DNA from: an uncultured Flavobacteriaceae bacterium
Lineage (GTDB): Bacteria > Bacteroidota > Bacteroidia > Flavobacteriales > Flavobacteriaceae
Direction of reading: 5' to 3'
DNA length: 64,000 bases
Assembly (NCBI GenBank): GCA_947501625.1
Contig: CANMWN010000001.1
Span: 1-64,000, forward strand
The notes beneath the pieces were generated by a model. That model was not told where the DNA came from and did not search any database. It worked only from the letters and a program-made list of their open reading frames with translations. Position numbers and translations under genes: made by a program. Positions 1 through 64,000 of this stretch are shown piece after piece; position 1 is the stretch's first letter, and each line of letters opens with the position of its first letter.

Positions 1-66
1 ACCCAACTAAACACTAAAAAGAACTATCCAAAATACCTTAATCTTTATTCCAATATTTTGAGCAGG

Positions 67-96
67 CAAAGGTACAACGGTTATTCATTTTGGCAA
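67..96 (-). promoter_or_regulatory. Leftward Bacteroidota promoter
   Basis: On the minus strand the sequence reads TTG (94-96), 19 bases, then TACCTTTG (67-74), matching the Bacteroidota sigma consensus TTG-N19-21-TAnnTTTG. It points out of the window, so it probably drives a gene or RNA beyond the left edge. No start codon for it lies inside the window. Confidence 0.6.
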
Positions 97-221
97 TGAA
101 AAAAATAAGTTTTTTTAAACTTTTTTTTAATAAATTTTTAGAACGCTAGTTAGTAATAACTTACAGTAAAATTAAATCTAATATTTAAATGTAAAGAGGT
201 GTGTTTTACTTAATATAATAC

Positions 222-253
222 TTGGATGTATATAATAGTTTTCAATATCTTTG
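222..253 (+). promoter_or_regulatory. thrS operon promoter
   Basis: TTG at 222-224 and TATCTTTG at 246-253 are separated by 21 bases, the expected Bacteroidota spacing. The start codon of thrS follows 21 bases after the -7 element. It is likely the main promoter for thrS-infC-rpmI-rplT. Confidence 0.7.
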
Positions 254-274
254 CATTTCAATTTAAATCAATAA

Positions 275-2215
275 ATGATACACATCACACTACCTGACGA
301 ATCAGTTAAAGAGTTTAAAAAAGGAAGCACTCCTTTTGATGTTGCAATGAGCATTAGCCAAGGTCTAGCTAGAAATATTATTTCAGCAAAATTAAATGAC
401 CAAATAATTGAAACAACTACACCTATATATATAGATGGAAATTTAACTCTTTTTACGTTTGATAATGATGAGGGCAAAAAAGCATTCTGGCACTCATCAG
501 CACACATTCTTGCTCAAGCAATTAAGAAATTTTATCCTTCAGCAAAACTTACTATAGGTCCAGCAATTGATAATGGGTTTTATTATGATGTAGATTTAGA
601 CGATGAGACAATTTCTGAAAAAGATTTTAAAAATATAGAATCAAAGATGATTGAACTTGCAAGAGGTAAACATGATTTTAAATTAAGATCTATTTCAAAG
701 GAAGATGCTTTAAATTATTATAAAGAACAAAACAACGAATATAAAGTTGAGCTAATAGAAAACTTAACCGATGGTGAAATCACCTTTTGTGATCACGATG
801 ATTTCACTGACTTATGTAGAGGAGGACATATTCCGAACACTGGAATAGTGAAAGCAGTAAAAATAATGAATGTAGCAGGAGCATATTGGAGAGGCGATGA
901 AAACAATAAACAATTGACAAGAGTTTATGGTATTTCTTTTCCAAAACAAAAAATGCTTACCGAATACCTTGAGAATCTTGAAAAAGCAAAAGAACGAGAC
1001 CATAGAAAACTAGGTAAAGAGTTAGAATTATATACTTTTTCTCAAAAAGTAGGTCAAGGATTACCTCTATGGTTACCAAAAGGAGCAGCACTTAGAGAGA
1101 GATTAGAACAATTCCTCAAACGAGCGCAAAAAAAGGCAGGGTATGAAATGGTTATTACCCCTCACATTGGACAAAAAGAGCTTTACATTACTTCTGGACA
1201 TTATGAAAAATATGGTGAGGATAGTTTTCAACCTATTAGCACACCAAAAGATGATGAGGAATTTTTATTAAAACCTATGAATTGCCCTCATCATTGTGAA
1301 ATTTACAGAAACAAACCATATTCATATAAAGAACTACCTAAACGATTTGCTGAATTTGGAACTGTTTATAGATATGAACAAAGTGGCGAATTACATGGAT
1401 TGACTCGTGTAAGATGTTTCACACAAGATGATGCGCATATTTTTTGCACACCAGATCAATTAAATGAAGAATTTAAAGGTGTTATTGATTTAGTATTATA
1501 TGTATTTAAGGCTTTAGGATTTAAAGATTTTACTGCTCAAATATCATTAAGAGATCCTGAAAATAAAGAAAAGTATATTGGCTCAGACGAAAATTGGGAG
1601 AAAGCCGAAAACGCTATCATGAATGCTGCAAAAGAAAAAGGACTTAATACTATTATTGAATATGGTGAAGCTGCTTTTTATGGACCTAAATTAGACTTTA
1701 TGGTAAAAGATGTTTTGGGTAGAAGTTGGCAATTAGGAACTATCCAAGTAGACTACAACCTTCCTGAAAGATTTGATTTAAATTATAAAGGATCAGATAA
1801 TGGACTTCACAGACCGGTAATGATACATAGAGCACCTTTTGGCTCAATGGAAAGATTTATAGCAATATTACTAGAAAATACCGGAGGAAATTTCCCGTTA
1901 TGGCTGATTCCTGAGCAAGTTATCATACTGCCAATCAGTGATAAATATCAAAAATATGCCGAAAAAGTTTCACAAGTCTTGGAAAATTCCGAAATTCGCG
2001 CCCTCATTGACGACCGAAGTGAGAAAACTGGTAGGAAAATTCGAGATGCAGAATTGAAAAAGATACCGTTTATGCTTATAATAGGTGAAAATGAAGAAAA
2101 TAATGGCACAGTTTCTGTAAGAAAACATGGGAAAGGTGACCAAGGAACATATAAAATTGAAGAATTTATTACTTCAATAAATAAAGAAATAAAAAGTACG
2201 TTAGAACAATTTTAG
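275..2215 (+). CDS. thrS: Threonine--tRNA ligase
   Basis: Charges tRNA-Thr with threonine in the cytoplasm. The 646 residues match the usual bacterial length. Domains in order: TGS (about 1-60), the editing domain with the HSSAH zinc-type motif (H73, H77) and CRGGH near residue 181, the class II catalytic core with MNCPHH near 337, motif 2 [17 protein letters not shown], and motif 3 [11 protein letters not shown], then an anticodon-binding domain over roughly the last 110 residues. The editing and zinc residues all appear intact. It heads the translation operon and is followed 21 bases later by the true start of infC. Confidence 0.97.
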
Positions 2216-2236
2216 TTTAATTTAAATTTTAGAATC

Positions 2237-2797
2237 ATAGCAATAAGAAGAAAAAGAGGCGCAAGAAAGCCTTGGAGAGTAATAAAAGAAGATCAACACA
2301 GAATTAATGACAAAATTAAATTTGTTGATGAAGTTCGTTTGGTAGGTGACAATGTAGAAATTGGTGTTTATCCATTAGCAAAAGCAAAGGCAATTGCAAG
2401 AGAACAAGAATTAGATTTGGTAGAAATATCACCAAAAGCGGTACCTCCTGTTTGTAAAGTTATTGATTATAAGAAGTTTTTATACGAACAAAAGAAACGT
2501 GAAAAAGCTTTAAAATCTAAAGCTACTAAAGTTGTTGTAAAAGAAATACGTTTTGGTCCACAGACTGATGAGCATGATTATGAATTTAAAAAGAAACATG
2601 CTATTAAGTTCTTAGAAGACGGTGCTAAATTAAAAGCATTTGTATTCTTTAAAGGTCGTTCAATTATTTACAAAGATCAAGGTCAAATTTTATTATTAAA
2701 ACTTGCCCAAGAACTTGAAGAGTATGGAAAAGTTGAGCAAATGCCAAAACTTGAAGGTAAGCGTATGATTATGTTTATCGCACCAAAAAAGAAATAA
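2237..2797 (+). CDS. infC: Translation initiation factor IF-3, AUA start
   Basis: IF-3 binds the 30S subunit and enforces start-codon and initiator-tRNA fidelity. From 2237 the frame encodes 186 residues beginning (M)[12 protein letters not shown], followed by HRINDKI and the typical [15 protein letters not shown] segment. A start at the TTG at 2339 would delete about a third of the N-terminal domain. No ATG, GTG or TTG exists between the thrS stop and 2339; the candidates are ATA at 2237 (chosen because it gives the family's MAIR-type N-terminus) or the neighbouring ATC at 2234. A rare start codon is a known feature of infC (AUU in E. coli), where IF-3 represses its own translation by rejecting non-canonical starts. 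It lies between thrS and rpmI in the standard operon. Confidence 0.93.
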
Positions 2798-2827
2798 TAA
2801 TATTAAGCAAGATAAAAACGAGGAGAA

Positions 2828-3025
2828 ATGCCTAAAATGAAAACAAAATCTAGTGCCAAGAAACGTTTTAAGTTGACTGGTTCTGGAAAAATCAAAAGAA
2901 AGCATGCTTTTAAGAGTCATATATTGACAAAAAAATCTAAAAAGCGAAAATTAAGATTAACTCACGATGGTTTGGTACACAAATCTGATGAGAGTAACAT
3001 CTTACAACAATTAACTTTGAAATAG
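2828..3025 (+). CDS. rpmI: 50S ribosomal protein L35
   Basis: Structural protein of the large ribosomal subunit, 65 residues, very basic, with the family opening [20 protein letters not shown] and a KRKHAFKSH segment. Length is normal. It sits 30 bases after infC and before rplT, the conserved infC-rpmI-rplT order, and has a partial Shine-Dalgarno-like GAGGAGA just upstream, which is unusual in this genome and may reflect its need for high expression. Confidence 0.97.
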
Positions 3026-3109
3026 AAGTTAGGAATGTTTAACCATGTAGTAGTGCTAATACAAGTTTCTAATTTTAGAACGCCTACTATAAAATAAATA
3101 CATTGAATT
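3026..3109 (+). promoter_or_regulatory. rpmI-rplT spacer, possible L20-responsive leader
   Basis: The 84-base spacer contains a small inverted repeat (TTCTAA..TTAGAA, about 3067-3080) and complementary TAGTAG (near 3047) and CTACTA (near 3086) segments. In other bacteria L20 represses its operon by binding a leader structure that mimics its 23S site. The sequence permits a fold here but the match to a known L20 leader was not tested. Confidence 0.25.
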
Positions 3110-3454
3110 ATGCCAAGATCAGTAAATTCAGTTGCTTCAAGAGCTAAAAGAAAAAAGATATTGAAGCAAGCAAAAGGTTACTTTGGAAGACGTAAGAACG
3201 TTTATACAGTAGCGAAAAATGCGGTTGAAAAAGGAATGTTATATTCTTATAGAGACCGTAAAAATAACAAAAGAAACTTCCGTGCTTTGTGGATCCAACG
3301 TATTAACGCTGGAGCCCGTCAATACGGAATGTCTTATTCACAGTTTATGGGTAAAGTAAAAGCTAATAATATTGAATTGAACCGTAAGGTTCTTGCAGAT
3401 TTAGCGATGAATAATCCAGAAGCTTTTAAGGCAGTAGTGGATAGAGTAAAATAA
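3110..3454 (+). CDS. rplT: 50S ribosomal protein L20
   Basis: Binds 23S rRNA early in large-subunit assembly and is the usual autorepressor of this operon. It has 114 residues with the family start [30 protein letters not shown], and the C-terminal globular part with [20 protein letters not shown]. Length is normal. It is the last gene of the operon and is followed by a strong terminator. Confidence 0.97.
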
Positions 3455-3480
3455 ATAGTTTTAATACCTTGCTTATAATG

Positions 3481-3516
3481 AAAGTCCTAAACGAAAGTTT
3501 AGGACTTTTTGTTTTT
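3481..3516 (+). terminator. Intrinsic terminator after rplT
   Basis: A 12-bp stem (AAAGTCCTAAAC, loop GAAA, GTTTAGGACTTT) is followed by a T-rich tract. It closes the thrS-rplT operon. Confidence 0.9.
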
Positions 3517-3528
3517 ATAATTAAAGTT

Positions 3529-3536
3529 TAACTTTG
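3529..3536 (+). promoter_or_regulatory. Promoter -7 element for the MBL-fold gene
   Basis: TAACTTTG fits TAnnTTTG and lies 42 bases before the start codon at 3579. No clear TTG was found at the right distance upstream. Confidence 0.4.
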
Positions 3537-3578
3537 GTACACTTTCTGATATATTAAAGTTGAATCAAAACAAATCAA

Positions 3579-4331
3579 ATGAAATCTACATTTACAATTT
3601 TATTATTTAGCCTTTTTACAATCACTATTACTGCACAATTACCAAAGGCAGATATTATAAAAAGTGACGAAGGAAACATAAAAATACAACCATTAACTCA
3701 TGGGACACTAGCATTGACATGCAATAACTTAACAATTTATGTTGATCCTTATGGAAATATTGAGAAATTTAAAAAACTACCAAAACCAGATTTTATTTTA
3801 ATTACTGATATTCATAAAGACCACATGAATATAGAAACGTTAGATAAACTGGATACAGAAAATACTATTTTTATCACACCACAAGCTGTTGCAGATAAAT
3901 TACCAGAGAAATATAAAAACAATATTGAAATACTTAACAATCGTCAAGGAATTCATCGCAACGGAATATTTATTTCGGCAGTTGCTATGTATAACTATCC
4001 AGAAAAAGAAGATTCATTTCACCCAAAAGGTAGAGGAAATGGATACTTAATTCATCTTGGCAACAAAAAAATATATGTGTCAGGCGATACTTCTGCCACT
4101 CCAGAAATGCGTGCTCTATATGATATTGATATTGCTTTTGTTTGTATGAATTTACCTTACACTATGAATGTTGATGAAGCGGTAAGTGGAGTTTTAGATT
4201 TTGAGCCATCAATTGTTTATCCTTATCACTATAGAGGTACTGATGGATTATCAGATATTAAAAAATTTAAAGACAAAGTGAATTTTGGAAATTCAAAAAT
4301 TGAGGTTCGACTGAGGAATTGGTATTTATAA
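3579..4331 (+). CDS. Exported MBL-fold metallo-hydrolase
   Basis: A 250-residue member of the UlaG-like branch of the metallo-beta-lactamase superfamily. An N-terminal hydrophobic segment ending near TAQ (residue 19) looks like a Sec signal peptide, so it probably acts in the periplasm. The metal motif is D77-I-H79-K-D81-H82; further ligands are likely in GDTSAT and near YPYHY at the C-terminus. The first histidine of the classical HxHxDH motif is replaced by Asp. The substrate is unknown. It is a single gene with its own promoter, sharing a bidirectional terminator with prfA. Confidence 0.8.
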   Translation: MKSTFTILLFSLFTITITAQLPKADIIKSDEGNIKIQPLTHGTLALTCNNLTIYVDPYGNIEKFKKLPKPDFILITDIHKDHMNIETLDKLDTENTIFITPQAVADKLPEKYKNNIEILNNRQGIHRNGIFISAVAMYNYPEKEDSFHPKGRGNGYLIHLGNKKIYVSGDTSATPEMRALYDIDIAFVCMNLPYTMNVDEAVSGVLDFEPSIVYPYHYRGTDGLSDIKKFKDKVNFGNSKIEVRLRNWYL

Positions 4332-4332
4332 T

Positions 4333-4372
4333 AAAAAAAGCCCAAATCAAAGTTTGGGCTTTTTTTATTATT
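4333..4372. terminator. Bidirectional terminator between MBL gene and prfA
   Basis: The stem AAAGCCCAAA / TTTGGGCTTT is flanked by A-runs on the left and T-runs on the right, so it can end transcription from both convergent genes. Confidence 0.9.
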
Positions 4373-4382
4373 CTAAAATTAA

Positions 4383-5459
4383 CTATAAAACTTCTCCAAG
4401 TTCTTTTAATTTCTCAGTATTTTCAGCAAGTTTCAACTCGTCAATAATTTTGTGAATATCTCCATTCATCACATTCTGTAAATCGTATAATGTCAGTCCG
4501 ATTCTATGCTCAGTAACACGACCTTGAGGGTAATTATAAGTTCTAATTTTAGCAGATCTATCACCACTAGAAACCATACTTTTACGCTTCGCTGAATCTG
4601 CCGCTAATTTCTTAGCCAACTCCATTTCGTATAATCTTGTACGCAGTACTTTAATTGCTTTTTCTAAATTTTTATGAGAAGATTTTTGATCTTGACAACT
4701 CACAATCATACCTGTAGGCTCATGATGTAATTTAATTGCAGAATAGGTTGTATTTACAGATTGCCCTCCAGGACCAGTAGAAGTTGTACGCTCAATACGC
4801 ACTTCTTTCATATCCAATTGTATATCAAACTCTTCCGCTTCAGGTAATACTATAACAGTTGCAGCACTTGTATGAACACGACCTTGAGTTTCAGTTTGTG
4901 GAACTCTTTGCACACGATGCACTCCTGATTCAAATTTCATTTCTCCATAAACATCAGGGCCTTCAACACTAAAAATAATTTCTTTAAATCCGCCTGAAGT
5001 TCCTTCATTTAAACTTTCAACTTCCGTTCTCCATCCTTTATCAGAACAATATTTTGTATACATTCTATATAAATCACCAGCAAAAATACTCGCTTCGTCT
5101 CCTCCAGTTCCAGCTCGTATCTCAACAATCACATTCTTAGCATCTTCAGGATCCTTAGGAATCAACATAAATTTAATTTCTTCTTCCAATTTAGGAATTC
5201 CTTCATTAGCTTCATCCATCTCCATCTTCGCCATTTCTACCATTTCAGCATCAGAACCATCAGCAATAATTTCTTTGGCTTCAGCAACATTATTCAACAA
5301 AGTTTCATATTGTTTGATTTTTTCAACCATCAAACTCAAGTCTTTATATTCTTTATTGAGTTTTACATAACGTTTCTGATCAGTAATAATATCTGGCTGG
5401 ATAATTAAATCTGAAACTTCATCAAATCGTTGTTTTACTATATGTAACTTATCTAACAT
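4383..5459 (-). CDS. prfA: Peptide chain release factor 1
   Basis: Recognises UAA/UAG stop codons and triggers release of the nascent chain. It has 358 residues, the usual length. The catalytic GGQ is in [13 protein letters not shown] near residue 230. The tripeptide anticodon loop reads [14 protein letters not shown], i.e. PxT, which marks RF1 rather than RF2 (SPF). The start is ATG at 5459, close behind its own -7 element. Convergent with the MBL gene. Confidence 0.96.
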
Positions 5460-5478
5460 CTATTTTTTCTTTGGATGG

Positions 5479-5486
5479 CAAATTTA
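5479..5486 (-). promoter_or_regulatory. prfA promoter -7 element
   Basis: TAAATTTG on the minus strand, in the 39-base gap between purM and prfA. The predicted leader is only about 15 bases. Confidence 0.5.
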
Positions 5487-5498
5487 CAACTAATAATT

Positions 5499-6677
5499 CT
5501 AATATTGAAAAGTTCCAAATTCACTTTCAATCGTTAATTTTTTACTATCTGATTCTTCCACTCTACCGATAATTTTTGCATCTACATTGAAAGATTTTGA
5601 AATAGTAATTATATCATCAGCAATTTCAGGAGAAACATACAGTTCCATTCTGTGACCACAATTAAATACTTGATACATTTCTTTCCAGTCAGTTTTTGAT
5701 TGTTCTTGTATCAATTTAAATAATGGTGGAATCTCGAACATGTTATCTTTTACAATATGTAAATTTTCTACAAAGTGTAAAATTTTAGTTTGTGCTCCAC
5801 CAGAACAGTGAATCATACCGTGAATAGTATCAGAATTGTAGTTTGACAAAATTTCTTTGATAATTGGAGCATAAGTTCTAGTTGGAGACAACACTAATTT
5901 ACCGGCGTCAATTGGTGAATTTTCAACAGCATCAGTTAATCTTGTGTTACCTGAATACACTAAATCTTCAGGCACTTCAGCATCGAAACTTTCAGGATAT
6001 TTTTCTACTAAATATTTATGAAACACATCATGTCTTGCAGATGTTAATCCATTAGAACCCATTCCTCCGTTATATGTTGTTTCGTAAGTTGCTTGTCCAA
6101 AACTTTCTAATCCTACGATTACATCACCACTTTGGATATTAGCATTATCAATAACATCTGTACGCTTCATACGAGCAGTAACAGTAGAATCCACAATAAT
6201 AGTTCTAACCAAGTCACCAACATCAGCAGTTTCTCCTCCAGTGGAATGAATAGTTACTCCAAACTTTTTTAAATCTTGAATCAATTCTTCAGTTCCATTA
6301 ATAATTGCCGATAAAACTTCACCAGGAATTTTACTTTTGTTTCTACCTATTGTTGAAGATAGCATTATATTGTCAGTAGCGCCAACACATAATAAATCAT
6401 CAATATTCATTATTAAAGCATCTTGCGCTATACCTTTCCATACCGAAATATCTCCTGTTTCTTTCCAATACATATAAGCAAGTGACGATTTAGTACCTGC
6501 GCCGTCAGCATGCATTATTAAACAATATTCATCATCATTAGTTAAATAGTCAGGAACAATTTTACAGAATGCTTTGGGAAACAACCCTTTATCAATATTT
6601 TTAATAGCATTATGAACATCTTCTTTTGATGCCGAAACACCACGTGATGCATATCGTTTTGAAATTTCTTGACTCAT
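5499..6677 (-). CDS. purM: PurM-type AIR synthase (phosphoribosylformylglycinamidine cyclo-ligase)
   Basis: Closes the imidazole ring of FGAM to form AIR in purine synthesis, using ATP. The 392-residue protein belongs to the PurM/PurL fold with MHADGAGTKSS (substrate loop), a DALIMNIDDLLCVGA helix that carries metal/phosphate contacts, STGGETADVGDLV, and HCSGGAQTK. It is longer than and divergent from E. coli PurM (about 345 residues), as is usual in Bacteroidota. No other pur gene is adjacent. A separate selenophosphate- or thiamine-phosphate-type role is less likely given the motif set. Confidence 0.85.
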   Translation of the reverse strand: MSQEISKRYASRGVSASKEDVHNAIKNIDKGLFPKAFCKIVPDYLTNDDEYCLIMHADGAGTKSSLAYMYWKETGDISVWKGIAQDALIMNIDDLLCVGATDNIMLSSTIGRNKSKIPGEVLSAIINGTEELIQDLKKFGVTIHSTGGETADVGDLVRTIIVDSTVTARMKRTDVIDNANIQSGDVIVGLESFGQATYETTYNGGMGSNGLTSARHDVFHKYLVEKYPESFDAEVPEDLVYSGNTRLTDAVENSPIDAGKLVLSPTRTYAPIIKEILSNYNSDTIHGMIHCSGGAQTKILHFVENLHIVKDNMFEIPPLFKLIQEQSKTDWKEMYQVFNCGHRMELYVSPEIADDIITISKSFNVDAKIIGRVEESDSKKLTIESEFGTFQY

Positions 6678-6694
6678 ATAAATTAGTTATTGAG

Positions 6695-6724
6695 CAAATT
6701 TAAGTTTTTGGAAGATGAAATCAA
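6695..6724 (-). promoter_or_regulatory. purM promoter
   Basis: On the minus strand TTG (6722-6724), 19 bases, TAAATTTG (6695-6702): a complete Bacteroidota promoter 18 bases before the purM start codon. Confidence 0.7.
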
Positions 6725-6753
6725 TACTTTTTATTCTAAAAAAAATTAAGAAC

Positions 6754-6785
6754 AAATAAAAAAGTCAAGTTAAAAAACTTGACTT
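6754..6785 (-). terminator. Terminator of the small exported-peptide gene
   Basis: A 10-bp perfect stem (AAGTCAAGTT / AACTTGACTT) with an AAAA loop. On the minus strand it is followed by TTTTTT, so it ends the transcript of the small gene at 6858-7031 and supports that gene being expressed. Confidence 0.8.
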
Positions 6786-6857
6786 AGTATAGGAAAAAAT
6801 AAATTTTTAAACTTCTATATTAATTACATAGAACTTTTCATAGCAACATATAATATG

Positions 6858-7031
6858 TTATCTATAATCAACCGCTGTTAATTGGTTAATTCTAGCATCC
6901 GTTTGGGCAATTGTAATTAATTCCCTCACTTCTGTTTGGTTTGTAGTAACGTTTTCTTTTGACTCCCCTTGTACTACCATCAAGGTTGTTGTTAGCATAA
7001 AAAATACTAAACTCAAAATTTGATTCTTCAT
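6858..7031 (-). CDS. Small exported peptide, unknown function
   Basis: With the ATG at 7031 this encodes 57 residues: a signal-peptide-like start (MKNQILSLVFFMLTTTLMVVQGE) and a short hydrophilic, Thr/Asn-rich remainder ending in YR. An in-frame ATG at 7082 would add a non-signal N-terminus and is less likely. It has its own -7 element at 7216-7223, an unusually long leader of about 180 bases with G/C tracts, and its own terminator. I do not recognise a family. Confidence 0.55.
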   Translation of the reverse strand: MKNQILSLVFFMLTTTLMVVQGESKENVTTNQTEVRELITIAQTDARINQLTAVDYR

Positions 7032-7215
7032 AGTTTTTAATTTAATTAGCAACAAGTCGCTAATAATTACACAACAATTCATTTAAGAATACTCCAACGT
7101 GGGAACATTGTACACTTAAGTGAACATAACTTGGGGCTAATAAATTAATGTGTGGGGGACTTGGGTAATGTGGGGATGCTAAACGTCAAGCACATACTCA
7201 TGACAGTTAACAGTA
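7032..7215 (-). promoter_or_regulatory. Long 5' leader of the small exported-peptide gene
   Basis: If transcription starts after the -7 element at 7216-7223, a leader of about 180 bases precedes the ATG at 7031. In a genome this AT-rich it is notable for five G-tracts on the plus strand (7101-7103, 7133-7136, 7154-7158, 7163-7165, 7172-7175), read as C-tracts in the RNA, and a perfect palindrome CACTTAAGTG at 7113-7122. No known riboswitch was recognised. Confidence 0.35.
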
Positions 7216-7223
7216 CAAAAATA
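7216..7223 (-). promoter_or_regulatory. -7 element for the small exported-peptide gene
   Basis: TATTTTTG on the minus strand matches TAnnTTTG. A -33 element is not clear. Confidence 0.45.
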
Positions 7224-7487
7224 CGACATATATTGTATTATATCAATAAAATAGTTCAATAAATTAATAAATGGGTGTTATTTTATAATATTCGGTATAA
7301 AAAAAACAATAAACAACTAACGCAATACTATAATTGGGATTAAATTGTAATAGCAAATAATTGAATTTCGAGATTAAAAAAATTTGATTATCACAATTTA
7401 AAGTATCCGATTTTATATAATAAACAAAAGTTAATAAATCATTAAAGTTAATAGCGATTTTTTTATAAATAAATAAAACTTTAAAAT
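7224..7487. other. AT-rich divergent intergenic region, no gene
   Basis: About 260 bases of very AT-rich sequence between two divergent promoters. I see no ORF, tRNA or stable hairpin; it probably holds regulatory sites for glutamine synthetase, but none can be named. Confidence 0.4.
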
Positions 7488-7495
7488 TATATTTG
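7488..7495 (+). promoter_or_regulatory. glutamine synthetase promoter -7 element
   Basis: TATATTTG matches the consensus exactly and lies 40 bases before the start codon at 7536. The expected -33 position holds only a T-run. Confidence 0.55.
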
Positions 7496-7535
7496 CGTCA
7501 ATATTTGATTATTAATATACAAACAACACACAAAA

Positions 7536-8543
7536 ATGACTAAATCAAAATTAGAGTATATCTGGCTTGATGGACACAATCCAACACAGAATATGCGTAG
7601 TAAAACTAAAGTTGAAAATGACTTTAGCGGCAAATTAGAAGACTGCCCAATATGGTCTTTTGATGGTAGTTCCACTGAACAAGCTTCTGGAGGATCATCG
7701 GATTGTTTATTGAAACCTGTTGCAATATATCCAGATCCTGTTAGAAAAAATGGATATTTAGTAATGTCTGAAGTATTAAGCGCTGATGGAACACCTCATC
7801 CTTCAAATGCAAGAGCAAGTATTGATGATGATGATAATGATTTTTGGTTTGGATTCGAACAAGAATATTTCTTGATGGATACAAAAACTGATTTACCTTT
7901 AGGATTCCCTCGTGGAGGATTTCCTGGCCCTCAAGGAAAATATTATTGCTCAGTTGGCGGAAGATATACTTGGGGAAGAGATTTTGTAGAAGAGCATGCC
8001 GATTTATGTATTGAAGCTGGATTAAATTTTGAAGGAATAAATCAAGAAGTTGCTCCTGGACAATGGGAATTTCAATTGTTTGCTAAAGGCGCAAAAAAAG
8101 CAGGTGATGAAATTTGGGTTGCTAGATATTTATTAGATAGATTGACAGAGAAATATGGATACTATATTGAATACCATCCAAAACCAGTAAAAGGTGATTG
8201 GAATGGATCTGGAATGCATGCTAATTTCTCTAATACAACATTAAGAACTTGTGGAGACAAAGCAACTTATGAAAAAATATGTGAAGCTTTTAGACCAGTA
8301 ACCAAAGAACATATTGATGTTTATGGTGAATTTAATGACGAACGTTTAACAGGGCTACATGAAACAGCCGCAATTACAGATTTTAGTTATGGAGTTTCGG
8401 ATAGAGGTGCTTCTATAAGAATTCCAATTATTACTGTTGAGAAAGGTTGGAAAGGTTGGCTGGAAGATAGAAGACCTGCTTCTAATGCCGATCCTTATAA
8501 AATTGCAGGAAGAATTATTAAAACTGTAAAGTCAGCATTATAA
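7536..8543 (+). CDS. glnII: Glutamine synthetase, type II
   Basis: Condenses glutamate and ammonia with ATP to form glutamine. The 335-residue protein is the short GSII (eukaryote-like) form, not GSI (about 470) or GSIII (about 700). Visible landmarks: N-terminal beta-grasp EYIWLDGHNPTQNMRSK, WSFDGSSTEQA, the metal-binding FGFEQEYFL, the ATP-site NFEGINQEVAPGQWEFQ, GDWNGSGMHANFS, and SDRGASIRIP near the C-terminus. The long divergent upstream region suggests regulation by nitrogen status; no site can be assigned. Terminated by a bidirectional hairpin. Confidence 0.95.
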   Translation: MTKSKLEYIWLDGHNPTQNMRSKTKVENDFSGKLEDCPIWSFDGSSTEQASGGSSDCLLKPVAIYPDPVRKNGYLVMSEVLSADGTPHPSNARASIDDDDNDFWFGFEQEYFLMDTKTDLPLGFPRGGFPGPQGKYYCSVGGRYTWGRDFVEEHADLCIEAGLNFEGINQEVAPGQWEFQLFAKGAKKAGDEIWVARYLLDRLTEKYGYYIEYHPKPVKGDWNGSGMHANFSNTTLRTCGDKATYEKICEAFRPVTKEHIDVYGEFNDERLTGLHETAAITDFSYGVSDRGASIRIPIITVEKGWKGWLEDRRPASNADPYKIAGRIIKTVKSAL

Positions 8544-8562
8544 ATTAGTTGAATATATAAAA

Positions 8563-8593
8563 TAAAAAAAAGCGTCTAATAGACGCTTTTTTT
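8563..8593. terminator. Bidirectional terminator, glnII and CaCA antiporter
   Basis: Stem AAAAAGCGTCT / AGACGCTTTTT with an AAT loop, flanked by A- and T-runs, between convergent genes. Confidence 0.9.
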
Positions 8594-8600
8594 ATTGTTT

Positions 8601-9542
8601 CTATTGAAATGCCGTATAAATAAATGATATATATAATAGTAATAGAATTAACCCTTTAATTCTACTTAATTTATATCTCTTTGGCAAAAACACCAGTGGA
8701 ATTAATATTGCGGCAACTCCTAACATCCAATAAATATTTGTTAATACTTCAGGCTCGGTGACTCTTATAGGAGTTATTAAAGCAGTAATCCCAATTACAG
8801 ATCCAATATTAAATATATTTGACCCAATTAAATTACCAAGTGAAATCGCCTTTTCACCTTTAAGAGCGGCAATAATTGAGGCTGCTAATTCAGGAACACT
8901 CGTTCCAATTGCAATTACTGTTGCTCCAATAACACCTTCACTTATTCCCATTTTTTGAGCAATATCTTTTGCTCCTTCTACTAACCAATCTGAACCAAAA
9001 TACAAAGCTGAACTACCTATAAGCAACCAAAATAAAATCTTTGGATAACCAACTTTTTCTAAACTTTCATCGACCTCTTCTACTTCAAAGTTCTTTTGTT
9101 TTCTTGCTTTAGTTATCATAAAATATACAAAAACTATTAAGAATAATAATAACAACAATCCTTCATAAAAAGTAATTACATTGTCATTAATAATAAAATA
9201 ATAGAACAATAATGAAATTAGCATCATTGCCGGCCAATTCATTTTATAGAAATCTTTATCTACTATTATTGGAGCAATAATAGCAGTAATTCCAAGTACT
9301 AGAGCAATATTTGCAATATTAGAGCCAATTACATTTCCAAGTGCTAAATCTGGCGATCCATCTAAAGCCGCTTTCAAACTCACTAATAATTCAGGTGCCG
9401 AAGTAGCAAATGAGACAACAGTCATTCCAATTATTAATTTAGAAAGGCTTAATTTAAACGATAATGCAACCGACGATCTAACCAAAAACTCTCCTCCTAT
9501 AACCAGCAGTACAAATCCAACAATTATTAATGCAATACTCAT
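8601..9542 (-). CDS. Calcium/sodium antiporter, CaCA family (YrbG-like)
   Basis: An inner-membrane cation antiporter of 313 residues with about ten membrane segments. The two inverted alpha-repeats are clear: SFATSAPELLVSLKAA...GNVIGSNIANIALVLG in the first half and AIGTSVPELAASIIAAL...GNLIGSNIFNIGSVIG in the second, carrying the ion-coordinating Glu and Asn/Ser residues. A charged cytoplasmic loop (KARKQKNFEVEEVDESLEK) separates the halves. Probably exchanges Ca2+ for Na+ or H+; the exact ion is not determined by sequence. It is transcribed alone. Confidence 0.9.
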   Translation of the reverse strand: MSIALIIVGFVLLVIGGEFLVRSSVALSFKLSLSKLIIGMTVVSFATSAPELLVSLKAALDGSPDLALGNVIGSNIANIALVLGITAIIAPIIVDKDFYKMNWPAMMLISLLFYYFIINDNVITFYEGLLLLLFLIVFVYFMITKARKQKNFEVEEVDESLEKVGYPKILFWLLIGSSALYFGSDWLVEGAKDIAQKMGISEGVIGATVIAIGTSVPELAASIIAALKGEKAISLGNLIGSNIFNIGSVIGITALITPIRVTEPEVLTNIYWMLGVAAILIPLVFLPKRYKLSRIKGLILLLLYISFIYTAFQ

Positions 9543-9633
9543 ATAAATAATTTTTGTGCGAATATACTAAATACTGAAATGATTAAATTATAGAAGTGAA
9601 AATAGAATCACTTAATTTATAAAATTATGTTAA

Positions 9634-9669
9634 AACTATAAAAATAGTTGTTCAACTACAAAAATAGTT
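9634..9669 (+). promoter_or_regulatory. Operator array upstream of the BlaI-type repressor
   Basis: Four alternating half-sites AACTA / TAGTT form two 16-bp dyads, AACTAT-AAAA-ATAGTT (9634-9649, perfect) and AACTAC-AAAA-ATAGTT (9654-9669, one mismatch), 20 bp centre to centre. The space between them makes a third perfect dyad, TAGTTG-TT-CAACTA (9645-9658). The array abuts the -7 element and covers the -33 region, as expected for a BlaI/MecI repressor binding its own promoter. Confidence 0.75.
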
Positions 9670-9670
9670 A

Positions 9671-9678
9671 TACATTTG
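9671..9678 (+). promoter_or_regulatory. blaI-M56 operon promoter -7 element
   Basis: TACATTTG, directly after the operator array and 18 bases before the chosen start codon at 9697. Its presence rules out the TTG at 9676 as a start codon. Confidence 0.65.
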
Positions 9679-9696
9679 TTTCATCAAAGATATAAT

Positions 9697-10056
9697 ATGG
9701 AAAAACTAACAAATAAAGAAGAAGAAATAATGCAAGTTTTATGGCGATTAGAAAAAGCATTTGTTAAAGAAATTTTAACTGAATTGCCTAAAGAACTTCA
9801 TTATAATACTGTTTCTACAACTATAAGAAAAATGGAAGATAAAGGTTTTGTGAAACATAATGCTTTTGGAAAAACACATCAATACTATCCTGCAATAAGC
9901 AAAGAAAAATATAGAAATAGTTTTATGAAAAAAACTATCAATAATTATTTCGAGAATTCTTATAAAAATGTAGTTTCATTCTTTGCAAATGAAGAAAACA
10001 TAAGTGTAGATGAACTAAAAGAAATTATAGAATTAATAGAAAAAAAGAAAAAATAA
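9697..10056 (+). CDS. BlaI/MecI/CopY-family transcriptional repressor
   Basis: A 119-residue winged-helix repressor: MEKLTNKEEEIMQVLWRLEKAFVKEI opens the typical HTH, followed by YNTVSTTIRKMEDKGFVKH (recognition helix and wing) and a C-terminal dimerisation region ending in ELIEKKKK. In the family it dimerises, represses a neighbouring membrane metalloprotease gene and is cleaved when that protease senses a signal. The start ATG at 9697 is chosen because the upstream TTG overlaps the -7 element. One base separates its stop from the M56 gene, so the two are cotranscribed and probably coupled. Confidence 0.9.
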   Translation: MEKLTNKEEEIMQVLWRLEKAFVKEILTELPKELHYNTVSTTIRKMEDKGFVKHNAFGKTHQYYPAISKEKYRNSFMKKTINNYFENSYKNVVSFFANEENISVDELKEIIELIEKKKK

Positions 10057-10057
10057 T

Positions 10058-11674
10058 ATGGAATACTTATTAAAATCTTCGGCATTAATAATACTATTTT
10101 ATAGTTTCTATAAAATAGTATTAGAAAAAGAGACATTTTTTCAACACAATAGATTTTTTTTGATAATTGGCATTATTAGTTCTTTACTTATTCCATTATT
10201 GGTTATTCCAATTTATATTGAACCAACACCAATTGATTTATCAAGTATTTCAGTAACTGAACAAAGTTCATCAATGACGACTCTTCAAAGTTATAATTGG
10301 AATATATTGCTTAACATTATTTATGTAAGCGGTATTATTTTTCTTTTAGGTAAACTCTTGATTAATTTATATTCTCTAGTTAATTTAATAGTAAGTTCAC
10401 ACAAAATAAAGAAAAGTAAATTTACATTTGCTATTACTTCAAAAGATACCACACCTTTTTCTTTCTTTAATTTTATAGTTTATAACCCAACTAAATTTAA
10501 AGACAATGAGTTAAAACAAATAATAACTCATGAAAAAATACATGCTAAAGAGGTACATTCAATTGATATCATATTGGCACAATTATTAACCACCATATTC
10601 TGGTTTAATCCAATAGTTTGGTTGTATAAAAAAGAGATTACACAAAATCTTGAATTCATTGCAGATGAGAAGGCTCAAGAAAAATTGGAATGCGAAGAAA
10701 GCTACCAAAAATTGATCTTAAAAACTTGTTTACCGAAAAATCAGTTGGCAATGACCAACAATTTTTATAATTCATTAATCAAAAAACGAATAATTATGTT
10801 ACACAAAAATCGCTCAAAGAGCACTAACAAATGGAAGTATGCACTAATGATTCCAATCTTAGTTGCATTTATTATGGGTTTCAATACCAAAACAATTGCA
10901 CAAAATATTGTAGTTGAACACGATGAAGAAATTATTACAGAAGACAATAAACTAGTTGTAATAAGTAAAGACACAAAAGATTCTGAATTAAAAGAGATTC
11001 AGAATGATTTAAAAAAAGAAGGAGTAACTGCAACTTTTAAAAACGTAAAACGAAACGGAGATGGGGAAATCACTCGAATCGCTATTGATTTAAAATCTAA
11101 AAACTCTTCAGCCAATTACAATATGCACTCCGATGAAGCTATTAAAACAATCGTTATTTCTTCTAGTGACAATGGAAAGAGTTTATCAATCATGAATGCT
11201 GGTAGCAAAAATCACGATAATGATTACTATTTTGTTTCTAAAGATGGAGAGCATAAAATTCATTCAAAAGGAAAAGGAAATCATTTTATTGTTTTGGATT
11301 CTGATGAAGACAATATTTCACATACTAGTGATAAAGATGTATTTGTAATAAAATCAAAAGATAAAAACGGAAAAGTAAAAATCATCGAAATTGATGATGA
11401 TGAAGATAATGATGTTGAATGGGTTACAGAAAAAAAGAACAACTCTAAAGTAGAGATAGTACGAAAAAAAGGAAAGGAAAATGTTTTTATTTCAGATTTT
11501 CATAATGACGCTATTGTTTATATAAACGGTAAGAAAAGTTCTAAAAAGCAAATGGACAAGTTGAATCCTAATGATATAGAAAGAGTAAATGTATTGAAAG
11601 GAGATTCTGCAGAAAAAAAATATGGTAAAAAAGCGCGTGAAGGTGTAATTGAAATTACTACTAAGGAAAAATAA
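10058..11674 (+). CDS. M56 (BlaR1-like) membrane metallopeptidase with TonB-plug-like tail
   Basis: A 538-residue sensor/protease partner of the BlaI-type repressor. Membrane segments lie near residues 5-20, 28-50, 83-110 and 265-280. The gluzincin motif H158-E-K-I-H162 sits on the cytosolic side, with the downstream NLEFIADEKA helix supplying the third ligand. Instead of the penicillin-binding domain of BlaR1, the C-terminal half (about 285-538) is a charged, repetitive exported region. Its last 55 residues (IVYINGKKSSKKQMDKLNPNDIERV, then VLKGDSAEKKYGKKAREGVIEITTK) resemble the plug region of TonB-dependent receptors, a combination typical of Bacteroidota M56 proteins. The inducing signal is unknown. 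Confidence 0.88.
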   Translation: MEYLLKSSALIILFYSFYKIVLEKETFFQHNRFFLIIGIISSLLIPLLVIPIYIEPTPIDLSSISVTEQSSSMTTLQSYNWNILLNIIYVSGIIFLLGKLLINLYSLVNLIVSSHKIKKSKFTFAITSKDTTPFSFFNFIVYNPTKFKDNELKQIITHEKIHAKEVHSIDIILAQLLTTIFWFNPIVWLYKKEITQNLEFIADEKAQEKLECEESYQKLILKTCLPKNQLAMTNNFYNSLIKKRIIMLHKNRSKSTNKWKYALMIPILVAFIMGFNTKTIAQNIVVEHDEEIITEDNKLVVISKDTKDSELKEIQNDLKKEGVTATFKNVKRNGDGEITRIAIDLKSKNSSANYNMHSDEAIKTIVISSSDNGKSLSIMNAGSKNHDNDYYFVSKDGEHKIHSKGKGNHFIVLDSDEDNISHTSDKDVFVIKSKDKNGKVKIIEIDDDEDNDVEWVTEKKNNSKVEIVRKKGKENVFISDFHNDAIVYINGKKSSKKQMDKLNPNDIERVNVLKGDSAEKKYGKKAREGVIEITTKEK

Positions 11675-11693
11675 TTTCTGTTTCAAAACTATT

Positions 11694-11731
11694 AAACACA
11701 CCAATTTTAATAATAAAATTGGTGTGTTTCA
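11694..11731 (+). terminator. Hairpin after the M56 gene
   Basis: A perfect 16-bp stem (AAACACACCAATTTTA / TAAAATTGGTGTGTTT) with loop ATAA. The trailing T-run is short, so it may act as a terminator or as an mRNA-stabilising 3' end. Confidence 0.7.
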
Positions 11732-11749
11732 ATTTCATATCTATACCTT

Positions 11750-12751
11750 ATGAAAAAAATTACTTTTTTAGCACTATTCTTTTTGTGTTTCTCTTTAAAT
11801 TCTCAAACAATAGATGCGTATATATTTGACAAGAATACCTCAGAACCTCTATTTGGCACCACTATATACATTGATGGTACAACGATTGGCACAACAACAA
11901 ACTCAGAAGGCTATTTTGAGTTAGATTTAAAGAATTCAAAAAACTCAAATCTAATTATTAGTTTCTTAGGTTACCAAACGCAAGTTTTTGAAGTAAACAG
12001 TTCACAATTTCCAAAAAATATATACCTAGAAGAAAGTGAAAGTCAACTAGACGAAGTCATTGTTGAACCTGACAATTGGAGTAGAGAGCGAAAATTAAGG
12101 ATTTTTAAATCAGAGTTTCTTGGAAAAACTGAAGCAAGTAAATATTGCAAAATCATAAATGAAAAAGATATTACTCTTATATATAAAGCATCCAGTAACA
12201 CTTTAATAGCCTATTCTGAAAAACCTATAATAATAAAAAATAAGTATTTAGGGTATCAAATTAACTATAACCTCATGGATTTTGAAATTAAATTCAATTA
12301 CGACACTATGGGTTTGTTACATACACATAAAGTATATTATGTCGGCACAAGTTATTTTACTGAATTACATAAAAAAACTAAGAAAAAGGTATTAAAAAAT
12401 AGAGCAAATGAATATTATGGTTCACTATTACATTTTATGCGTTCACTTGCCAATAAAAGATTATCTGAAAACAAGTTTAGAATCTTTGATAAAAGTTTTC
12501 AAATTCCTACCTATAAATATTTTGATATAACTAGAGAAGATAATCAAACACAAGTAACATTGTTAAAGAAAAAACTAAATATTCTATACGATCAATTTGA
12601 TCAATCTTCCATCCAACTTCAAAATGATAATACAAAATTTCTAATCGATGAATTTGGAAATTATTCACCTCCCAATAATTTAATTTTTGGTGGAAACTTG
12701 GGTAAAAAAAGAGTCTCAAATATGCTACCTTTAAACTTTGAAATCAAATAA
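11750..12751 (+). CDS. Exported protein with carboxypeptidase-regulatory-like domain
   Basis: Of 333 residues, the first 19 (MKKITFLALFFLCFSLNSQ) form a signal peptide. Residues about 20-95 form a CarboxypepD_reg-like beta-sandwich (IDAYIFDKNTSEPLFGTTIYIDG, then TNSEGYFEL, then FLGYQTQVFEV), the domain found at the N-terminus of SusC/TonB-dependent receptors. The remainder (about 105-333) is not recognised and does not look like a barrel long enough for a receptor. Likely periplasmic or attached to the outer membrane; function unknown. Confidence 0.75.
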   Translation: MKKITFLALFFLCFSLNSQTIDAYIFDKNTSEPLFGTTIYIDGTTIGTTTNSEGYFELDLKNSKNSNLIISFLGYQTQVFEVNSSQFPKNIYLEESESQLDEVIVEPDNWSRERKLRIFKSEFLGKTEASKYCKIINEKDITLIYKASSNTLIAYSEKPIIIKNKYLGYQINYNLMDFEIKFNYDTMGLLHTHKVYYVGTSYFTELHKKTKKKVLKNRANEYYGSLLHFMRSLANKRLSENKFRIFDKSFQIPTYKYFDITREDNQTQVTLLKKKLNILYDQFDQSSIQLQNDNTKFLIDEFGNYSPPNNLIFGGNLGKKRVSNMLPLNFEIK

Positions 12752-13067
12752 AATTCAGAAAAAAAATAATCTAAACTATATTTTCACGCTTTTTTTAAAT
12801 CTTTTTCCCTTTACTTTTCAAAAACATTAAAAAATTCTCCTTTATTTAATTACATTAAATAACATTTTTATACTTATGAGTTATATTTATAAACTATAAT
12901 TAAGTATATCATATTTTAAATTAAAACCATTACTATTATTAAAGTTATATTATGTAATTTATTAAATTAATAACATATATTTTATTTGGTGGTTAATCTT
13001 CTCTGGTTATATATTGAAAAAACAAACTCGAAATTAATTCAAATATTAACCATTAAAACTAAATTTT
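12752..13067. other. AT-rich intergenic region without recognised features
   Basis: About 315 bases, over 80 percent A+T by eye, with no ORF of note, no tRNA and no convincing hairpin. It precedes a 26-codon ORF and the conserved 49-residue small-protein gene. Confidence 0.4.
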
Positions 13068-13148
13068 ATGCTACTACTTTTTTTAAAAATTGTTTCCTAT
13101 TTATTAAGTGGAGAATTAATTCAAATGATATTATCATTTTTTAATTAG
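13068..13148 (+). CDS. Possible 26-residue hydrophobic peptide
   Basis: ATG at 13068 opens a 26-codon frame (MLLLFLKIVSYLLSGELIQM..., ending SFFN) that could form one amphipathic or membrane helix. It is followed 15 bases later by a hairpin with a T-run (13164-13195), which suggests a short transcript. There is no recognised promoter or family; it may be a chance ORF. Confidence 0.25.
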   Translation: MLLLFLKIVSYLLSGELIQMILSFFN

Positions 13149-13163
13149 GCAAATAAAACTCAT

Positions 13164-13195
13164 AGCAATCATTAATTACATCGATTGCTTTTTTA
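13164..13195 (+). terminator. Short hairpin with T-run
   Basis: AGCAATC (13164-13170) and GATTGCT (13183-13189) flank a 12-base loop and are followed by TTTTT. A weak intrinsic terminator ahead of the small-protein promoter. Confidence 0.4.
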
Positions 13196-13200
13196 TTTTA

Positions 13201-13208
13201 TATTTTTG
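13201..13208 (+). promoter_or_regulatory. -7 element of the 49-residue protein gene
   Basis: TATTTTTG ends only six bases before the ATG at 13215, so the mRNA would have almost no leader. No TTG is present at the consensus distance. Confidence 0.45.
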
Positions 13209-13214
13209 CAACGT

Positions 13215-13364
13215 ATGAACAAAAGTCTATTTAAAATTCTTGCAAAAATTAATAAAGTGATACTACCCTCTTTCACTAAAAGAGAGTTAAATATTGCTAA
13301 TGCAAAAAAATGGCAATTAGCCATAATTGGTTGGAGATATTTTGTAACCAAAAATAGTTTGTAA
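13215..13364 (+). CDS. Conserved small basic protein, 49 residues
   Basis: Encodes MNKSLFKILAKINKVILPSF, continuing TKRELNIANAKKWQLAIIGWRYFVTKNSL. It is basic with an amphipathic N-terminus and a central LAIIGWR segment. I recognise this as a small protein type that recurs in Flavobacteriia, sometimes labelled SsrA-binding-like in databases without real support. The frame, the -7 element upstream and its position just before tRNA-Arg support a real gene. Function unknown. Confidence 0.7.
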   Translation: MNKSLFKILAKINKVILPSFTKRELNIANAKKWQLAIIGWRYFVTKNSL

Positions 13365-13387
13365 TAATATAAAAGTTACTATATTTG
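13358..13387 (+). promoter_or_regulatory. tRNA-Arg promoter
   Basis: TTTG at 13358-13361, 18 bases, TATATTTG at 13380-13387, then 12 bases to the mature tRNA 5' end. It overlaps the last codons of the small-protein gene. Confidence 0.7.
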
Positions 13388-13399
13388 CACCCTCAAATT

Positions 13400-13473
13400 G
13401 GCCTCGTGGCGCAACTGAATAGCGCATCTGATTACGGCTCAGAAGGTTATAGGTTTGAATCCTATCGAGGTCA
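13400..13473 (+). tRNA. tRNA-Arg (anticodon ACG)
   Basis: A 74-base cloverleaf: acceptor GGCCTCG / CGAGGTC, D-stem GCGC/GCGC, anticodon stem TCTGA/TCAGA around TTACGGC, T-stem ATAGG/CCTAT. The anticodon ACG reads CGN arginine codons after A34 deamination by TadA. CCA is not encoded. The D-loop (AACTGAATA) lacks the usual GG and the T-loop is TTTGAAT, so the G19-C56 tertiary pair appears replaced by A-U. Confidence 0.95.
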
Positions 13474-13491
13474 CGAATGAATAGTTCAATT

Positions 13492-13526
13492 AGAAAAAAC
13501 GCCAAGTTCACTTGAGCGTTTTTTTG
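13492..13526 (+). terminator. Terminator after tRNA-Arg
   Basis: Stem AAAAAACGC-CAAG / CTTG-(A)-GCGTTTTTT with a TTCA loop and a T-run of seven, 18 bases after the tRNA. Confidence 0.85.
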
Positions 13527-13666
13527 TTTGAATTATTCTCAAAGCAGAGTTTTACAGGATGAGCGAATAAAATGAGTTCAATCCTACTTTTAATCAAGAA
13601 TGTCATTTTCTTTTGTTGATTCTTAAAAACGGAGCTTTACAGAAGATACAATCTTTCAAATTCACA
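13527..13666. other. Intergenic spacer with two related short segments
   Basis: About 140 bases without an ORF. Two similar segments (GCAGAGTTTTACAGGATGA near 13544 and CGGAGCTTTACAGAAGATA near 13630) look like degenerate copies of a short intergenic repeat. Nothing else recognised. Confidence 0.3.
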
Positions 13667-13700
13667 AAAAAGCCCAAAACAAAATTGTTTTAGGCTTTTA
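13667..13700 (-). terminator. Terminator of the small membrane-protein gene
   Basis: Stem AAAAGCC(C)AAAAC / GTTTT(A)GGCTTTT with one mismatch; on the minus strand it is followed by TTTTTT. It lies downstream of the minus-strand gene ending at 13742. Confidence 0.65.
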
Positions 13701-13741
13701 CTTTAGTAAAATGATTGCTATGGAGGAATACTAAAGATATT

Positions 13742-13867
13742 TTATAATCCAAATATCGTTTTAAAACCTACAGCAAATGTATATAAGATTGCTGATGAAA
13801 TAATTCCAATTGTTAACCATACAAAAACAAACATTGAGCGATCCATTATTCTATTTATTGTTTTCAT
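13742..13867 (-). CDS. Small single-pass membrane protein
   Basis: With the ATG at 13867 the product is 41 residues: a short basic N-terminus (MKTINRIMDRS), one hydrophobic helix (about residues 12-35, MFVFVWLTIGIISSAILYTF) and a short tail. A further upstream ATG at 13960 adds a sequence that looks like random translation. Its own terminator downstream supports expression. No family recognised. Confidence 0.45.
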   Translation of the reverse strand: MKTINRIMDRSMFVFVWLTIGIISSAILYTFAVGFKTIFGL

Positions 13868-14002
13868 AATTATTGTATTTAGAGTTAATAAAAGTATTAT
13901 TCCGTCATGTAATTTTTTAAATTTTATTGTTATATACCTAAAACGCAAAGAGTATTCCAAAATTGTATTTCATATTCTCTTTAAGAATTTTTTAACATAA
14001 AA

Positions 14003-14026
14003 AAAGCCTGAATAAATTCAGGCTTT
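14003..14026 (-). terminator. Terminator of the downstream M28 peptidase gene
   Basis: Perfect 11-bp stem AAAGCCTGAAT / ATTCAGGCTTT; on the minus strand it is followed by seven T. Confidence 0.85.
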
Positions 14027-14031
14027 AAAAA

Positions 14032-15552
14032 TTATTCTTTATCAATAACTATCCTTTTATCTTTATTTGCTACCTCCCAAGCAGTATGAAAAATTAGCTG
14101 CGCTCTTTTCTGTAACAATTCAAATAAAATTTTATCAACTGTATCAGTAGGCTTATGATAATCAGCATGCGGACCATTTCCGTAAGAAATAATTGGAATT
14201 CCATTTTTTGCAAAGTTCCAGTGATCAGAACGATAATAAAACCTCTCTGGATGATTCTTATCATTATAGGTATAATCTAAATGCAATTGTGTATATTTTT
14301 TATTAGTTGATTCGTTAATATTATGCAATTCGGTAGATAAAGCATCAGAACCAATTAATCGAATATAATCACCTTTATCTTCGTACTCCTTACCTATTCT
14401 TCCAATCATATCCATATTCAAATTAACTACAGTATTTTCTAATGCAAATACAGGATTATCTGTATAATACTCTGAGCCTAAAAGACCTTTCTCCTCACCA
14501 GTTACAGTCATAAAAAGAATACTTCTTCTTGGTCCATTTCCTTCAGCTTTAGCTTTTGCAAAAGCTTCTGCCATTTCCATAATTGCAACAGTTCCAGAGC
14601 CATCATCATCAGCGCCATTATAAATTTCACCATTTTTTATCCCTTCATGATCATAGTGCGCAGTCATTACAATCACTTCATCTTTAAATTCTGAACCTTC
14701 TAAATAACCCAAAACATTTTCTGAAATTATTTTTTTTGCCTCATAACTTATCTTATAATATGATTTCTTTGGTTTAACTTTCTTTATTGATTTTAATTTT
14801 CCTGCTTTAAAATCTTCAATGGCTTTTGTTAATTTTTCAAATGGTTTGCCTAAAATCTCGCTAGCTGTTGTTGGGTTAATATAAAATGCTCCTGAAGCAA
14901 CTTCTTGAGAGTTTTCTTTATCTAATGCTATTGTTTCTCTTGTTAGAAAGGATTTAAATCTAGTTAAAAGTGAAAAGTACTCTTTATCAGTTAGGGCATT
15001 AACTACATAAGCCATTTTTGCCCCTCTTTTTGCACCAAATTCCAAGGCTTTTCTTCTTTCTCCTCTATTAGAATTTATAAGCAATATTGATTTTCCCTTT
15101 ATATCTAATCCTTCAAATTCTTTCTCGCTTCCGCTTCCTACAAAAACTACTTCAGAAGTTATTTCGCCAGTGTTTTGAGCATCACCATAATAGAAAAAAT
15201 CTTTAACGTTGATTAATGATTTATCACCTACTTTTAAGTAAACTTCACCTGCTTTTGATGATTTCAATTTTACGTCTTGATAATAGCCATTTCCAGTTTT
15301 CACGGGCCCTTTCAATCCCAACTCTTCAAAGTGAGCGCGAATAAATGCAGCAGCCATTTTTTGCCCTCTTTTCCCTGTTTCTCTTCCTTCGAGAGCATCT
15401 GAAGCTAAGATATTTAAGTCTTGTTTTAAATCTTCAACAGTAATTGTGCTAGCATATTTCATTGCCAAAGAATCTTGTTGAGCAGTTGTGTTTTGTATAA
15501 GCGTAAAAGCAAATACAAAAAATAGTACGGATAATTTTGATATATTTTTCAT
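14032..15552 (-). CDS. Exported M28-family zinc peptidase (copy 1)
   Basis: A 506-residue secreted di-zinc exopeptidase. Signal peptide about 1-24 (ending NTTAQ). A protease-associated-type insert spans about 110-270. The M28 core has HYDHEGIKNGEIYNGADDDGSG (His and Asp metal ligands), EEKGLLGSEYY (catalytic Glu), NMDMIGR (Asp ligand) and the final His in HADYHKPTDT. It is a close tandem paralogue of the gene at 15639-17150, sharing long identical stretches. A hairpin separates the two and no -7 element is visible for this copy, so it may depend on read-through. Substrate preference, aminopeptidase or dipeptidase, is not evident. Confidence 0.9.
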   Translation of the reverse strand: MKNISKLSVLFFVFAFTLIQNTTAQQDSLAMKYASTITVEDLKQDLNILASDALEGRETGKRGQKMAAAFIRAHFEELGLKGPVKTGNGYYQDVKLKSSKAGEVYLKVGDKSLINVKDFFYYGDAQNTGEITSEVVFVGSGSEKEFEGLDIKGKSILLINSNRGERRKALEFGAKRGAKMAYVVNALTDKEYFSLLTRFKSFLTRETIALDKENSQEVASGAFYINPTTASEILGKPFEKLTKAIEDFKAGKLKSIKKVKPKKSYYKISYEAKKIISENVLGYLEGSEFKDEVIVMTAHYDHEGIKNGEIYNGADDDGSGTVAIMEMAEAFAKAKAEGNGPRRSILFMTVTGEEKGLLGSEYYTDNPVFALENTVVNLNMDMIGRIGKEYEDKGDYIRLIGSDALSTELHNINESTNKKYTQLHLDYTYNDKNHPERFYYRSDHWNFAKNGIPIISYGNGPHADYHKPTDTVDKILFELLQKRAQLIFHTAWEVANKDKRIVIDKE

Positions 15553-15584
15553 GTTTTTAAAATTACATTAAATAATTAAAAATT

Positions 15585-15617
15585 AAAGCCTATTTCAAAT
15601 TTTGAAATAGGCTTTTT
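15585..15617 (-). terminator. Hairpin between the tandem M28 genes
   Basis: A perfect 15-bp inverted repeat AAAGCCTATTTCAAA / TTTGAAATAGGCTTT. On the minus strand it is followed by a moderately T-rich tract (AATTTTTAATTATT), so termination is probably partial. Confidence 0.6.
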
Positions 15618-15638
15618 AAATGTTTATAAATACAAAGA

Positions 15639-17150
15639 TTAGTTAGACTTTTTATCAACAACCAATCTTGTGTCTCTATTTGCTATTTCCCAAGCTGTAT
15701 AAAACACCAATTGTGTTCTCTTTCTCATTAATTCAAATTCAATTTTATCAACCGTATCTGTTGGTTTATGATAATCTGGATGTGAACCAGTAGTATAAAA
15801 TATTACAGGAATACCATTCTTTGCAAAATTCCAATGATCTGAACGGTAATAAATTCTTTGTGGATGATTCTCATCATTAAATGTATAATCCAACATTAAT
15901 TTGGTATATTTATTATTCATGTTCTCTGACAAGTCATGTAACTCTGTAGATAATTTATCAGACCCAACCAAACTCACATAATCTTCCGTATAACCTCTAT
16001 TGTCAATACGACCAATCATATCAATATTCAAATCAGCCACAGTATTTTCTAATGGGAAAATTGGATTATCAGCATAATAAGCAGAGCCTAACAACCCTTT
16101 TTCTTCTGCAGTTACTGTCATAAACAAAATACTTCTTCTTGGACCATTACCATCAGCCTTAGCTTTTACAAAAGCCTCAGCAATATCCATTACAGCAACT
16201 GTACCAGAACCATCATCATCTGCTCCATTATAAATTTGACCATTTTTTATACCTTCATGATCATAATGAGAAGTTAAAACCAACACCTCATCCTTTAAAT
16301 CTGTTCCCTCAAGATAACCTAATACATTTTCAGAAATTATTTTCTTAGAATCAAATTCAATTTTATAAGCAACTTTTTGAGGCTTAATTTTCTTTATTGC
16401 TTTTGTTTTTCCTGCGTTAAAATTTTCTATTGCAGCAGTTAGTTTTTCAAATGGTTTCCCGAAAACTTCTCCAGCAGTGGCTGGACTTATATAAAATGCA
16501 CCTGAGACCTCTTCTCCTCCATCTTCTTTATCCAATTCTATAGATGCTCTATTAAAAAATGGTGCATATCTAGTCAAGAAATTATTGAATTCATCATCTT
16601 TTAAAGACCTAACTACCAATGCAGTTTTTGCTCCCAATTTTTGAGCTCTATCAAAAATCTCTCTTCTTTTTCCTCTATTTTCATTAATGAAAAGGATAGA
16701 CTTTCCTTTTACATCAACACTAGCAAACTCTTCTTCTGTTCCACTTCCCACAAAAACAACTTCTGTTGTAATTTCATCAGTATTTTGTGCATCACCGTAA
16801 TAGAAAAAATCTTTAAGGTTACTTAAGGTTTTATCACCAACTTTTAAATAAATATCACCTGCTTTTGATGATTTTAACTTTACGTTTTGATAATAACCAT
16901 TCCCAGCTTTAGCTGGACCTTCTAATCCTAATTCTTCAAAATGAGCACGGATATATGCTGCTGCCATTTTCTGACCTCTCTTACCAGTTTCTCTACCTTC
17001 AAGTGCATCTGAAGCTAAAATAGTTAAGTCTTCTTTCATATCCTCAATAGTAATGGTCTCAGCATATTTTTGAGCCAAATCAACCTCTTTATCTTGCGCT
17101 GAAACAAATCCAACTGAAGACAATAACAATAGTGTAATTATTTTTTTCAT
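15639..17150 (-). CDS. Exported M28-family zinc peptidase (copy 2)
   Basis: 503 residues with signal peptide MKKIITLLLLSSVGFVSAQ. It has the same architecture as copy 1: HYDHEGIKNGQIYNGADDDGSG, EEKGLLGSAYY, NIDMIGR and HPDYHKPTDT retain all metal ligands and the catalytic Glu. Differences from copy 1 cluster in the protease-associated-type middle region. It is the promoter-proximal member of the pair, with TAAGTTTG at 17184-17191. Likely takes part in periplasmic or extracellular peptide degradation. Confidence 0.9.
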   Translation of the reverse strand: MKKIITLLLLSSVGFVSAQDKEVDLAQKYAETITIEDMKEDLTILASDALEGRETGKRGQKMAAAYIRAHFEELGLEGPAKAGNGYYQNVKLKSSKAGDIYLKVGDKTLSNLKDFFYYGDAQNTDEITTEVVFVGSGTEEEFASVDVKGKSILFINENRGKRREIFDRAQKLGAKTALVVRSLKDDEFNNFLTRYAPFFNRASIELDKEDGGEEVSGAFYISPATAGEVFGKPFEKLTAAIENFNAGKTKAIKKIKPQKVAYKIEFDSKKIISENVLGYLEGTDLKDEVLVLTSHYDHEGIKNGQIYNGADDDGSGTVAVMDIAEAFVKAKADGNGPRRSILFMTVTAEEKGLLGSAYYADNPIFPLENTVADLNIDMIGRIDNRGYTEDYVSLVGSDKLSTELHDLSENMNNKYTKLMLDYTFNDENHPQRIYYRSDHWNFAKNGIPVIFYTTGSHPDYHKPTDTVDKIEFELMRKRTQLVFYTAWEIANRDTRLVVDKKSN

Positions 17151-17183
17151 AAAGTTTATTTTGTGATTTAAAATTTTAACTCA

Positions 17184-17191
17184 CAAACTTA
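17184..17191 (-). promoter_or_regulatory. -7 element for the M28 pair
   Basis: TAAGTTTG on the minus strand, 33 bases before the start codon at 17150. No clear -33 element. Confidence 0.4.
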
Positions 17192-17237
17192 ATCTTTTGC
17201 AAAATAAATTAAACCAAAAAAATTGTTAAAAAAGGAA

Positions 17238-17513
17238 TTAAACTATTTCGGCTGATAAACCTAACGAAAGTAATTTAGAGCAACGAGGCTTTAAAAAATC
17301 ATATTCTCCAGTTTTTACAGAGCACTTACCTTTATAGTGAACCAAGATTGTACACTGTTCGGCTTGTTCAGGAGTATGTTCACAAACATCAATCAGAGAG
17401 TTAATGACAAAATCGAATGTATTTACATCATCATTATGCAAAACAATTTCATGTTTTCTAACTTCTTGTTCTAAAACATCAACCTCTTCTTGTGTTTTCT
17501 TTTTTGTACTCAT
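17238..17513 (-). CDS. clpS: ATP-dependent Clp protease adaptor ClpS
   Basis: Delivers N-degron substrates to ClpAP/ClpCP. With the ATG at 17513 the protein has 91 residues; an upstream ATG at 17531 adds six residues and is less typical. Key features are the disordered N-terminus, HNDDVNTFDFVI (the Asn-Asp pair of the N-end-rule pocket) and VHYKGKCSVKTG (pocket His). It is the last gene of the tpiA-MGMT-prmA-clpS run, 28 bases after prmA, an order conserved in Bacteroidota. Confidence 0.93.
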   Translation of the reverse strand: MSTKKKTQEEVDVLEQEVRKHEIVLHNDDVNTFDFVINSLIDVCEHTPEQAEQCTILVHYKGKCSVKTGEYDFLKPRCSKLLSLGLSAEIV

Positions 17514-17541
17514 TACTAAAGTAAACTTCAAATCTATAAAA

Positions 17542-18375
17542 TTATTTTATATATTTTATAGCAACCCAATTATTACGCTCAATAATAGTTTCTAATTTCA
17601 ATTCATACTTTGAAACTTCGGCATCAATAATTGGAATATCTTCTTGATAAAAACCACTCAACAACAAGATTCCATTATCTTTCAAACTATTGACATAAAT
17701 TTTCATATCAGCCAACAAAATATTTCTATTGATATTAGCAATAATCAAATCATATTTTTTATTGATAAGCAACGATGAATCACCTTCATAAACCGAAATA
17801 TTTTTACAGCCATTACGCTCAACATTTTCGATTGAATTCTCATAACACCAAGAATCAATATCAATTGCATCTATTGGTTTAGCATCTTTCATTTCGGCAA
17901 AAATTGCCAAAATTCCAGTTCCACAACCCATATCCAATACTCTTTTATTAGTTAAATCTAAATCTAATAAATGTTGAATCATCATATGCGTGGTTTCATG
18001 ATGACCTGTACCAAAACTCATTTTAGGCTCAATAACAATATCATATTTTAAATTTGGATTGTTATGAAATGGCGCTCTAACACTCACTAAATCATCTACT
18101 TGAATTGGATTAAAATTCTCTTCCCATTTAGCGTTCCAATTTGTTTGAGCAATTTCTTTGTGAGTATATTTAATAGAAAACTCATCTGAATTTATAATAA
18201 AGATATTATCTAATATTGAAGGGTTCCAATCGTTTTTTTGAATATAAGCCATAATACCATTTTCGTTTTCAACAAAACTTTCAAAACCAACACTTCCGAG
18301 TTCAGCAATGAGAATTTCAGTTGCAGGTTCTTTTGGCTGAATTATAAAATTATATTCTATATAAATACTATCCAT
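17542..18375 (-). CDS. prmA: Ribosomal protein L11 methyltransferase
   Basis: Trimethylates L11 using S-adenosylmethionine. 277 residues: an N-terminal substrate-recognition domain (1-100), then the Rossmann methyltransferase fold with VLDMGCGTGILAIFA (motif I), DAIDIDSW (acidic motif II) and IIANINRNILL (motif IV; NPF-type position replaced by NIN as usual in PrmA). The PKMSFGTGHHETTHMM block just before motif I is diagnostic of PrmA. Directly abuts the upstream MGMT-like gene with no gap. Confidence 0.94.
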   Translation of the reverse strand: MDSIYIEYNFIIQPKEPATEILIAELGSVGFESFVENENGIMAYIQKNDWNPSILDNIFIINSDEFSIKYTHKEIAQTNWNAKWEENFNPIQVDDLVSVRAPFHNNPNLKYDIVIEPKMSFGTGHHETTHMMIQHLLDLDLTNKRVLDMGCGTGILAIFAEMKDAKPIDAIDIDSWCYENSIENVERNGCKNISVYEGDSSLLINKKYDLIIANINRNILLADMKIYVNSLKDNGILLLSGFYQEDIPIIDAEVSKYELKLETIIERNNWVAIKYIK

Positions 18376-18783
18376 TTAATTTAGATTTTCCTTACTTCTT
18401 TGATCATTTATAAATTCTAAACCGCATGATAATTTTTTAGCAATTGGCATTTTATCATTAATCACTCTCCAAAATGGAGTTATTTCCTTTAACTCTTTTC
18501 CATTTTTAGAGTCTTCAAAAGCTACTTCTGATACTATTCTTAAAAAAATACTCGTTGTAACTGGACAAGAATTCTCAGCGTTATGTGATAACGCTAAATC
18601 TTCTCTCATTCTTTTCATACTCACTTCAACTCCTTCAGGAATTTCGCGAACATAAGCATCAATTATTTTTGGAGTAGCAATGAACATCTTTGTACCTTTT
18701 GGCAAATCAGCAAATTTTTTATCGATGACTTTTACCACAAATGGTTTTTTAGAATCAAATTTTTCTTGCCAAGATTTTGCCAT
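18376..18783 (-). CDS. MGMT-like (alkyltransferase-fold) protein
   Basis: A 135-residue cytoplasmic protein resembling the database group called MGMT family. It has a short N-terminus MAKSWQEKFD, then KMFIATPKIIDAYVREIPEGVEVSM, SCPVTTSIFLRIVSEVAFE and ITPFWRVINDKMPIAKKL. The order (permissive helix, then a FWRVI strand) recalls the helix-turn-helix part of O6-alkylguanine transferases, but the PCHRV active-site cysteine motif is absent, so alkyl transfer is unlikely; recognition of modified DNA is possible. It overlaps the tpiA stop and abuts prmA, so the three are coexpressed. Confidence 0.55.
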   Translation of the reverse strand: MAKSWQEKFDSKKPFVVKVIDKKFADLPKGTKMFIATPKIIDAYVREIPEGVEVSMKRMREDLALSHNAENSCPVTTSIFLRIVSEVAFEDSKNGKELKEITPFWRVINDKMPIAKKLSCGLEFINDQRSKENLN

Positions 18784-19541
18784 TAAATAGATTTAATAAT
18801 TGCAGTAAAATCATCAACTTTTAACGAAGCACCGCCTATTAATCCTCCGTCAACATCTGGCTTAGAAAAAATTTCTTTAGCGTTGGTAGGCTTCACACTA
18901 CCTCCATACAAAATAGAAACACCATTAGAAGTTTTCTCTCCATATTGTTCATTCAACAAACTTCTTATAAACGCATGCATTTCTTGCGCTTGTTCTGGAC
19001 TAGCAGTTTCTCCAGTTCCTATTGCCCAAACTGGCTCATAGGCTAAAATGATATTTTTTAAATCCTTTTTATTTAAATGAAACAAGGCCTTTTTTAACTG
19101 ATTCTCTACAACTTTAAAATGATTATCAGACTTTCTATCTTCTAATAATTCTCCAAAGCAAAAAATCACTTCTAAGTTATTTTCCAGGGCTGTATCAACT
19201 TTGTTTTTTAATATTTCATCTGTTTCACCAAAATAAGTTCGTCTCTCAGAGTGCCCTAGAATAACGGTCTTTATCCCAATATCTAACAACATATCTGCTG
19301 AAATTTCACCTGTAAAAGCACCATTTTTTGCTTGATGCATATTTTGTGCAACAACTTCAATTTTAGATTTTTTGGCACGTTTTACTGCCGAATACAAGTT
19401 CACAAACGTCGGTGCAACTATTACTCTAGTTTTACCTAATGAAGTTTTTTTAATTGATTTTTTTAAACCCTTAATCAACTTTTTAGTTTCATCAAGGTTA
19501 TTATTCATTTTCCAGTTTCCTGCAACGATTTTGGTTCTCAT
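18783..19541 (-). CDS. tpiA: Triosephosphate isomerase
   Basis: Interconverts dihydroxyacetone phosphate and glyceraldehyde 3-phosphate in glycolysis. 252 residues with all catalytic residues: AGNWKMNN (Lys), ILGHSERR (His), LAYEPVWAIGTG (Glu and loop 6) and YGGSVKPTN, GGLIGGASL at the phosphate site. First gene of the operon, with its own promoter in the region shared with divergent pyrF. Confidence 0.97.
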   Translation of the reverse strand: MRTKIVAGNWKMNNNLDETKKLIKGLKKSIKKTSLGKTRVIVAPTFVNLYSAVKRAKKSKIEVVAQNMHQAKNGAFTGEISADMLLDIGIKTVILGHSERRTYFGETDEILKNKVDTALENNLEVIFCFGELLEDRKSDNHFKVVENQLKKALFHLNKKDLKNIILAYEPVWAIGTGETASPEQAQEMHAFIRSLLNEQYGEKTSNGVSILYGGSVKPTNAKEIFSKPDVDGGLIGGASLKVDDFTAIIKSI

Positions 19542-19561
19542 TTTTTACATTTTAGTTAATA

Positions 19562-19569
19562 CAAAGATA
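19562..19569 (-). promoter_or_regulatory. tpiA operon promoter -7 element
   Basis: TATCTTTG on the minus strand, 20 bases before the tpiA start codon. Confidence 0.6.
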
Positions 19570-19589
19570 GGTTAAACTATTAAAATGTT

Positions 19590-19597
19590 TACATTTG
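19590..19597 (+). promoter_or_regulatory. pyrF promoter -7 element
   Basis: TACATTTG, 22 bases before pyrF and 20 bases from the opposing tpiA element; the two promoters share this 78-base gap. Confidence 0.6.
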
Positions 19598-19619
19598 CCA
19601 AACGCAATTTATTTCTTCA

Positions 19620-20435
19620 ATGACACGCCAAGAATTAGTCAAGCAAATAAAAAAGAAAAAATCATTTTTATGCATTGGTTTAGATGTTGATGTAACTAAA
19701 ATACCAAGTCATTTACTAAAACTTGAAGATCCAATTTTCGAATTCAATAAAGAAATAATTGACGCGACACATCATCTTGCAGTTGCTTATAAACCCAATA
19801 CTGCTTTCTACGAAGCGTATGGTATTAAAGGATGGAAATCATTAGAAAAAACCATCAGTTATCTAAACGAAAAACATCCAGAAATATTTACCATAGCAGA
19901 TGCAAAACGTGGAGATATTGGAAATACTTCTACGATGTATGCCAAAGCATTTTTTGAAGATTTAAATTTTGATTCTGTAACTGTTGCTCCATATATGGGT
20001 AGTGATTCTGTTGAGCCTTTTCTTGCTTTTGAAGACAAATTCACTATTCTTTTAGCATTAACTTCTAATAAAGGTGGTCTAGATTTTCAAGGGTTAAAAA
20101 TTAACGATGAAGAAGTTTACAAGAAAGTTTTAGAAAAATCATTGACTTGGAATAATAGTGGCAATTTGATGTTTGTAGTTGGAGCTACTAAAGCAACATA
20201 TTTTAAAAGTATCAGAAAAATAGTCCCAAATCATTTCTTATTGGTTCCAGGAGTTGGTGCACAAGGAGGTAATCTTCAAGATGTTTGTAAATATGGACTC
20301 AATAAAGATATTGGCTTACTCATAAATTCATCAAGAGGGATTATCTATGCTCGAAATGATGCAGGTTTTGCTCAAAAAGCCCAAGAGCAAGCAAGAATTT
20401 TACAACAACAAATGGAAATAATTTTATCAAAATAA
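19620..20435 (+). CDS. pyrF: Orotidine 5'-phosphate decarboxylase
   Basis: Last step of UMP synthesis. 271 residues, the longer type-2 form. [12 protein letters not shown] at the N-terminus, [10 protein letters not shown], the catalytic [11 protein letters not shown] (Asp-Lys-Asp chain), and VPGVGAQGG plus SRGIIYA at the phosphate site. Transcribed alone, divergent from tpiA. Confidence 0.96.
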
Positions 20436-20437
20436 AA

Positions 20438-21145
20438 TTATTTTTTATCCTGAAGCGCAAAAACTTTCTTCAACAAATCAGAAGTACGAGATGAAAACTT
20501 TGTTCTAATATTTCTTTCTTCAACTTCCACCATTTTATATACTCCTTTCAACGCTTCATCAGTTACATAAGCAGTTAAATCTGGATTAACGTCATTCGTT
20601 AATGGTAAATTATTATAACGAGTTATTAAATCTTCCCAAATCACATCTGCACCAACTTTCTTAAATGAATTGTTTATTATCGGATTGAATTTTTGATATA
20701 AAGCGTTATTCGTTTTATCTTGAAGATAGGTAGTTGCAGCATTTTGATTACCAAATAAAATTCCCTTCACATCATTAAAAGTCATTTCTTTGATAGCATC
20801 AACAAAAATAGGAATTGCTTCTCCAACTGCATCTTCGGCTGCTCTATTTAAAACTTTTAAACCTTCATCAGCAACTGATGACAATCCAATAGTTCTAAGT
20901 GCTTTATCAACTTTTTGCAATTCTTCAGGTAATAATATTTTTACCAGTTCATTTTTAAAATAACCATCTTTAACAGCCAGCGTATTCACTTGATTGGAAA
21001 TGCCATTATTCAAAGCCTCTTTAAGTCCTTGACCTATTTGCTCATTAGACAATTCATTTCCTGGCAATTGATTAACTACTTGTTGCAACTCAGCACAAGA
21101 AACAAACTGCAAAATCAACACTATTCCTAAAATTCTTTTTATCAT
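20438..21145 (-). CDS. DUF4197 lipoprotein
   Basis: A 235-residue lipoprotein with lipobox LQFVSC (Cys near residue 17) and the DUF4197 domain over most of the mature part (QIGQGLKEALNNGISNQVNTL..FKNELVKILLPEEL). Function unknown. Its ATG overlaps the TGA stop of the upstream DUF5522 gene (ATGA), so translation is probably coupled. Its end lies three bases from convergent pyrF. Confidence 0.85.
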   Translation of the reverse strand: MIKRILGIVLILQFVSCAELQQVVNQLPGNELSNEQIGQGLKEALNNGISNQVNTLAVKDGYFKNELVKILLPEELQKVDKALRTIGLSSVADEGLKVLNRAAEDAVGEAIPIFVDAIKEMTFNDVKGILFGNQNAATTYLQDKTNNALYQKFNPIINNSFKKVGADVIWEDLITRYNNLPLTNDVNPDLTAYVTDEALKGVYKMVEVEERNIRTKFSSRTSDLLKKVFALQDKK

Positions 21146-21321
21146 TTTATATTATTTTTAAAACTATCTGTCTTTTTATCATATCCATACGGACAATGCT
21201 TACAACCACTTTTGCAACAATAACCTCTTTTTAAATGATACTTTTCAGTAAAAACTTTATAGCCTTTTTCATTCAAATAAAAATCCTCAGGTTCTAATTT
21301 TGGCAATTTGTTATAAGTCAT
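21142..21321 (-). CDS. DUF5522 small cysteine-rich protein
   Basis: A 59-residue protein (MTYNKLPKLEPEDFYLNEKG...) with YHLKRGYCCKSGCKHCPYGY: the Cys-Cys, Cys and Cys-Pro pattern of DUF5522, probably a metal-binding knuckle. It has its own -7 element (21326-21333) and ends in the ATGA overlap with the DUF4197 lipoprotein gene. Function unknown. It is short enough to be missed in gene prediction. Confidence 0.85.
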   Translation of the reverse strand: MTYNKLPKLEPEDFYLNEKGYKVFTEKYHLKRGYCCKSGCKHCPYGYDKKTDSFKNNIK

Positions 21322-21325
21322 ATTA

Positions 21326-21333
21326 CAAAAGTA
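21326..21333 (-). promoter_or_regulatory. -7 element for DUF5522-DUF4197
   Basis: TACTTTTG on the minus strand, four bases before the ATG at 21321: a nearly leaderless mRNA. It overlaps the T-run of the preceding gene's terminator. Confidence 0.45.
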
Positions 21334-21335
21334 AA

Positions 21336-21360
21336 AAACGTCTCGAGTTTCGAGACGTTT
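21336..21360 (-). terminator. Terminator after the DUF4136 lipoprotein gene
   Basis: Perfect 11-bp stem AAACGTCTCGA / TCGAGACGTTT with a three-base loop, followed on the minus strand by a T-run. Confidence 0.85.
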
Positions 21361-21385
21361 ATAAACTATATCTTTTATTATTTAT

Positions 21386-21907
21386 TTATGAAAAAGGTGG
21401 GTATTTAGCCATTATTTCACTCACAAATTCTTTTATTCTTGCCTCTTTCTTAGCAACATTATTATACCTCAATGCTCCTCTACCAATTCCTTGCCACACT
21501 AATTCTTTATTTTGACTATCAATCAAATCAATAAACAAGGTACCTTCATTGTATTGTGATATTCTAGTTCCAAAATTAGGTCCATAGTACCATGGTCTCC
21601 AAAAATAATTGAAATCGTCATACACTCGAACTTTCTTCGCAGATTTCGCAAAAATATTTACTATCACATCAGGATTGTCTGATTTTGTCATTCCCTTGGC
21701 TAGCATTTCTGATTCAATTGCACGCAAAATTCTTCTTTTATCTAAATCAGAAATATCAACTTTATCTATACCTTTTTTATAAAAGGCAAACGTTTTATAC
21801 TGATTAAAATCAGCTTTAGTATCATAATCAGTAGCTACTCTCACTGAAGAGCAAGAAACTAACAACATTAAACTTAATAAGGGTAAAAATTTAATCAATC
21901 TCATCAT
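21386..21907 (-). CDS. DUF4136 lipoprotein
   Basis: A 173-residue lipoprotein with lipobox LLVSC near residue 19, followed by SSVRVATDYDTKADFNQYKTFAFY, the hallmark of DUF4136, and GTLFIDLIDSQNKELVWQG near the C-terminus. Probably tethered to the outer membrane, facing the periplasm. Function unknown. Either of the first two Met codons could start it. Confidence 0.85.
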   Translation of the reverse strand: MMRLIKFLPLLSLMLLVSCSSVRVATDYDTKADFNQYKTFAFYKKGIDKVDISDLDKRRILRAIESEMLAKGMTKSDNPDVIVNIFAKSAKKVRVYDDFNYFWRPWYYGPNFGTRISQYNEGTLFIDLIDSQNKELVWQGIGRGALRYNNVAKKEARIKEFVSEIMAKYPPFS

Positions 21908-22037
21908 CTTGAATTTAAAATTATAAAAAACTTATCTTTTTAGTTAGTAATACTTAAAAGAAATTCGTTTAAATTTTACTTTTTAGTTATCTTTAATGCA
22001 TCAACAATCATACCAAACCATTGAGTAAAACAAGTTG

Positions 22038-22045
22038 CAAATATA
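22038..22045 (-). promoter_or_regulatory. -7 element upstream of the DUF4136 gene
   Basis: TATATTTG on the minus strand. It would give the DUF4136 mRNA a leader of about 125 bases. Confidence 0.45.
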
Positions 22046-22081
22046 GTTTTTTGGTTCGATTTTTGAACACAAAAGTTTAAT

Positions 22082-22405
22082 ATGATTATTATTTCTAAAT
22101 ATTTAGTTCCAAAAAATTATATAGGTATTTCTATATATCCTTTTATATTTTTGAAAAATAAGAGCCTAAAACAAAACAACATCATTATTAATCATGAAAA
22201 AATTCATTTAAAGCAACAATCAGAATTACTTTGGGTTTTCTTTTTTATCTGGTATTTTTCAGAATTTTTATTTAAACTAATGAAATATAAAAATTGGCAA
22301 ATTGCCTATAAAAATATCTCATTTGAAAAAGAAGCTTATAAAAATGAAAGCAATATCAACTATTTAAAAAATCGCAAATTGTATTCATTTTTAAATTATC
22401 TATAA
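22082..22405 (+). CDS. Small HExxH protein (M56-like minimal metallopeptidase fold)
   Basis: 107 residues: a short N-terminal part, INHEKIHLKQQSELLWVFFFIWYF (HExxH at about residues 38-42, then a hydrophobic helix), and ISFEKEAYKNESNINYLKNR, whose Glu could be the third zinc ligand. The HEKIH segment is the same as in the M56 protease at 10058. The arrangement resembles a stripped-down gluzincin core known as a hypothetical protein in Bacteroidota. Whether it is an active peptidase is open. Confidence 0.6.
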   Translation: MIIISKYLVPKNYIGISIYPFIFLKNKSLKQNNIIINHEKIHLKQQSELLWVFFFIWYFSEFLFKLMKYKNWQIAYKNISFEKEAYKNESNINYLKNRKLYSFLNYL

Positions 22406-22515
22406 CAAACCTACTTCTTTTCGACATTTTAATACGATTTTGTTAATATTTTGACTGTTCCATAAATTAAACCTCAAAATTCCGTAAATTGCAGTCCTAA
22501 AATTGAGTACTTCAA

Positions 22516-25500
22516 ATGGAACAAGTTCAGCCATATAAACCAAAACATAAAGTAAGAATTGTAACCGCAGCATCGTTATTTGACGGACATGATGCAGCCA
22601 TCAACATCATGCGTAGAATTATTCAATCTACAGGTGTTGAAGTAATACATCTTGGACATGATCGTAGTGTAGAAGAGGTTGTAAACACAGCTATTCAAGA
22701 AGATGCAAATGCTATTGCAATGACATCTTATCAAGGCGGTCATAATGAGTACTTCAAGTATATGTATGACTTATTGAAAGAAAAAGGGGCTGGACATATT
22801 AAAATTTTTGGTGGAGGCGGTGGAGTTATACTTCCTGAAGAAATTAAAGATTTAATGGACTATGGAATAACTCGTATCTATTCTCCAGATGATGGACGTG
22901 AGCTTGGGCTTCAAGGAATGATTAATGATTTGGTTCAACAATCAGATTTTGCAATAGGTGATACATTAAATGATGAAATAGACACCTTAACTGATAAAAA
23001 TCCTAAATCAATTGCTAGAATTATTTCATCTGCCGAAAACTTTCCTGATGTTGCGAAAGAGACTTTAAAAACCATTCACAAAAAAAATAAAAACTCTAAA
23101 ACTCCTGTTTTAGGAATTACAGGAACAGGAGGAGCTGGGAAATCTTCATTGGTCGATGAATTAGTAAGGCGTTTTTTAATTGATTTTCCAGAAAAAACTG
23201 TTGGATTGGTTTCTGTTGATCCATCAAAAAGAAAAACTGGAGGTGCATTATTGGGAGATAGAATTCGAATGAACGCCATCAATTCTCCAAGAGTTTACAT
23301 GCGAAGTTTGGCAACACGTCAATCCAATTTAGCATTGTCTAAATATGTGAATGAAGCCGTTGAAGTATTGAAGGCTGCAGAATACGACTTGATTATTTTA
23401 GAAACTTCTGGAATTGGACAATCAGATACTGAAATTATTGAACATAGCGATGTTTCTTTATATGTAATGACTCCTGAATTTGGTGCTGCAACACAATTGG
23501 AGAAAATTGACATGCTTGATTTTGCTGATTTAGTTGCCATTAACAAATTTGATAAGAGGGGCTCTTTAGATGCACTTAGAGATGTAAAAAAACAGTATAT
23601 GCGTAACAATAATCTTTGGGATATTCCTCAAGATGAGTTACCTGTTTTTGGCACTATTGCTTCACAATTCAACGATCCTGGGATGAACACGCTCTATAAA
23701 GCGATTATGGATAAATTGGTTGAAAAAGCAGCTTCAGAATTAAAATCTACATTTGAAATTTCACAAGAAATGAGTGAAAAGATATTTGTAATCCCTCCAA
23801 ATAGAACACGTTATTTATCTGAAATAACCGAAAATAATCGCGCATACGATAAAAGTGGAATTGCTCAAGTAAAAGTTGCTCAAAAATTATACGGAATCTA
23901 TAAAACTTTAGAATCTGTATCAGGAAAAACTCCAGAATTAGATAAATCTGGAATTGAATTAGATTCTGTTTCGTCAAAAGATAATGAAGATTTCATCAAA
24001 TTATTAATTGCAGAATTTGACAGAGTAAAACTCGACTTAAACCCTTATAATTGGGAAATAATTACTGGTTGGGATGAAAAAGTAAATAAATACAAAAACC
24101 CAATTTATTCATTCAAAGTAAGAGATAAAGAAATAAAAATAGAAACGCATACCGAGTCATTATCTCACTTACAAATTCCTAAAGTTGCTTTACCAAAATA
24201 CGAGGCTTGGGGAGATATATTAAAATGGTGTTTGCAAGAAAATGTTCCTGGAGAATTCCCTTACACTTCTGGTTTGTATCCTTTTAAAAGAACTGGTGAA
24301 GATCCAGCAAGAATGTTTGCAGGAGAAGGAGGTCCAGAACGAACAAACAGACGTTTTCACTATGTGAGTATGGGATTACCTGCAAAGCGTTTATCAACAG
24401 CATTTGATAGTGTAACTCTTTATGGAAACGATCCGGATCATCGTCCAGATATATATGGTAAAATTGGAAATGCAGGAGTTTCTATCTGTTGTTTAGACGA
24501 TGCAAAGAAATTGTATTCTGGATTTGATTTAGCCAATGTAATGACATCGGTAAGTATGACCATAAATGGCCCTGCCCCTATGTTGTTAGGCTTCTTTATG
24601 AATGCTGCCATTGATCAACAGTGTGAAATTTATATCAAAGAAAATGGTTTAGAAAAAAACGTTGAAGCCAAGATTGCCAAAATTTATAAAGGAACAAAAC
24701 GTCCAACATACAATGGCGAATTACCTGAAGGAAATGATGGTTTGGGCTTGATGTTACTTGGAGTTACTGGTGACCAAGTTTTACCAAATGATGTATACCA
24801 AGATATAAAAACCAAGACGATTGCACAAGTTCGCGGAACTGTTCAAGCAGATATATTAAAAGAAGACCAAGCACAAAATACTTGTATTTTCTCAACTGAA
24901 TTTGCATTGCGTTTAATGGGTGATGTTCAAGAATATTTTATTGAAAATAATGTCCGTAATTTCTATTCAGTTTCTATTTCAGGTTACCATATTGCCGAAG
25001 CAGGTGCCAATCCAATTTCACAGTTAGCATTTACACTTGCCAATGGATTTACATATGTAGAATATTATCTTTCAAGAGGAATGGATATCAACAAATTTGG
25101 TCCAAATTTATCTTTCTTTTTCTCCAACGGAATTGATCCAGAATATGCTGTAATTGGTCGTGTAGCTCGTAAGATTTGGTCAAAAGCCATGAAGCATAAA
25201 TACGGAGCAAATCCTAGAGCCCAAATGTTGAAATATCACATTCAAACTTCGGGACGTAGTTTACACGCTCAAGAAATTGATTTTAATGATATCAGAACTA
25301 CTTTACAAGCATTATATGCCATTTATGATAATTGTAATTCGCTGCACACCAATGCTTATGACGAAGCAATTACCACTCCTACTGAAGAATCAGTTAGAAG
25401 AGCCATGGCAATTCAGTTGATTATCAATAAGGAATTAGGGTTGAATAAAAATGAGAATCCAATTCAAGGGTCGTTTATTATCGAAGAGTTGACGGATTTG

Positions 25501-25926
25501 GTTGAAGAAGCAGTATTACAAGAATTTGACAGAATTACAGAACGCGGAGGTGTTTTAGGAGCTATGGAAACAATGTACCAACGTTCAAAAATACAAGAAG
25601 AAAGTTTGTATTATGAAACGTTGAAACACAATGGTGATTTCCCAATTATTGGTGTCAATACTTTCTTGAGTAGCAAGGGATCTCCTACGGTTATTCCTGC
25701 AGAAGTAATTCGTGCAACTGAAGAAGAAAAGCAATTCCAAATTACTACGCTGGAAAACCTTCATAAACATAATGACACTGAAAAATCACTAAAAGAATTA
25801 CAACACAAAGCCATTAACAATGAGAATATCTTTGAAGCCTTGATGGATGTATGTAAAGTTTGTTCTTTGGGTCAAATTACCAATGCATTATTTGAAGTAG
25901 GAGGACAATATAGGAGGAATATGTAG
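22516..25926 (+). CDS. icmF: Fused isobutyryl-CoA mutase (B12-dependent, with G-protein chaperone)
   Basis: 1136 residues. Order: B12-binding domain (about 10-150; [13 protein letters not shown] supplies the cobalt-ligand His, GGGGG the base-off pocket), MeaB-like GTPase (P-loop [12 protein letters not shown] at 200-211, NKFDKRG), then the mutase TIM barrel (about 560-1100). The barrel's substrate residues read Phe (F590, [13 protein letters not shown]) and Gln (Q787, QAQNTCIF) rather than the Tyr and Arg of methylmalonyl-CoA mutase, pointing to isobutyryl/n-butyryl-CoA. The fused GTPase protects cofactor loading. Databases often label these simply methylmalonyl-CoA mutase. Confidence 0.9.
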
Positions 25927-25944
25927 TAATTTAATTTTAATAAA

Positions 25945-26463
25945 ATGAAACAACTTTCAATTTTACTTTTATTACTTATCTCAATAAGTTGTATTGATAA
26001 AAAAGAGAAAGTAATAGAAAAAACCAACTTAAAGAGTATAGCACGAGAAATTATCACTTCATCAAAAAACTGTGCGCTAATCACTGTTGACTCATTAGGA
26101 GTTGCGCATGCAAGGGCGATGGATCCTTTCTCTCCTGATGAAAAATTTAATATTTGGATGGCAACTAAACCAAATAGTAATAAAGTATGGCAGATAGCAA
26201 AAAATCCAAATGTAACTTTATATTATTTTGACAAAGAGAATGCTAGTTATGTAACACTTCAAGGAAAAGCAAGCCTGATAAATTCAAACACTATAAAAGA
26301 AAAAATGTGGAAAAAAGAGTGGGAAAATTTCTACAAAAACAGAACTACTGATTATCAGTTAATTTTATTTGCTCCTAAAAAAATGAATATCATTAGTGAA
26401 AAATATAACATCTTGGGAGATTCAATTACTTGGAAAACTCCTGAGGTTTTATTCAAAAAATAA
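25945..26463 (+). CDS. Exported lipoprotein with pyridoxamine-phosphate-oxidase-like fold
   Basis: 172 residues with lipobox LLISISC (Cys16). The mature part resembles the general-stress-protein-26 branch of the split-barrel flavin-binding family: CALITVDSLGVAHARAMDPF, IWMATKPNSNKVWQIAKNPNVTLYYFD and YVTLQGKASLI. Such proteins are usually cytoplasmic FMN or F420 binders; the lipid anchor puts this one outside the inner membrane. It follows icmF by 18 bases and may be cotranscribed. Confidence 0.75.
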   Translation: MKQLSILLLLLISISCIDKKEKVIEKTNLKSIAREIITSSKNCALITVDSLGVAHARAMDPFSPDEKFNIWMATKPNSNKVWQIAKNPNVTLYYFDKENASYVTLQGKASLINSNTIKEKMWKKEWENFYKNRTTDYQLILFAPKKMNIISEKYNILGDSITWKTPEVLFKK

Positions 26464-26470
26464 ATCATTT

Positions 26471-26500
26471 TGCATCTTTTTTAAAGTTAATAAGTCTATT
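26471..26500 (+). promoter_or_regulatory. Putative ECF-sigma promoter, copy 1
   Basis: TGCATCTTTTTT (26471-26482), 11 bases, GTCTATT (26494-26500). The same two blocks with the same 11-base spacing recur at 26860-26889. They do not match the housekeeping TAnnTTTG pattern. The ATG of the DUF3703 gene follows 16 bases later. Confidence 0.65.
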
Positions 26501-26516
26501 GGATAAACTAAATCCA

Positions 26517-26852
26517 ATGAAGTTAAAAAAAGAACGAAAAATAGCATTTTACGATCAATTAGAAAAAGGAAAAAGACTTTTACATTCTAATAATAATTTA
26601 GCATTTTATCACTTTGAGAATGCACATATTTTAGGTCAATCTCATTTATTGAGACACACTTTATCACATTATTGGTTATTAGTTTGGGGAATCAAAACAA
26701 AAAGCATCAAGGAAATAATTGGGCAATTTTTTAGAATTATTGCTTCACTCCTATTCACACTTTTTTGGGTTCCAAAAGGAAATACTGGAGGCACAAACAT
26801 TTCAGCAATCAAAATAATACCGATAAGAAAAGAATTACAAAAATATTTTTAA
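26517..26852 (+). CDS. DUF3703 protein
   Basis: With the ATG at 26517 the product has 111 residues; a TTG at 26499 lies inside the promoter-like block and is rejected. DUF3703 features are seen: a helical N-terminus with FYHFENAHILGQSHLLRHTLSHYWLLVWG (several His that could bind metal), a membrane-like segment (IIASLLFTLFWVPKGNTGG) and a short tail. Function unknown. It shares a promoter-type element with the following cysteine-rich peptide gene, which suggests joint regulation. Confidence 0.75.
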   Translation: MKLKKERKIAFYDQLEKGKRLLHSNNNLAFYHFENAHILGQSHLLRHTLSHYWLLVWGIKTKSIKEIIGQFFRIIASLLFTLFWVPKGNTGGTNISAIKIIPIRKELQKYF

Positions 26853-26859
26853 ACTTAAA

Positions 26860-26889
26860 TGCATCTTTTTTGTAATTTGTTGGTCTATT
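26860..26889 (+). promoter_or_regulatory. Putative ECF-sigma promoter, copy 2
   Basis: TGCATCTTTTTT (26860-26871), 11 bases, GTCTATT (26883-26889), identical in both blocks and in spacing to copy 1. The metallothionein-like ORF starts 25 bases downstream. Confidence 0.65.
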
Positions 26890-26913
26890 AAGTGAACATT
26901 AATAATAATCATT

Positions 26914-27015
26914 ATGAAAAATACTAATTGTACTTGTAACTGCGAAAGTTGTAAAGGCGGAAATTGCACTAGTTGTACCTGTGAAAATTGCACGTGTTCT
27001 AGTTGTAATTGCTAA
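26914..27015 (+). CDS. Metallothionein-like cysteine-rich peptide, 33 residues
   Basis: ATG at 26914 encodes a 33-residue peptide (MKNTNCTCNCESCKGGNC..., ending CSSCNC) with 11 cysteines arranged as CxC and CxxC pairs and no aromatic residues. This is the composition of a metallothionein: tight binding of soft metals through thiolate clusters, in the cytoplasm. I see no exact match to a named family. It is flanked by DUF3703 and a SigZ-type sigma gene. Although very short, the ORF is supported by the conserved upstream element and by its extreme, non-random composition. Confidence 0.8.
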   Translation: MKNTNCTCNCESCKGGNCTSCTCENCTCSSCNC

Positions 27016-27022
27016 ATAAATT

Positions 27023-27129
27023 GTCATTCTGAACGGAGTGAAGAATCTCTCTTCTAATTTAGATTCTTCGTTTCACTCAGAATGACATTAACTTTTTCTC
27101 GATACGATTTTTTAATCACTCGAAATGAC
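27023..27129. repeat. Intergenic palindromic repeat (copy 1) with a second partial unit
   Basis: Imperfect 26-bp inverted repeat: GTCATTCTGA...GAATCT (27023-27048) and its complement at 27061-27086. A partial relative follows (27096-27129, TTCTCGATACG...CACTCGAAATGAC). The same end sequence GTCA(T/C)TC recurs at four other intergenic sites in the window. There is no strong T-run after it, so transcription could continue into the sigma gene. Confidence 0.75.
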
Positions 27130-27140
27130 AAAAAATAAAA

Positions 27141-27680
27141 ATGACTACTAATCAAGTTTGGCAAAAATATTCAGAAGATATAAAACGGTTTATCGTCAGC
27201 AAAGTAAAAAATTCTTCTATAGCTGATGATATTTTACAGGATAGTTTTATCAAAATTCATACGAAACTTCACACTTTAAAGGATATAACAAAGTTAAAAC
27301 CTTGGATTTTTACCATTGTTAGAAATTCTATTTTAGATTATTGGAAATCTACAAATCAAACATTTGAAATTGCCAATTTTGAATCCGAAGTAGAAATTAC
27401 TGAAAATGTACATACTGAAAAAGATTGTTTGCGTGGAATCCTACAAAATCTTCCTAAAAAATATCGAGATCCATTATTTTTATCAGACATTAAAGGGATG
27501 AAACAACTAGATGTGGCCAAGCAGTTAAAACAAACGCTACCAACTACTAAATCACAAATTCAACGTGCTCGTAAATTGATTGCACAAGGATTTATGGATT
27601 GTTGTGGATTTATAATGAATGAACAAGGAAATCTTGTGGGAGAAATTCAAGAAAAAGAAGATTGTAAAATCTGTAATTAA
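27141..27680 (+). CDS. SigZ-type ECF RNA polymerase sigma factor with cysteine tail
   Basis: 179 residues. Region 2 (about 10-75; VWQKYSEDIKRFIVSKV, DDILQDSFIKIHT, KPWIFTIVRNSILDYW) and region 4 (about 100-150; LPKKYRDPLFLSDIKGMKQLDVAKQL, TTKSQIQRARK) are complete. The C-terminal tail carries C154-C155 and C175-x-x-C178, the four-Cys tail typical of the SigZ group and suited to bind a metal or form disulphides. No anti-sigma gene is adjacent. It follows the metallothionein-like gene by 125 bases, and its last bases overlap the convergent VOC gene. Confidence 0.85.
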   Translation: MTTNQVWQKYSEDIKRFIVSKVKNSSIADDILQDSFIKIHTKLHTLKDITKLKPWIFTIVRNSILDYWKSTNQTFEIANFESEVEITENVHTEKDCLRGILQNLPKKYRDPLFLSDIKGMKQLDVAKQLKQTLPTTKSQIQRARKLIAQGFMDCCGFIMNEQGNLVGEIQEKEDCKICN

Positions 27681-28054
27681 TTTATTCTCCATGGAGGGTT
27701 TTTTCTATTCCTGCCTGCTTCATATAATATAATTTTGTTTCCATCAAAATCTGTTAGATGTGCTTCTCTCCATAGCCAAGGTTTATCTTCGGACAAAGAA
27801 TCAAATACTACGCCTTTAGATTGCAAACTATCAACAACTTCATCTAAGTTTTCATTTTCAAAATATCCAATTACACCATTTCCTTTTGGCAATTCATCAA
27901 CCAAATGAATTGAAAAAGTAGCATCACCATCCGTACACTCAAATCGTGCATAATTCGGCAATGACTTTACAATTAATTTTAAACCAAGTCTTTGGTAAAA
28001 CTCAATTGCTTTTCCCACATCTTGAGATGGAATTGTAATTTGATTTAAATTCAT
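27677..28054 (-). CDS. VOC-family (glyoxalase/dioxygenase-fold) protein
   Basis: 125 residues forming the paired beta-alpha-beta-beta-beta modules of the vicinal-oxygen-chelate fold: INQITIPSQDVGKAIEFYQRLGL at the N-terminus and AHLTDFDGNKIILYEAGR near the end, the typical substrate/metal edge strand. Specific activity cannot be inferred. It follows the MFS gene by one base (28056 to 28054) and is probably cotranscribed with it under the same attenuator. Confidence 0.8.
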   Translation of the reverse strand: MNLNQITIPSQDVGKAIEFYQRLGLKLIVKSLPNYARFECTDGDATFSIHLVDELPKGNGVIGYFENENLDEVVDSLQSKGVVFDSLSEDKPWLWREAHLTDFDGNKIILYEAGRNRKNPPWRIN

Positions 28055-28055
28055 A

Positions 28056-29276
28056 TTATATGCTTTGCAACTTTCTTTTCTCTTTTTTTAGTACTCGCAT
28101 TAATATATAAAGTGTAATTACGCCTATTACTGCAAGACCTGTTATTATGTTCCAAGTAGTTTCAAATCCGAACTTATCAACTAGTTGCATTCCTGAGTTA
28201 TGCCCAAAAATATGAGCAATTGAAAATGAAATACTATATAAAGCCATGTATTCTCCTTGATTTCCCTTTTTAGCTCTTTCAGCAGCAAAAGCATTTGAAA
28301 ATGGAAATGCAATCATCTCACCAATAGTCATTAATAACATTCCTATTATCAAAATTCCAACCCAAGCAGTCATGTTTAATACTACAAAACTTAAACCAGT
28401 AAGAACTAATCCAATCAACATTAAAAACACTTTAGAATACTTGCTATCTTCAAGCCATTTAATAAGCGGCATTTCTAGCAAGAAGATAAAAAACCCATTC
28501 ATTCCCATTAATAAACCAATTTCAATTTCAGACAATGCATGCGCATCCTTATAATAAATTGGCATTACAGAAAAATATTGTAAAAACACAAATCCAAACA
28601 AAAACATTGCTACAAAGAATATCCAAAATGCTTTATCTTTATAAACTGATTGCGGATTTTCAACTTTCACCTCATCAAGTACTTTTGCCTTTCTTGGGTT
28701 CAAAACATTTAATAATAAAATTCCTGCTAAAATACAAGTAACTCCATCTACCCAAAACAACCCTTGATAACCTAAGTTCGTTATTATCAATCCGCCAAGT
28801 GCTGGACCTGCTGAAAATCCAAGGTTAATTGCCAATCTTATTAGAGTTAATGAACGTGTTTTGTTTTCTGGTTTACTGTAAGCATTTAATGCTACAAACA
28901 TAGCTGGCCTAAAGGTATCGGCTACCAACATCAACAAAAATATTCCAGCACATAGCGCCTCAAATGTTTCTACATATTGCATTAATAAAAATAAAACTCC
29001 AGTTAAAACAAGGCTAACTAGCATTACTTTATAATAACCAATCATGTCTGTCACCTTTCCGCCAATCCACGAACCAACTACTGATCCCAAACCAAAAAAA
29101 GACATAATCCAACCAACATCTGCTAAAGTAAAATTCAAATGTTTAGTCAAATACAATGACAAAAAAGGAATAACCATTGTACCAGCTCTATTTATCAGCG
29201 TTATCAATGCCAACCACCAAACTTCTTTGGAAAGTCCTCCAAAAGTATTTATGTAATTTTTAAATAATTTTTTCAT
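28056..29276 (-). CDS. MFS transporter (drug-efflux type)
   Basis: 406 residues, 12 predicted membrane helices. The MFS signature is visible in loop 2-3 (GSWIGGKVTDMIGYYKVM). Resembles the MdtH/YfcJ-like multidrug group rather than sugar or nitrate porters. Upstream it has a promoter, a 24-codon leader ORF and a terminator hairpin, the arrangement of a translation-attenuated resistance gene. Followed by the VOC gene, which in some operons is a resistance partner. The drug is unknown. Confidence 0.85.
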   Translation of the reverse strand: MKKLFKNYINTFGGLSKEVWWLALITLINRAGTMVIPFLSLYLTKHLNFTLADVGWIMSFFGLGSVVGSWIGGKVTDMIGYYKVMLVSLVLTGVLFLLMQYVETFEALCAGIFLLMLVADTFRPAMFVALNAYSKPENKTRSLTLIRLAINLGFSAGPALGGLIITNLGYQGLFWVDGVTCILAGILLLNVLNPRKAKVLDEVKVENPQSVYKDKAFWIFFVAMFLFGFVFLQYFSVMPIYYKDAHALSEIEIGLLMGMNGFFIFLLEMPLIKWLEDSKYSKVFLMLIGLVLTGLSFVVLNMTAWVGILIIGMLLMTIGEMIAFPFSNAFAAERAKKGNQGEYMALYSISFSIAHIFGHNSGMQLVDKFGFETTWNIITGLAVIGVITLYILMRVLKKEKRKLQSI

Positions 29277-29301
29277 GATTTTGGTATAGTATAAAATTAA
29301 A

Positions 29302-29324
29302 AAATCCGGCTATAAGCCGGATTT
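29302..29324 (-). terminator. Attenuator hairpin in the MFS leader
   Basis: Perfect 10-bp stem AAATCCGGCT / AGCCGGATTT with a three-base loop; on the minus strand it is followed by TTTTTT, then 26 more bases to the MFS start. It lies between the promoter at 29452-29459 and the MFS gene, so it ends transcripts before the gene unless an alternative fold forms. Confidence 0.8.
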
Positions 29325-29356
29325 AAATGATATTGATATTCTTTATTTTAATATAA

Positions 29357-29431
29357 TCACAACACATACAAATCCGAGCGAATGTCTACACACTGCTTAT
29401 TCACGGTTCTATAAGTTGAATTATTTCTCAT
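29357..29431 (-). CDS. Leader peptide upstream of the MFS transporter
   Basis: A 24-codon ORF (MRNNSTYRTV..., then VDIRSDLYVL) located between the promoter and the attenuator hairpin. Codons 19-21 (TCG GAT TTG) contain CGGATTT (29370-29376), complementary to AAATCCG in the 5' arm of the terminator. A ribosome finishing the ORF would cover this segment and let the terminator form; one stalled earlier would free it to pair with the arm and allow read-through. Confidence 0.7.
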   Translation of the reverse strand: MRNNSTYRTVNKQCVDIRSDLYVL

Positions 29432-29451
29432 TTGATATTCTTTTCTTTGTC

Positions 29452-29459
29452 CAAAACTA
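29452..29459 (-). promoter_or_regulatory. -7 element of the attenuated MFS transcript
   Basis: TAGTTTTG on the minus strand, 20 bases before the leader ATG at 29431. Confidence 0.5.
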
Positions 29460-29491
29460 CATAAAATTATTGAATATTGTATTTTTATAAA

Positions 29492-30547
29492 ATGAAATTA
29501 TTAAAAAGAGTTTTACTAATACTACTTTTAGGGTTATTAATTTTTGTTGCCAACATTTTTATTTCTACTGGTTTCTTTAGAACAATTGAAAATAAATTTA
29601 ATGGAGAAATTATTAAAAAAATAAATTTACCTGGAGCTGAAGATATTGTTATAAGCAGAAAAGATAGTTTTGCAATTATTTCATCAACTAACGGAAGAGC
29701 ACTACCAAGCACCAATAAAGAGTATGGAGGTTTGTATTATTTGGATTTAAAAAATGACAATTACAAACCAATTTCTTTAACTGCTGATTTTAAAAAGCCA
29801 TTTGCTCCTCACGGAATTTCGATGATAAAAATTGACAGTATTTATAAAATACTTGCTATAAGCCACACAGAAAATAGTCATTCAATTGAAGTATTTGAAT
29901 TAAATGGCAAAAAACTAAAGCATCGCAAAACATTAAAACATCCAACGATGATAAGCCCAAATGATATTAAAATCATTGATGAACATCGATTTTATTTTAC
30001 AAACGATCATAAATACACCAAAGGAATGATGCGATTCTTAGAAGACTATGGTGGATTATCTATTTCAAATGTGATGTATTATGATGGAGAAAATTATACC
30101 GAAGTTGCTGACGGAATTTCCTATGCAAACGGTATTAATATTGATGAAAAAAGAAAACTATTATTTGTTGCTTCTCCAAGAAAATTTTTAGTGAAAGTTT
30201 TCAAAATCAAAGATGATAATTCACTTGAATTTATTGAAAATATAGATTGTAAAACTGGTGTTGATAATATTGAGTTTGATGTTGACGGAAATTTATGGAT
30301 TGGCTCTCATCCTAATTTAATTCATTTTGCTGAATACGCAAAAGGAAACAAGAAAACATCACCATCAGAAATTATAAAAATAAATTACATAGATAAAAAG
30401 GATTACACAATAGAACAGGTATATATGGAAGATGGTACAGAAATGTCTGCATCTACTGTTGCTGTCACTTTTGGTAATCTTATTTTAACTGGGAATGTAA
30501 TGGATAAACATTTCTTGATTTTAAAAAAACATCCAACAAACAATTAA
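29492..30547 (+). CDS. Paraoxonase/arylesterase-like six-bladed beta-propeller
   Basis: 351 residues from the ATG at 29492; a TTG at 29477 is a less likely start. One N-terminal membrane anchor (about 6-28), then a six-bladed propeller resembling serum paraoxonase. Candidate calcium and catalytic residues sit in GAEDIVI (Glu-Asp), SPNDIKI (Asn), YANGINI (Asn) and GVDNIEF (Asp-Asn), the same pattern as PON1. Lactonase or arylesterase activity is plausible. Followed four bases later by the DUF1684 lipoprotein gene. Confidence 0.78.
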   Translation: MKLLKRVLLILLLGLLIFVANIFISTGFFRTIENKFNGEIIKKINLPGAEDIVISRKDSFAIISSTNGRALPSTNKEYGGLYYLDLKNDNYKPISLTADFKKPFAPHGISMIKIDSIYKILAISHTENSHSIEVFELNGKKLKHRKTLKHPTMISPNDIKIIDEHRFYFTNDHKYTKGMMRFLEDYGGLSISNVMYYDGENYTEVADGISYANGINIDEKRKLLFVASPRKFLVKVFKIKDDNSLEFIENIDCKTGVDNIEFDVDGNLWIGSHPNLIHFAEYAKGNKKTSPSEIIKINYIDKKDYTIEQVYMEDGTEMSASTVAVTFGNLILTGNVMDKHFLILKKHPTNN

Positions 30548-30551
30548 TTTT

Positions 30552-31163
30552 ATGAAAAACTTATCTGTCCTTATTTTTTTACTGATTTCTTACTCTAGTT
30601 GTACGCAAGAAAAAAAACAAACTCATACAGATGAAATTGAAAAATTTCAATATGAATTAAATGTTCATTATGCCGATAAAAAATCTTCACCACTGAAAGG
30701 AGATGATTTTAAAAACTTTAAAGAATTACCTTTTTTTCCAATAAATGAATCTTATAAAGTTTTGGCAAACTTTGAAAGAACTCCAAATGAGCCGATTTTC
30801 GAAATGCCTACTTCTGGACCTAAAAAACCTTTATATACTCAGTATGGAATTGCGAAATTTACATTGAACGGCAAAGAATTATCATTAAGAATATACCAAA
30901 ATCAAAAATTGATGTTAGATCCAGAATATGCAACACATCTTTTTATTCCTTTTAATGATAAAACTAACGGTGAAACTACTTATGATTCCGGTCGTTTCCT
31001 AGATTTAGAAATCCCAGAAGGCGATACAATAGTAATCGATTTTAATAAAGCCTACAATCCTTATTGCGCTTATAGTGATGGTTATTCTTGCCCTATCCCT
31101 CCAAAAGAAAATGATTTAGATACCGAAATTAATGCAGGAGTTAAGTATTCACAAAAGCATTAA
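30552..31163 (+). CDS. DUF1684 lipoprotein
   Basis: 203 residues with lipobox YSSC (Cys near 17). The DUF1684 core is clear: FFPINESYKVLANFERTPNEP, MPTSGPKKPLYTQYGIAKFTLNG, LFIPFNDKTNGETTYDSGRFLDLE and the C-terminal FNKAYNPYCAYSDGYSCPIPP. Function unknown. In an operon with the paraoxonase-like gene; its end overlaps the convergent crcB by four bases. Confidence 0.88.
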   Translation: MKNLSVLIFLLISYSSCTQEKKQTHTDEIEKFQYELNVHYADKKSSPLKGDDFKNFKELPFFPINESYKVLANFERTPNEPIFEMPTSGPKKPLYTQYGIAKFTLNGKELSLRIYQNQKLMLDPEYATHLFIPFNDKTNGETTYDSGRFLDLEIPEGDTIVIDFNKAYNPYCAYSDGYSCPIPPKENDLDTEINAGVKYSQKH

Positions 31164-31534
31164 GAAATTATCTTAACCAGATACATACCAAAGAAAACCG
31201 CTAAAAATCCGAGTACAAAACTTGCAATAGTATACAATGCGAAATTCATAAAATCTCCGGATTTTAATAGCACATGATTTTCATATGCAAAAGTTGAAAA
31301 AGTAGTAAACCCTCCACAAAAACCAGTAGCCAATAAAACAGTTTGATTGCTAGATAAGGTATTGTTCTTTATTGCTAATCCTAGTATCAAACCAATCAAT
31401 AAACTTCCAAGTATGTTTGCAGCAAAAGTACCATAAGGAATTCCAGATTCAGTACTGTTTAAATATTTACCAATGAGATAACGCAAAACACTGCCAAAAC
31501 CTCCACCAATAAATACTAATAATACTTGTTTCAT
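31160..31534 (-). CDS. crcB: Fluoride exporter CrcB/FluC
   Basis: 124 residues, four membrane helices. FluC motifs: GGGFGSVLRYLIG near the N-terminus, GTFAANILGSLLIG (pore Asn) and TGFCGGFTTFSTFAYE (phenylalanine box, TM3 break with the central sodium site). It forms dual-topology dimers that release cytoplasmic fluoride. I see no fluoride riboswitch in the upstream 100 bases. Confidence 0.95.
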   Translation of the reverse strand: MKQVLLVFIGGGFGSVLRYLIGKYLNSTESGIPYGTFAANILGSLLIGLILGLAIKNNTLSSNQTVLLATGFCGGFTTFSTFAYENHVLLKSGDFMNFALYTIASFVLGFLAVFFGMYLVKIIS

Positions 31535-31550
31535 AAACTATATAAATATT

Positions 31551-31620
31551 ACGTCACTCCGAACCTGTTTCAGAGTCTCACTAAAAAATGATGAGATGCT
31601 GAAATAAATTCAGCATGACG
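31551..31620. repeat. Intergenic palindromic repeat (copy 2)
   Basis: ACGTCACTCCGAAC...CAGAGTCTCA and ...TGAGATGCTGAA..CAGCATGACG: two nested hairpins with ACGTCA / TGACG ends. It is closely similar to copy 4 (34715-34784). Confidence 0.75.
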
Positions 31621-31633
31621 ATTAATAAATATT

Positions 31634-32599
31634 CTAAGGTTTAAAATCTTCAGCATCAATCCAATTCCATTTTCCAGTAACTGTTGCTTTATTCATAGTA
31701 ATGATTCCTGGATTTGCTCTTATTATGGTTTTTAAAACAGTCCCATCAACAAATAACCAATCAAATTTTAAATCATTTTTTTCATTTACAATAACTAAAT
31801 CATCAATATAAGAAGAAGACAATCCATAAACAGTATAACCATTTGCTAGGGCTAAATCAGTTGCTTTTTTAATATTTTCAAATCCACTCATTTCAGATTT
31901 ATCTAAATCATAAGCAACTACAAACATCACTTTATCTTTGCTTAATAATTCATCCGTTAAATCATCTCCATCATTAGTTTCTAAATAAAAATCATGAACT
32001 TTCGGCAATCCATCAATGGCTATTTCTTCCATTCCTTGCTTGATGTTTTTATCTATCGCATAAGGTCTAAAATCTATCAATGGTAGATGTATCAATACAT
32101 GATACGTGATATATAAAAACAGTACTAGCGAACCTAGAGATATCCAGTTTAACGCTTTACTATTCAAAATTGGTTTTATATGCTTGACTGCAAAAATCAA
32201 AAAAGCAATTACAACAATTAGTAAAACATTTTTATTAAACGTTTGCCAAGGTGTTAACTTCACTGCATCCCCAAAACATCCACAATCGGTAACTTTATCA
32301 TAATATGCTGAATACCAAGTTAAAAACAAAAATAGTAACGTCATTAAGAACAAACTCCAAACAGTAAACTTTGGTTTAAAGCCTATCAACAAGAAAACTC
32401 CTAACATCAATTCTGCAACAATTAAAAATATTGATAGTGGCAATGCATAAGGAATTAAAAACTCCATATTCAACACATCAGCACTAAAATATTCTTCAAA
32501 TTTATAGGCTGATCCTAAAGGGTCTACTAATTTCACAAACCCAGAAAAAAGAAATGTTGCTGCAACAAAAAGTCTAGCTATAAAAGTGAGTATCTTCAT
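31634..32599 (-). CDS. BT_3928-family membrane protein (DoxX-like plus thioredoxin-like domain)
   Basis: 321 residues. The N-terminal half (about 1-180) is a DoxX-type four- to five-helix membrane domain with ARLFVAATFLFSGFVKLVDPLG and DCGCFGDAVKL (Cys pair). The C-terminal half (about 200-321) looks like a thioredoxin-fold domain without a CxxC motif. The family is restricted to Bacteroidota and usually follows DUF1599, as here. Role unknown, possibly redox linked. Confidence 0.85.
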   Translation of the reverse strand: MKILTFIARLFVAATFLFSGFVKLVDPLGSAYKFEEYFSADVLNMEFLIPYALPLSIFLIVAELMLGVFLLIGFKPKFTVWSLFLMTLLFLFLTWYSAYYDKVTDCGCFGDAVKLTPWQTFNKNVLLIVVIAFLIFAVKHIKPILNSKALNWISLGSLVLFLYITYHVLIHLPLIDFRPYAIDKNIKQGMEEIAIDGLPKVHDFYLETNDGDDLTDELLSKDKVMFVVAYDLDKSEMSGFENIKKATDLALANGYTVYGLSSSYIDDLVIVNEKNDLKFDWLFVDGTVLKTIIRANPGIITMNKATVTGKWNWIDAEDFKP

Positions 32600-32620
32600 T
32601 ATTTTTATTTTTAAATCTTT

Positions 32621-32687
32621 GTCATTCCTGCAAAGGCAGGAATCTATAGTTTTTTAAGTTTTGGATTCCTGCCTTCGCAGGAATGAC
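32621..32687. repeat. Intergenic palindromic repeat (copy 3)
   Basis: GTCATTCCTGCAAAGGCAGG (32621-32640) and GCCTTCGCAGGAATGAC (32671-32687) form a long hairpin; each arm also folds on itself (CCTGC/GCAGG). It lies between the DUF1599 gene and the BT_3928 gene. Confidence 0.8.
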
Positions 32688-32699
32688 ATAACCAATATT

Positions 32700-33236
32700 T
32701 TACTGTTTCATGTGTATTAAAGCAAAAACCGCATAGTTTATCATGTCCTGATAATTTGCATCAAGGCCTTCAGATACAATAGTTTTTCCTTTATTATCTT
32801 CAATTTGTTTTACCCTCAAGAGTTTCTGTAAAATTAAATCGGTCAAAGAACTCACTCGCATATCTCTCCATGCCTCTCCATAATCGTGGTTCTTATTTTC
32901 CATTAATGATTTAGTAATTCCAATATGTTTATCATACATTTCAGTTGCTTCATCCGCATCTAAATCAGGAGTTTCAACAACACCTTTTTCTAATTGAATA
33001 AGCGCCATAATTGAATAATTAATAATACCAATAAACTCAGACTTTTCTCCTTCATCAACTTTACGAGTTGTATTTTCTTGTAACTGACGGATTCTTTGCG
33101 CTTTGATAAAAATTTGATCGGTCAATGAAGGCAATCTTAGTATTCTCCAAGCGCTACCATAATCTTTCATTTTGTTGATAAACAATGAGCGACATATTTC
33201 AATTACATCATCATATTGTTTTGAGGTATTCTGCAT
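32700..33236 (-). CDS. DUF1599 protein with internal duplication
   Basis: 178 residues made of two related halves: FINKMKDYGSAWRILRLPSLTDQIFIKAQRIRQL (about 18-50) and LMENKNHDYGEAWRDMRVSSLTDLILQKLLRVKQI (about 111-145). The conserved Asp/Glu and helical pattern suggest an all-alpha, possibly nucleotide-pyrophosphatase-like bundle, but activity is unproven. Upstream partner of BT_3928; divergent from the LOG/folP operon. Confidence 0.85.
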   Translation of the reverse strand: MQNTSKQYDDVIEICRSLFINKMKDYGSAWRILRLPSLTDQIFIKAQRIRQLQENTTRKVDEGEKSEFIGIINYSIMALIQLEKGVVETPDLDADEATEMYDKHIGITKSLMENKNHDYGEAWRDMRVSSLTDLILQKLLRVKQIEDNKGKTIVSEGLDANYQDMINYAVFALIHMKQ

Positions 33237-33267
33237 AAATCATTAATTATTTTGTGTAAATTTCGGA

Positions 33268-33275
33268 TAAATTTG
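33268..33275 (+). promoter_or_regulatory. LOG-folP operon -7 element
   Basis: TAAATTTG, 27 bases before the start codon at 33303. Confidence 0.5.
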
Positions 33276-33302
33276 ACGAACTAAAAAATTTACTTTTCAT
33301 CA

Positions 33303-33887
33303 ATGAAAAAAATTGCTGTTTTTTGTGGAGCGAGCATTGGATTTAATCCAATTTATAAAAAAGAAGCCGAAAATGTTGGAGCCTTTTTTGGAAAAAATAA
33401 TATAGGTTTAGTTTATGGCGGAGGAAAAATCGGAATGATGGGTGCTTTGGCTGATGAATTACTTAAACACAATGGTGAAGTCATTGGAATTATTCCTCAC
33501 CTTCTTAAACATGAAGAAGTTGTACACTCTGATATAACACAAGTAATAACCACAAAAAAAATGAGTACTCGAAAAGTTAAAATGAGTAAACTAGTAGATG
33601 GATATATTACACTTGCAGGTGGCTTTGGAACATTGGATGAAGTTTTTGAAGTCTTAACTTTGGGACAGTTGGGAATAGAAAATAAACCTATAGGTTTTTT
33701 AAACACCAATAATTTTTTCAATCCAATGGTTGAACAATTAGATTTGATGGTTCAAGAAGGATTTTTAAAGCAAGAGAATAGAAATATGGTATTAGTTTCT
33801 GATACTATTGAAGATTTAATTGTTCAAATGAATAATTACAAAGCGCCGAAAATGACTAAAATTGTAAATACTGTTGTAAAGAAATGA
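33303..33887 (+). CDS. LOG-family nucleotide 5'-monophosphate phosphoribohydrolase (TIGR00730)
   Basis: 194 residues with the LOG motif GGFGTLDE at 106-113 (normally PGGxGTxxE; the Pro is Ala here) and a Rossmann start KKIAVFCGASIG. Removes ribose 5-phosphate from AMP-like nucleotides; plant members make cytokinins. Its stop overlaps the folP start (ATGA, 33884-33887), so the two are translationally coupled. Confidence 0.9.
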   Translation: MKKIAVFCGASIGFNPIYKKEAENVGAFFGKNNIGLVYGGGKIGMMGALADELLKHNGEVIGIIPHLLKHEEVVHSDITQVITTKKMSTRKVKMSKLVDGYITLAGGFGTLDEVFEVLTLGQLGIENKPIGFLNTNNFFNPMVEQLDLMVQEGFLKQENRNMVLVSDTIEDLIVQMNNYKAPKMTKIVNTVVKK

Positions 33888-34705
33888 CTATAAATTGTAA
33901 AGGCAAATTAATAGATTTATCAACTCCCAAAGTGATGGGAATATTGAATATTACACCAGATTCATTTTACGATGGCGGAAAATTCAATTCTGATGCTAAA
34001 ATTTTAAATCAGGTTGAAAAAATGTTAGTTGAAGGTGCAACTTTTATTGATATTGGCGCTTACTCTTCTCGACCAAATGCCGATCATATTTCAGAAGACG
34101 AGGAATTAAAAAGACTAATTCCTGTTTTAGAAACTATTGTAAATCAATTTCCTCAAATCTTAATTTCAGTCGACACTTTCAGGAGTAAAGTTGCTAAAAA
34201 AAGTATTGAAGTTGGAGCATGTATGATAAACGATATTTCTGGAGGCACTTTAGATGAGCATATGTTTAAAACTATTGGCGAGTTAAAAGTCCCTTATATT
34301 CTAATGCATATTCAAGGAAATCCTCAAACTATGCAATCTAACCCAAGTTATGAAAATGTAACTCGAGAGGTTTTAAAATATTTTTCTGAAAAATTATTGG
34401 CATTGAAACTAGAAAAAGTAAACGACATCATATTAGATGTAGGTTTTGGTTTTGGAAAAACTTTAAATCACAACTATGAATTGTTAAAAAATTTAGCACA
34501 TTTCAAAACATTTGATCTTCCTATTTTAACAGGTGTTTCAAGAAAGTCAATGCTCTATAATTTATTAGATTCATCGGCAAAAGAAGCCTTAAATGCAACA
34601 AGTATTGCCAATACAATTGCACTATTAAATGGTACGAGTATTCTACGTGTTCATGATATAAAAGAGGCTGTAGAAACCATAAAAATTGTTGAACAAGTTT
34701 CTTAA
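33884..34705 (+). CDS. folP: Dihydropteroate synthase
   Basis: Condenses p-aminobenzoate with hydroxymethyl-dihydropterin diphosphate in folate synthesis; target of sulfonamides. 273 residues: VMGILNITPDSFYDGGKF (first diphosphate loop), FIDIGAYSSRPNA, ISVDTFRSKVA, INDISGG, ILDVGFGFGKT and GVSRKSML. Overlaps the LOG gene and is followed by an intergenic repeat before cdaA. Confidence 0.95.
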   Translation: MTINCKGKLIDLSTPKVMGILNITPDSFYDGGKFNSDAKILNQVEKMLVEGATFIDIGAYSSRPNADHISEDEELKRLIPVLETIVNQFPQILISVDTFRSKVAKKSIEVGACMINDISGGTLDEHMFKTIGELKVPYILMHIQGNPQTMQSNPSYENVTREVLKYFSEKLLALKLEKVNDIILDVGFGFGKTLNHNYELLKNLAHFKTFDLPILTGVSRKSMLYNLLDSSAKEALNATSIANTIALLNGTSILRVHDIKEAVETIKIVEQVS

Positions 34706-34714
34706 AAGTAAAGC

Positions 34715-34784
34715 ACGTCACTCTGAACTTGTTTCAGAGTCTCAACATACAAAATGTGATGCTGAAATAAATTCAGCATGACGA
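34715..34784. repeat. Intergenic palindromic repeat (copy 4)
   Basis: ACGTCACTCTGAACTTGTTT...CAGAGTCTCA and ...GTGATGCTGAA..CAGCATGACG. It has the same two-hairpin design as copy 2, with about 85 percent identity by eye. It separates folP from cdaA. Confidence 0.75.
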
Positions 34785-34827
34785 AAGTTTTCTTATTATT
34801 TTATTACATTTACAAAAAAACATTTTT

Positions 34828-35601
34828 ATGCTCGACTTTTTAGACTTTTCTTTTCTAGATATTCTTGATGTTGTGCTTGTAGCTGTTTTACTTTATTATA
34901 TCTACAAACTTCTCCGAGGAACTGTAGCAATTAATATTTTTATAGGCATTACTATTATTTTTCTAATCTGGAAAATAACACAAGTATTGGAAATGCAGAT
35001 GTTGAGTGGTATTTTAGGTACATTAATTGGTGGTGGAGTAATTGCACTTATTATAGTTTTTCAACAAGAGATTCGAAAGTTTTTATTGATGCTTGGAACT
35101 ACCAATTTTTCTTCCAAACGGAATTTCTTAAAACAACTTAGTTTTTTAAAAAATGAAGTTAATCTAGAAACTGATGTTGAGACTATTATCAATGCTTGCG
35201 AATCAATGAGTAAGTCAAAAACTGGTGCTCTAATTGTTTTTGAACGAGGTCAAAGTTTAGAATTTGTAAGCACAACTGGAGATTCAATGAATGCAGAAGT
35301 AAATCAACCTTTATTGGAGAGTATTTTTTTTAAAAATAGCCCTTTACACGATGGAGCAACAATAATTAGAAACAATACAATAATTGCCACTCGTGTAGTA
35401 TTACCATTGTCAAATAAAGAATTACCTACGCGTTTTGGTTTGCGTCATAGAGCAGCAGTTGGAATAACTGAAAAAACAGATGCATTATGCATTATTGTAT
35501 CAGAAGAGACTGGAAAAATATCTTATATTAAAGATGGAGATTTTGTTTTTTATGAGAATATTTTTAGTTTGGTAGAGACCTTAAAAATTGATTTAGCATA
35601 A
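34828..35601 (+). CDS. cdaA: Diadenylate cyclase CdaA
   Basis: Makes c-di-AMP from two ATP. 257 residues: three N-terminal membrane helices (about 10-75), then the DAC domain with LHDGATIIR (D175-G-A) and R206-H-R208. Membrane anchored with a cytoplasmic catalytic domain. Regulates cell envelope and potassium homeostasis in other bacteria. Its stop shares a base with the start of the DUF3667 gene. Confidence 0.95.
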   Translation: MLDFLDFSFLDILDVVLVAVLLYYIYKLLRGTVAINIFIGITIIFLIWKITQVLEMQMLSGILGTLIGGGVIALIIVFQQEIRKFLLMLGTTNFSSKRNFLKQLSFLKNEVNLETDVETIINACESMSKSKTGALIVFERGQSLEFVSTTGDSMNAEVNQPLLESIFFKNSPLHDGATIIRNNTIIATRVVLPLSNKELPTRFGLRHRAAVGITEKTDALCIIVSEETGKISYIKDGDFVFYENIFSLVETLKIDLA

Positions 35602-36395
35602 TGAATTGTAAAAATTGCCACACTTCATTCCCTGAAGATACTGATTACTGTCCAAGTTGTGGAGGAAAAGTAATTAGAAATCGATTAACGCTCAAAGCAC
35701 TCTTTGCACATTTTAGTGAGCAGTTTTTAAATTACGACAATAAATTCCTCAAAACTTTTTTACACCTTTTTTCAAAATCTGAAGTAGTTATTGATGGTTA
35801 TATTAATGGTACGAGAAAAAGATATGTAAATGCTATTAGTTATTTTGCTATCGCATTAACAATGAGCGGTTTAAATATATTTATCTTACAGAAATTTTTT
35901 CCAGAAACTTTAAATTTTTCTGCTTTAGGTATAAATAATCAAGAAGAGAATTTTCAAAACTATATGAATTTAGTGTTTGAATATTATTCATTACAAATGA
36001 TGCTAATCATTCCGCTTATCGCTTTGATATCCAAGATTGTTTTTTTTAATCGAAAAAAATATAATTATACTGAACATTTAGTCATTTATCTATATACTTT
36101 TGCTCAAACTACTTTTATAGGTGTTTTATTAACATTTCTCATTATACTATTTAATTTAGACTATGGAATTTTTTCATACATCTCTATGGTCATAACATTC
36201 ATATATTCAGCCTATTGTTTAAAAAGATTATACAAATTAGATTTAAGTGAATTAATTTTAAAAACCTTCTTATTCATATTTGTATTTATGACTATATATA
36301 TAATTTCAGTTATCATATTTGCAGTTGCATTCTATCTTATAGACCCTGAAGGTTTAAAGGAGTTTGGAAGAACTTTTGCTCCTCAAAAGAAGTAA
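35601..36395 (+). CDS. DUF3667 membrane protein with N-terminal zinc ribbon
   Basis: 264 residues. CKNCHTSFPEDTDYCPSCGG (3-22) is a zinc ribbon. The DUF3667 region follows with LTLKALFAHFSEQFLNYDNKF, and about four to five membrane helices occupy 75-250. Function unknown. Translationally coupled to cdaA by a TAATG overlap; a link to c-di-AMP signalling is only a guess from the coupling. Confidence 0.85.
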   Translation: MNCKNCHTSFPEDTDYCPSCGGKVIRNRLTLKALFAHFSEQFLNYDNKFLKTFLHLFSKSEVVIDGYINGTRKRYVNAISYFAIALTMSGLNIFILQKFFPETLNFSALGINNQEENFQNYMNLVFEYYSLQMMLIIPLIALISKIVFFNRKKYNYTEHLVIYLYTFAQTTFIGVLLTFLIILFNLDYGIFSYISMVITFIYSAYCLKRLYKLDLSELILKTFLFIFVFMTIYIISVIIFAVAFYLIDPEGLKEFGRTFAPQKK

Positions 36396-36396
36396 T

Positions 36397-38157
36397 CTAA
36401 CTAACTTCTTTTTTAAACTGCATTTCATACAAGTTACTATAATAGCCTCCTTTATTAAGTAGTTGTTTGTGGCTTCCTTGTTCTACAATCAAACCTTTAT
36501 CCATCACAATAATCTTATCAGCCTTTTGGATAGTTGCTAAACGATGCGCAATAATAATTGAAGTTTGGTTTTGAGTTATTTTTTCTGTTGCTTCTTGTAT
36601 TAATTGTTCAGAATAAGAATCGATTGATGAAGTAGCTTCGTCTAATATTAAAATACTTGGATTACTCACATAAGCTCTTAAAAATGCTATCAATTGTCGT
36701 TGACCAGAAGATAGCATAACACCTCTTTCTTTGACATTATAATTGTAATCATTGGGTAAACTCATTATAAATTCATGAATTCCAATTTGCTTAGCTGCTT
36801 CTTTAACCTCAGTTAATGAAATATCTTTATTCAGAACAATATTTTTATAAATAGTATCGGAAAATAAAAATACATCTTGTAAAACCACAGCAATATTCTC
36901 TCTTAAAGTCTTGAGGTCATAATCCTTAACATTTACATCATCTACTAAAATGTTACCAGAATCAATTTCGTAAAAACGGTTGATCAAATTTATTATGGTA
37001 GATTTTCCTGTACCAGTTGCTCCTACAATAGCCACAGTTGCCCCTTTTTGAACCTCAAAAGAAACTCCTTTTAACACTTCTTCATTGGTTTTATAACTAA
37101 ACCTAACATCATCAAAAGCAATCCTTCCTTCAAATTTTGAAACACTTTTAGTTCCTTTCGCATCTATATAACTTTCAGTATCCAAAATCTCAAACACCCT
37201 TTCTCCAGCAACTATTCCCATTTGAAGTGTATTAAATTTATCAGCAATTTGTCGCAATGGTCTAAACAACATTTGCGACATCATAATAAACGCAATAATA
37301 TCACCGACTTCGGTAGTAGAATTTTTTGCAATAATTTGTAATCCACCATACCAAACTAATAAACCTACTGCAATAGAAGTTAAAATTTCTGCTACTGGAA
37401 AAAAGATGGAATAATACATAACAGTTTTCACCCAAGCCTTTTTATGTTTATTATTTATTTCTTCAAAGTTTTGATATTCTATTTTTTCACGATTAAATAG
37501 TTGGACAATTTTCATCCCAGTAACTCGCTCTTGAACAAAACCATTTAAATTTGCTGCTTGCAAGCGTATTTCCTTAAACGATTTTTTCATAGCTATTTGA
37601 AATAACTTAGTCGCATATATAATAATTGGAAGTACTCCTAATGTTATCAATGCTAATCTCCAATTCATCGTAAGCATAACAACTATCACAGCAATCATTG
37701 TCAATAAATCACTTATAATCATAAATAACCCTTGACCAAAGAAATTTGCAATACGCTCAATATCTGTAATAGCACGAGTAACCAACTGCCCAACAGAAGA
37801 GTTATCAAAATAAGACATTTTAAAATTCATCATATGCTTGTATAATTCCATACGAATATCTTTGATGATACTAAAACCTAATTTATTTGCAGTATATATA
37901 AAAACAAATCGAGTTATTACTCCTCCAATTAATACTCCAAAAATCAATAGTGAATAATTCAGGAGTCCAACCTTATCTTTATTGGCAAGAAAAGTATCTA
38001 TTATTTTTTTTACAAGTACAGGTCTAGCAACTGCAAAAAGTGTTAATAGTATTGCAGCAATAGTAGCAATAACAAATTGTAAGCGATATTCTTTAATATA
38101 GCCCATCAATCGGTTAAAAATTTTAACATCAAATGCTTTCCCTGAACTATTACTCAT
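36397..38157 (-). CDS. ABC exporter, MsbA/BmrA type
   Basis: 586 residues: six-helix membrane domain (about 20-320), then one nucleotide-binding domain with Walker A GATGTGKST, Q-loop VLQDVFLFSD, signature LSSGQRQ (LSGGQ variant), Walker B ILILDEATSSID and the H-loop IIAHRLAT. It works as a homodimer in the inner membrane, exporting a lipid or drug. The first eight bases overlap the end of truA, so translation is coupled. Confidence 0.92.
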   Translation of the reverse strand: MSNSSGKAFDVKIFNRLMGYIKEYRLQFVIATIAAILLTLFAVARPVLVKKIIDTFLANKDKVGLLNYSLLIFGVLIGGVITRFVFIYTANKLGFSIIKDIRMELYKHMMNFKMSYFDNSSVGQLVTRAITDIERIANFFGQGLFMIISDLLTMIAVIVVMLTMNWRLALITLGVLPIIIYATKLFQIAMKKSFKEIRLQAANLNGFVQERVTGMKIVQLFNREKIEYQNFEEINNKHKKAWVKTVMYYSIFFPVAEILTSIAVGLLVWYGGLQIIAKNSTTEVGDIIAFIMMSQMLFRPLRQIADKFNTLQMGIVAGERVFEILDTESYIDAKGTKSVSKFEGRIAFDDVRFSYKTNEEVLKGVSFEVQKGATVAIVGATGTGKSTIINLINRFYEIDSGNILVDDVNVKDYDLKTLRENIAVVLQDVFLFSDTIYKNIVLNKDISLTEVKEAAKQIGIHEFIMSLPNDYNYNVKERGVMLSSGQRQLIAFLRAYVSNPSILILDEATSSIDSYSEQLIQEATEKITQNQTSIIIAHRLATIQKADKIIVMDKGLIVEQGSHKQLLNKGGYYSNLYEMQFKKEVS

Positions 38158-38902
38158 TTTTAAAAATTGAATCTGGATATTTAATTTCAGTCAAAAATAA
38201 GCCTTTTGCTGGAACTGAAAATCCTGCTTCTTCCCTATTTCTACTTTCTATAATCTTAACAAAATCTTCAATTGATTTTTTTCCTAAACCTATATCTATC
38301 AAAGTACCAACAATTGCTCGAACCATATTTCTCAAAAAACGGTCGGCTGAAATATGAAAAATCAACAAATCTCCATATTTTTTCCACTCTGCTTGCATAA
38401 CTTTACAATTATAGGTTTTAACGTCAATATTTGATTTTGAAAAGCACTTGAAATCTTTATATTTCAATAATAGTTTAGCTGCTTCATTCATCTTCTCAAC
38501 ATCCAATTGATAACGATATAATTGCCAAGTAGTATCTAATAAAAATGGATTTCTCCCTAAATATATTCTATACTCATAACTTCTATTCGTAGCATGAAAA
38601 CGAGTATGTGCTTTTTGATCAACATCGAATATTTTATAGATTACAATATCATCAGGAAGAAAAGAATTTAAACGTTCTGTTATTTCATTAATATCAAATT
38701 TTTGTTCGCAATCAAAATGAGCATACATTTGTGAAGCATGCACTCCTGCATCTGTTCTACCTGCTCCCATAATACTTATAGGCACTTTCAAAAGTTTAGA
38801 TAAACCATCGTTTATTTTTTGTTGAATAGTCACTACTTTTGGTTGTATTTGCCAACCACGATAGTTTTTACCATTATATGAAAGTTCTATAAAATACCTC
38901 AA
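38150..38902 (-). CDS. truA: tRNA pseudouridine(38-40) synthase
   Basis: 250 residues. Catalytic Asp in GAGRTDAGVHA; other motifs YNGKNYRGWQIQP and ADRFLRNMVRAIVGTLIDIG. Modifies the anticodon stem of many tRNAs. It is first in the pair with the ABC exporter and has its own promoter. Confidence 0.95.
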   Translation of the reverse strand: MRYFIELSYNGKNYRGWQIQPKVVTIQQKINDGLSKLLKVPISIMGAGRTDAGVHASQMYAHFDCEQKFDINEITERLNSFLPDDIVIYKIFDVDQKAHTRFHATNRSYEYRIYLGRNPFLLDTTWQLYRYQLDVEKMNEAAKLLLKYKDFKCFSKSNIDVKTYNCKVMQAEWKKYGDLLIFHISADRFLRNMVRAIVGTLIDIGLGKKSIEDFVKIIESRNREEAGFSVPAKGLFLTEIKYPDSIFKNE

Positions 38903-38926
38903 TTAAAAACTTATTTTTGTGAAGCA

Positions 38927-38934
38927 CAAATATA
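38927..38934 (-). promoter_or_regulatory. truA promoter -7 element
   Basis: TATATTTG on the minus strand, 24 bases before the truA ATG at 38902. Confidence 0.5.
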
Positions 38935-38963
38935 CATCAGTATTTTAGACCCATTTTAAATAA

Positions 38964-39461
38964 ATGAAGAAAATATTATTACTTTCCGACACGCATGGAT
39001 TTATTGATAAACAAATTTTAAAGTTTGTAAAGCAAGTCGATGAAGTTTGGCATGCAGGTGATATTGGAGATTTATTTGTTACCGATGAAATTAAAAAACT
39101 AAAACCACTTCGAGGAGTTTATGGAAATATTGATAATGCAACGGCAAGACTTGAATTTCCTTTAGATAATCGTTTTATGGTTGAGGATGTAACTATTTGG
39201 ATAACGCATATTGGTGGTTATCCAAATAAGTATAATCAACGAATACGGGAAGAAATAAAAAAGCATCCTCCAAAAATATTTATTAGTGGTCATTCCCATA
39301 TCCTTAAAGTGCAGTTTGATAAAAAATTAAACCTACTTCATTTAAATCCAGGTGCAGCAGGTAAGCATGGCTTTCATCAAATTAGAACAATGATACGTTT
39401 TGAAATTGTAGGTAAAGAAATTAAGAATCTTGAAATTATAGAACTAGGAAAAAGAGGCTAA
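38964..39461 (+). CDS. YfcE/MJ0936-type metallophosphoesterase
   Basis: 165 residues: LLLSDTHG (Asp-His), HAGDIGD (Asp), YGNIDN (Asn; the usual His of GNHD is Ile-Asp here), THIGG and ISGHSH. A two-metal phosphodiesterase of the small YfcE group, cytoplasmic; substrate not predictable. Its end overlaps the convergent kinase gene by four bases. Confidence 0.88.
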   Translation: MKKILLLSDTHGFIDKQILKFVKQVDEVWHAGDIGDLFVTDEIKKLKPLRGVYGNIDNATARLEFPLDNRFMVEDVTIWITHIGGYPNKYNQRIREEIKKHPPKIFISGHSHILKVQFDKKLNLLHLNPGAAGKHGFHQIRTMIRFEIVGKEIKNLEIIELGKRG

Positions 39462-41272
39462 ATAAAGGGAATACTTATATAAATTAACGTGCCTTCATCT
39501 TTTATTGAGTCAATTTTAAACACGCCATTCATCACTTTAATTCTAGCATCTATTTGGTTTAATCCCAATCCATCTTTCTTGATAATATCTTCTTTAATAA
39601 AGCCCTTTCCATTATCAGATATCCTAATCTGAAGATTTTCTCCAACTTCTTCCATATCAATACTCGCTTTTGTTGCATTGCTATGTTTTAAGATATTATT
39701 TACCAATTCTTCAATAATATTATGAGTTTTAATTTCAAAGTTTTGACTGTATCTTTTTAAATTTTTAGAAGTTGACTCAAATTTCAGTTGAGAAGTTGAA
39801 TATTTATCACATAAATCTTCAACAGCCGCAGTAAGTCCAAATTTCAATAATACCGAAGAAATTAATTTATGAGATAAGTTTCTTATTTTATCTGCAGCTT
39901 CACTAATAATATTTTCTGTTTTATTTATTTCATCAAATTTATCTCCCTCAATTTCAGACTTCAAAGCATATAAATGCATATTGGCTGAAGAAAGTAGTGT
40001 ACTAACACTATCATGAAGGATTTCAGCAATATATTTACGTTCCGATTCTTTAGCATCAAGAGTAGCATTCAAAATTTTGATTTGTGTGTCATTTTGAATT
40101 TTCTCCAGCTTTCTTTCTGCCTCAATTTTCTCTTGGTTGTGCGCTAATTTTAAATTTAATCTTTTAAACTTATCATCTCTATTTTTAAACCATAAAAAAC
40201 CTAATAAAGTAATCAATCCTATACCAGATATATATAACAAAAATTCTACACGTTGTCTTTTATTTTCTTCAATTTTAGTTAATTCACTTTCTTTAGCCAC
40301 ATTATATTTGGCTTCGATTTCAGTCACTTTACTATGCAAGTTATCTGTAATAATTTTATTACTGATAGTAGCGCTTTCAAACAATAAGTCATAGGCTTGC
40401 TGATAATCTTCTTTTAAATAAAATACTTGAGAAATATTATCTAAAGTTATGGCTTTGATGTCCCTAGACTTTATATCATTTCTGTTTTTTAATAATTCTA
40501 AGGCTCTATAACTGTATTCATTAGATTTATCTAGGTCGTTATTGTACATACTTATTCCACCAAGATTGGTTAACAATCCTGCCATTTTCAATGTATCCTT
40601 TTCTTCATTACGAATTTCAAATGATTTCTTACCATATTCTTCTGCAAGCTCAAAATCGTTCTTCACAACTGCCAAACCAATAGCATTACTATATGTGGTT
40701 GCTAAGACATTTTTATTTTTAGTAAGTTTTGGGTACTCTTCAATTACTCTTTTATAATAAATTCCTGCAGAATCTAATTGATTTTTCATTTGATAAGCGC
40801 TTCCTAAATTAAAATTAGCTTCAGAAATTGCAAGAGAGTCTTTTCTTTCTAGTGCATTTTCTAATGCCAAATTAAAATACTTAAAAGAATTACTATAGTT
40901 CTTAACTCTCCCAAAAATCCTTCCTAATTCTTGAGAATACTTAAAATAAAATTTAGAGTTCTGATTATTTTGAAGTAATGTAAAACCTTCTAAAAGTTTA
41001 TTTAAAGCCTTTTCATCTTGCCCATTTTCTATATAGATTTTAGCTTGCCAAAAACCAATTTTTAATTCATCATCTACTTTAATATCACTATCAATCTCTA
41101 AATTATCAATTAAATTTTGAGCTATACTTAACTCTCTTTTTTTAATATTTTCTTCTACTTGATTTATTATTGAATCAATAATAGTTTCATTAGTGTCATC
41201 TTGAAAAAAACTAAGAAATGAAGTGAAAAGTAATGAGGTTAATATTATAAGAGCGAAATAAAATTTCTTCAT
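39458..41272 (-). CDS. TPR-containing sensor histidine kinase (HisKA_3)
   Basis: 604 residues from the ATG at 41272, four bases after the response regulator stop; a longer start would run into that gene. Signal/TM segment (about 3-20), tetratricopeptide repeats (about 40-300), one membrane helix (about 320-345), coiled coil, phosphoacceptor H420 (ERKYIAEILHDSVSTLLSSA), and HATPase with DNGKGF and GLGLNQIDARI. The periplasmic TPR domain is a common Bacteroidota sensor design; the signal is unknown. Cotranscribed with its response regulator. Confidence 0.9.
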   Translation of the reverse strand: MKKFYFALIILTSLLFTSFLSFFQDDTNETIIDSIINQVEENIKKRELSIAQNLIDNLEIDSDIKVDDELKIGFWQAKIYIENGQDEKALNKLLEGFTLLQNNQNSKFYFKYSQELGRIFGRVKNYSNSFKYFNLALENALERKDSLAISEANFNLGSAYQMKNQLDSAGIYYKRVIEEYPKLTKNKNVLATTYSNAIGLAVVKNDFELAEEYGKKSFEIRNEEKDTLKMAGLLTNLGGISMYNNDLDKSNEYSYRALELLKNRNDIKSRDIKAITLDNISQVFYLKEDYQQAYDLLFESATISNKIITDNLHSKVTEIEAKYNVAKESELTKIEENKRQRVEFLLYISGIGLITLLGFLWFKNRDDKFKRLNLKLAHNQEKIEAERKLEKIQNDTQIKILNATLDAKESERKYIAEILHDSVSTLLSSANMHLYALKSEIEGDKFDEINKTENIISEAADKIRNLSHKLISSVLLKFGLTAAVEDLCDKYSTSQLKFESTSKNLKRYSQNFEIKTHNIIEELVNNILKHSNATKASIDMEEVGENLQIRISDNGKGFIKEDIIKKDGLGLNQIDARIKVMNGVFKIDSIKDEGTLIYISIPFI

Positions 41273-41276
41273 AACT

Positions 41277-41930
41277 CTAAACCATTTTATTTTTATGAGC
41301 AAATAATGCAAGTCCAACAACATTTTTAACTTGCAATTTTTTTATCAGATTTTTTCTATGTGTCTCCACAGTATTAATACTAATAAATAAAGATTCAGCA
41401 ATTTCTCTAGTATTAAATTCTTTAGCAATGAGTGTTAAAATTTCTTTTTCGCGATCGGTTAAAAGATTAAAATAATTTTTTTCTGCATTTCCATTGGAAT
41501 CAGAAAAGGAAGAAACTATTTTACTCTGTATACTTTTACTAAAATAATTCTCACCCGAATATACCGTTTTAATAGCTTCTACTATTTGTTCACTAGCACA
41601 TTTTTTGGCCAAAAACCCTTTTGCACCAATCTTCATAACTTCTTTTACTAGTTTTACATCATCGTAACTAGAAAGTATTACAATACTTGGTCGATTATCT
41701 TGTTTCTGAAATTCTTTAAGCACGGCAATTCCGTCAAGTTTAGGCATATTAATATCGAGTATCAATACGTCGGAATTGTTTTCTTTATACCATTGTAAGA
41801 CCTGTTCTCCATTAAGAGAACAGCCTACAACTTCAATTTGTTCTTCGGTTTTAAGAACAGCATTTATGCCATCAATCAACACTTTGTGATCATCAGCGAT
41901 ATGAACTTTTATCTTTTTCAATTTTCCCAT
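41277..41930 (-). CDS. NarL/FixJ-type response regulator
   Basis: 217 residues. Receiver with IADDHK, phosphoacceptor D59 (LILDINMPKLDG) and the switch Ser/Lys (ILSSYDD, AKGFLAKK). C-terminal LuxR-type helix-turn-helix (LTDREKEILTLIAKEFNTREIA, INTVETHRKNLIKKL). Partner of the adjacent kinase. The -7 element ends two bases before the ATG, so the mRNA is probably leaderless, and a dyad array sits upstream of the promoter. Confidence 0.92.
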   Translation of the reverse strand: MGKLKKIKVHIADDHKVLIDGINAVLKTEEQIEVVGCSLNGEQVLQWYKENNSDVLILDINMPKLDGIAVLKEFQKQDNRPSIVILSSYDDVKLVKEVMKIGAKGFLAKKCASEQIVEAIKTVYSGENYFSKSIQSKIVSSFSDSNGNAEKNYFNLLTDREKEILTLIAKEFNTREIAESLFISINTVETHRKNLIKKLQVKNVVGLALFAHKNKMV

Positions 41931-41932
41931 GT

Positions 41933-41963
41933 CAAAGATATTTTAATATCAACTTTCATACAA
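41933..41963 (-). promoter_or_regulatory. Two-component operon promoter
   Basis: On the minus strand TTG (41961-41963), 20 bases, TATCTTTG (41933-41940), then AC and the ATG at 41930. Confidence 0.6.
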
Positions 41964-41973
41964 TAACTACAAT

Positions 41974-42003
41974 CCGTGATTTTATATCACGGAAAACCGT
42001 GAG
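41974..42003 (-). promoter_or_regulatory. Operator array of the two-component operon
   Basis: Three alternating half-sites CCGTGA / TCACGG. CCGTGAT-TTTAT-ATCACGG (41974-41992) and TCACGG-AAAA-CCGTGA (41987-42002) are both perfect dyads that share the middle half-site. The array lies about 10 bases upstream of the -33 element, the usual place for an activator. Confidence 0.7.
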
Positions 42004-42026
42004 TAACGATATAAATGTACAATAAA

Positions 42027-42055
42027 AAAACCATTCCAAAATTTGGAATGGTTTT
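42027..42055 (-). terminator. Terminator after the DUF4293 gene
   Basis: Perfect 14-bp stem AAAACCATTCCAAA / TTTGGAATGGTTTT; on the minus strand followed by T-rich sequence. Confidence 0.85.
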
Positions 42056-42082
42056 ACACTAAATATACTAAACTATCAAGTT

Positions 42083-42517
42083 TTACCTTAATCTATCAAC
42101 AGATTTTACAAGATCTTCATCCTTCTTAATTGCTCTATTTGCCATGACAAGCAAAAAAATAACAACAATTGGGATTACTAATCCAATACCCTTCTCAGAA
42201 ACTACTGTTTCTCCAGATAAACTTAGTGATACATATATCAGCAAACCTAATAAAATAAGGTTGGTCAAAATATTAATACGTCCTATTACAAATTGTAATT
42301 GTCTATTTTTAAACTGAAAAATAGCAATTAATGATAACAATGCTGAAGCGAAGAATAAAATTGGTATAACCTTAAACATCATTGATTCAGAACTTAATCC
42401 ATCTAATGCATAAAACATTGATTTATCAACATTTTCCCAAAGATTAAACACAAATATTAATCCTGCAGAAAAAATGGCTGCAACAAGTAAATATAAAGTT
42501 TGTATTCTTTGAATCAT
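42083..42517 (-). CDS. DUF4293 membrane protein
   Basis: 144 residues with four membrane helices (about 5-25, 48-68, 78-98, 112-130), opening MIQRIQTLYLLVAAIFSAGL, the DUF4293 signature, found only in Bacteroidota. Function unknown. It lies divergently next to rho, a common arrangement in this group. Confidence 0.9.
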   Translation of the reverse strand: MIQRIQTLYLLVAAIFSAGLIFVFNLWENVDKSMFYALDGLSSESMMFKVIPILFFASALLSLIAIFQFKNRQLQFVIGRINILTNLILLGLLIYVSLSLSGETVVSEKGIGLVIPIVVIFLLVMANRAIKKDEDLVKSVDRLR

Positions 42518-42540
42518 TAGTTTGTTTTCTAGAACAGATA

Positions 42541-42548
42541 CAAAAGTA
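42541..42548 (-). promoter_or_regulatory. DUF4293 promoter -7 element
   Basis: TACTTTTG on the minus strand, 23 bases before the start codon at 42517. Confidence 0.5.
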
Positions 42549-42594
42549 ATGTAATCTTTTATTTCTCAAAACTTTCATATCAAATTTATTTTTA

Positions 42595-42602
42595 TATATT
42601 TG
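42595..42602 (+). promoter_or_regulatory. rho promoter -7 element
   Basis: TATATTTG, 101 bases before the rho start. The leader contains a small hairpin AATTGC-GCTACA-GCAATT near 42620-42638. Leaders of rho genes are often sites of Rho-dependent autoregulation. Confidence 0.5.
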
Positions 42603-42703
42603 CATGTCTTCTTAAAGATAATTGCGCTACAGCAATTCTATTACAATCATATTTTACTTACCTTTTTTATAATCACATAGAAAAATAATATAATTACATA
42701 TAA

Positions 42704-44308
42704 ATGTTTGAAATTTCTCAACTAAAAGAAAAATCTCTTGTAGAATTACAAAAAATTGCAAAAGAGATAGACCTTAAAAAATTCAGTCAATTAAAAAAAT
42801 TAGATTTAGTTTATCAAATTCTTGACCACCAAGCGTCAAATCCTACTCAAAAAAATACTCCTTCTGAAAAACCAAAAAGAAAACGTATTTCTAAACCTAA
42901 AAACGAGACTGTAAAAAAAGATATACAAGTTAAAGAACCAAAGGCAAAAGAAAAAGTTAAAGATAATTCTCAACAAGAAATGAAGTTTGAGAAAAAAGAT
43001 AATATTAAGCCTTCCAAAAAAGTCATTCAAGATAAGCCTGCCCAAGAAAAGAAAAATACCAATGCAGTAGAGGACAAAAAAGACATAAAAAGTAAAGACC
43101 AAAAAAGACAGCCTAATCACAATAAATCTCACAAGGACAAAAATTTCCATAAAAAAGGTGGAAATGGAAATAAGTATAGAGATCCAGATTATGAATTTGA
43201 TGGAATTATTGAAAGTGAAGGTGTTTTAGAAATGATGCCAGATGGTTATGGATTCTTAAGGTCATCAGATTATAATTATTTATCGTCACCAGATGATATT
43301 TATGTATCACAATCGCAAATAAAACTATTTGGACTTAAAACTGGTGATACTGTTAAAGGAAATGTAAGACCTCCAAAAGAAGGTGAGAAATATTTTCCAT
43401 TAATCAGAGTTTCAAAAATTAATGGATTAAATCCTAACGTTGTAAGAGATCGTGTTGCATTCGAACATTTAAAACCTTTGTTTCCTGATCAAAAATTGAG
43501 TCTAGAAATGAAAGGGAATAAATCAACAAGAGTAATTGATTTATTTGCACCAATTGGTAAAGGACAACGTGGAATGATTGTATCTCAGCCAAAGACTGGT
43601 AAAACCATTTTATTAAAAGATATTGCCAATGCGATTTCTGCTAATCATCCTGAGGTTTATCAAATTATTTTATTAATTGACGAGCGCCCTGAAGAGGTAA
43701 CTGACATGCAGCGAAATGTTAAAGGTGAAGTTGTTGCTTCTACTTTTGACGAACCAGCTGACAAACATGTTAGAGTAGCAAATATTGTATTAGAAAAGGC
43801 TAAAAGATTAGTTGAATGTGGTCATGATGTTGTTATTTTACTTGACTCTATCACACGTTTAGCAAGAGCCTATAATACAGTTGCTCCAGCTTCTGGTAAA
43901 ATTTTATCAGGAGGTATTGATGCTAATGCATTACACAAGCCGAAACGTTTCTTTGGTGCTGCTAGAAATATTGAAGGTGGAGGTTCATTATCAATTATTG
44001 CAACTGCGTTAACTGATACAGGTTCAAAAATGGATGAAGTAATCTTTGAAGAATTCAAAGGAACTGGTAATATGGAATTACAATTAGACAGAAATATTGC
44101 TAATCGTAGAATTTATCCTGCAGTTGATTTAGTTAAATCTAGTACTCGTAGAGATGATTTACTATTAGATGAAAACACTCTACAACGTATGTGGGTATTA
44201 CGTAAGTACTTAGCTGATATGAACCCAATTGAAGCCATGGAGTTCCTAAGTGATAGAATGAGAACAACTCTAAACAACGATGAGTTCTTATTGTCAATGA
44301 ATAAATAA
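42704..44308 (+). CDS. rho: Transcription termination factor Rho
   Basis: 534 residues. SAP-like N-terminus ([29 protein letters not shown]), then a highly charged lysine-rich insertion (about 45-155), the RNA-binding cold-shock-like domain ([20 protein letters not shown]) and the RecA-type ATPase with P-loop [31 protein letters not shown] and [13 protein letters not shown] large charged insertion is usual in Bacteroidota Rho. It forms a hexamer and terminates untranslated transcripts. Confidence 0.96.
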
Positions 44309-44330
44309 TATTAAATATAATTTATACTGA

Positions 44331-44362
44331 AAAGCCTAAACTAAAGTTTAGGCTTTTTTTTG
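44331..44362 (+). terminator. Terminator after rho
   Basis: Stem AAAGCCTAAAC / GTTTAGGCTTT with loop TAAA and eight T. Confidence 0.9.
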
Positions 44363-44387
44363 TTTTTATTTGACAGTTTAATTCAAT

Positions 44388-44418
44388 AAAAAAAGCGTCC
44401 AAAATTTGGACGCTTTTT
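44388..44418 (-). terminator. Terminator after the ppiD-like gene
   Basis: Stem AAAAAGCGTCCAAA / TTTGGACGCTTTTT with A/T flanks on both sides; it mainly serves the minus-strand operon. Confidence 0.85.
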
Positions 44419-44437
44419 TATAATTTATATTTGATTC

Positions 44438-46573
44438 TTAATAGATATTAGTTCTATTATCCTCAATATCTGAAGATTCTTTTAATGCTTCAAACATTTT
44501 ACTAGACTTACTTTGAATTTTGCTATTCAATCTATTTCTAAACGAACTATAATTATCTAATTCTGTTGGATTTTCTTTAGCAGTAATTGTAAATGCAAAC
44601 ACCCCTTTCTCACCATCAACTCCTTTAACAACTTGACCTTCTTTTGCATTTGACATTGCTCCAACAACTGCCATTTCTCTACCAATTCCAGATATTACTG
44701 GTGACGCTAGTGACACTTTTGATGCGTTTCTGACTCTTTCGTCATTTGCTTTAGCAATTTCTTCTAAAGTTGCTCCAGTCATCTTCTTATTTAATAGTTC
44801 TGCTTTTTTCTTTTTTAATAAAATTGGTCTTAATTCTCCAGCTTTATCAGCAACAGTTGCTAAACCTTTTTTTGTTTTAGCAAATAATGTTGCAACTACA
44901 TGACCTCCATCAATCTCAAAACGCTTAGAACTGTTAATATCAGTGTCATCTTCAAATGCCCAACGAATAATCGCTCTTTGACTACCATCTAAACCAGGAA
45001 CTCTTTCATCCAATTCTTTAACTTTGTTTCCTAATGAAACTTTGTATTCTTTTTCTTTTGCTAAATCATCAATATTACTTCCTTTAGACAATTCAGATAG
45101 GAAAATTTCTGCATCTTGATAATATTTACCTTCAGTTGCCTCAGAAGGAACTATTTGTCTAGCCAAAATGGCTAATTTAGTAGCGTTTTGAAAATTCTTT
45201 TGATCATCTATTTTGATAATATGATATCCAAACTTAGTTTCTACTACATCAATAGCACCTTTTCTGTTTTCAAACAAGTAATTAGCAAAATCAACATCAA
45301 AGTTTGGTGAAAAAGCAGTATCAAAACTAACCCATCCTATATCTCCACCTTTACCTTTTGTACCGTCCGAATTTACTTCATCAGCAATAGCAACAAATCT
45401 TGAAGAGTTATTTTTAACTAGTTTAAAAATACTGTCTACTGTTTTTTTAGCAGCCTCTTTTGATCTATTTGAATTAGATCTTTGAGTTCCAGCATATGGA
45501 ATAATAATATGTCTTGATTTTACTGAGTCTGGCATTTTCTTTATATCCATAATTTTAGATATTTTATAATAGCCTCCTTCTTCATAAGGTCCAAAAACGT
45601 CTCCTTTATTACCGTTCAATACTTTATCTGACATTTCTTTTGGAAGTTTGTTCTTTAAAACAAAACTATCGTTTTGAGGAAGATCAGATTTTGCTTCTTC
45701 TAAAAACTCTTGAATATCAGTTGTATTTCTTAAACCTTTAGCACCATTTGACTCATCTTCTATATAGGTAGCCAAATCTGCTTTAATCGCTTCTTTATCT
45801 TCTTCTGAGGCAACAATATCAAACTTTACATATTTCAAACTTCTAGATTCTTCAACTTGATATTTCTTCGCGTTTTCGGTCAAATAGTTCTTGTAATCAC
45901 TATTTTTAATAGTTACTAAACTATCTGGTATTGATGCGTATGGCAAATACACATACTGTGCAGTTACAGTAGCATTGTTAAAGAAATAATCTCTTTTACC
46001 TTCATCAAGTGTTACTCCTAAACCAGCAGACACTAAGTTGGTATATGAATCTCTTACAAGGTTTTGTCTAATTTGATTTTCGGTAGTTAACCAATTTGCC
46101 CATCTTCTTCTTTCATCTGACCCTGCAGCAGAAGCATTTGCTTCATCTCTCATATCGGCAATAAATTGCTTTACTTTTTCTTCATCAAATAATCCAGCTT
46201 CATTTTTAAATTGAGGTCCGTTTTGAAAAAATTGCATACTCATAATAGATTCCCAAACATCTTTTTCTCCAACAATAAGTCCTGCTTCTTCTAATTGTTT
46301 TTGATATACTTTCTCTCTTACAAAGCCATCCCACACAGTGTTCATTGCTTGTATTTCAGAAACTCTACCTCCAACATTGGCTTTATAGTTTTCCAATCGT
46401 TCACTAAAATCAGTTCTACTTACTGTTTCTCCATTGATTTCACCAATCACATCAACATTTTGACCTCCTCCACTACTATTCATTGAATCACCAATCACAA
46501 ATGCAAAAAGCGCCATACCAATGATTAATATTAAAACAACTGTTTTCTCTCTTATTTTTGATAAAATTGCCAT
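44438..46573 (-). CDS. SurA/PpiD-type periplasmic peptidyl-prolyl isomerase
   Basis: 711 residues. One N-terminal membrane anchor (about 12-32), SurA_N-like helical chaperone domain, then a parvulin rotamase (about 345-460: KSRHIIIPYAGTQ, GGDIGWVSFDTAFSPNFDVDFANYLFENRKG, VVETKFGYHIIKI). Works on newly exported outer-membrane proteins. It closes the coaX-OMP-TPR-lptC-CNNM-ppiD run, whose products all deal with the cell envelope. Confidence 0.9.
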   Translation of the reverse strand: MAILSKIREKTVVLILIIGMALFAFVIGDSMNSSGGGQNVDVIGEINGETVSRTDFSERLENYKANVGGRVSEIQAMNTVWDGFVREKVYQKQLEEAGLIVGEKDVWESIMSMQFFQNGPQFKNEAGLFDEEKVKQFIADMRDEANASAAGSDERRRWANWLTTENQIRQNLVRDSYTNLVSAGLGVTLDEGKRDYFFNNATVTAQYVYLPYASIPDSLVTIKNSDYKNYLTENAKKYQVEESRSLKYVKFDIVASEEDKEAIKADLATYIEDESNGAKGLRNTTDIQEFLEEAKSDLPQNDSFVLKNKLPKEMSDKVLNGNKGDVFGPYEEGGYYKISKIMDIKKMPDSVKSRHIIIPYAGTQRSNSNRSKEAAKKTVDSIFKLVKNNSSRFVAIADEVNSDGTKGKGGDIGWVSFDTAFSPNFDVDFANYLFENRKGAIDVVETKFGYHIIKIDDQKNFQNATKLAILARQIVPSEATEGKYYQDAEIFLSELSKGSNIDDLAKEKEYKVSLGNKVKELDERVPGLDGSQRAIIRWAFEDDTDINSSKRFEIDGGHVVATLFAKTKKGLATVADKAGELRPILLKKKKAELLNKKMTGATLEEIAKANDERVRNASKVSLASPVISGIGREMAVVGAMSNAKEGQVVKGVDGEKGVFAFTITAKENPTELDNYSSFRNRLNSKIQSKSSKMFEALKESSDIEDNRTNIY

Positions 46574-46685
46574 TCTATTTTTTAATTATTATTAAGTCTG
46601 CGAAATTACAATTTCCAAACCAATTAAAAAAGGGATTTTTTAATAAAGTAACTTGCAAGGACTAAATGAAATAATGAAGAAACAA

Positions 46686-47951
46686 CTAGTCTTGTTTAGG
46701 TAAAATTTTCAAATAAATTTCTTCAATTTTGGAAGTAGAAGCTTTAAGTATTTTAAATTCAAAATTATCAACTTCAATTGACTCATTTTCGGTCAAAATA
46801 TTTTCTGAAAAATTAACTATTAGGCCTCCTAAAGTTTCGTAAGCATCACTCTCAGGCAAATTTAAATCATAGGTTTGATTCATGTAATCTACTTCTAATC
46901 TTGCAGATAAACGAAATTCAGATTCATTAATTTTTTCTTCAATCAATTCAACCGAATCATGCTCATCTTCAATCTCACCAAATAATTCTTCTACAATATC
47001 TTCAATAGTTATTAAGCCCGAAGTTCCCCCATATTCATCTAATACTATAGCAATACTCTTTTTCTTTTTAGTCAATATTCCCATAACATCATTTATCATC
47101 ATACTCTCAGGAATAAATTCAACAGGCATCAAAATGGAGCGTAAATTCTTAGGTTTTTTAAACATATCAAACACGTGGATATAACCAATAATTTCATCCA
47201 ATGAATTCTTATAAATTAGTATTTTAGAATAGCCTGTTTCAATAAATAAATTGCGAACATTGGTAATGGTTTCATTAATATCAACTGCCAAAATTTCAGT
47301 TCTAGGAACCATTACTTCACGCGCCTTTACATCATTAAAATCTAAAGCGTTTTGAAATATTTGAATTTCAGAATCAATTTCTTCGTCTTCAGTTTTATTT
47401 TCTAGTTGCTCAGAAATATAACTTTCCAATTCTGCTTTACTAAATTCCGTTTGCTCCTCGTCTGAAGCTGTATTAAAAAATACTCTTAAAAAGAAATCAG
47501 AAATAAAAGTTATAAAATCGGACAAGTAATAAAAGATGATATAAAACAAATATGCTGGCAGCGCAAATATTTTTAAAGTTTCATTAGCATAGACTCTAAA
47601 AATAGCTTTAGGCAAAAATTCAGCCGTAACAAGAATAACAATGGTAGAAATAACAGTTTGAATTAACAATACGACAAAGTTATTGTAACTATCTAAAGGC
47701 AATAAATCGGTTAAAAACTTACCCATAAAATAACTATAAACCACCAATGCTATATTATTACCAACTAGCATTGTGGTAATAAATTTTGAAGATTTTTGGG
47801 TGAGTCTAGTAAGAATTTTGGCGATAAATCCTTCTCGCTTTTTTTCTAGTTCAATATGCATTTTATTTGCCGAAACAAATGCTATTTCCATACCCGAAAA
47901 AAAGGCTGAAAGCAATATTGACACTATGATTACAAAAACCTGTAACTCCAC
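46686..47951 (-). CDS. CNNM/CBS-domain hemolysin-family protein (CorC-like)
   Basis: 421 residues. DUF21/CNNM membrane domain (about 1-185), two CBS domains (about 205-330, VPRTEILAVDI and VLDEYGGTSGLITIEDIVEE) and a CorC_HlyC transporter-associated domain at the end. Related to Mg2+/Co2+ efflux proteins and to GldE, but no gliding gene is adjacent, so the GldE name is not applied. Overlaps the 67-residue gene upstream by one base. Confidence 0.88.
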   Translation of the reverse strand: MELQVFVIIVSILLSAFFSGMEIAFVSANKMHIELEKKREGFIAKILTRLTQKSSKFITTMLVGNNIALVVYSYFMGKFLTDLLPLDSYNNFVVLLIQTVISTIVILVTAEFLPKAIFRVYANETLKIFALPAYLFYIIFYYLSDFITFISDFFLRVFFNTASDEEQTEFSKAELESYISEQLENKTEDEEIDSEIQIFQNALDFNDVKAREVMVPRTEILAVDINETITNVRNLFIETGYSKILIYKNSLDEIIGYIHVFDMFKKPKNLRSILMPVEFIPESMMINDVMGILTKKKKSIAIVLDEYGGTSGLITIEDIVEELFGEIEDEHDSVELIEEKINESEFRLSARLEVDYMNQTYDLNLPESDAYETLGGLIVNFSENILTENESIEVDNFEFKILKASTSKIEEIYLKILPKQD

Positions 47952-48154
47952 TATTTATTGGATCTATCTAGATATTTTTCTCTCTTTATTCTCATACGTC
48001 TTCTAAAGAAAAACATAAAAATTGCAAGTCCACACATTGCAATAAAAATATATGCTTTTTCTCTTTCAGTATTCCATCTTGCAATTGTTTCGTAAGCAAA
48101 AATCACTGCAACAATCAAATAACCAATTTCAAATATTTTCCCAATTCTATTCAT
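47951..48154 (-). CDS. Small two-helix membrane protein
   Basis: 67 residues with two hydrophobic helices (about 8-22 and 33-48) and a basic C-terminal tail (FFRRRMRIKREKYLDR). Conserved in this position of Bacteroidota envelope operons. Function unknown. It starts ten bases after lptC and ends on the first base of the CNNM gene. Confidence 0.7.
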   Translation of the reverse strand: MNRIGKIFEIGYLIVAVIFAYETIARWNTEREKAYIFIAMCGLAIFMFFFRRRMRIKREKYLDRSNK

Positions 48155-48163
48155 AATTTAGTT

Positions 48164-48724
48164 TTAATCTTTTAACAATACACTACCTCTATTTTGCTTT
48201 GCCATAAAAGTATTTAAGTCTTCACTTGCATCAAAACCAATACCATATATAGTGTCAGTTTTGGTAATTAAGGTAAATGGTTTTTCGGTATAAAAGTATT
48301 TTGTGTTTTGATCCCAAAAAAGTTGTTCGGTCAATAATTTTTTATAATCGGTATAATTAATGATTACGACATTTTCTTTGATTTCCGATATATTCGTTTT
48401 ACTATAAGAAATTGCATAATCACCTGAAACAACTAAAGAATCTTTGTTTTTATCTATTGTTACAATCTTAACACCTTCAGGAAACTCATTATAAGGATGC
48501 TTTTTTCGATTGGTATAATCATGTAATAAAGGTGCTGTTAATCTTAAATCAACGCGCCCAGAATCGGTATGTACATTGTAAATGTTTTCAGCAACACCTA
48601 TTGGTAAGTTCTTATCGGCAAGGAAATCTCTGACTTCTTTTATATCATTACCACAAGAAAAAAACATTGCTGTTATAAAAATAACAGCAATGTTTTGAAT
48701 TATATTGTTAAATGATTTTCTCAT
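48164..48724 (-). CDS. lptC: LPS export ABC transporter periplasmic protein LptC
   Basis: 186 residues. The N-terminus carries a hydrophobic segment and a lipobox-like FFSC (Cys near 24), so it is probably a lipoprotein here rather than having the membrane anchor of E. coli LptC. The OstA/LptC beta-jellyroll follows (VDLRLTAPLLHDYTNRKKHPYNEFPEGVKI, VVSGDYAISY, YTEKPFTLITKTDTIYGIGFDASEDL). Carries lipopolysaccharide between LptB2FG and LptA. A perfect 16-bp hairpin is embedded in codons 10-22. Confidence 0.9.
   Translation of the reverse strand: MRKSFNNIIQNIAVIFITAMFFSCGNDIKEVRDFLADKNLPIGVAENIYNVHTDSGRVDLRLTAPLLHDYTNRKKHPYNEFPEGVKIVTIDKNKDSLVVSGDYAISYSKTNISEIKENVVIINYTDYKKLLTEQLFWDQNTKYFYTEKPFTLITKTDTIYGIGFDASEDLNTFMAKQNRGSVLLKD
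48661..48696 (-). repeat. Perfect inverted repeat inside the lptC signal-peptide codons
   Basis: AAAACATTGCTGTTAT, four-base loop, ATAACAGCAATGTTTT: 16 bp with no mismatch, within the first 65 bases of the lptC coding sequence. Its position and perfection are hard to explain by coding constraint alone. Confidence 0.8.
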
Positions 48725-48753
48725 TTAGCAAATGTACTAAAATATTTAGTGAA

Positions 48754-50127
48754 TTATCTTAACTGTACTCTAACAGTTTCTCCAATCCAACATCCAATTT
48801 TAAATGAATCTCCAGCTTTGTATCCTTCAGCGAATCCATCTTGCTTAGTTGGAATATTTGCTTTATAACTATTAACAAATCTTTTTACTTTTTGTCCCAT
48901 ACTTGGATCTACTACTGCAGCTCTTCTTGCTTTGTTTAAAGCAGCAACGTAGACCATTCTTTTTGAAAATAAGTTATCTCCACAACTATTAGCACTTTTA
49001 GCATACATTGAAGCAATTAACAAATATGCATTACCATTACTTGGATTATACTTCAACGCTTCATTTGCTTGTCTTCTAGCCTCACTTCTTCTACCTTTTC
49101 TACTTAATTCTTGAGCATCTTTCATCAACAAGTTAGATTTTTTAGTTGGATCGGTTTCTAATTCAAAAGCTTTTCTACGCATATCTTTAGCTTCTGCAAC
49201 TTTACCTTTTTCTTCCAAAATATTAGACAAGAACATATACGCATCAGCCGATGGATCTGCTTGTGCATATGCTTCTGCTAACTCTTCGTACAACGCATCA
49301 GTTGTACATTCTTTATGGTACATTCTTGATACCGCTCTTTTTAACCATTGAGGGTTAGATTTATTTGCGTCAAAATCTCTTCTATACAATGGTACTAATC
49401 TTTCACAAGTCAATAACTCTTCAATCTTCTGGTCAAGTCCACCTCCAATGATACCTATATTATTAAGTACACCTTCAGCAATTCTTTTAGACTTTGCCTC
49501 TTTTTTTCCAAGAGTAGCTCCAGCTTCTTCTTTAGCAATCAATTTACTCAACCTTTGTTGGTATTTACCAGATTTTACTTCAAGTGCATCGTTTATATCA
49601 TCATAGGTATCTAATATTTTTTGAACATTATTATCTTTATTAGATTCTAAAACATGATCAAAATACTTGTAAATATTTTTTGCCGATAATCCAGTTGGAT
49701 CAGCTCTATAACCTTTTTCTAACATATTAATCACTTCGTTTTCTGAAGCACCATTATCAGCTAGGAAATTTGCAATGTCATTATATACTTTTCCTAAATC
49801 TTTTTTAGGGAAATGAATAATTCTTTGGTCATATACTTTTTTCATCAATGCTACACCAGCAACTTTATCGCCATTTGTAATCATATCGTCAGCAATTTTA
49901 ACTCCCAATTTGTATATATTAACTGAAAGTTTAGGACAGTTTGCCATTAAATTATCTAATCTCTTTTTTGCTTCTGCGAAGTTTTTCCCTTGTACATCAC
50001 CTTTATACAGATTATACTCTACAGTACAATCTTGAACACTCATATCCATTTGAGCATTTGAATTTAACGTTGCAACTAGAAAAAATAATCCTGCAATTGT
50101 GTACGTAATTTTTTTCATCATTTTCAT
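48754..50127 (-). CDS. Exported tetratricopeptide-repeat protein
   Basis: 457 residues with a signal peptide (KKITYTIAGLFFLVATLNSNAQ) and TPR motifs mainly after residue 300 (DAYMFLSNILEEKGKVAEAKDMRRKAFEL, KGRRSEARRQANEALKYNPSNGNAYLLIASMYA). Three Met codons near the N-terminus leave the start uncertain by up to nine bases. Periplasmic; function unknown. Lies between lptC and the outer-membrane-protein gene. Confidence 0.8.
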   Translation of the reverse strand: MKMMKKITYTIAGLFFLVATLNSNAQMDMSVQDCTVEYNLYKGDVQGKNFAEAKKRLDNLMANCPKLSVNIYKLGVKIADDMITNGDKVAGVALMKKVYDQRIIHFPKKDLGKVYNDIANFLADNGASENEVINMLEKGYRADPTGLSAKNIYKYFDHVLESNKDNNVQKILDTYDDINDALEVKSGKYQQRLSKLIAKEEAGATLGKKEAKSKRIAEGVLNNIGIIGGGLDQKIEELLTCERLVPLYRRDFDANKSNPQWLKRAVSRMYHKECTTDALYEELAEAYAQADPSADAYMFLSNILEEKGKVAEAKDMRRKAFELETDPTKKSNLLMKDAQELSRKGRRSEARRQANEALKYNPSNGNAYLLIASMYAKSANSCGDNLFSKRMVYVAALNKARRAAVVDPSMGQKVKRFVNSYKANIPTKQDGFAEGYKAGDSFKIGCWIGETVRVQLR

Positions 50128-50131
50128 TTTA

Positions 50132-51415
50132 TTAGTTAATTTCTCGTTTTCTAAACCATTTGTTACTTAATGATAGGCCTAATTTAAAATTAAAGTAATT
50201 TTCTTCAATCAATCCATTAGCAGTTGTACCTCTTTTGCCAAACTCAAAACCTAAGTTTAATCTAGACACTTCATTACCCATCGGTAGTCCTACTCCAAAA
50301 GATATGCCAAAGTCATCAACATCATTAAATTGCGTACCATTTCCGGTACCATCAACCATTATTCCTGTTTGCTCCATTCGCAATCCTGCTCTATAAATAA
50401 CTCTATCCCAATAACTCGAAATCGAATTATATTTAGGAATATAAAAACCACCTAAAGAAACCTTACTTGACTTTCTAAAAGCTAATTTTGGATTTCTATT
50501 CACTAAGTTTCCACTTAATTCAACAGCATTTTGAGAACTATAATCTAAACTTGCAGCCCATTTTCTTGCCTTACCAAAACCAACTCCTAAACTTGTTTTT
50601 AAAGGTTTCTTATATGTACCTGTACTAGAAATATTCAATATGGTATCTCTTGGTATCTCTCCATTGACAAATGAAACTGAATATAAATACTCATTTCCTT
50701 TAGACTCTAATTCATTTTCTAAACTAAATGCACCACCAAGGCTCAAATATAATTCGTTTTTTAAATCTTTTTTATATAAAAAACCAGTTTTTAAACCAAA
50801 ACCATCAATTCTAGCATCAGTAACATATTTAGTTCCCAATTGAACATCTCTTAATTGATTGGTAATAGAATTATTAATATTTCCAAAAACATAATCTCCT
50901 TCAACACCAATACTCAATCCATTAGCAACTTTATACCCAAATCCAAGAAAAACTCTATTTGTTCCTCCATCACCTTCATAAACTGAAATTTCAGAAACTT
51001 CACCATCGGTATCTAAAATTGTATTTCTAATATTATAACCTACACTAGTGTTTGGTTGTAATCCAAATGCAAAACCGGCTTTTTCACCAAGAGGAATACC
51101 TAAAGAAAGATATGATAAATTAGCATTTGAAGATGTTTGAGAAGTGCTTGCATCTTTGACTTTCAACCCTCTATTTTGACCAGCAATTGAGTAAGTTGTA
51201 AGTCTAAAATTAGAATATGTAGCAGGATTGGTAAAAGAAAGTTGATACTCATAACTACTCACAGTTCCAACTCCACCCATACTCATTTCCTCTACTGTTT
51301 TCGAAGCTGTCTCCTCACCTATTCCAAGAATAGAATATGGAGATGCATTTGTCTTTTGTGCATAAGTATTGACACAAAATAATACTATTATAAGTACTGA
51401 TATTTTTTTAATCAT
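50132..51415 (-). CDS. Outer-membrane beta-barrel protein, FadL-like
   Basis: 427 residues with signal peptide MIKKISVLIIVLFCVNTYAQ. N-terminal segment SPYSILGIGEETASKTVEEMSMGGVGTVSS, then LSFTNPATYSNF (the NPA motif of FadL-type transporters) and many alternating amphipathic strands ending FNFKLGLSLSNKWFRKREIN. Probably an outer-membrane porin or transporter; ligand unknown. Its start overlaps coaX by eight bases. Confidence 0.82.
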   Translation of the reverse strand: MIKKISVLIIVLFCVNTYAQKTNASPYSILGIGEETASKTVEEMSMGGVGTVSSYEYQLSFTNPATYSNFRLTTYSIAGQNRGLKVKDASTSQTSSNANLSYLSLGIPLGEKAGFAFGLQPNTSVGYNIRNTILDTDGEVSEISVYEGDGGTNRVFLGFGYKVANGLSIGVEGDYVFGNINNSITNQLRDVQLGTKYVTDARIDGFGLKTGFLYKKDLKNELYLSLGGAFSLENELESKGNEYLYSVSFVNGEIPRDTILNISSTGTYKKPLKTSLGVGFGKARKWAASLDYSSQNAVELSGNLVNRNPKLAFRKSSKVSLGGFYIPKYNSISSYWDRVIYRAGLRMEQTGIMVDGTGNGTQFNDVDDFGISFGVGLPMGNEVSRLNLGFEFGKRGTTANGLIEENYFNFKLGLSLSNKWFRKREIN

Positions 51416-52136
51416 TCGTAATATTAAAATTCAAAATATTGTTCAACCCTTCCAATAAAAAATTTGGATTGGCAAATATGCTATTTTTTAATCTTTTAGC
51501 CAAGAAATTAGTGTCTCCTCCTGTTAAAACTACTGTTAAATTTTCATCTAGTTGTTTATATTGGTCTATTACACCGTCAATTTCGGCCAAAACACCATTA
51601 ACTACTCCTGAATGAATTGAGTTTTTAGTAGAATTTCCAATAATATTTTTAGGACTGGCTGTTTTTAATAACGGCAAACCAGCAGTAAAATTATTCAAGG
51701 CTTTATATCGCATTCGAATTCCTGGAGAAATTGCTCCTCCTAAATATTCATCATTTTCATTCACATAATCGTATGTAATACAAGTTCCAGCATCAATAAT
51801 CAACACACCTGTATCACACCAATTTACTCCGCCTGTAACTAAAGCAATTCTATCAACACCTAATGTTTTTGGTGTTTTATATAAATTAGAAAAAGGAATT
51901 TTTGTTTTGTTATCCAAAACTAGAAGTGGAAAAAATGTTCCCAACCTTTTTAATTCTTTCTTTGTTATCCGCCCAACTGAAGAAATAATAGCGTTTTCAA
52001 TTTTTTTCTTTTTCACTAAAACTTCAACTTCTTTTAGTAAGTCTTCTTTTAAAAATACCGATTGATGCTTTATCTCAAGTTGCTCAAAAAGAGCAATTTT
52101 GACACGTGTATTTCCAACATCAATAACTAAATTCAT
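51408..52136 (-). CDS. coaX: Type III pantothenate kinase
   Basis: First step of CoA synthesis. 242 residues with LVIDVGNTRVKIALFE (ASKHA phosphate-1 motif), GVDRIALVTG (GxDR substrate motif), LIIDAGTCITYDY and GGAISPGI. Feedback-insensitive family. Leads the long minus-strand operon toward lptC and ppiD. Confidence 0.95.
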   Translation of the reverse strand: MNLVIDVGNTRVKIALFEQLEIKHQSVFLKEDLLKEVEVLVKKKKIENAIISSVGRITKKELKRLGTFFPLLVLDNKTKIPFSNLYKTPKTLGVDRIALVTGGVNWCDTGVLIIDAGTCITYDYVNENDEYLGGAISPGIRMRYKALNNFTAGLPLLKTASPKNIIGNSTKNSIHSGVVNGVLAEIDGVIDQYKQLDENLTVVLTGGDTNFLAKRLKNSIFANPNFLLEGLNNILNFNITND

Positions 52137-52155
52137 CTAACAAAAAAATAAAGTG

Positions 52156-52163
52156 CAAAAATA
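52156..52163 (-). promoter_or_regulatory. coaX operon promoter -7 element
   Basis: TATTTTTG on the minus strand, 19 bases before the coaX start. Confidence 0.5.
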
Positions 52164-52185
52164 CGAATGATTTTTTTAGTTTTTG

Positions 52186-52218
52186 TTTTGATTAGTCTAA
52201 AAAATACATTTATATTTG
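52186..52218 (+). promoter_or_regulatory. tRNA-Phe promoter
   Basis: TTTTG ending at 52190, 20 bases, TATATTTG at 52211-52218; 19 bases then lead to the mature tRNA. Confidence 0.7.
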
Positions 52219-52237
52219 CACCCGCAATTAAGCAACT

Positions 52238-52310
52238 GGTACCTTAGCTCAGTTGGTAGAGCAAAGGACTGAAAATCCTTGTGTCCCTGGTTCGATTCCT
52301 GGAGGTACCA
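52238..52310 (+). tRNA. tRNA-Phe (anticodon GAA)
   Basis: A 73-base cloverleaf: acceptor GGTACCT / AGGTACC, anticodon stem AAGGA/TCCTT around CTGAAAA, T-loop TTCGATT. The T-stem (CCTGG/CCTGG) contains one U-U mismatch. CCA is not encoded beyond the discriminator A. Confidence 0.96.
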
Positions 52311-52312
52311 CA

Positions 52313-52345
52313 AAAAAAGCCTAAACATTTCGTTTAGGCTTTTTT
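52313..52345. terminator. Bidirectional terminator, tRNA-Phe and leuB
   Basis: Stem AAAAGCCTAAAC / GTTTAGGCTTTT with loop ATTTC, A-run on the left and T-run on the right. Confidence 0.9.
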
Positions 52346-52364
52346 GTTTGTTCTACAATTAACA

Positions 52365-53480
52365 CTAAATAATAGTACTCTGCCCTAAATAAATATTTTG
52401 AAAGTTCATATCAGTATCTTGTTGATTTTGAACATAATCAGCAATGAAATCTCCAGCAACTGTTGTAGAAAATGGCTTGTCAGAATTTATATCAACTGTC
52501 GTAATTTCCAACTCCAAAGATTTTTCTACTGCACGCTCAATAGCTTTTGCTTCTTCAACCAATCCTAAATGATTTAACAACATTGCAGCGGATAAAATTG
52601 ATGCCAAAGGGTTTGCAATTCCTTTGCCTTTCGCTTGAGGATATGAACCATGTATAGGTTCAAACAATGCGGTACTATCTCCTATTGATGCAGAAGCCAA
52701 TAAACCTATTGAGCCTCCTATAACACTCGCTTCATCAGAGATGATATCGCCAAACAAATTCTCAGTCAATATTACATCAAACTGTTTTGGATTTAGAATC
52801 AATTGCATAGCAGCGTTATCAACAAATAAAAACTCTAGTGACACATCTGGATATTGCTTTGCCAATTTCGTGACTGTTTTCCTCCACAATCTAGATGTTT
52901 CTAAAACATTTGCTTTATCAACCAATGTAACCTTAGAACTTCTTTTTCTTGCTTCTAAAAACGCTAAATGAGCAATTCTTTCTATCTCTTCTACAGAATA
53001 AGAACATCCGTCAAAAGCAACTTTGCCATCATCACTCAACTCTTTAATACCAAAATAAATTCCACCTGTTAATTCTCTAAAAATTGAAATATCAGTGCCA
53101 CTAATAATCTCTTTTTTAAGTGGAGACTTTTCTATTAATTTATCATAGGCTTTTACTGGTCTCACATTACAAAACAACCCTAATTCTTTACGCAATTTCA
53201 ACAAACCTTGCTCAGGTCTCACTTTTGCCGAAGGATCATTATCATACTTAGGATCACCTATAGCACCAAACAAAATTGCATCAGATCTTTTACACAATTC
53301 TAAAGTGTCATTTGGTAAAGGATTACCTGTTTCATCAATTGCACAAGCACCCATCAAACCTTCATCGTAAATAAATGTATGATTATAAACTACACCAACT
53401 GCATTCAACACTTTCTTTGCTTGCTCTGTTACTTCTGGTCCTATTCCATCTCCTGGAATTACTGCTATATTATACTTCAT
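52365..53480 (-). CDS. leuB: 3-isopropylmalate dehydrogenase
   Basis: Oxidative decarboxylation in leucine synthesis. 371 residues: AVIPGDGIGPEV, FGAIGDPKYD, FRELTGGIYFG, the metal-binding LTENLFGDIISDEAS and EPIHGSYPQAKGKGIANPLA. Last gene of leuACDB; gap to leuD is three bases. Confidence 0.96.
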   Translation of the reverse strand: MKYNIAVIPGDGIGPEVTEQAKKVLNAVGVVYNHTFIYDEGLMGACAIDETGNPLPNDTLELCKRSDAILFGAIGDPKYDNDPSAKVRPEQGLLKLRKELGLFCNVRPVKAYDKLIEKSPLKKEIISGTDISIFRELTGGIYFGIKELSDDGKVAFDGCSYSVEEIERIAHLAFLEARKRSSKVTLVDKANVLETSRLWRKTVTKLAKQYPDVSLEFLFVDNAAMQLILNPKQFDVILTENLFGDIISDEASVIGGSIGLLASASIGDSTALFEPIHGSYPQAKGKGIANPLASILSAAMLLNHLGLVEEAKAIERAVEKSLELEITTVDINSDKPFSTTVAGDFIADYVQNQQDTDMNFQNIYLGQSTII

Positions 53481-53483
53481 AGG

Positions 53484-54065
53484 TTAATAATTTTCTGCTT
53501 CAAAAGCAGTTATTTTCTCTTTTTTACTTATTAAAAAATCAATGTCATCATAGCCATTAATCATACATAATTTTTTATACGGATCAATCTCAAATGCTGC
53601 TTTTCCAATTTCTGAACTTATGAATTGATTTTCTAAATCAATAGTAACTCTTGTCTTAGGATTAGTTTGAATAAGATTCAATAATGATTTCAAATATTCT
53701 TCAGAAACCTGAACTGGCAACAATCCATTATTTAAAGCATTGCCCTTAAAAATATCAGCAAAAAAACTACTTACAATAACTTTAAATCCATATCCTACCA
53801 ATGCCCATGCTGCATGTTCTCTACTAGAACCACAACCAAAGTTATCTCCTGCAACCAAGATTGAGCCTTTAAACCTCTCGTCATTTAATACAAAATCTTG
53901 ATTGACAGTTCCATCTTTATGAAAACGCCAGTCTCTAAATACATTATCACCAAATCCTTTTTTATCCGTTGCTTTTAAAAAACGAGCAGGAATTATCTGA
54001 TCTGTATCAATATTTTCTGTCGATAATGGAATAGCAGTATCTACTAGTTTTACAAATTTCTCCAT
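53484..54065 (-). CDS. leuD: 3-isopropylmalate dehydratase small subunit
   Basis: 193 residues with [17 protein letters not shown] and the swivelling-domain [25 protein letters not shown]. Partner of LeuC in the isomeration step. Overlaps leuC by one base (TAATG). Confidence 0.96.
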
Positions 54066-55447
54066 TAATTTAGATTTTTAGTAATATCAATAATTTTACC
54101 TTCAACTGCTGTTGCAGCAGCCATTAATGGGCTTGCCAAAATTGTCCTAGCACCTTGTCCTTGACGACCTTCAAAATTTCTATTAGAAGTAGAAACACAA
54201 TATTCCCCTTCTGGTATTTTATCATCATTCATAGCCAAACAAGCAGAACATCCTGGTTCACGTAATTCAAATCCAGCACTTTCAAAAATAGTCTGTAATC
54301 CTTCCTCTTGAATTTGTTTTGCTACTTTTTGAGATCCTGGAACCAACCAAGCATTCACATTTTGTGCTTTTTGTTTTCCTTGAATATAGTTAGCAGCTAC
54401 TCTAAAATCCTCTATTCTAGAATTTGTGCAACTTCCAATAAACACATAATTTATTTGTTTGTCAATAAGACTTTCTCCTTTTTTGAAATTCATATAATTC
54501 AATGACTTTTCGAAAGACTCACTATTTTCAGAAGGAATATTTTCAGTAACATTAATACCCATTCCTGGATTTGTACCATAGGTAAGCATCGGCTTTATAT
54601 CTATTGCATCAAAAGAATACTCTTTATCAAAAACAGCATCATTATCTGTAACCAAAGTTTTCCAGTAAGCAACTTTTTCATCAAAATCATCTCCTTTTGG
54701 CGCAAACTCCTTTCCATTAACATATTCAAAGGTAGTTTCATCAGGAGCAATCATTCCGCCTCTTGCACCCATTTCAATACTCATATTGCAAACGGTCATT
54801 CTACCTTCCATAGACATTTCCTCAAATACATTTCCAGCATATTCACAAAAATATCCTGTTCCTGAATTTGTCCCTAATTTTGAGATAATATAAAGTATCA
54901 CATCTTTTGGCAAAACTCCTTTATTTAGTTTTCCATTAACGTTTACTCGCATTTTCTTGGGCTTCCGCAATAATAAACATTGACTTGCAAATACTTGTGC
55001 AACTTGACTAGTTCCAATACCAAAGGCAATAGTTCCAAAAGCGCCATGTGTTGATGTGTGTGAGTCACCACAAACCATTGTCATTCCTGGCTGCGTAATT
55101 CCCAATTCAGGAGCAATCACATGTACAATTCCATTGTTCTCATGTCCTAAACCATAAAGTGTAATATTATTCTTTTCACAATTAGCAGTTAATTGCTCTA
55201 ATTGTTTTCTTGACAATTCATCTTTGATTGGTAAATGCTGGTTTATAGTAGGTGTATTATGATCGGCTGTAGCAACAATTTTATCAGGTCTTGCAATAGG
55301 AATATTTCGCTCTTCCAATTCAGCAAATGCCTGTGGACTTGTTACTTCATGAATTAAATGCTTATCGATATATAAGATTTGTGGACCATTTTCAATAGTA
55401 TCCACAACATGCGCATCCCAAACTTTATCAAACAATGTTTTTCTCAT
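54065..55447 (-). CDS. leuC: 3-isopropylmalate dehydratase large subunit
   Basis: 460 residues, aconitase family. The three Fe-S-ligand cysteines are visible: [27 protein letters not shown] and [23 protein letters not shown] follows. Overlaps leuA and leuD by one base each. Confidence 0.96.
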
Positions 55448-56622
55448 TATGCCATTGCTATTTTTGAATATTTATTTACATCTTTCATAATAAAATGTAA
55501 ATCATCGTCTTTTACTTCTTTTAATTTATCGGCAAACTTTAAAAATATTTGATAGGCTTTATCTAACTGTATTTTTGTTAATTCGTATCCAATATTTTTT
55601 GCTCTGTATGCCAATGCTGCTCTACCACTTCTAGCGGTTAATACAATTGAACTTTTATCAACACCAACATCAGCAGGATCCATAATTTCATAAGTTTCGC
55701 GATTCTTTATCACTCCATCTTGATGAATACCTGAACTATGCGCAAATGCGTTTGCACCAACAATTGCCTTGTTTGGCTGAACTGGCATTCCCATTTTCTC
55801 TCTCACCATCATACTTGTATCATATAATAATTTCGTGTTGATATCCGTATCTAAATTTAAATATGGATGTTGCTTTAAAATCATTACTACCTCTTCTAAT
55901 GCGGTATTTCCTGCTCTCTCTCCAATACCATTAATTGTACACTCAATTTGACGTGCTCCATTAATGACACCAGAAATAGAATTAGCGGTAGCCATTCCTA
56001 AATCATTGTGGCAATGACAAGAAAGAATTACTTCCTCAATTCCTTTCACATTATCTCTAAGATATTTCATTTTTGCTCCATACTCTTCTGGCAAACAATA
56101 ACCTGTAGTATCTGGAATGTTTAATACTGTTGCACCAGATTTAATAACCTCTTCACACACTTTGGCTAAAAAAGCATTATCAGTTCTTCCTGCATCTTCT
56201 GCATAAAACTCAACATCATCTACAAAATTTTTAGCATAACTTACTGCCTCCTTTGCTCTTCTTATTACTTCATCTTGTGAAGAATTAAACTTAAATTTTA
56301 TATGCGAATCACTTGTTCCAATTCCAGTATGGATTCTTGGCATTCTTGCAAATTTCAATGCTTCAGCAGCAACTTCTATGTCTTTTTTAACTGCTCTGGT
56401 TAAACCACAAACTGTAGCGTTTTTTACTATTTTAGAAATTTCGGACACCGAATTAAAATCTCCTGGGCTTGAAATTGGGAAACCCGCTTCAATGACATTA
56501 ACACCTAATAAATCTAAGCGTTCGGCAATTATTAATTTCTGATTTGTATCTAATTTACATCCTGGAACTTGCTCACCATCTCTTAAAGTAGTATCGAAGA
56601 TTTGAACTTTATCGTTTTGCAT
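55447..56622 (-). CDS. leuA: 2-isopropylmalate synthase, short form
   Basis: 391 residues: catalytic TIM barrel with [43 protein letters not shown], and the subdomain [10 protein letters not shown]. It ends soon after the barrel subdomains, without the roughly 120-residue allosteric leucine-binding domain of full-length LeuA (about 510-530). It could thus escape end-product inhibition, or be controlled only by transcription. First gene of the operon. A homocitrate or citramalate synthase is excluded by the leuCDB context. Confidence 0.92.
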
Positions 56623-56650
56623 ATATAAAAATGATTGTATAATTATAAAA

Positions 56651-56688
56651 CAAATGTATATATTGGCAATTCTAAGAAGGTAATTCTT
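56651..56688 (-). promoter_or_regulatory. leuACDB promoter with a possible operator
   Basis: TACATTTG (minus strand, 56651-56658) lies 28 bases before leuA. A perfect palindrome TTCTAAGAA (56670-56678) and a further TTCTTAA (56684-56690) occupy the -33 area, where a repressor or activator might bind. Confidence 0.45.
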
Positions 56689-56752
56689 AAAATATCCTTT
56701 ACGAAACTTAATCGTATTAAATAAGATTCAAATAATTGAATATTAGTGCTTT

Positions 56753-58312
56753 ATGAATAAATATATTACAGCGTCCAACCAACAAAACGATGCTTTATTT
56801 GTTTTAATTAAATCTTTAACAAAATCAGAGAAGCGTCAATTTAATTTATATGTTGGTCGGCTTGATGGTAATATGGATGCAAAATTTTTTGCTTTATTCA
56901 AATTTCTTGATAAACAAAAAAAATACAATGAAAAGGAAATTTTAAAAAATGGAATTGTAAGTAAGCAGCAATTATCAAATTTAAAAGCACATTTATATAG
57001 ACAGATATTAATTAGTTTACGATTAAGTCCTGCACATAAAAACATAAGAATTCAAATAAGAGAACAATTAGATTTTGCAACTGTTTTATACCAAAAAGGT
57101 TTATATAAACAAAGTTTAAAATTACTTGAAAAAGCAAAGAACAATGCACTTGATAATGAAGAGAAAAACATTGCTTACGAAATTGTAGAATTAGAAAAAG
57201 TTGTTGAAAGTCAATATATTACTCGAAGCATTGACACTAGAGCAGATGAACTATCTATACAAGCAAAAAACCTAAGTCAACTAAATGTTTTGACAAGTAA
57301 ATTGTCAAATTTATCATTGCAACTCTATGGAATTTTATTAAAAACTGGCTATGCAAGAAATGATTCAGAATTAGAAAAAATCAATTCCTACTTCAATGGC
57401 AGGTTACCTAAATATAAATTTCAAGAATTAGGATTTAGAGAAAAACTGTGGCTATATAAAGCACATTTATGGCACAGTATATTGACTCAAAACTTTGTAC
57501 AGAGTTATAAATATGCCAACAAATGGGTAGAACTCTTTAAAACCAATCCAAAAAATATAAGTGTTCATCCAGTATTTTATTTGAAAGGAAAAAATTACCT
57601 TTTAGAAAGTTTGTTTTTTGTAAAACACATATCTAAATTCAAAGAAGTATTAACCTCATTTGAAAAAGAAATTGAATCAAATTCAATTACGAAAAACAAC
57701 AATACTGAAATATTAATTTTCCAATATTTATATGCCAATAAATTACACTTTCATTTTTTGGAAGGCTCTTTTGAAGAGGGTGAATATTTAGTGAACATTA
57801 TTGAAGACAAAATCAAGTTATATCAATCGAGACTAGATAATCATCATATTGTAATACTGTATTATAAAATTGCTTGCTTGTATTTTGGAATGAGTAAAAA
57901 CAAAGAATGCATTCACTATTTGAGTAAAATAATCAATTCAAAAAAATTACACGTTGCTGAAGATTTACAATGCTTTGCAAGAATTTTAAGTTTGATTTCC
58001 CACTATGAAAGCGGTCTTGATTATCACTTAGAAAGGCAATTCAAAGACACTTATCGATTCTTATTGAAAATGGAGAATTTACAGGCTGTTCAAAAAGTAT
58101 TTTTGGAGTCTATCAAAAAATTGAGTGATGTGTATCCACATGAAATAAAAAAGGAATTCAAGAAAATTCACTCAAAACTCAAAGTGTTTGAAGATCATCC
58201 GTATGAAAAAAGAGCCTTTTTATATTTAGATATTCTCTCTTGGCTTGAAAGTAAAATTGAGAACAAAACTGTTGCTCAAATTATTACTGAAAAATCAAAA
58301 GATTTTTACTAA
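56753..58312 (+). CDS. Helical-repeat protein, unknown function
   Basis: 519 residues, no signal peptide, no membrane helix. Opens with LFVLIKSLTKSEKRQFNLYVGR and continues in helical hairpins resembling degenerate TPRs (LDFATVLYQKGLYKQSLKLLEKAKNNAL, IACLYFGMSKNKECIHYLSKII). Known as a conserved hypothetical in Flavobacteriia, probably a protein-binding scaffold. Divergent from leuA. Confidence 0.7.
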   Translation: MNKYITASNQQNDALFVLIKSLTKSEKRQFNLYVGRLDGNMDAKFFALFKFLDKQKKYNEKEILKNGIVSKQQLSNLKAHLYRQILISLRLSPAHKNIRIQIREQLDFATVLYQKGLYKQSLKLLEKAKNNALDNEEKNIAYEIVELEKVVESQYITRSIDTRADELSIQAKNLSQLNVLTSKLSNLSLQLYGILLKTGYARNDSELEKINSYFNGRLPKYKFQELGFREKLWLYKAHLWHSILTQNFVQSYKYANKWVELFKTNPKNISVHPVFYLKGKNYLLESLFFVKHISKFKEVLTSFEKEIESNSITKNNNTEILIFQYLYANKLHFHFLEGSFEEGEYLVNIIEDKIKLYQSRLDNHHIVILYYKIACLYFGMSKNKECIHYLSKIINSKKLHVAEDLQCFARILSLISHYESGLDYHLERQFKDTYRFLLKMENLQAVQKVFLESIKKLSDVYPHEIKKEFKKIHSKLKVFEDHPYEKRAFLYLDILSWLESKIENKTVAQIITEKSKDFY

Positions 58313-58339
58313 ATAGTTCTCGACATATTAATTTAAAAT

Positions 58340-58408
58340 GAGATTTCTCGACTACGCTCGAAATGACAATTTAGTTTATTCTGTCATTCTAAACATAGTG
58401 AAGAATCT
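58340..58408. repeat. Intergenic palindromic repeat (copy 5)
   Basis: GAGATTTCTCGACTACGCTC...AAATGAC (58340-58367), then GTCATTCTAAACATAGTGAA...GAATCT (58383-58408). The second unit matches the left arm of copy 1, and the first resembles the partial unit at 27096-27129. Confidence 0.7.
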
Positions 58409-58416
58409 AAAAGGCA

Positions 58417-59298
58417 TTAAATCATATTCAGGTTAATCACTTCTTGATTGGTCAATGGTCTATAATGACCTCTTGGCAAATTTTTCTTGGTAAGACCTGC
58501 AAAAATAACTCTATCTAATTTGATAACCGTATAACCAAAGTGATCAAAAATCTTACGAACAATTCTATTTCTTCCTGAGTGAATTTGAATACCAACTTCT
58601 GTTTTTGGTTGTCCGTCGATATACGAAATAGCATCTACAAATACCATTTTACCTTCCAATACAAAGTTCGCTCCGATTTTTTCTAAATCTTTTAGACTAA
58701 GCTTCTTGTCTAAGGTTGCATGGTATAATTTCTTAACATTATGTTTAGGATGTGTTAGTTTTTTAGCCAATTCACCATCATTGGTAAACAACAATAAACC
58801 TGTGGTATTTCTATCCAACCTACCTACAGGATAAATGCGTTCTTTAGTTGCATTATCAATTATATCCATCACAGTTCTGCGACCTCTATCGTCATCCATT
58901 GTGGTGATATAATTCTTTGGTTTGTTCAACAAAACATAACGTTTAGTCTCCATTGACAATGGTTGACCATCAAAACGAACCACATCGTTAGGTTGCACTT
59001 TGTAACCCATCTCAGTGATAATTTTACCATTCACACTTGCGTTACCAGCAGCAATATATACGTCTGCCTCTCTACGAGAGCATATACCTGCATTGGCGAT
59101 ATATTTATTTAAGCGAATTCCTCCTTCATCGTTTGATTTCTTAGGAGTGTCACTCGATTTTTTCTTAAAGTTTTTGACGTTTTGAGGATTCACACGAAAG
59201 TTCTTCGTTTTCATGTTTGGATAATCCTTCTTTTTTGAAGTGTTCTTGTTGTCTTTTTTAGCGTGTCGTCCTCTCGACGAGTTTTGTTTTGCTGCCAT
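58417..59298 (-). CDS. rluB: rRNA pseudouridine synthase, RluB/RsuA family
   Basis: 293 residues. A basic, low-complexity N-terminal extension (about 1-58) precedes the S4 domain (RLNKYIANAGICSRREADVYI) and the catalytic domain with the Asp of VGRLDRNTTGLLLFT, and GRNRIVRKIFDHFGY. Likely modifies 23S rRNA helix 89, as RluB, but the sequence alone cannot separate RluB from RluE/F. Promoter at 59313-59320. Confidence 0.9.
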   Translation of the reverse strand: MAAKQNSSRGRHAKKDNKNTSKKKDYPNMKTKNFRVNPQNVKNFKKKSSDTPKKSNDEGGIRLNKYIANAGICSRREADVYIAAGNASVNGKIITEMGYKVQPNDVVRFDGQPLSMETKRYVLLNKPKNYITTMDDDRGRRTVMDIIDNATKERIYPVGRLDRNTTGLLLFTNDGELAKKLTHPKHNVKKLYHATLDKKLSLKDLEKIGANFVLEGKMVFVDAISYIDGQPKTEVGIQIHSGRNRIVRKIFDHFGYTVIKLDRVIFAGLTKKNLPRGHYRPLTNQEVINLNMI

Positions 59299-59312
59299 TA
59301 TAAAAATTTTTG

Positions 59313-59320
59313 CAAAGATA
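59313..59320 (-). promoter_or_regulatory. rluB promoter -7 element
   Basis: TATCTTTG on the minus strand, 14 bases before the start codon at 59298. Confidence 0.5.
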
Positions 59321-59413
59321 AGGCTAATTTTATTTGAATGACTCTATTTTCTTCAAAAATGAAGATAATAGATAACGTACAGATAAATATCAATGATATC
59401 AAACTTTAATTTA

Positions 59414-59770
59414 CTAATTCCCTCCAATTGGTATTAAAGGATGTACCTCAATTTTAGTAGGTATATCATTAAAAATTGGGTTTTCTTTTGCAATGCTAAC
59501 TGCTTGGTCTATATCTTTTGCAATGATATGGAAAAACCCTGCAACTACTTCCTTTGTTTCATTAAAAGGTTCATCTTTAAGTGTTCCGTTACTTTCTGTA
59601 AGAATTCTACTGCCTGATTTTTCAATAGGGTTTGCCCCTTTTAATACGCCTTGCTTCACGAGGTTTCCTATATAGGCACCTCCATGCTCCATGTGTTTTT
59701 GCAATTGTTCCGGTGAAAGGTCTGTCCAAACGCTTCCTTTTGTTTTAATGATTAATAGATAGTCTTTCAT
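59414..59770 (-). CDS. YciI-family protein
   Basis: 118 residues with the YCII-related dimeric alpha-beta fold: LLIIKTKGSVWTDLSPEQLQKHMEHGGAYIGNLVKQGVLKGA and GFFHIIAKDIDQAVSIAKENPI. In the family a His-Asp pair may be catalytic; activity unproven. Ten bases after the NTF2-like gene, likely cotranscribed. Confidence 0.82.
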   Translation of the reverse strand: MKDYLLIIKTKGSVWTDLSPEQLQKHMEHGGAYIGNLVKQGVLKGANPIEKSGSRILTESNGTLKDEPFNETKEVVAGFFHIIAKDIDQAVSIAKENPIFNDIPTKIEVHPLIPIGGN

Positions 59771-59780
59771 ATTTGTTGTT

Positions 59781-60128
59781 TTAGATTAAAAAATGTTTTG
59801 GGTCACAAATCAATAGCATTTTTGAAATTTCACCATCTTCAACCTCATACCATTCTGTTGCTGGAACAATACTTTTGTTAGGTAGTAAAAAATCATATTG
59901 GGCTACAACTGTAGTAGCTTCACAAACCAATTTATGAATAGTAGCATTCATCTCTATTTCTTCGCCAAAGTGTTTTAGTTTTGCTATAAATTCTTCAGAA
60001 CTGTTGGCTTCCATTAAAGGGCCATTGAAACTAAAGTCATCTGTTAAAAGCGGCTTTAATATTATTGGATTAAATTTCTCACCAAAGAAAATATCCAGGT
60101 AATTTTGTACGACTTGTTTTGGGTTCAT
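59781..60128 (-). CDS. NTF2/SnoaL-like protein
   Basis: 115 residues with the NTF2-like cone fold: PKQVVQNYLDIFFGEKFNPIILKPLLTDDFSFNGPL, FIAKLKHFGEEI and TEWYEVEDGEISKMLLICDP. Possibly an enzyme or ligand-binding protein; no residues fix the role. Paired with the YciI gene. Confidence 0.78.
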   Translation of the reverse strand: MNPKQVVQNYLDIFFGEKFNPIILKPLLTDDFSFNGPLMEANSSEEFIAKLKHFGEEIEMNATIHKLVCEATTVVAQYDFLLPNKSIVPATEWYEVEDGEISKMLLICDPKHFLI

Positions 60129-60306
60129 CTTTTTAGAAATTATATTCTGGTAACTATGTGTTGTAAATATGGCAACAAATTGAGATACTTATAAAAAAAA
60201 TAGGTGCCATAATTTATTTTGGTACTTATAAAATTTCATTCGTTAAATATATTTTTGAAATCTGATATAATTTTGAATTTAAAAGAAGTCTAAATAAAAC
60301 TTGCGA

Positions 60307-61491
60307 TTAATTAGATAATTGTATGATTAATTCTACAAAATCTCTAAAAAAATCGGTTTGGTAATTAAAGCCTTCATGGTCGGCACATCGTACTGCAACA
60401 ACATTTTTTTCTGGAATAATGACTAAATAATTTCCTCTGAAACCATCAGCATAATACGCAACAATGTCATTGCTGTATATTCGTTTGCTTGACAACAAAT
60501 CCCTGCCCAAATTTTCATTTAGAGTCTTGCTCCATTGGTCACCAAACAATTGCTGCAAATCGTTAAAATAATCATATTTGGTTTCATAGAGTTTATTCTT
60601 TAAAGGTTTCATTTTCTTAAGAAAAGATGTATTGACATTGGCATTTTTCCAAGTTTTCCAAATACTATCATCTATAATACGTTTCTCAAAAACAGGCTTT
60701 CGCCACCAAAGCAATCCAAATCTTGGGTCGAATTTTTGACCTTGTTTAAAGGATTCTTCAATCCACGATTCGCTAATAATTCGCGTACCATTGTAAATGC
60801 CTTTGTTTAAGAGCAATTCACCAAACTTTACAAGGTCTGATGCCTTAATGTAAAATGCACCATGAGTTGTTGGGTTTCCTTCTTCATCTTGTACCCAATT
60901 GTAATCTGCGATGTCCATTGGCTTGTAGAATTCATCCACAAAAAAATGGTCAAAACGTTTTCCAGATGCTTTTTCGACGATGCCACCTAATAAAGCAACT
61001 GCCTTATTGTTATAATCGAATTTTTCTCCAGGACTATTTGAAAGTTCGGCAGCAAGTGCCAACTCAATTACATTTTTTACTTTGTAATTGGGTGCTGGCT
61101 CTAATTCAATACTTGCATTTTGATAATTTTGAATACCAGACGTATGATTTAAGAGCATGCGAATGGTTACATCCTTTTTTCTGCCTTGCTTCCATTCTGA
61201 AAATAAGGTGTAAACCGGTTGGTCCAATGAATCTAATTGCTTGTTGCCTATGAGTTTCCCAATGGCAAGATTAACTAAAGATTTTCCTGCTGAAGCTATG
61301 TAAATAGGCTTGTCTTCTTTTCCGAAAAAATCTTTATAAATGGTTTTACCATCTTTAATAATGATTAAGGCATCAGAGTGGGTTTCTTTTGCTTTTGTTT
61401 TAATTTCGTTTAGAATATTCTCATTTATATCTTGAGAAAAAGTAGTATTAGAATAGGTGATTAAAAATAAACTTAAAATAAGTGTGCGCAT
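60307..61491 (-). CDS. Exported serine hydrolase (class C beta-lactamase-like)
   Basis: 394 residues with a signal peptide (about 1-19, ending TFSQ). S67-A-G-K70 is the SxxK nucleophile motif and FDYNNKAVALLGG carries the YxN motif. A KTG-type third motif is not obvious; the segment YADGFRGNYLVIIPEKN takes its place. More likely an esterase or D-Ala peptidase relative than a true beta-lactamase. Promoter at 61521-61528. Confidence 0.85.
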   Translation of the reverse strand: MRTLILSLFLITYSNTTFSQDINENILNEIKTKAKETHSDALIIIKDGKTIYKDFFGKEDKPIYIASAGKSLVNLAIGKLIGNKQLDSLDQPVYTLFSEWKQGRKKDVTIRMLLNHTSGIQNYQNASIELEPAPNYKVKNVIELALAAELSNSPGEKFDYNNKAVALLGGIVEKASGKRFDHFFVDEFYKPMDIADYNWVQDEEGNPTTHGAFYIKASDLVKFGELLLNKGIYNGTRIISESWIEESFKQGQKFDPRFGLLWWRKPVFEKRIIDDSIWKTWKNANVNTSFLKKMKPLKNKLYETKYDYFNDLQQLFGDQWSKTLNENLGRDLLSSKRIYSNDIVAYYADGFRGNYLVIIPEKNVVAVRCADHEGFNYQTDFFRDFVELIIQLSN

Positions 61492-61520
61492 AGGTTTTGT
61501 GATTGACTATTTTTAAATCA

Positions 61521-61528
61521 CAAATCTA
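61521..61528 (-). promoter_or_regulatory. -7 element of the serine hydrolase gene
   Basis: TAGATTTG on the minus strand, 29 bases before the start codon at 61491. Confidence 0.45.
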
Positions 61529-61586
61529 TTATCACTAATCATCTTTATAAAATTTTAAACATTACACAAGATACAGTGCAATGTAT

Positions 61587-62690
61587 TTATTGATTTTTCA
61601 GATGCTTTAAATACTCTTTTGGCGACTTTTTCTTTACTCTTTTGAAGATTCTGTAAAACGACACATAACTTTTAAAACCGCACTCGCTAACAATATAATC
61701 TAATGAGTATTGTTTGTAGGCACCATTATTCAATTTCTCAACAACAGCATTAAGACGATATTCATTAACGAAATCATAGAAGTTTTTATTAAAGCCTTTA
61801 TTTATAACCATAGAAAGATTTGACCTATTCCAACCAATCAAATTAGCCAAAGTCGGTAAGTCCAAATCTTGACTCAAATACGGTTTGTATTTCATCATAA
61901 AAACAGTGAGTTCAGATTTAGAGTTATCTAAATTTTCATATTGAATAATACTCACTTGCTTTTCTTCAATTTGTATGTCTTTGGTGTTATCGAAACTTCT
62001 AATGTTGAATATAGAAATTAAAATAAAATGTGGAATTAAGGAAAAAAAAATGAACAAGTATTTGTCTGCAACTTTCATATTATAATCAATATATTGCAAC
62101 AACAATGACATTGGAATAGTAATGATACATATACTAGCTAAAAAAACCAATTTATTAGAAAATAGATGTAATTCAATATCATTATTGGCTGATGTATTCA
62201 ACAAATGGACTTTATGTTTTTTATTAATTATAAAGGTTTTTACGGAATAATAAATAGCAAACATAAGATACAATAGCACTAACCAAATTGGATCATTTAT
62301 GCCATCTTCATGATACATATTCAACTTATCATTATCATCCATTAGAATGGTTGGAATAAACAGCATGAGCATTAGTATCGGAAAAATAAAATGTGCATAC
62401 CAATACTTTGTCTTAACATTTAACTGATTTTGAAACACATACACTAAAGGAAGAATAAAGAAAAATAATGGACTTGTAACAAATAATAGTTTAGGATAAT
62501 GAGTCTCTAAATTTGAAAACCTAATAATTCTCTCAAATAAGATTAATATAATACAAAACAAAAACGCATTAACCCATAATGCATATTTAGGTTTATATCG
62601 ACTACTATTAGAAACTAAAAACACAACTGCAATAATTGCGTTTATAATTCCACTAAATAGAATTAAAGAAGACCAATCAAAAGTTATCAT
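61587..62690 (-). CDS. Membrane-bound AraC-family regulator
   Basis: 367 residues: seven hydrophobic helices in the first 235, then a cytoplasmic AraC-type double helix-turn-helix (about 275-365; LPTLANLIGWNRSNLSMVINKGFNKNFYDFVNEYRL, LDYIVSECGFKSYVSFYRIFKRVKKKSPKEYLKHL). A membrane sensor joined directly to a DNA-binding domain. Probable regulator of the adjacent serine hydrolase gene, 95 bases away; ligand unknown. Confidence 0.85.
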   Translation of the reverse strand: MITFDWSSLILFSGIINAIIAVVFLVSNSSRYKPKYALWVNAFLFCIILILFERIIRFSNLETHYPKLLFVTSPLFFFILPLVYVFQNQLNVKTKYWYAHFIFPILMLMLFIPTILMDDNDKLNMYHEDGINDPIWLVLLYLMFAIYYSVKTFIINKKHKVHLLNTSANNDIELHLFSNKLVFLASICIITIPMSLLLQYIDYNMKVADKYLFIFFSLIPHFILISIFNIRSFDNTKDIQIEEKQVSIIQYENLDNSKSELTVFMMKYKPYLSQDLDLPTLANLIGWNRSNLSMVINKGFNKNFYDFVNEYRLNAVVEKLNNGAYKQYSLDYIVSECGFKSYVSFYRIFKRVKKKSPKEYLKHLKNQ

Positions 62691-62713
62691 AATTACTAAA
62701 CTATAAAATAAAC

Positions 62714-63622
62714 CTACAAAATCCTACTAACAATCAATGAAGTATCAATAAAAATAAGGCTAAAAATACCTACAAGAATGAGTAATTTTAATAAACTGTG
62801 TAGTATGATATAGCGTTTTGTTGTACTAGAATTCCAAAGCAGTAAAACAAAAACTGGAAGAAATAATAATGCCGCTAAAAAGTACACTTTCATCCATCCT
62901 ATTTCAGGATATTGCCACAAGATGTAAATAGGAATCAAGATTAAAAGAGACAATCCTGAACTCAACCACTTAGTAAATGGCACACCGTACTTTATCGGAA
63001 TACTTTGATGGTTGGTTAAAATATCTCCATTCATATTTTCCAGTGTTTTCACCAATTCACGTATCAGCAATAAAAGAAAGAGGAAAATAGCGTGTATAAA
63101 AATAATTTCAGAGAAGTTTTTATAATACACGAAAATCGCAAAAAATGGTAGTATCGTAACTATTGCCGCAGACAACCAACCAATAATTGGATAATGTTTC
63201 AGTTTATGAGAATAAAACCATATCAAAAAAATATAGACCGCAAAGAATAATGCTGCTTTCCACGATACTAAGAACGCTAATAGAAAACCAATAAAATTCA
63301 GTAAAAAATAAATATTCAAACGCGTTTTTTGACTTACTAGATTATCAATTCTTGACTTTACTGGTCGGTTGATCAAATCTCGTTCCTTGTCATAAAAATT
63401 GTTGATAATATATCCAGAAGCCACCACACAAACAGTTGCCAAGACTATAAAAAATAGATTAGAATCTAAAATGACTTTTCGCAAAGATTTTTCGGGAGAA
63501 AAAATAAAGATGGACGCTAAATATTGCGCAATGACCAAAGTCATAATATTATAACCTCTCACTACCGAGAACAAACTAAGCAACTTATATAAAAACGAAG
63601 TGTTTTTTACATTCTTTTCCAT
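62714..63622 (-). CDS. UbiA-family prenyltransferase, probably geranylgeranylglycerol-phosphate geranylgeranyltransferase
   Basis: 302 residues, about nine membrane helices, with the two Asp-rich motifs NNFYDKERDLINRPVKS (about 70-85) and the degenerate second motif ETLENMNGDILTNHQSIPIKYG. In Bacteroidota this subgroup sits next to mevalonate-pathway kinases, as here, and is annotated as the archaeal-type ether-lipid enzyme. The true substrate, perhaps a quinone or glycerol phosphate, is not settled by sequence. Downstream of the GHMP kinase. Confidence 0.8.
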   Translation of the reverse strand: MEKNVKNTSFLYKLLSLFSVVRGYNIMTLVIAQYLASIFIFSPEKSLRKVILDSNLFFIVLATVCVVASGYIINNFYDKERDLINRPVKSRIDNLVSQKTRLNIYFLLNFIGFLLAFLVSWKAALFFAVYIFLIWFYSHKLKHYPIIGWLSAAIVTILPFFAIFVYYKNFSEIIFIHAIFLFLLLLIRELVKTLENMNGDILTNHQSIPIKYGVPFTKWLSSGLSLLILIPIYILWQYPEIGWMKVYFLAALLFLPVFVLLLWNSSTTKRYIILHSLLKLLILVGIFSLIFIDTSLIVSRIL

Positions 63623-63655
63623 AGTAAAAGTTACTTGATATAAAAGTTTAAGAAT

Positions 63656-64000
63656 TTAGAATCGGTATACCAATTCCAATTTATACTTGTTTAGCATTTT
63701 TTTGGCTTTTTCATAATCTTCAGTAAATCCAAGAATATAGCCTCCGCCTCCTGAGCCACACAATTTTAAGTAATAAGCGTTGGTATCAATTCCTTGCTGC
63801 CACAGTTTATGAAACGCTTTAGGAATCATAGGCTTAAAATTAGACAACACCACTTTTGAAAGTGATTTTACATTGCCAAACAAAGATTTCATATTTCCAT
63901 GTAAGAAATCATCAATACATGCATCAGTATAACGAGCAAAATCTTGGTTTAACATCTTACGGAAACCTTCATTTTTCATCTTATCCATAAAGATATTGAT
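63656..64000 (-). CDS. GHMP kinase, C-terminal part (mevalonate-kinase-like), truncated by the window edge
   Basis: The frame is open to 64000, so the ATG at 63988 is internal. The visible 115 residues contain a helical region and the GHMP motif 3, YYLKLCGSGGGGYILGF, ending VYRF. With the neighbouring prenyltransferase this fits the mevalonate-pathway kinase of Flavobacteriia. The N-terminus and catalytic lysine/aspartate lie outside the window. Confidence 0.8.
   Translation of the reverse strand: MNIFMDKMKNEGFRKMLNQDFARYTDACIDDFLHGNMKSLFGNVKSLSKVVLSNFKPMIPKAFHKLWQQGIDTNAYYLKLCGSGGGGYILGFTEDYEKAKKMLNKYKLELVYRF

Follow-up and report, generated by a model that had tools for sequence, protein, structure and literature searches.

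The window analysed here, a 64,000-nt stretch of DNA, carries on its plus strand a compact cassette that ends in the gene of an ECF sigma factor. Two copies of a 30-base candidate promoter of ECF type, TGCATCTTTTTT-N11-GTCTATT, lie at positions 26471–26500 and 26860–26889, and both are exact, just as a preliminary description of this DNA had reported. The first copy stands upstream of a gene for a 111-aa DUF3703 protein (26517–26852, with its ATG at 26517), identified by PF12487 (E 3.2e-32; 111.1 bits against a gathering cut-off of 22.3) and a candidate heavy-metal accessory. The second precedes a unit that consists of a 33-aa metallothionein-like peptide with 11 Cys (26914–27015; 29 intact orthologues), a hairpin proposed to act as attenuator or terminator (27022–27087) and a SigZ-type ECF sigma factor of 179 aa (27141–27680) with the residue set H91, C96, C154, C155, C175 and C178. 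DUF3703 is preceded by a gene for a PNPOx-like protein with a lipoprotein-like start (25945–26463), for which phmmer found no match in 33 other neighbourhoods. Farther upstream, at 22516–25926, lies a large cobalamin-dependent mutase-like gene (icmF-type as judged by eye); a mutase-like gene is also found on the same strand, at most five genes upstream of the cassette, in 19 of the 29 loci of type A, the class described below to which the window belongs.

Matches to Sigma70_r2 (44 bits, cut-off 24) and Sigma70_r4_2 (40.1 bits, cut-off 25.7) place the last protein of the cassette among the ECF sigma factors. Its best model is SigZ (PRK09637/TIGR02959): PRK09637 aligns near full length, over residues 1–178 (E 9.3e-48), with scores below the curated equivalog cut-offs of both PRK09637 (162.6 versus 212 bits) and TIGR02959 (147 versus 168.65 bits). 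The SigZ model has 21 matches in the genome, among which the window sigma alone exceeds 75 bits (146.6). The four C-terminal cysteines claimed for it earlier are present (C154, C155, C175 and C178), with C96 in addition. For comparison we used 249 genomes of the same family; a sigma search of these yielded 59 match rows, the 30 best of which define the close-sigma genomes and loci. H91, C96, C154, C155, C175 and C178 are invariant among 28 of these sequences, with L031 (genome G188) and L032 (G047) left out, where the sigma frames are interrupted or truncated, possibly by assembly error or decay. Across a second set of 50 sigmas, C96, C154, C155 and C175 are again invariant, and H91 and C178 are retained in at least 90%. 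Structure prediction for the window sigma gave a pLDDT of 81.2 and a pTM of 0.45.

The earlier observation that no anti-sigma gene adjoins the sigma gene holds for the window, where the next gene encodes a glyoxalase/VOC-like protein on the other strand, and extends to its relatives. In 18 of 29 loci the gene directly downstream runs in the opposite direction to the sigma gene; 10 of the 11 same-strand next genes were scanned and gave no Pfam match to an anti-sigma family, their products being antitoxin-like, a helicase, NUDIX, a methyltransferase or weak sigma matches, with two lacking any match. A conserved anti-sigma gene directly downstream of the sigma gene is lacking. At one locus, a short second sigma-like ORF lies downstream of the cassette sigma (L087:7234–7533, plus strand; Sigma70_r2 weak, below cut-off).

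An intact ORF of 32–34 aa with exactly 11 Cys is present in 29 of the 30 best orthologous loci; in the thirtieth, L031, the peptide frame is damaged and so is that of the sigma. Neither the start Met nor any of the 11 Cys varies among the 29 aligned peptides, while TGT and TGC both occur at each of the 11 positions (231 and 88 codons), the pattern of a translated gene. A second collection of named loci, the best 80 of 518 relatives (mainly Polaribacter, Tenacibaculum and Winogradskyella), has a peptide with 10–12 Cys no more than 700 nt upstream of the sigma gene in 79 cases; at L124 the peptide lies farther upstream, with a gene inserted between the two. That inserted gene (L124:5191–6001) looks membrane methyltransferase-like by eye. 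Cys-dense mini-ORFs number 30 in 450 kb from 33 neighbourhoods, every one adjoining the sigma, and none occurs at the 19 loci of other ECF sigmas of the window genome. Searches of Pfam and NCBIfam returned nothing at E 0.01 for the window peptide and nine peptides of other types, curated metallothionein models included, and the PDB yielded just three defensin chains for the window peptide (E 1.9–2.5). Bacterial metallothioneins are few and mainly known under repressor control; SmtA, MymT and PmtA are small, consist of Cys to one third and contain CxC/CxxC runs. The window peptide resembles them in composition, being small, Cys-dense, rich in such runs and devoid of aromatic residues (a Tyr occurs close to the start in some orthologues), and differs in packing 11 Cys into 33 aa and in having no family match. 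From this composition we infer a metallothionein-like chelator. Its proposed control by a linked sigma factor differs from that of MymT, which is controlled by the repressor RicR (PMC10141476).

Between peptide and sigma, a strong secondary structure is a constant feature. In the window the gap folds at −33.1 kcal/mol (z −4.6), and all 28 loci that combine an intact peptide with a gap of at least 40 nt give z-scores from −3.1 to −8.0 (median −4.55, with 100 dinucleotide shuffles per gap); L032, with a gap of just 3 nt, is a separate case. Since the gap sequences differ between genomes, it is the structure that is conserved. The window hairpin itself represents one copy of a palindromic repeat that is dispersed in the genome (five sites at up to two mismatches, reversed control 0). 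A search of the 130 nt preceding the sigma gene detected no element at type A loci, from which we infer that the sigma is supplied by read-through from the peptide transcript.

How specific is the element? Within the window, the two copies are the sole matches at up to three mismatches (shuffle mean 0.16). The 2.66-Mb genome holds seven sites of TGCATCTTTTTT-N11-GTCTATT at this tolerance (two exact, five with three mismatches; reversed control 6), of which only the two window sites remain within two mismatches; a relaxed form, TGCATCTTTTT-N12-GTCTAWT, adds one two-mismatch site. Across the 249 genomes, the full element, with a spacer of 10–12 permitted, occurs 11 times in 10 genomes, always with a spacer of 11 (reversed control 0). 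The relaxed form has 15 exact sites in 14 genomes: 14 lie 213–281 nt upstream of an orthologous sigma gene, and the remaining one precedes DUF3703 of the window. Exact sites are present in 14 of 30 close-sigma genomes and in 0 of 219 others (Fisher p 5e-15, kinship ignored). Allowing one mismatch gives 34 more sites, namely 14 at cassettes, one before a CDF exporter and 19 elsewhere, against 10 for the reversed control; by these counts specificity lies with the exact form, and one-mismatch sites taken alone lack it. At two mismatches, most added sites resemble background. Chance is ruled out for the exact form, as is a plain repeat or duplication: flanks and spacer differ, and the two blocks are retained from genus to genus, as is the interval between them. 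A longer strict pattern, too narrow as a query, matched in two of 395 genomes of the phylum, both times at a SigZ cassette.

A genome-scale search, which had been suggested as the way to check the motif, placed the element at the peptide–sigma pair in 30 of 30 family loci, where its two blocks are conserved and always equally far apart, and the sequence inside them varies. When at least 10 of the 11 letters of the first block are required, together with GTCT at the standard distance, it also precedes the pair in 77 of the best 80 of the 518 relatives, the exceptions being L161, L162 and L180. A regex scan of these 80 loci (967,510 bases) found 89 sites: 74 before the peptide and one more in the peptide's longer leader (L193), nine before DUF3703 and one before a frame-broken DUF3703 (L140), and four unexplained, all on the other strand. 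Of 442 control ORFs, just three have an element in the upstream stretch examined: one encodes DUF3703, one a CDF exporter, and the third, next to the gene of a SigZ-type sigma, a TonB receptor. The notion of a self-contained regulon is thus nearly borne out: a cassette site with at most one mismatch exists in 27 of the 30 sigma-bearing genomes and one with two mismatches in the other three, the sole further sites at up to one mismatch being DUF3703 in the window genome and the CDF exporter in G083. The two-part element had also been called a novel promoter. The element is real, but as a candidate promoter it is not of a categorically new type, because its −35-like TGCATC and −10-like (C)GTCT, 17 nt apart, are ECF-like. 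The GTC at the −10 position is, by its sequence, ECF-like, and in a flavobacterium a CGT box at −10 is the published hallmark of what is probably a class of ECF promoters (PMC9723704).

Beyond the close orthologues, 95 distinct sigma sites were assembled from all match rows, and a Cys-dense mini-ORF lies near 56 of them, upstream in 51 and downstream in five. Type A combines the 11-Cys peptide with a CC...CxxC sigma tail and an H-x4-C linker; type B has a 14-Cys peptide of 37–41 aa, mostly together with CC in the sigma linker; other peptides contain 8 to 14 Cys. An element regex is satisfied upstream of 52 of the 56 peptide-bearing loci. Two of the misses (L023, L024) do have the element, the choice of start being at fault, and in the other two (L240, L099) AGTATC replaces TGTATC. 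The −35 hexamer of 30 scored type A loci is TGCATC in 27, TGCGTC in two and TGAATC in one, that of type B is TGTATC in 12 of 12, and the spacing is 17 in all 42: the element variant co-varies with the sigma clade. Where the peptide lies downstream, peptide and sigma both have an element, and in five of five cases the two copies of a locus agree in hexamer and in spacing (16 nt in four, 17 in one). On a sigma tree (94 rows, tail omitted, quick method), the peptide classes need 8 changes compared with 45.9 for shuffled labels, a test that reveals clustering, not cause. Sigma tail and peptide are associated (Fisher p 4e-9, and p 3e-5 in the 62 distant rows only, both with kinship ignored; a kinship-aware pair test comprised just four pairs), and of 71 sigmas that have CC and four or more tail Cys, 17 stand without a nearby peptide. 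No peptide was found near 39 of the 95 sigmas, one of them the damaged L031. In four of these 39 loci (L216, L255, L261 and L262) the element precedes the sigma itself, which suggests autoregulation with the target elsewhere.

DUF3703 is an optional member of the cassette, since it was not found in 28 other close-family neighbourhoods of 11.7–14 kb each. It had been described as a His-rich membrane protein; with just six His in 111 aa, four of them invariant (17 sequences), it is not notably rich in His, and the membrane location stands as a conjecture. Among the best 80 of the 518 relatives, 19 have a tblastn match to it. The preliminary description had staked its proposal on the motif not being absent upstream of orthologous genes, and the element is indeed present before the peptide–sigma pairs and before 13 of these 19 DUF3703 hits, the latter count requiring 9 or more of the 11 letters, with GTCT at the standard distance, a threshold chosen after seeing the data. 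Of the exceptions, L134 has an element with one extra spacer base and L136 scores 8; no element was found before DUF3703 at L127, L133, L131 (a fragment) and L144 (42% identical and elsewhere in the locus). Homologues occur in 85 annotated plasmid records. Seven contexts were viewed, among the matches listed (15 of the 85 records), and in five of them annotated cation or heavy-metal exporter genes lie within 2 kb of DUF3703, directly adjoining it in three (Marinobacter, Adhaeribacter and Alteromonas). CadR is present in two of these five, and on a Hymenobacter plasmid a CDF gene is 3.3 kb away; the Vibrio gangliei plasmid context is an integron, with no metal genes near DUF3703. The AlphaFold model is modest (pLDDT 69.8), and its best PDB match, to a TPR domain at E 0.73, is not significant; the structure thus does not point to a function. 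By its contexts, DUF3703 is a probable heavy-metal accessory protein. A further candidate member is the CDF exporter of G083, a zinc-type cation exporter, which has a His-rich start (PF01545 166.2 bits; NCBIfam CDF superfamily above cut-off; best equivalog ZitB, below its cut-off) and directly follows the only other one-mismatch site. One-mismatch sites being noisy, this one is supportive only.

The Cys layout of the sigma factor is reminiscent of CorE and CorE2 of Myxococcus xanthus (formerly ECF44, now ECF238), whose cysteines are needed for metal control (PMC8999054, PMC9023288), the second Cys of the CC pair setting Cd/Zn specificity in CorE2 (PMC9023288). The idea that the window sigma may sense metal or redox through its own tail thereby gains a precedent, by analogy. 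CorE and CorE2 share with it the lack of an anti-sigma and a C-terminal Cys set combined with a Cys motif between regions 2 and 4 (PMC8999054, PMC9023288, PMC10141476); the tail opens with a CC pair as in CorE2, and a CorE-like Cys-rich C-terminal domain is present throughout the 28 sequences. However, the tail reads C-C-x19-C-x2-C in the window sigma, compared with C-C-x3-C-x2-C-x-C in CorE2 and C-x4-C-x2-C-x-C in CorE (PMC9023288), and the CxC linker motif of CorE is absent, with H-x4-C in type A and CC in most type B sigmas. Because of this linker and tail spacing, we regard the window sigma as one that would work like CorE, without classing it as CorE. The named CorE targets, a multicopper oxidase and a copper ATPase, are also unlike the peptide cassette seen here. 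For ECF287 and ECF288, the abundance of Cys in C-terminal extensions has been taken to suggest CorE-like regulation (PMC8999054); their likeness to the window sigma, compared by description only, is the Cys-rich C-terminus. OrbS of Burkholderia cenocepacia likewise carries an on-board C-terminal Cys metal sensor, but Fe(II) inhibits OrbS, the genes concerned are siderophore genes and the Cys spacing is another (PMC9023288).

What, then, might this cassette do? Given the CorE/CorE2-like Cys layout and the ECF-like GTC at −10, we propose a metal-activated sigma factor with a peptide chelator as its main product. In these marine bacteria, and in the many related genomes in which the cassette recurs, the sigma appears to sense a toxic metal via its own Cys tail. 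It would be inactive or weakly active until metal binds at a candidate site formed by H91 and C96, just before region 4, together with the C-terminal C154-C155 and C175-x2-C178. The metal is most likely Zn(II) or Cd(II), a guess that leans on the CC pair, the CDF exporter and the DUF3703 contexts. Active sigma would then direct RNA polymerase to TGCATCTTTTT-N12-GTCTATT and yield a short, strongly expressed mRNA for the 11-Cys chelator, most transcripts ending at the hairpin and read-through supplying more sigma, while the second element copy would drive DUF3703. As the peptide takes up metal, the sigma would lose its ligand and the response would shut off. The sequences show the anatomy of the cassette, its conservation and the way the element follows the sigma clade; recognition of the element by the window sigma, the metal as ligand and its identity, the peptide as chelator, the read-through into sigma and the shut-off by chelation are what we propose beyond that. 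To the whole—a metal-responsive autoregulatory cassette, in which a self-sensing ECF sigma switches on a metallothionein-like buffer and metal accessories and, via read-through, its own gene—we assign a probability of roughly 0.7.

The same sigma–promoter circuit could instead respond to thiol oxidation or electrophiles through disulfides in the tail, with the peptide serving to buffer redox state or to store zinc. Redox sensing is the task of many Cys-based regulators, the CC and CxxC pairs are able to form disulfides, and the sequence fits both readings. A metal signal is nevertheless favoured by the other candidate regulon members, which are of metal type (the CDF exporter with its one-mismatch site; DUF3703 with cation exporters and CadR), by the invariant His alongside the Cys of the sigma, and by the precedents with this layout, CorE/CorE2 and OrbS, which respond to metals. 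A redox signal is, in our view, rather unlikely.

Two other alternatives would reassign the role of one component. Two blocks at −35/−10 distance, a GTC at −10, a variable spacer and variants that follow the sigma clade are hard to reconcile with the element being the operator of some different regulator that responds to metal and the sigma being carried along in the operon. Such a regulator might be sought in an Lrp/AsnC-like gene (recognised by reading its start) that 17 of 29 loci have within five genes of the sigma and in the same orientation, and the type A sigma indeed has no element directly before it. Yet the position of that gene is not fixed: its distance varies and it is absent nearby in 12 of 29 loci. 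In the rearranged loci, moreover, sigma and peptide share the element with equal spacing (five of five), which leaves the operator explanation very unlikely. Could the Cys-rich peptide, finally, be a mini anti-sigma that holds the sigma via shared metal or disulfide contacts and releases it under stress? Peptide type and sigma tail or linker type change together across clades, and no anti-sigma domain was found directly downstream (10 genes scanned). Sigma and anti-sigma normally form a tight gene pair, whereas here a hairpin separates peptide and sigma, and five loci have a downstream peptide under its own element. With 11 Cys in 33 residues being the composition of a chelator, we consider an anti-sigma role most improbable.

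Under the metal-responsive reading, a tiny Cys peptide seems hard-wired to a sigma factor with an apparent sensor of its own; the circuit would comprise three or four genes and have a promoter to itself. For the Bacteroidota, this offers a clean test case of one sigma and one element; the cassette also suggests what DUF3703, a name that does not occur in the literature searched, may do, and makes the sigma a handle for finding more mini-proteins short enough to be missed by gene finders. No report of the cassette, of its peptides or of such a sigma–peptide pairing appeared among the matches listed from that literature (titles and abstract openings, outside subscription papers). The new part is several metallothionein-like types without family models. 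More tentatively, and with odds somewhat short of even, the SigZ-type sigmas of Bacteroidota may form the core of widespread one-protein metal homeostats, each clade having a matched metallothionein-like mini-protein (8 to 14 Cys), promoter dialect and linker/tail Cys set, and metal exchange between sensor and buffer making the buffer switch off its own transcription. If true, the known bacterial metallothioneins would gain several families that so far lack annotation, discovered via their sigma. At L098, a TonB-dependent receptor gene (7277–9448, minus strand) with a type B element (TGTATC...GTCT) adjoins a type B SigZ-type sigma without peptide, a possible swap of the target gene.
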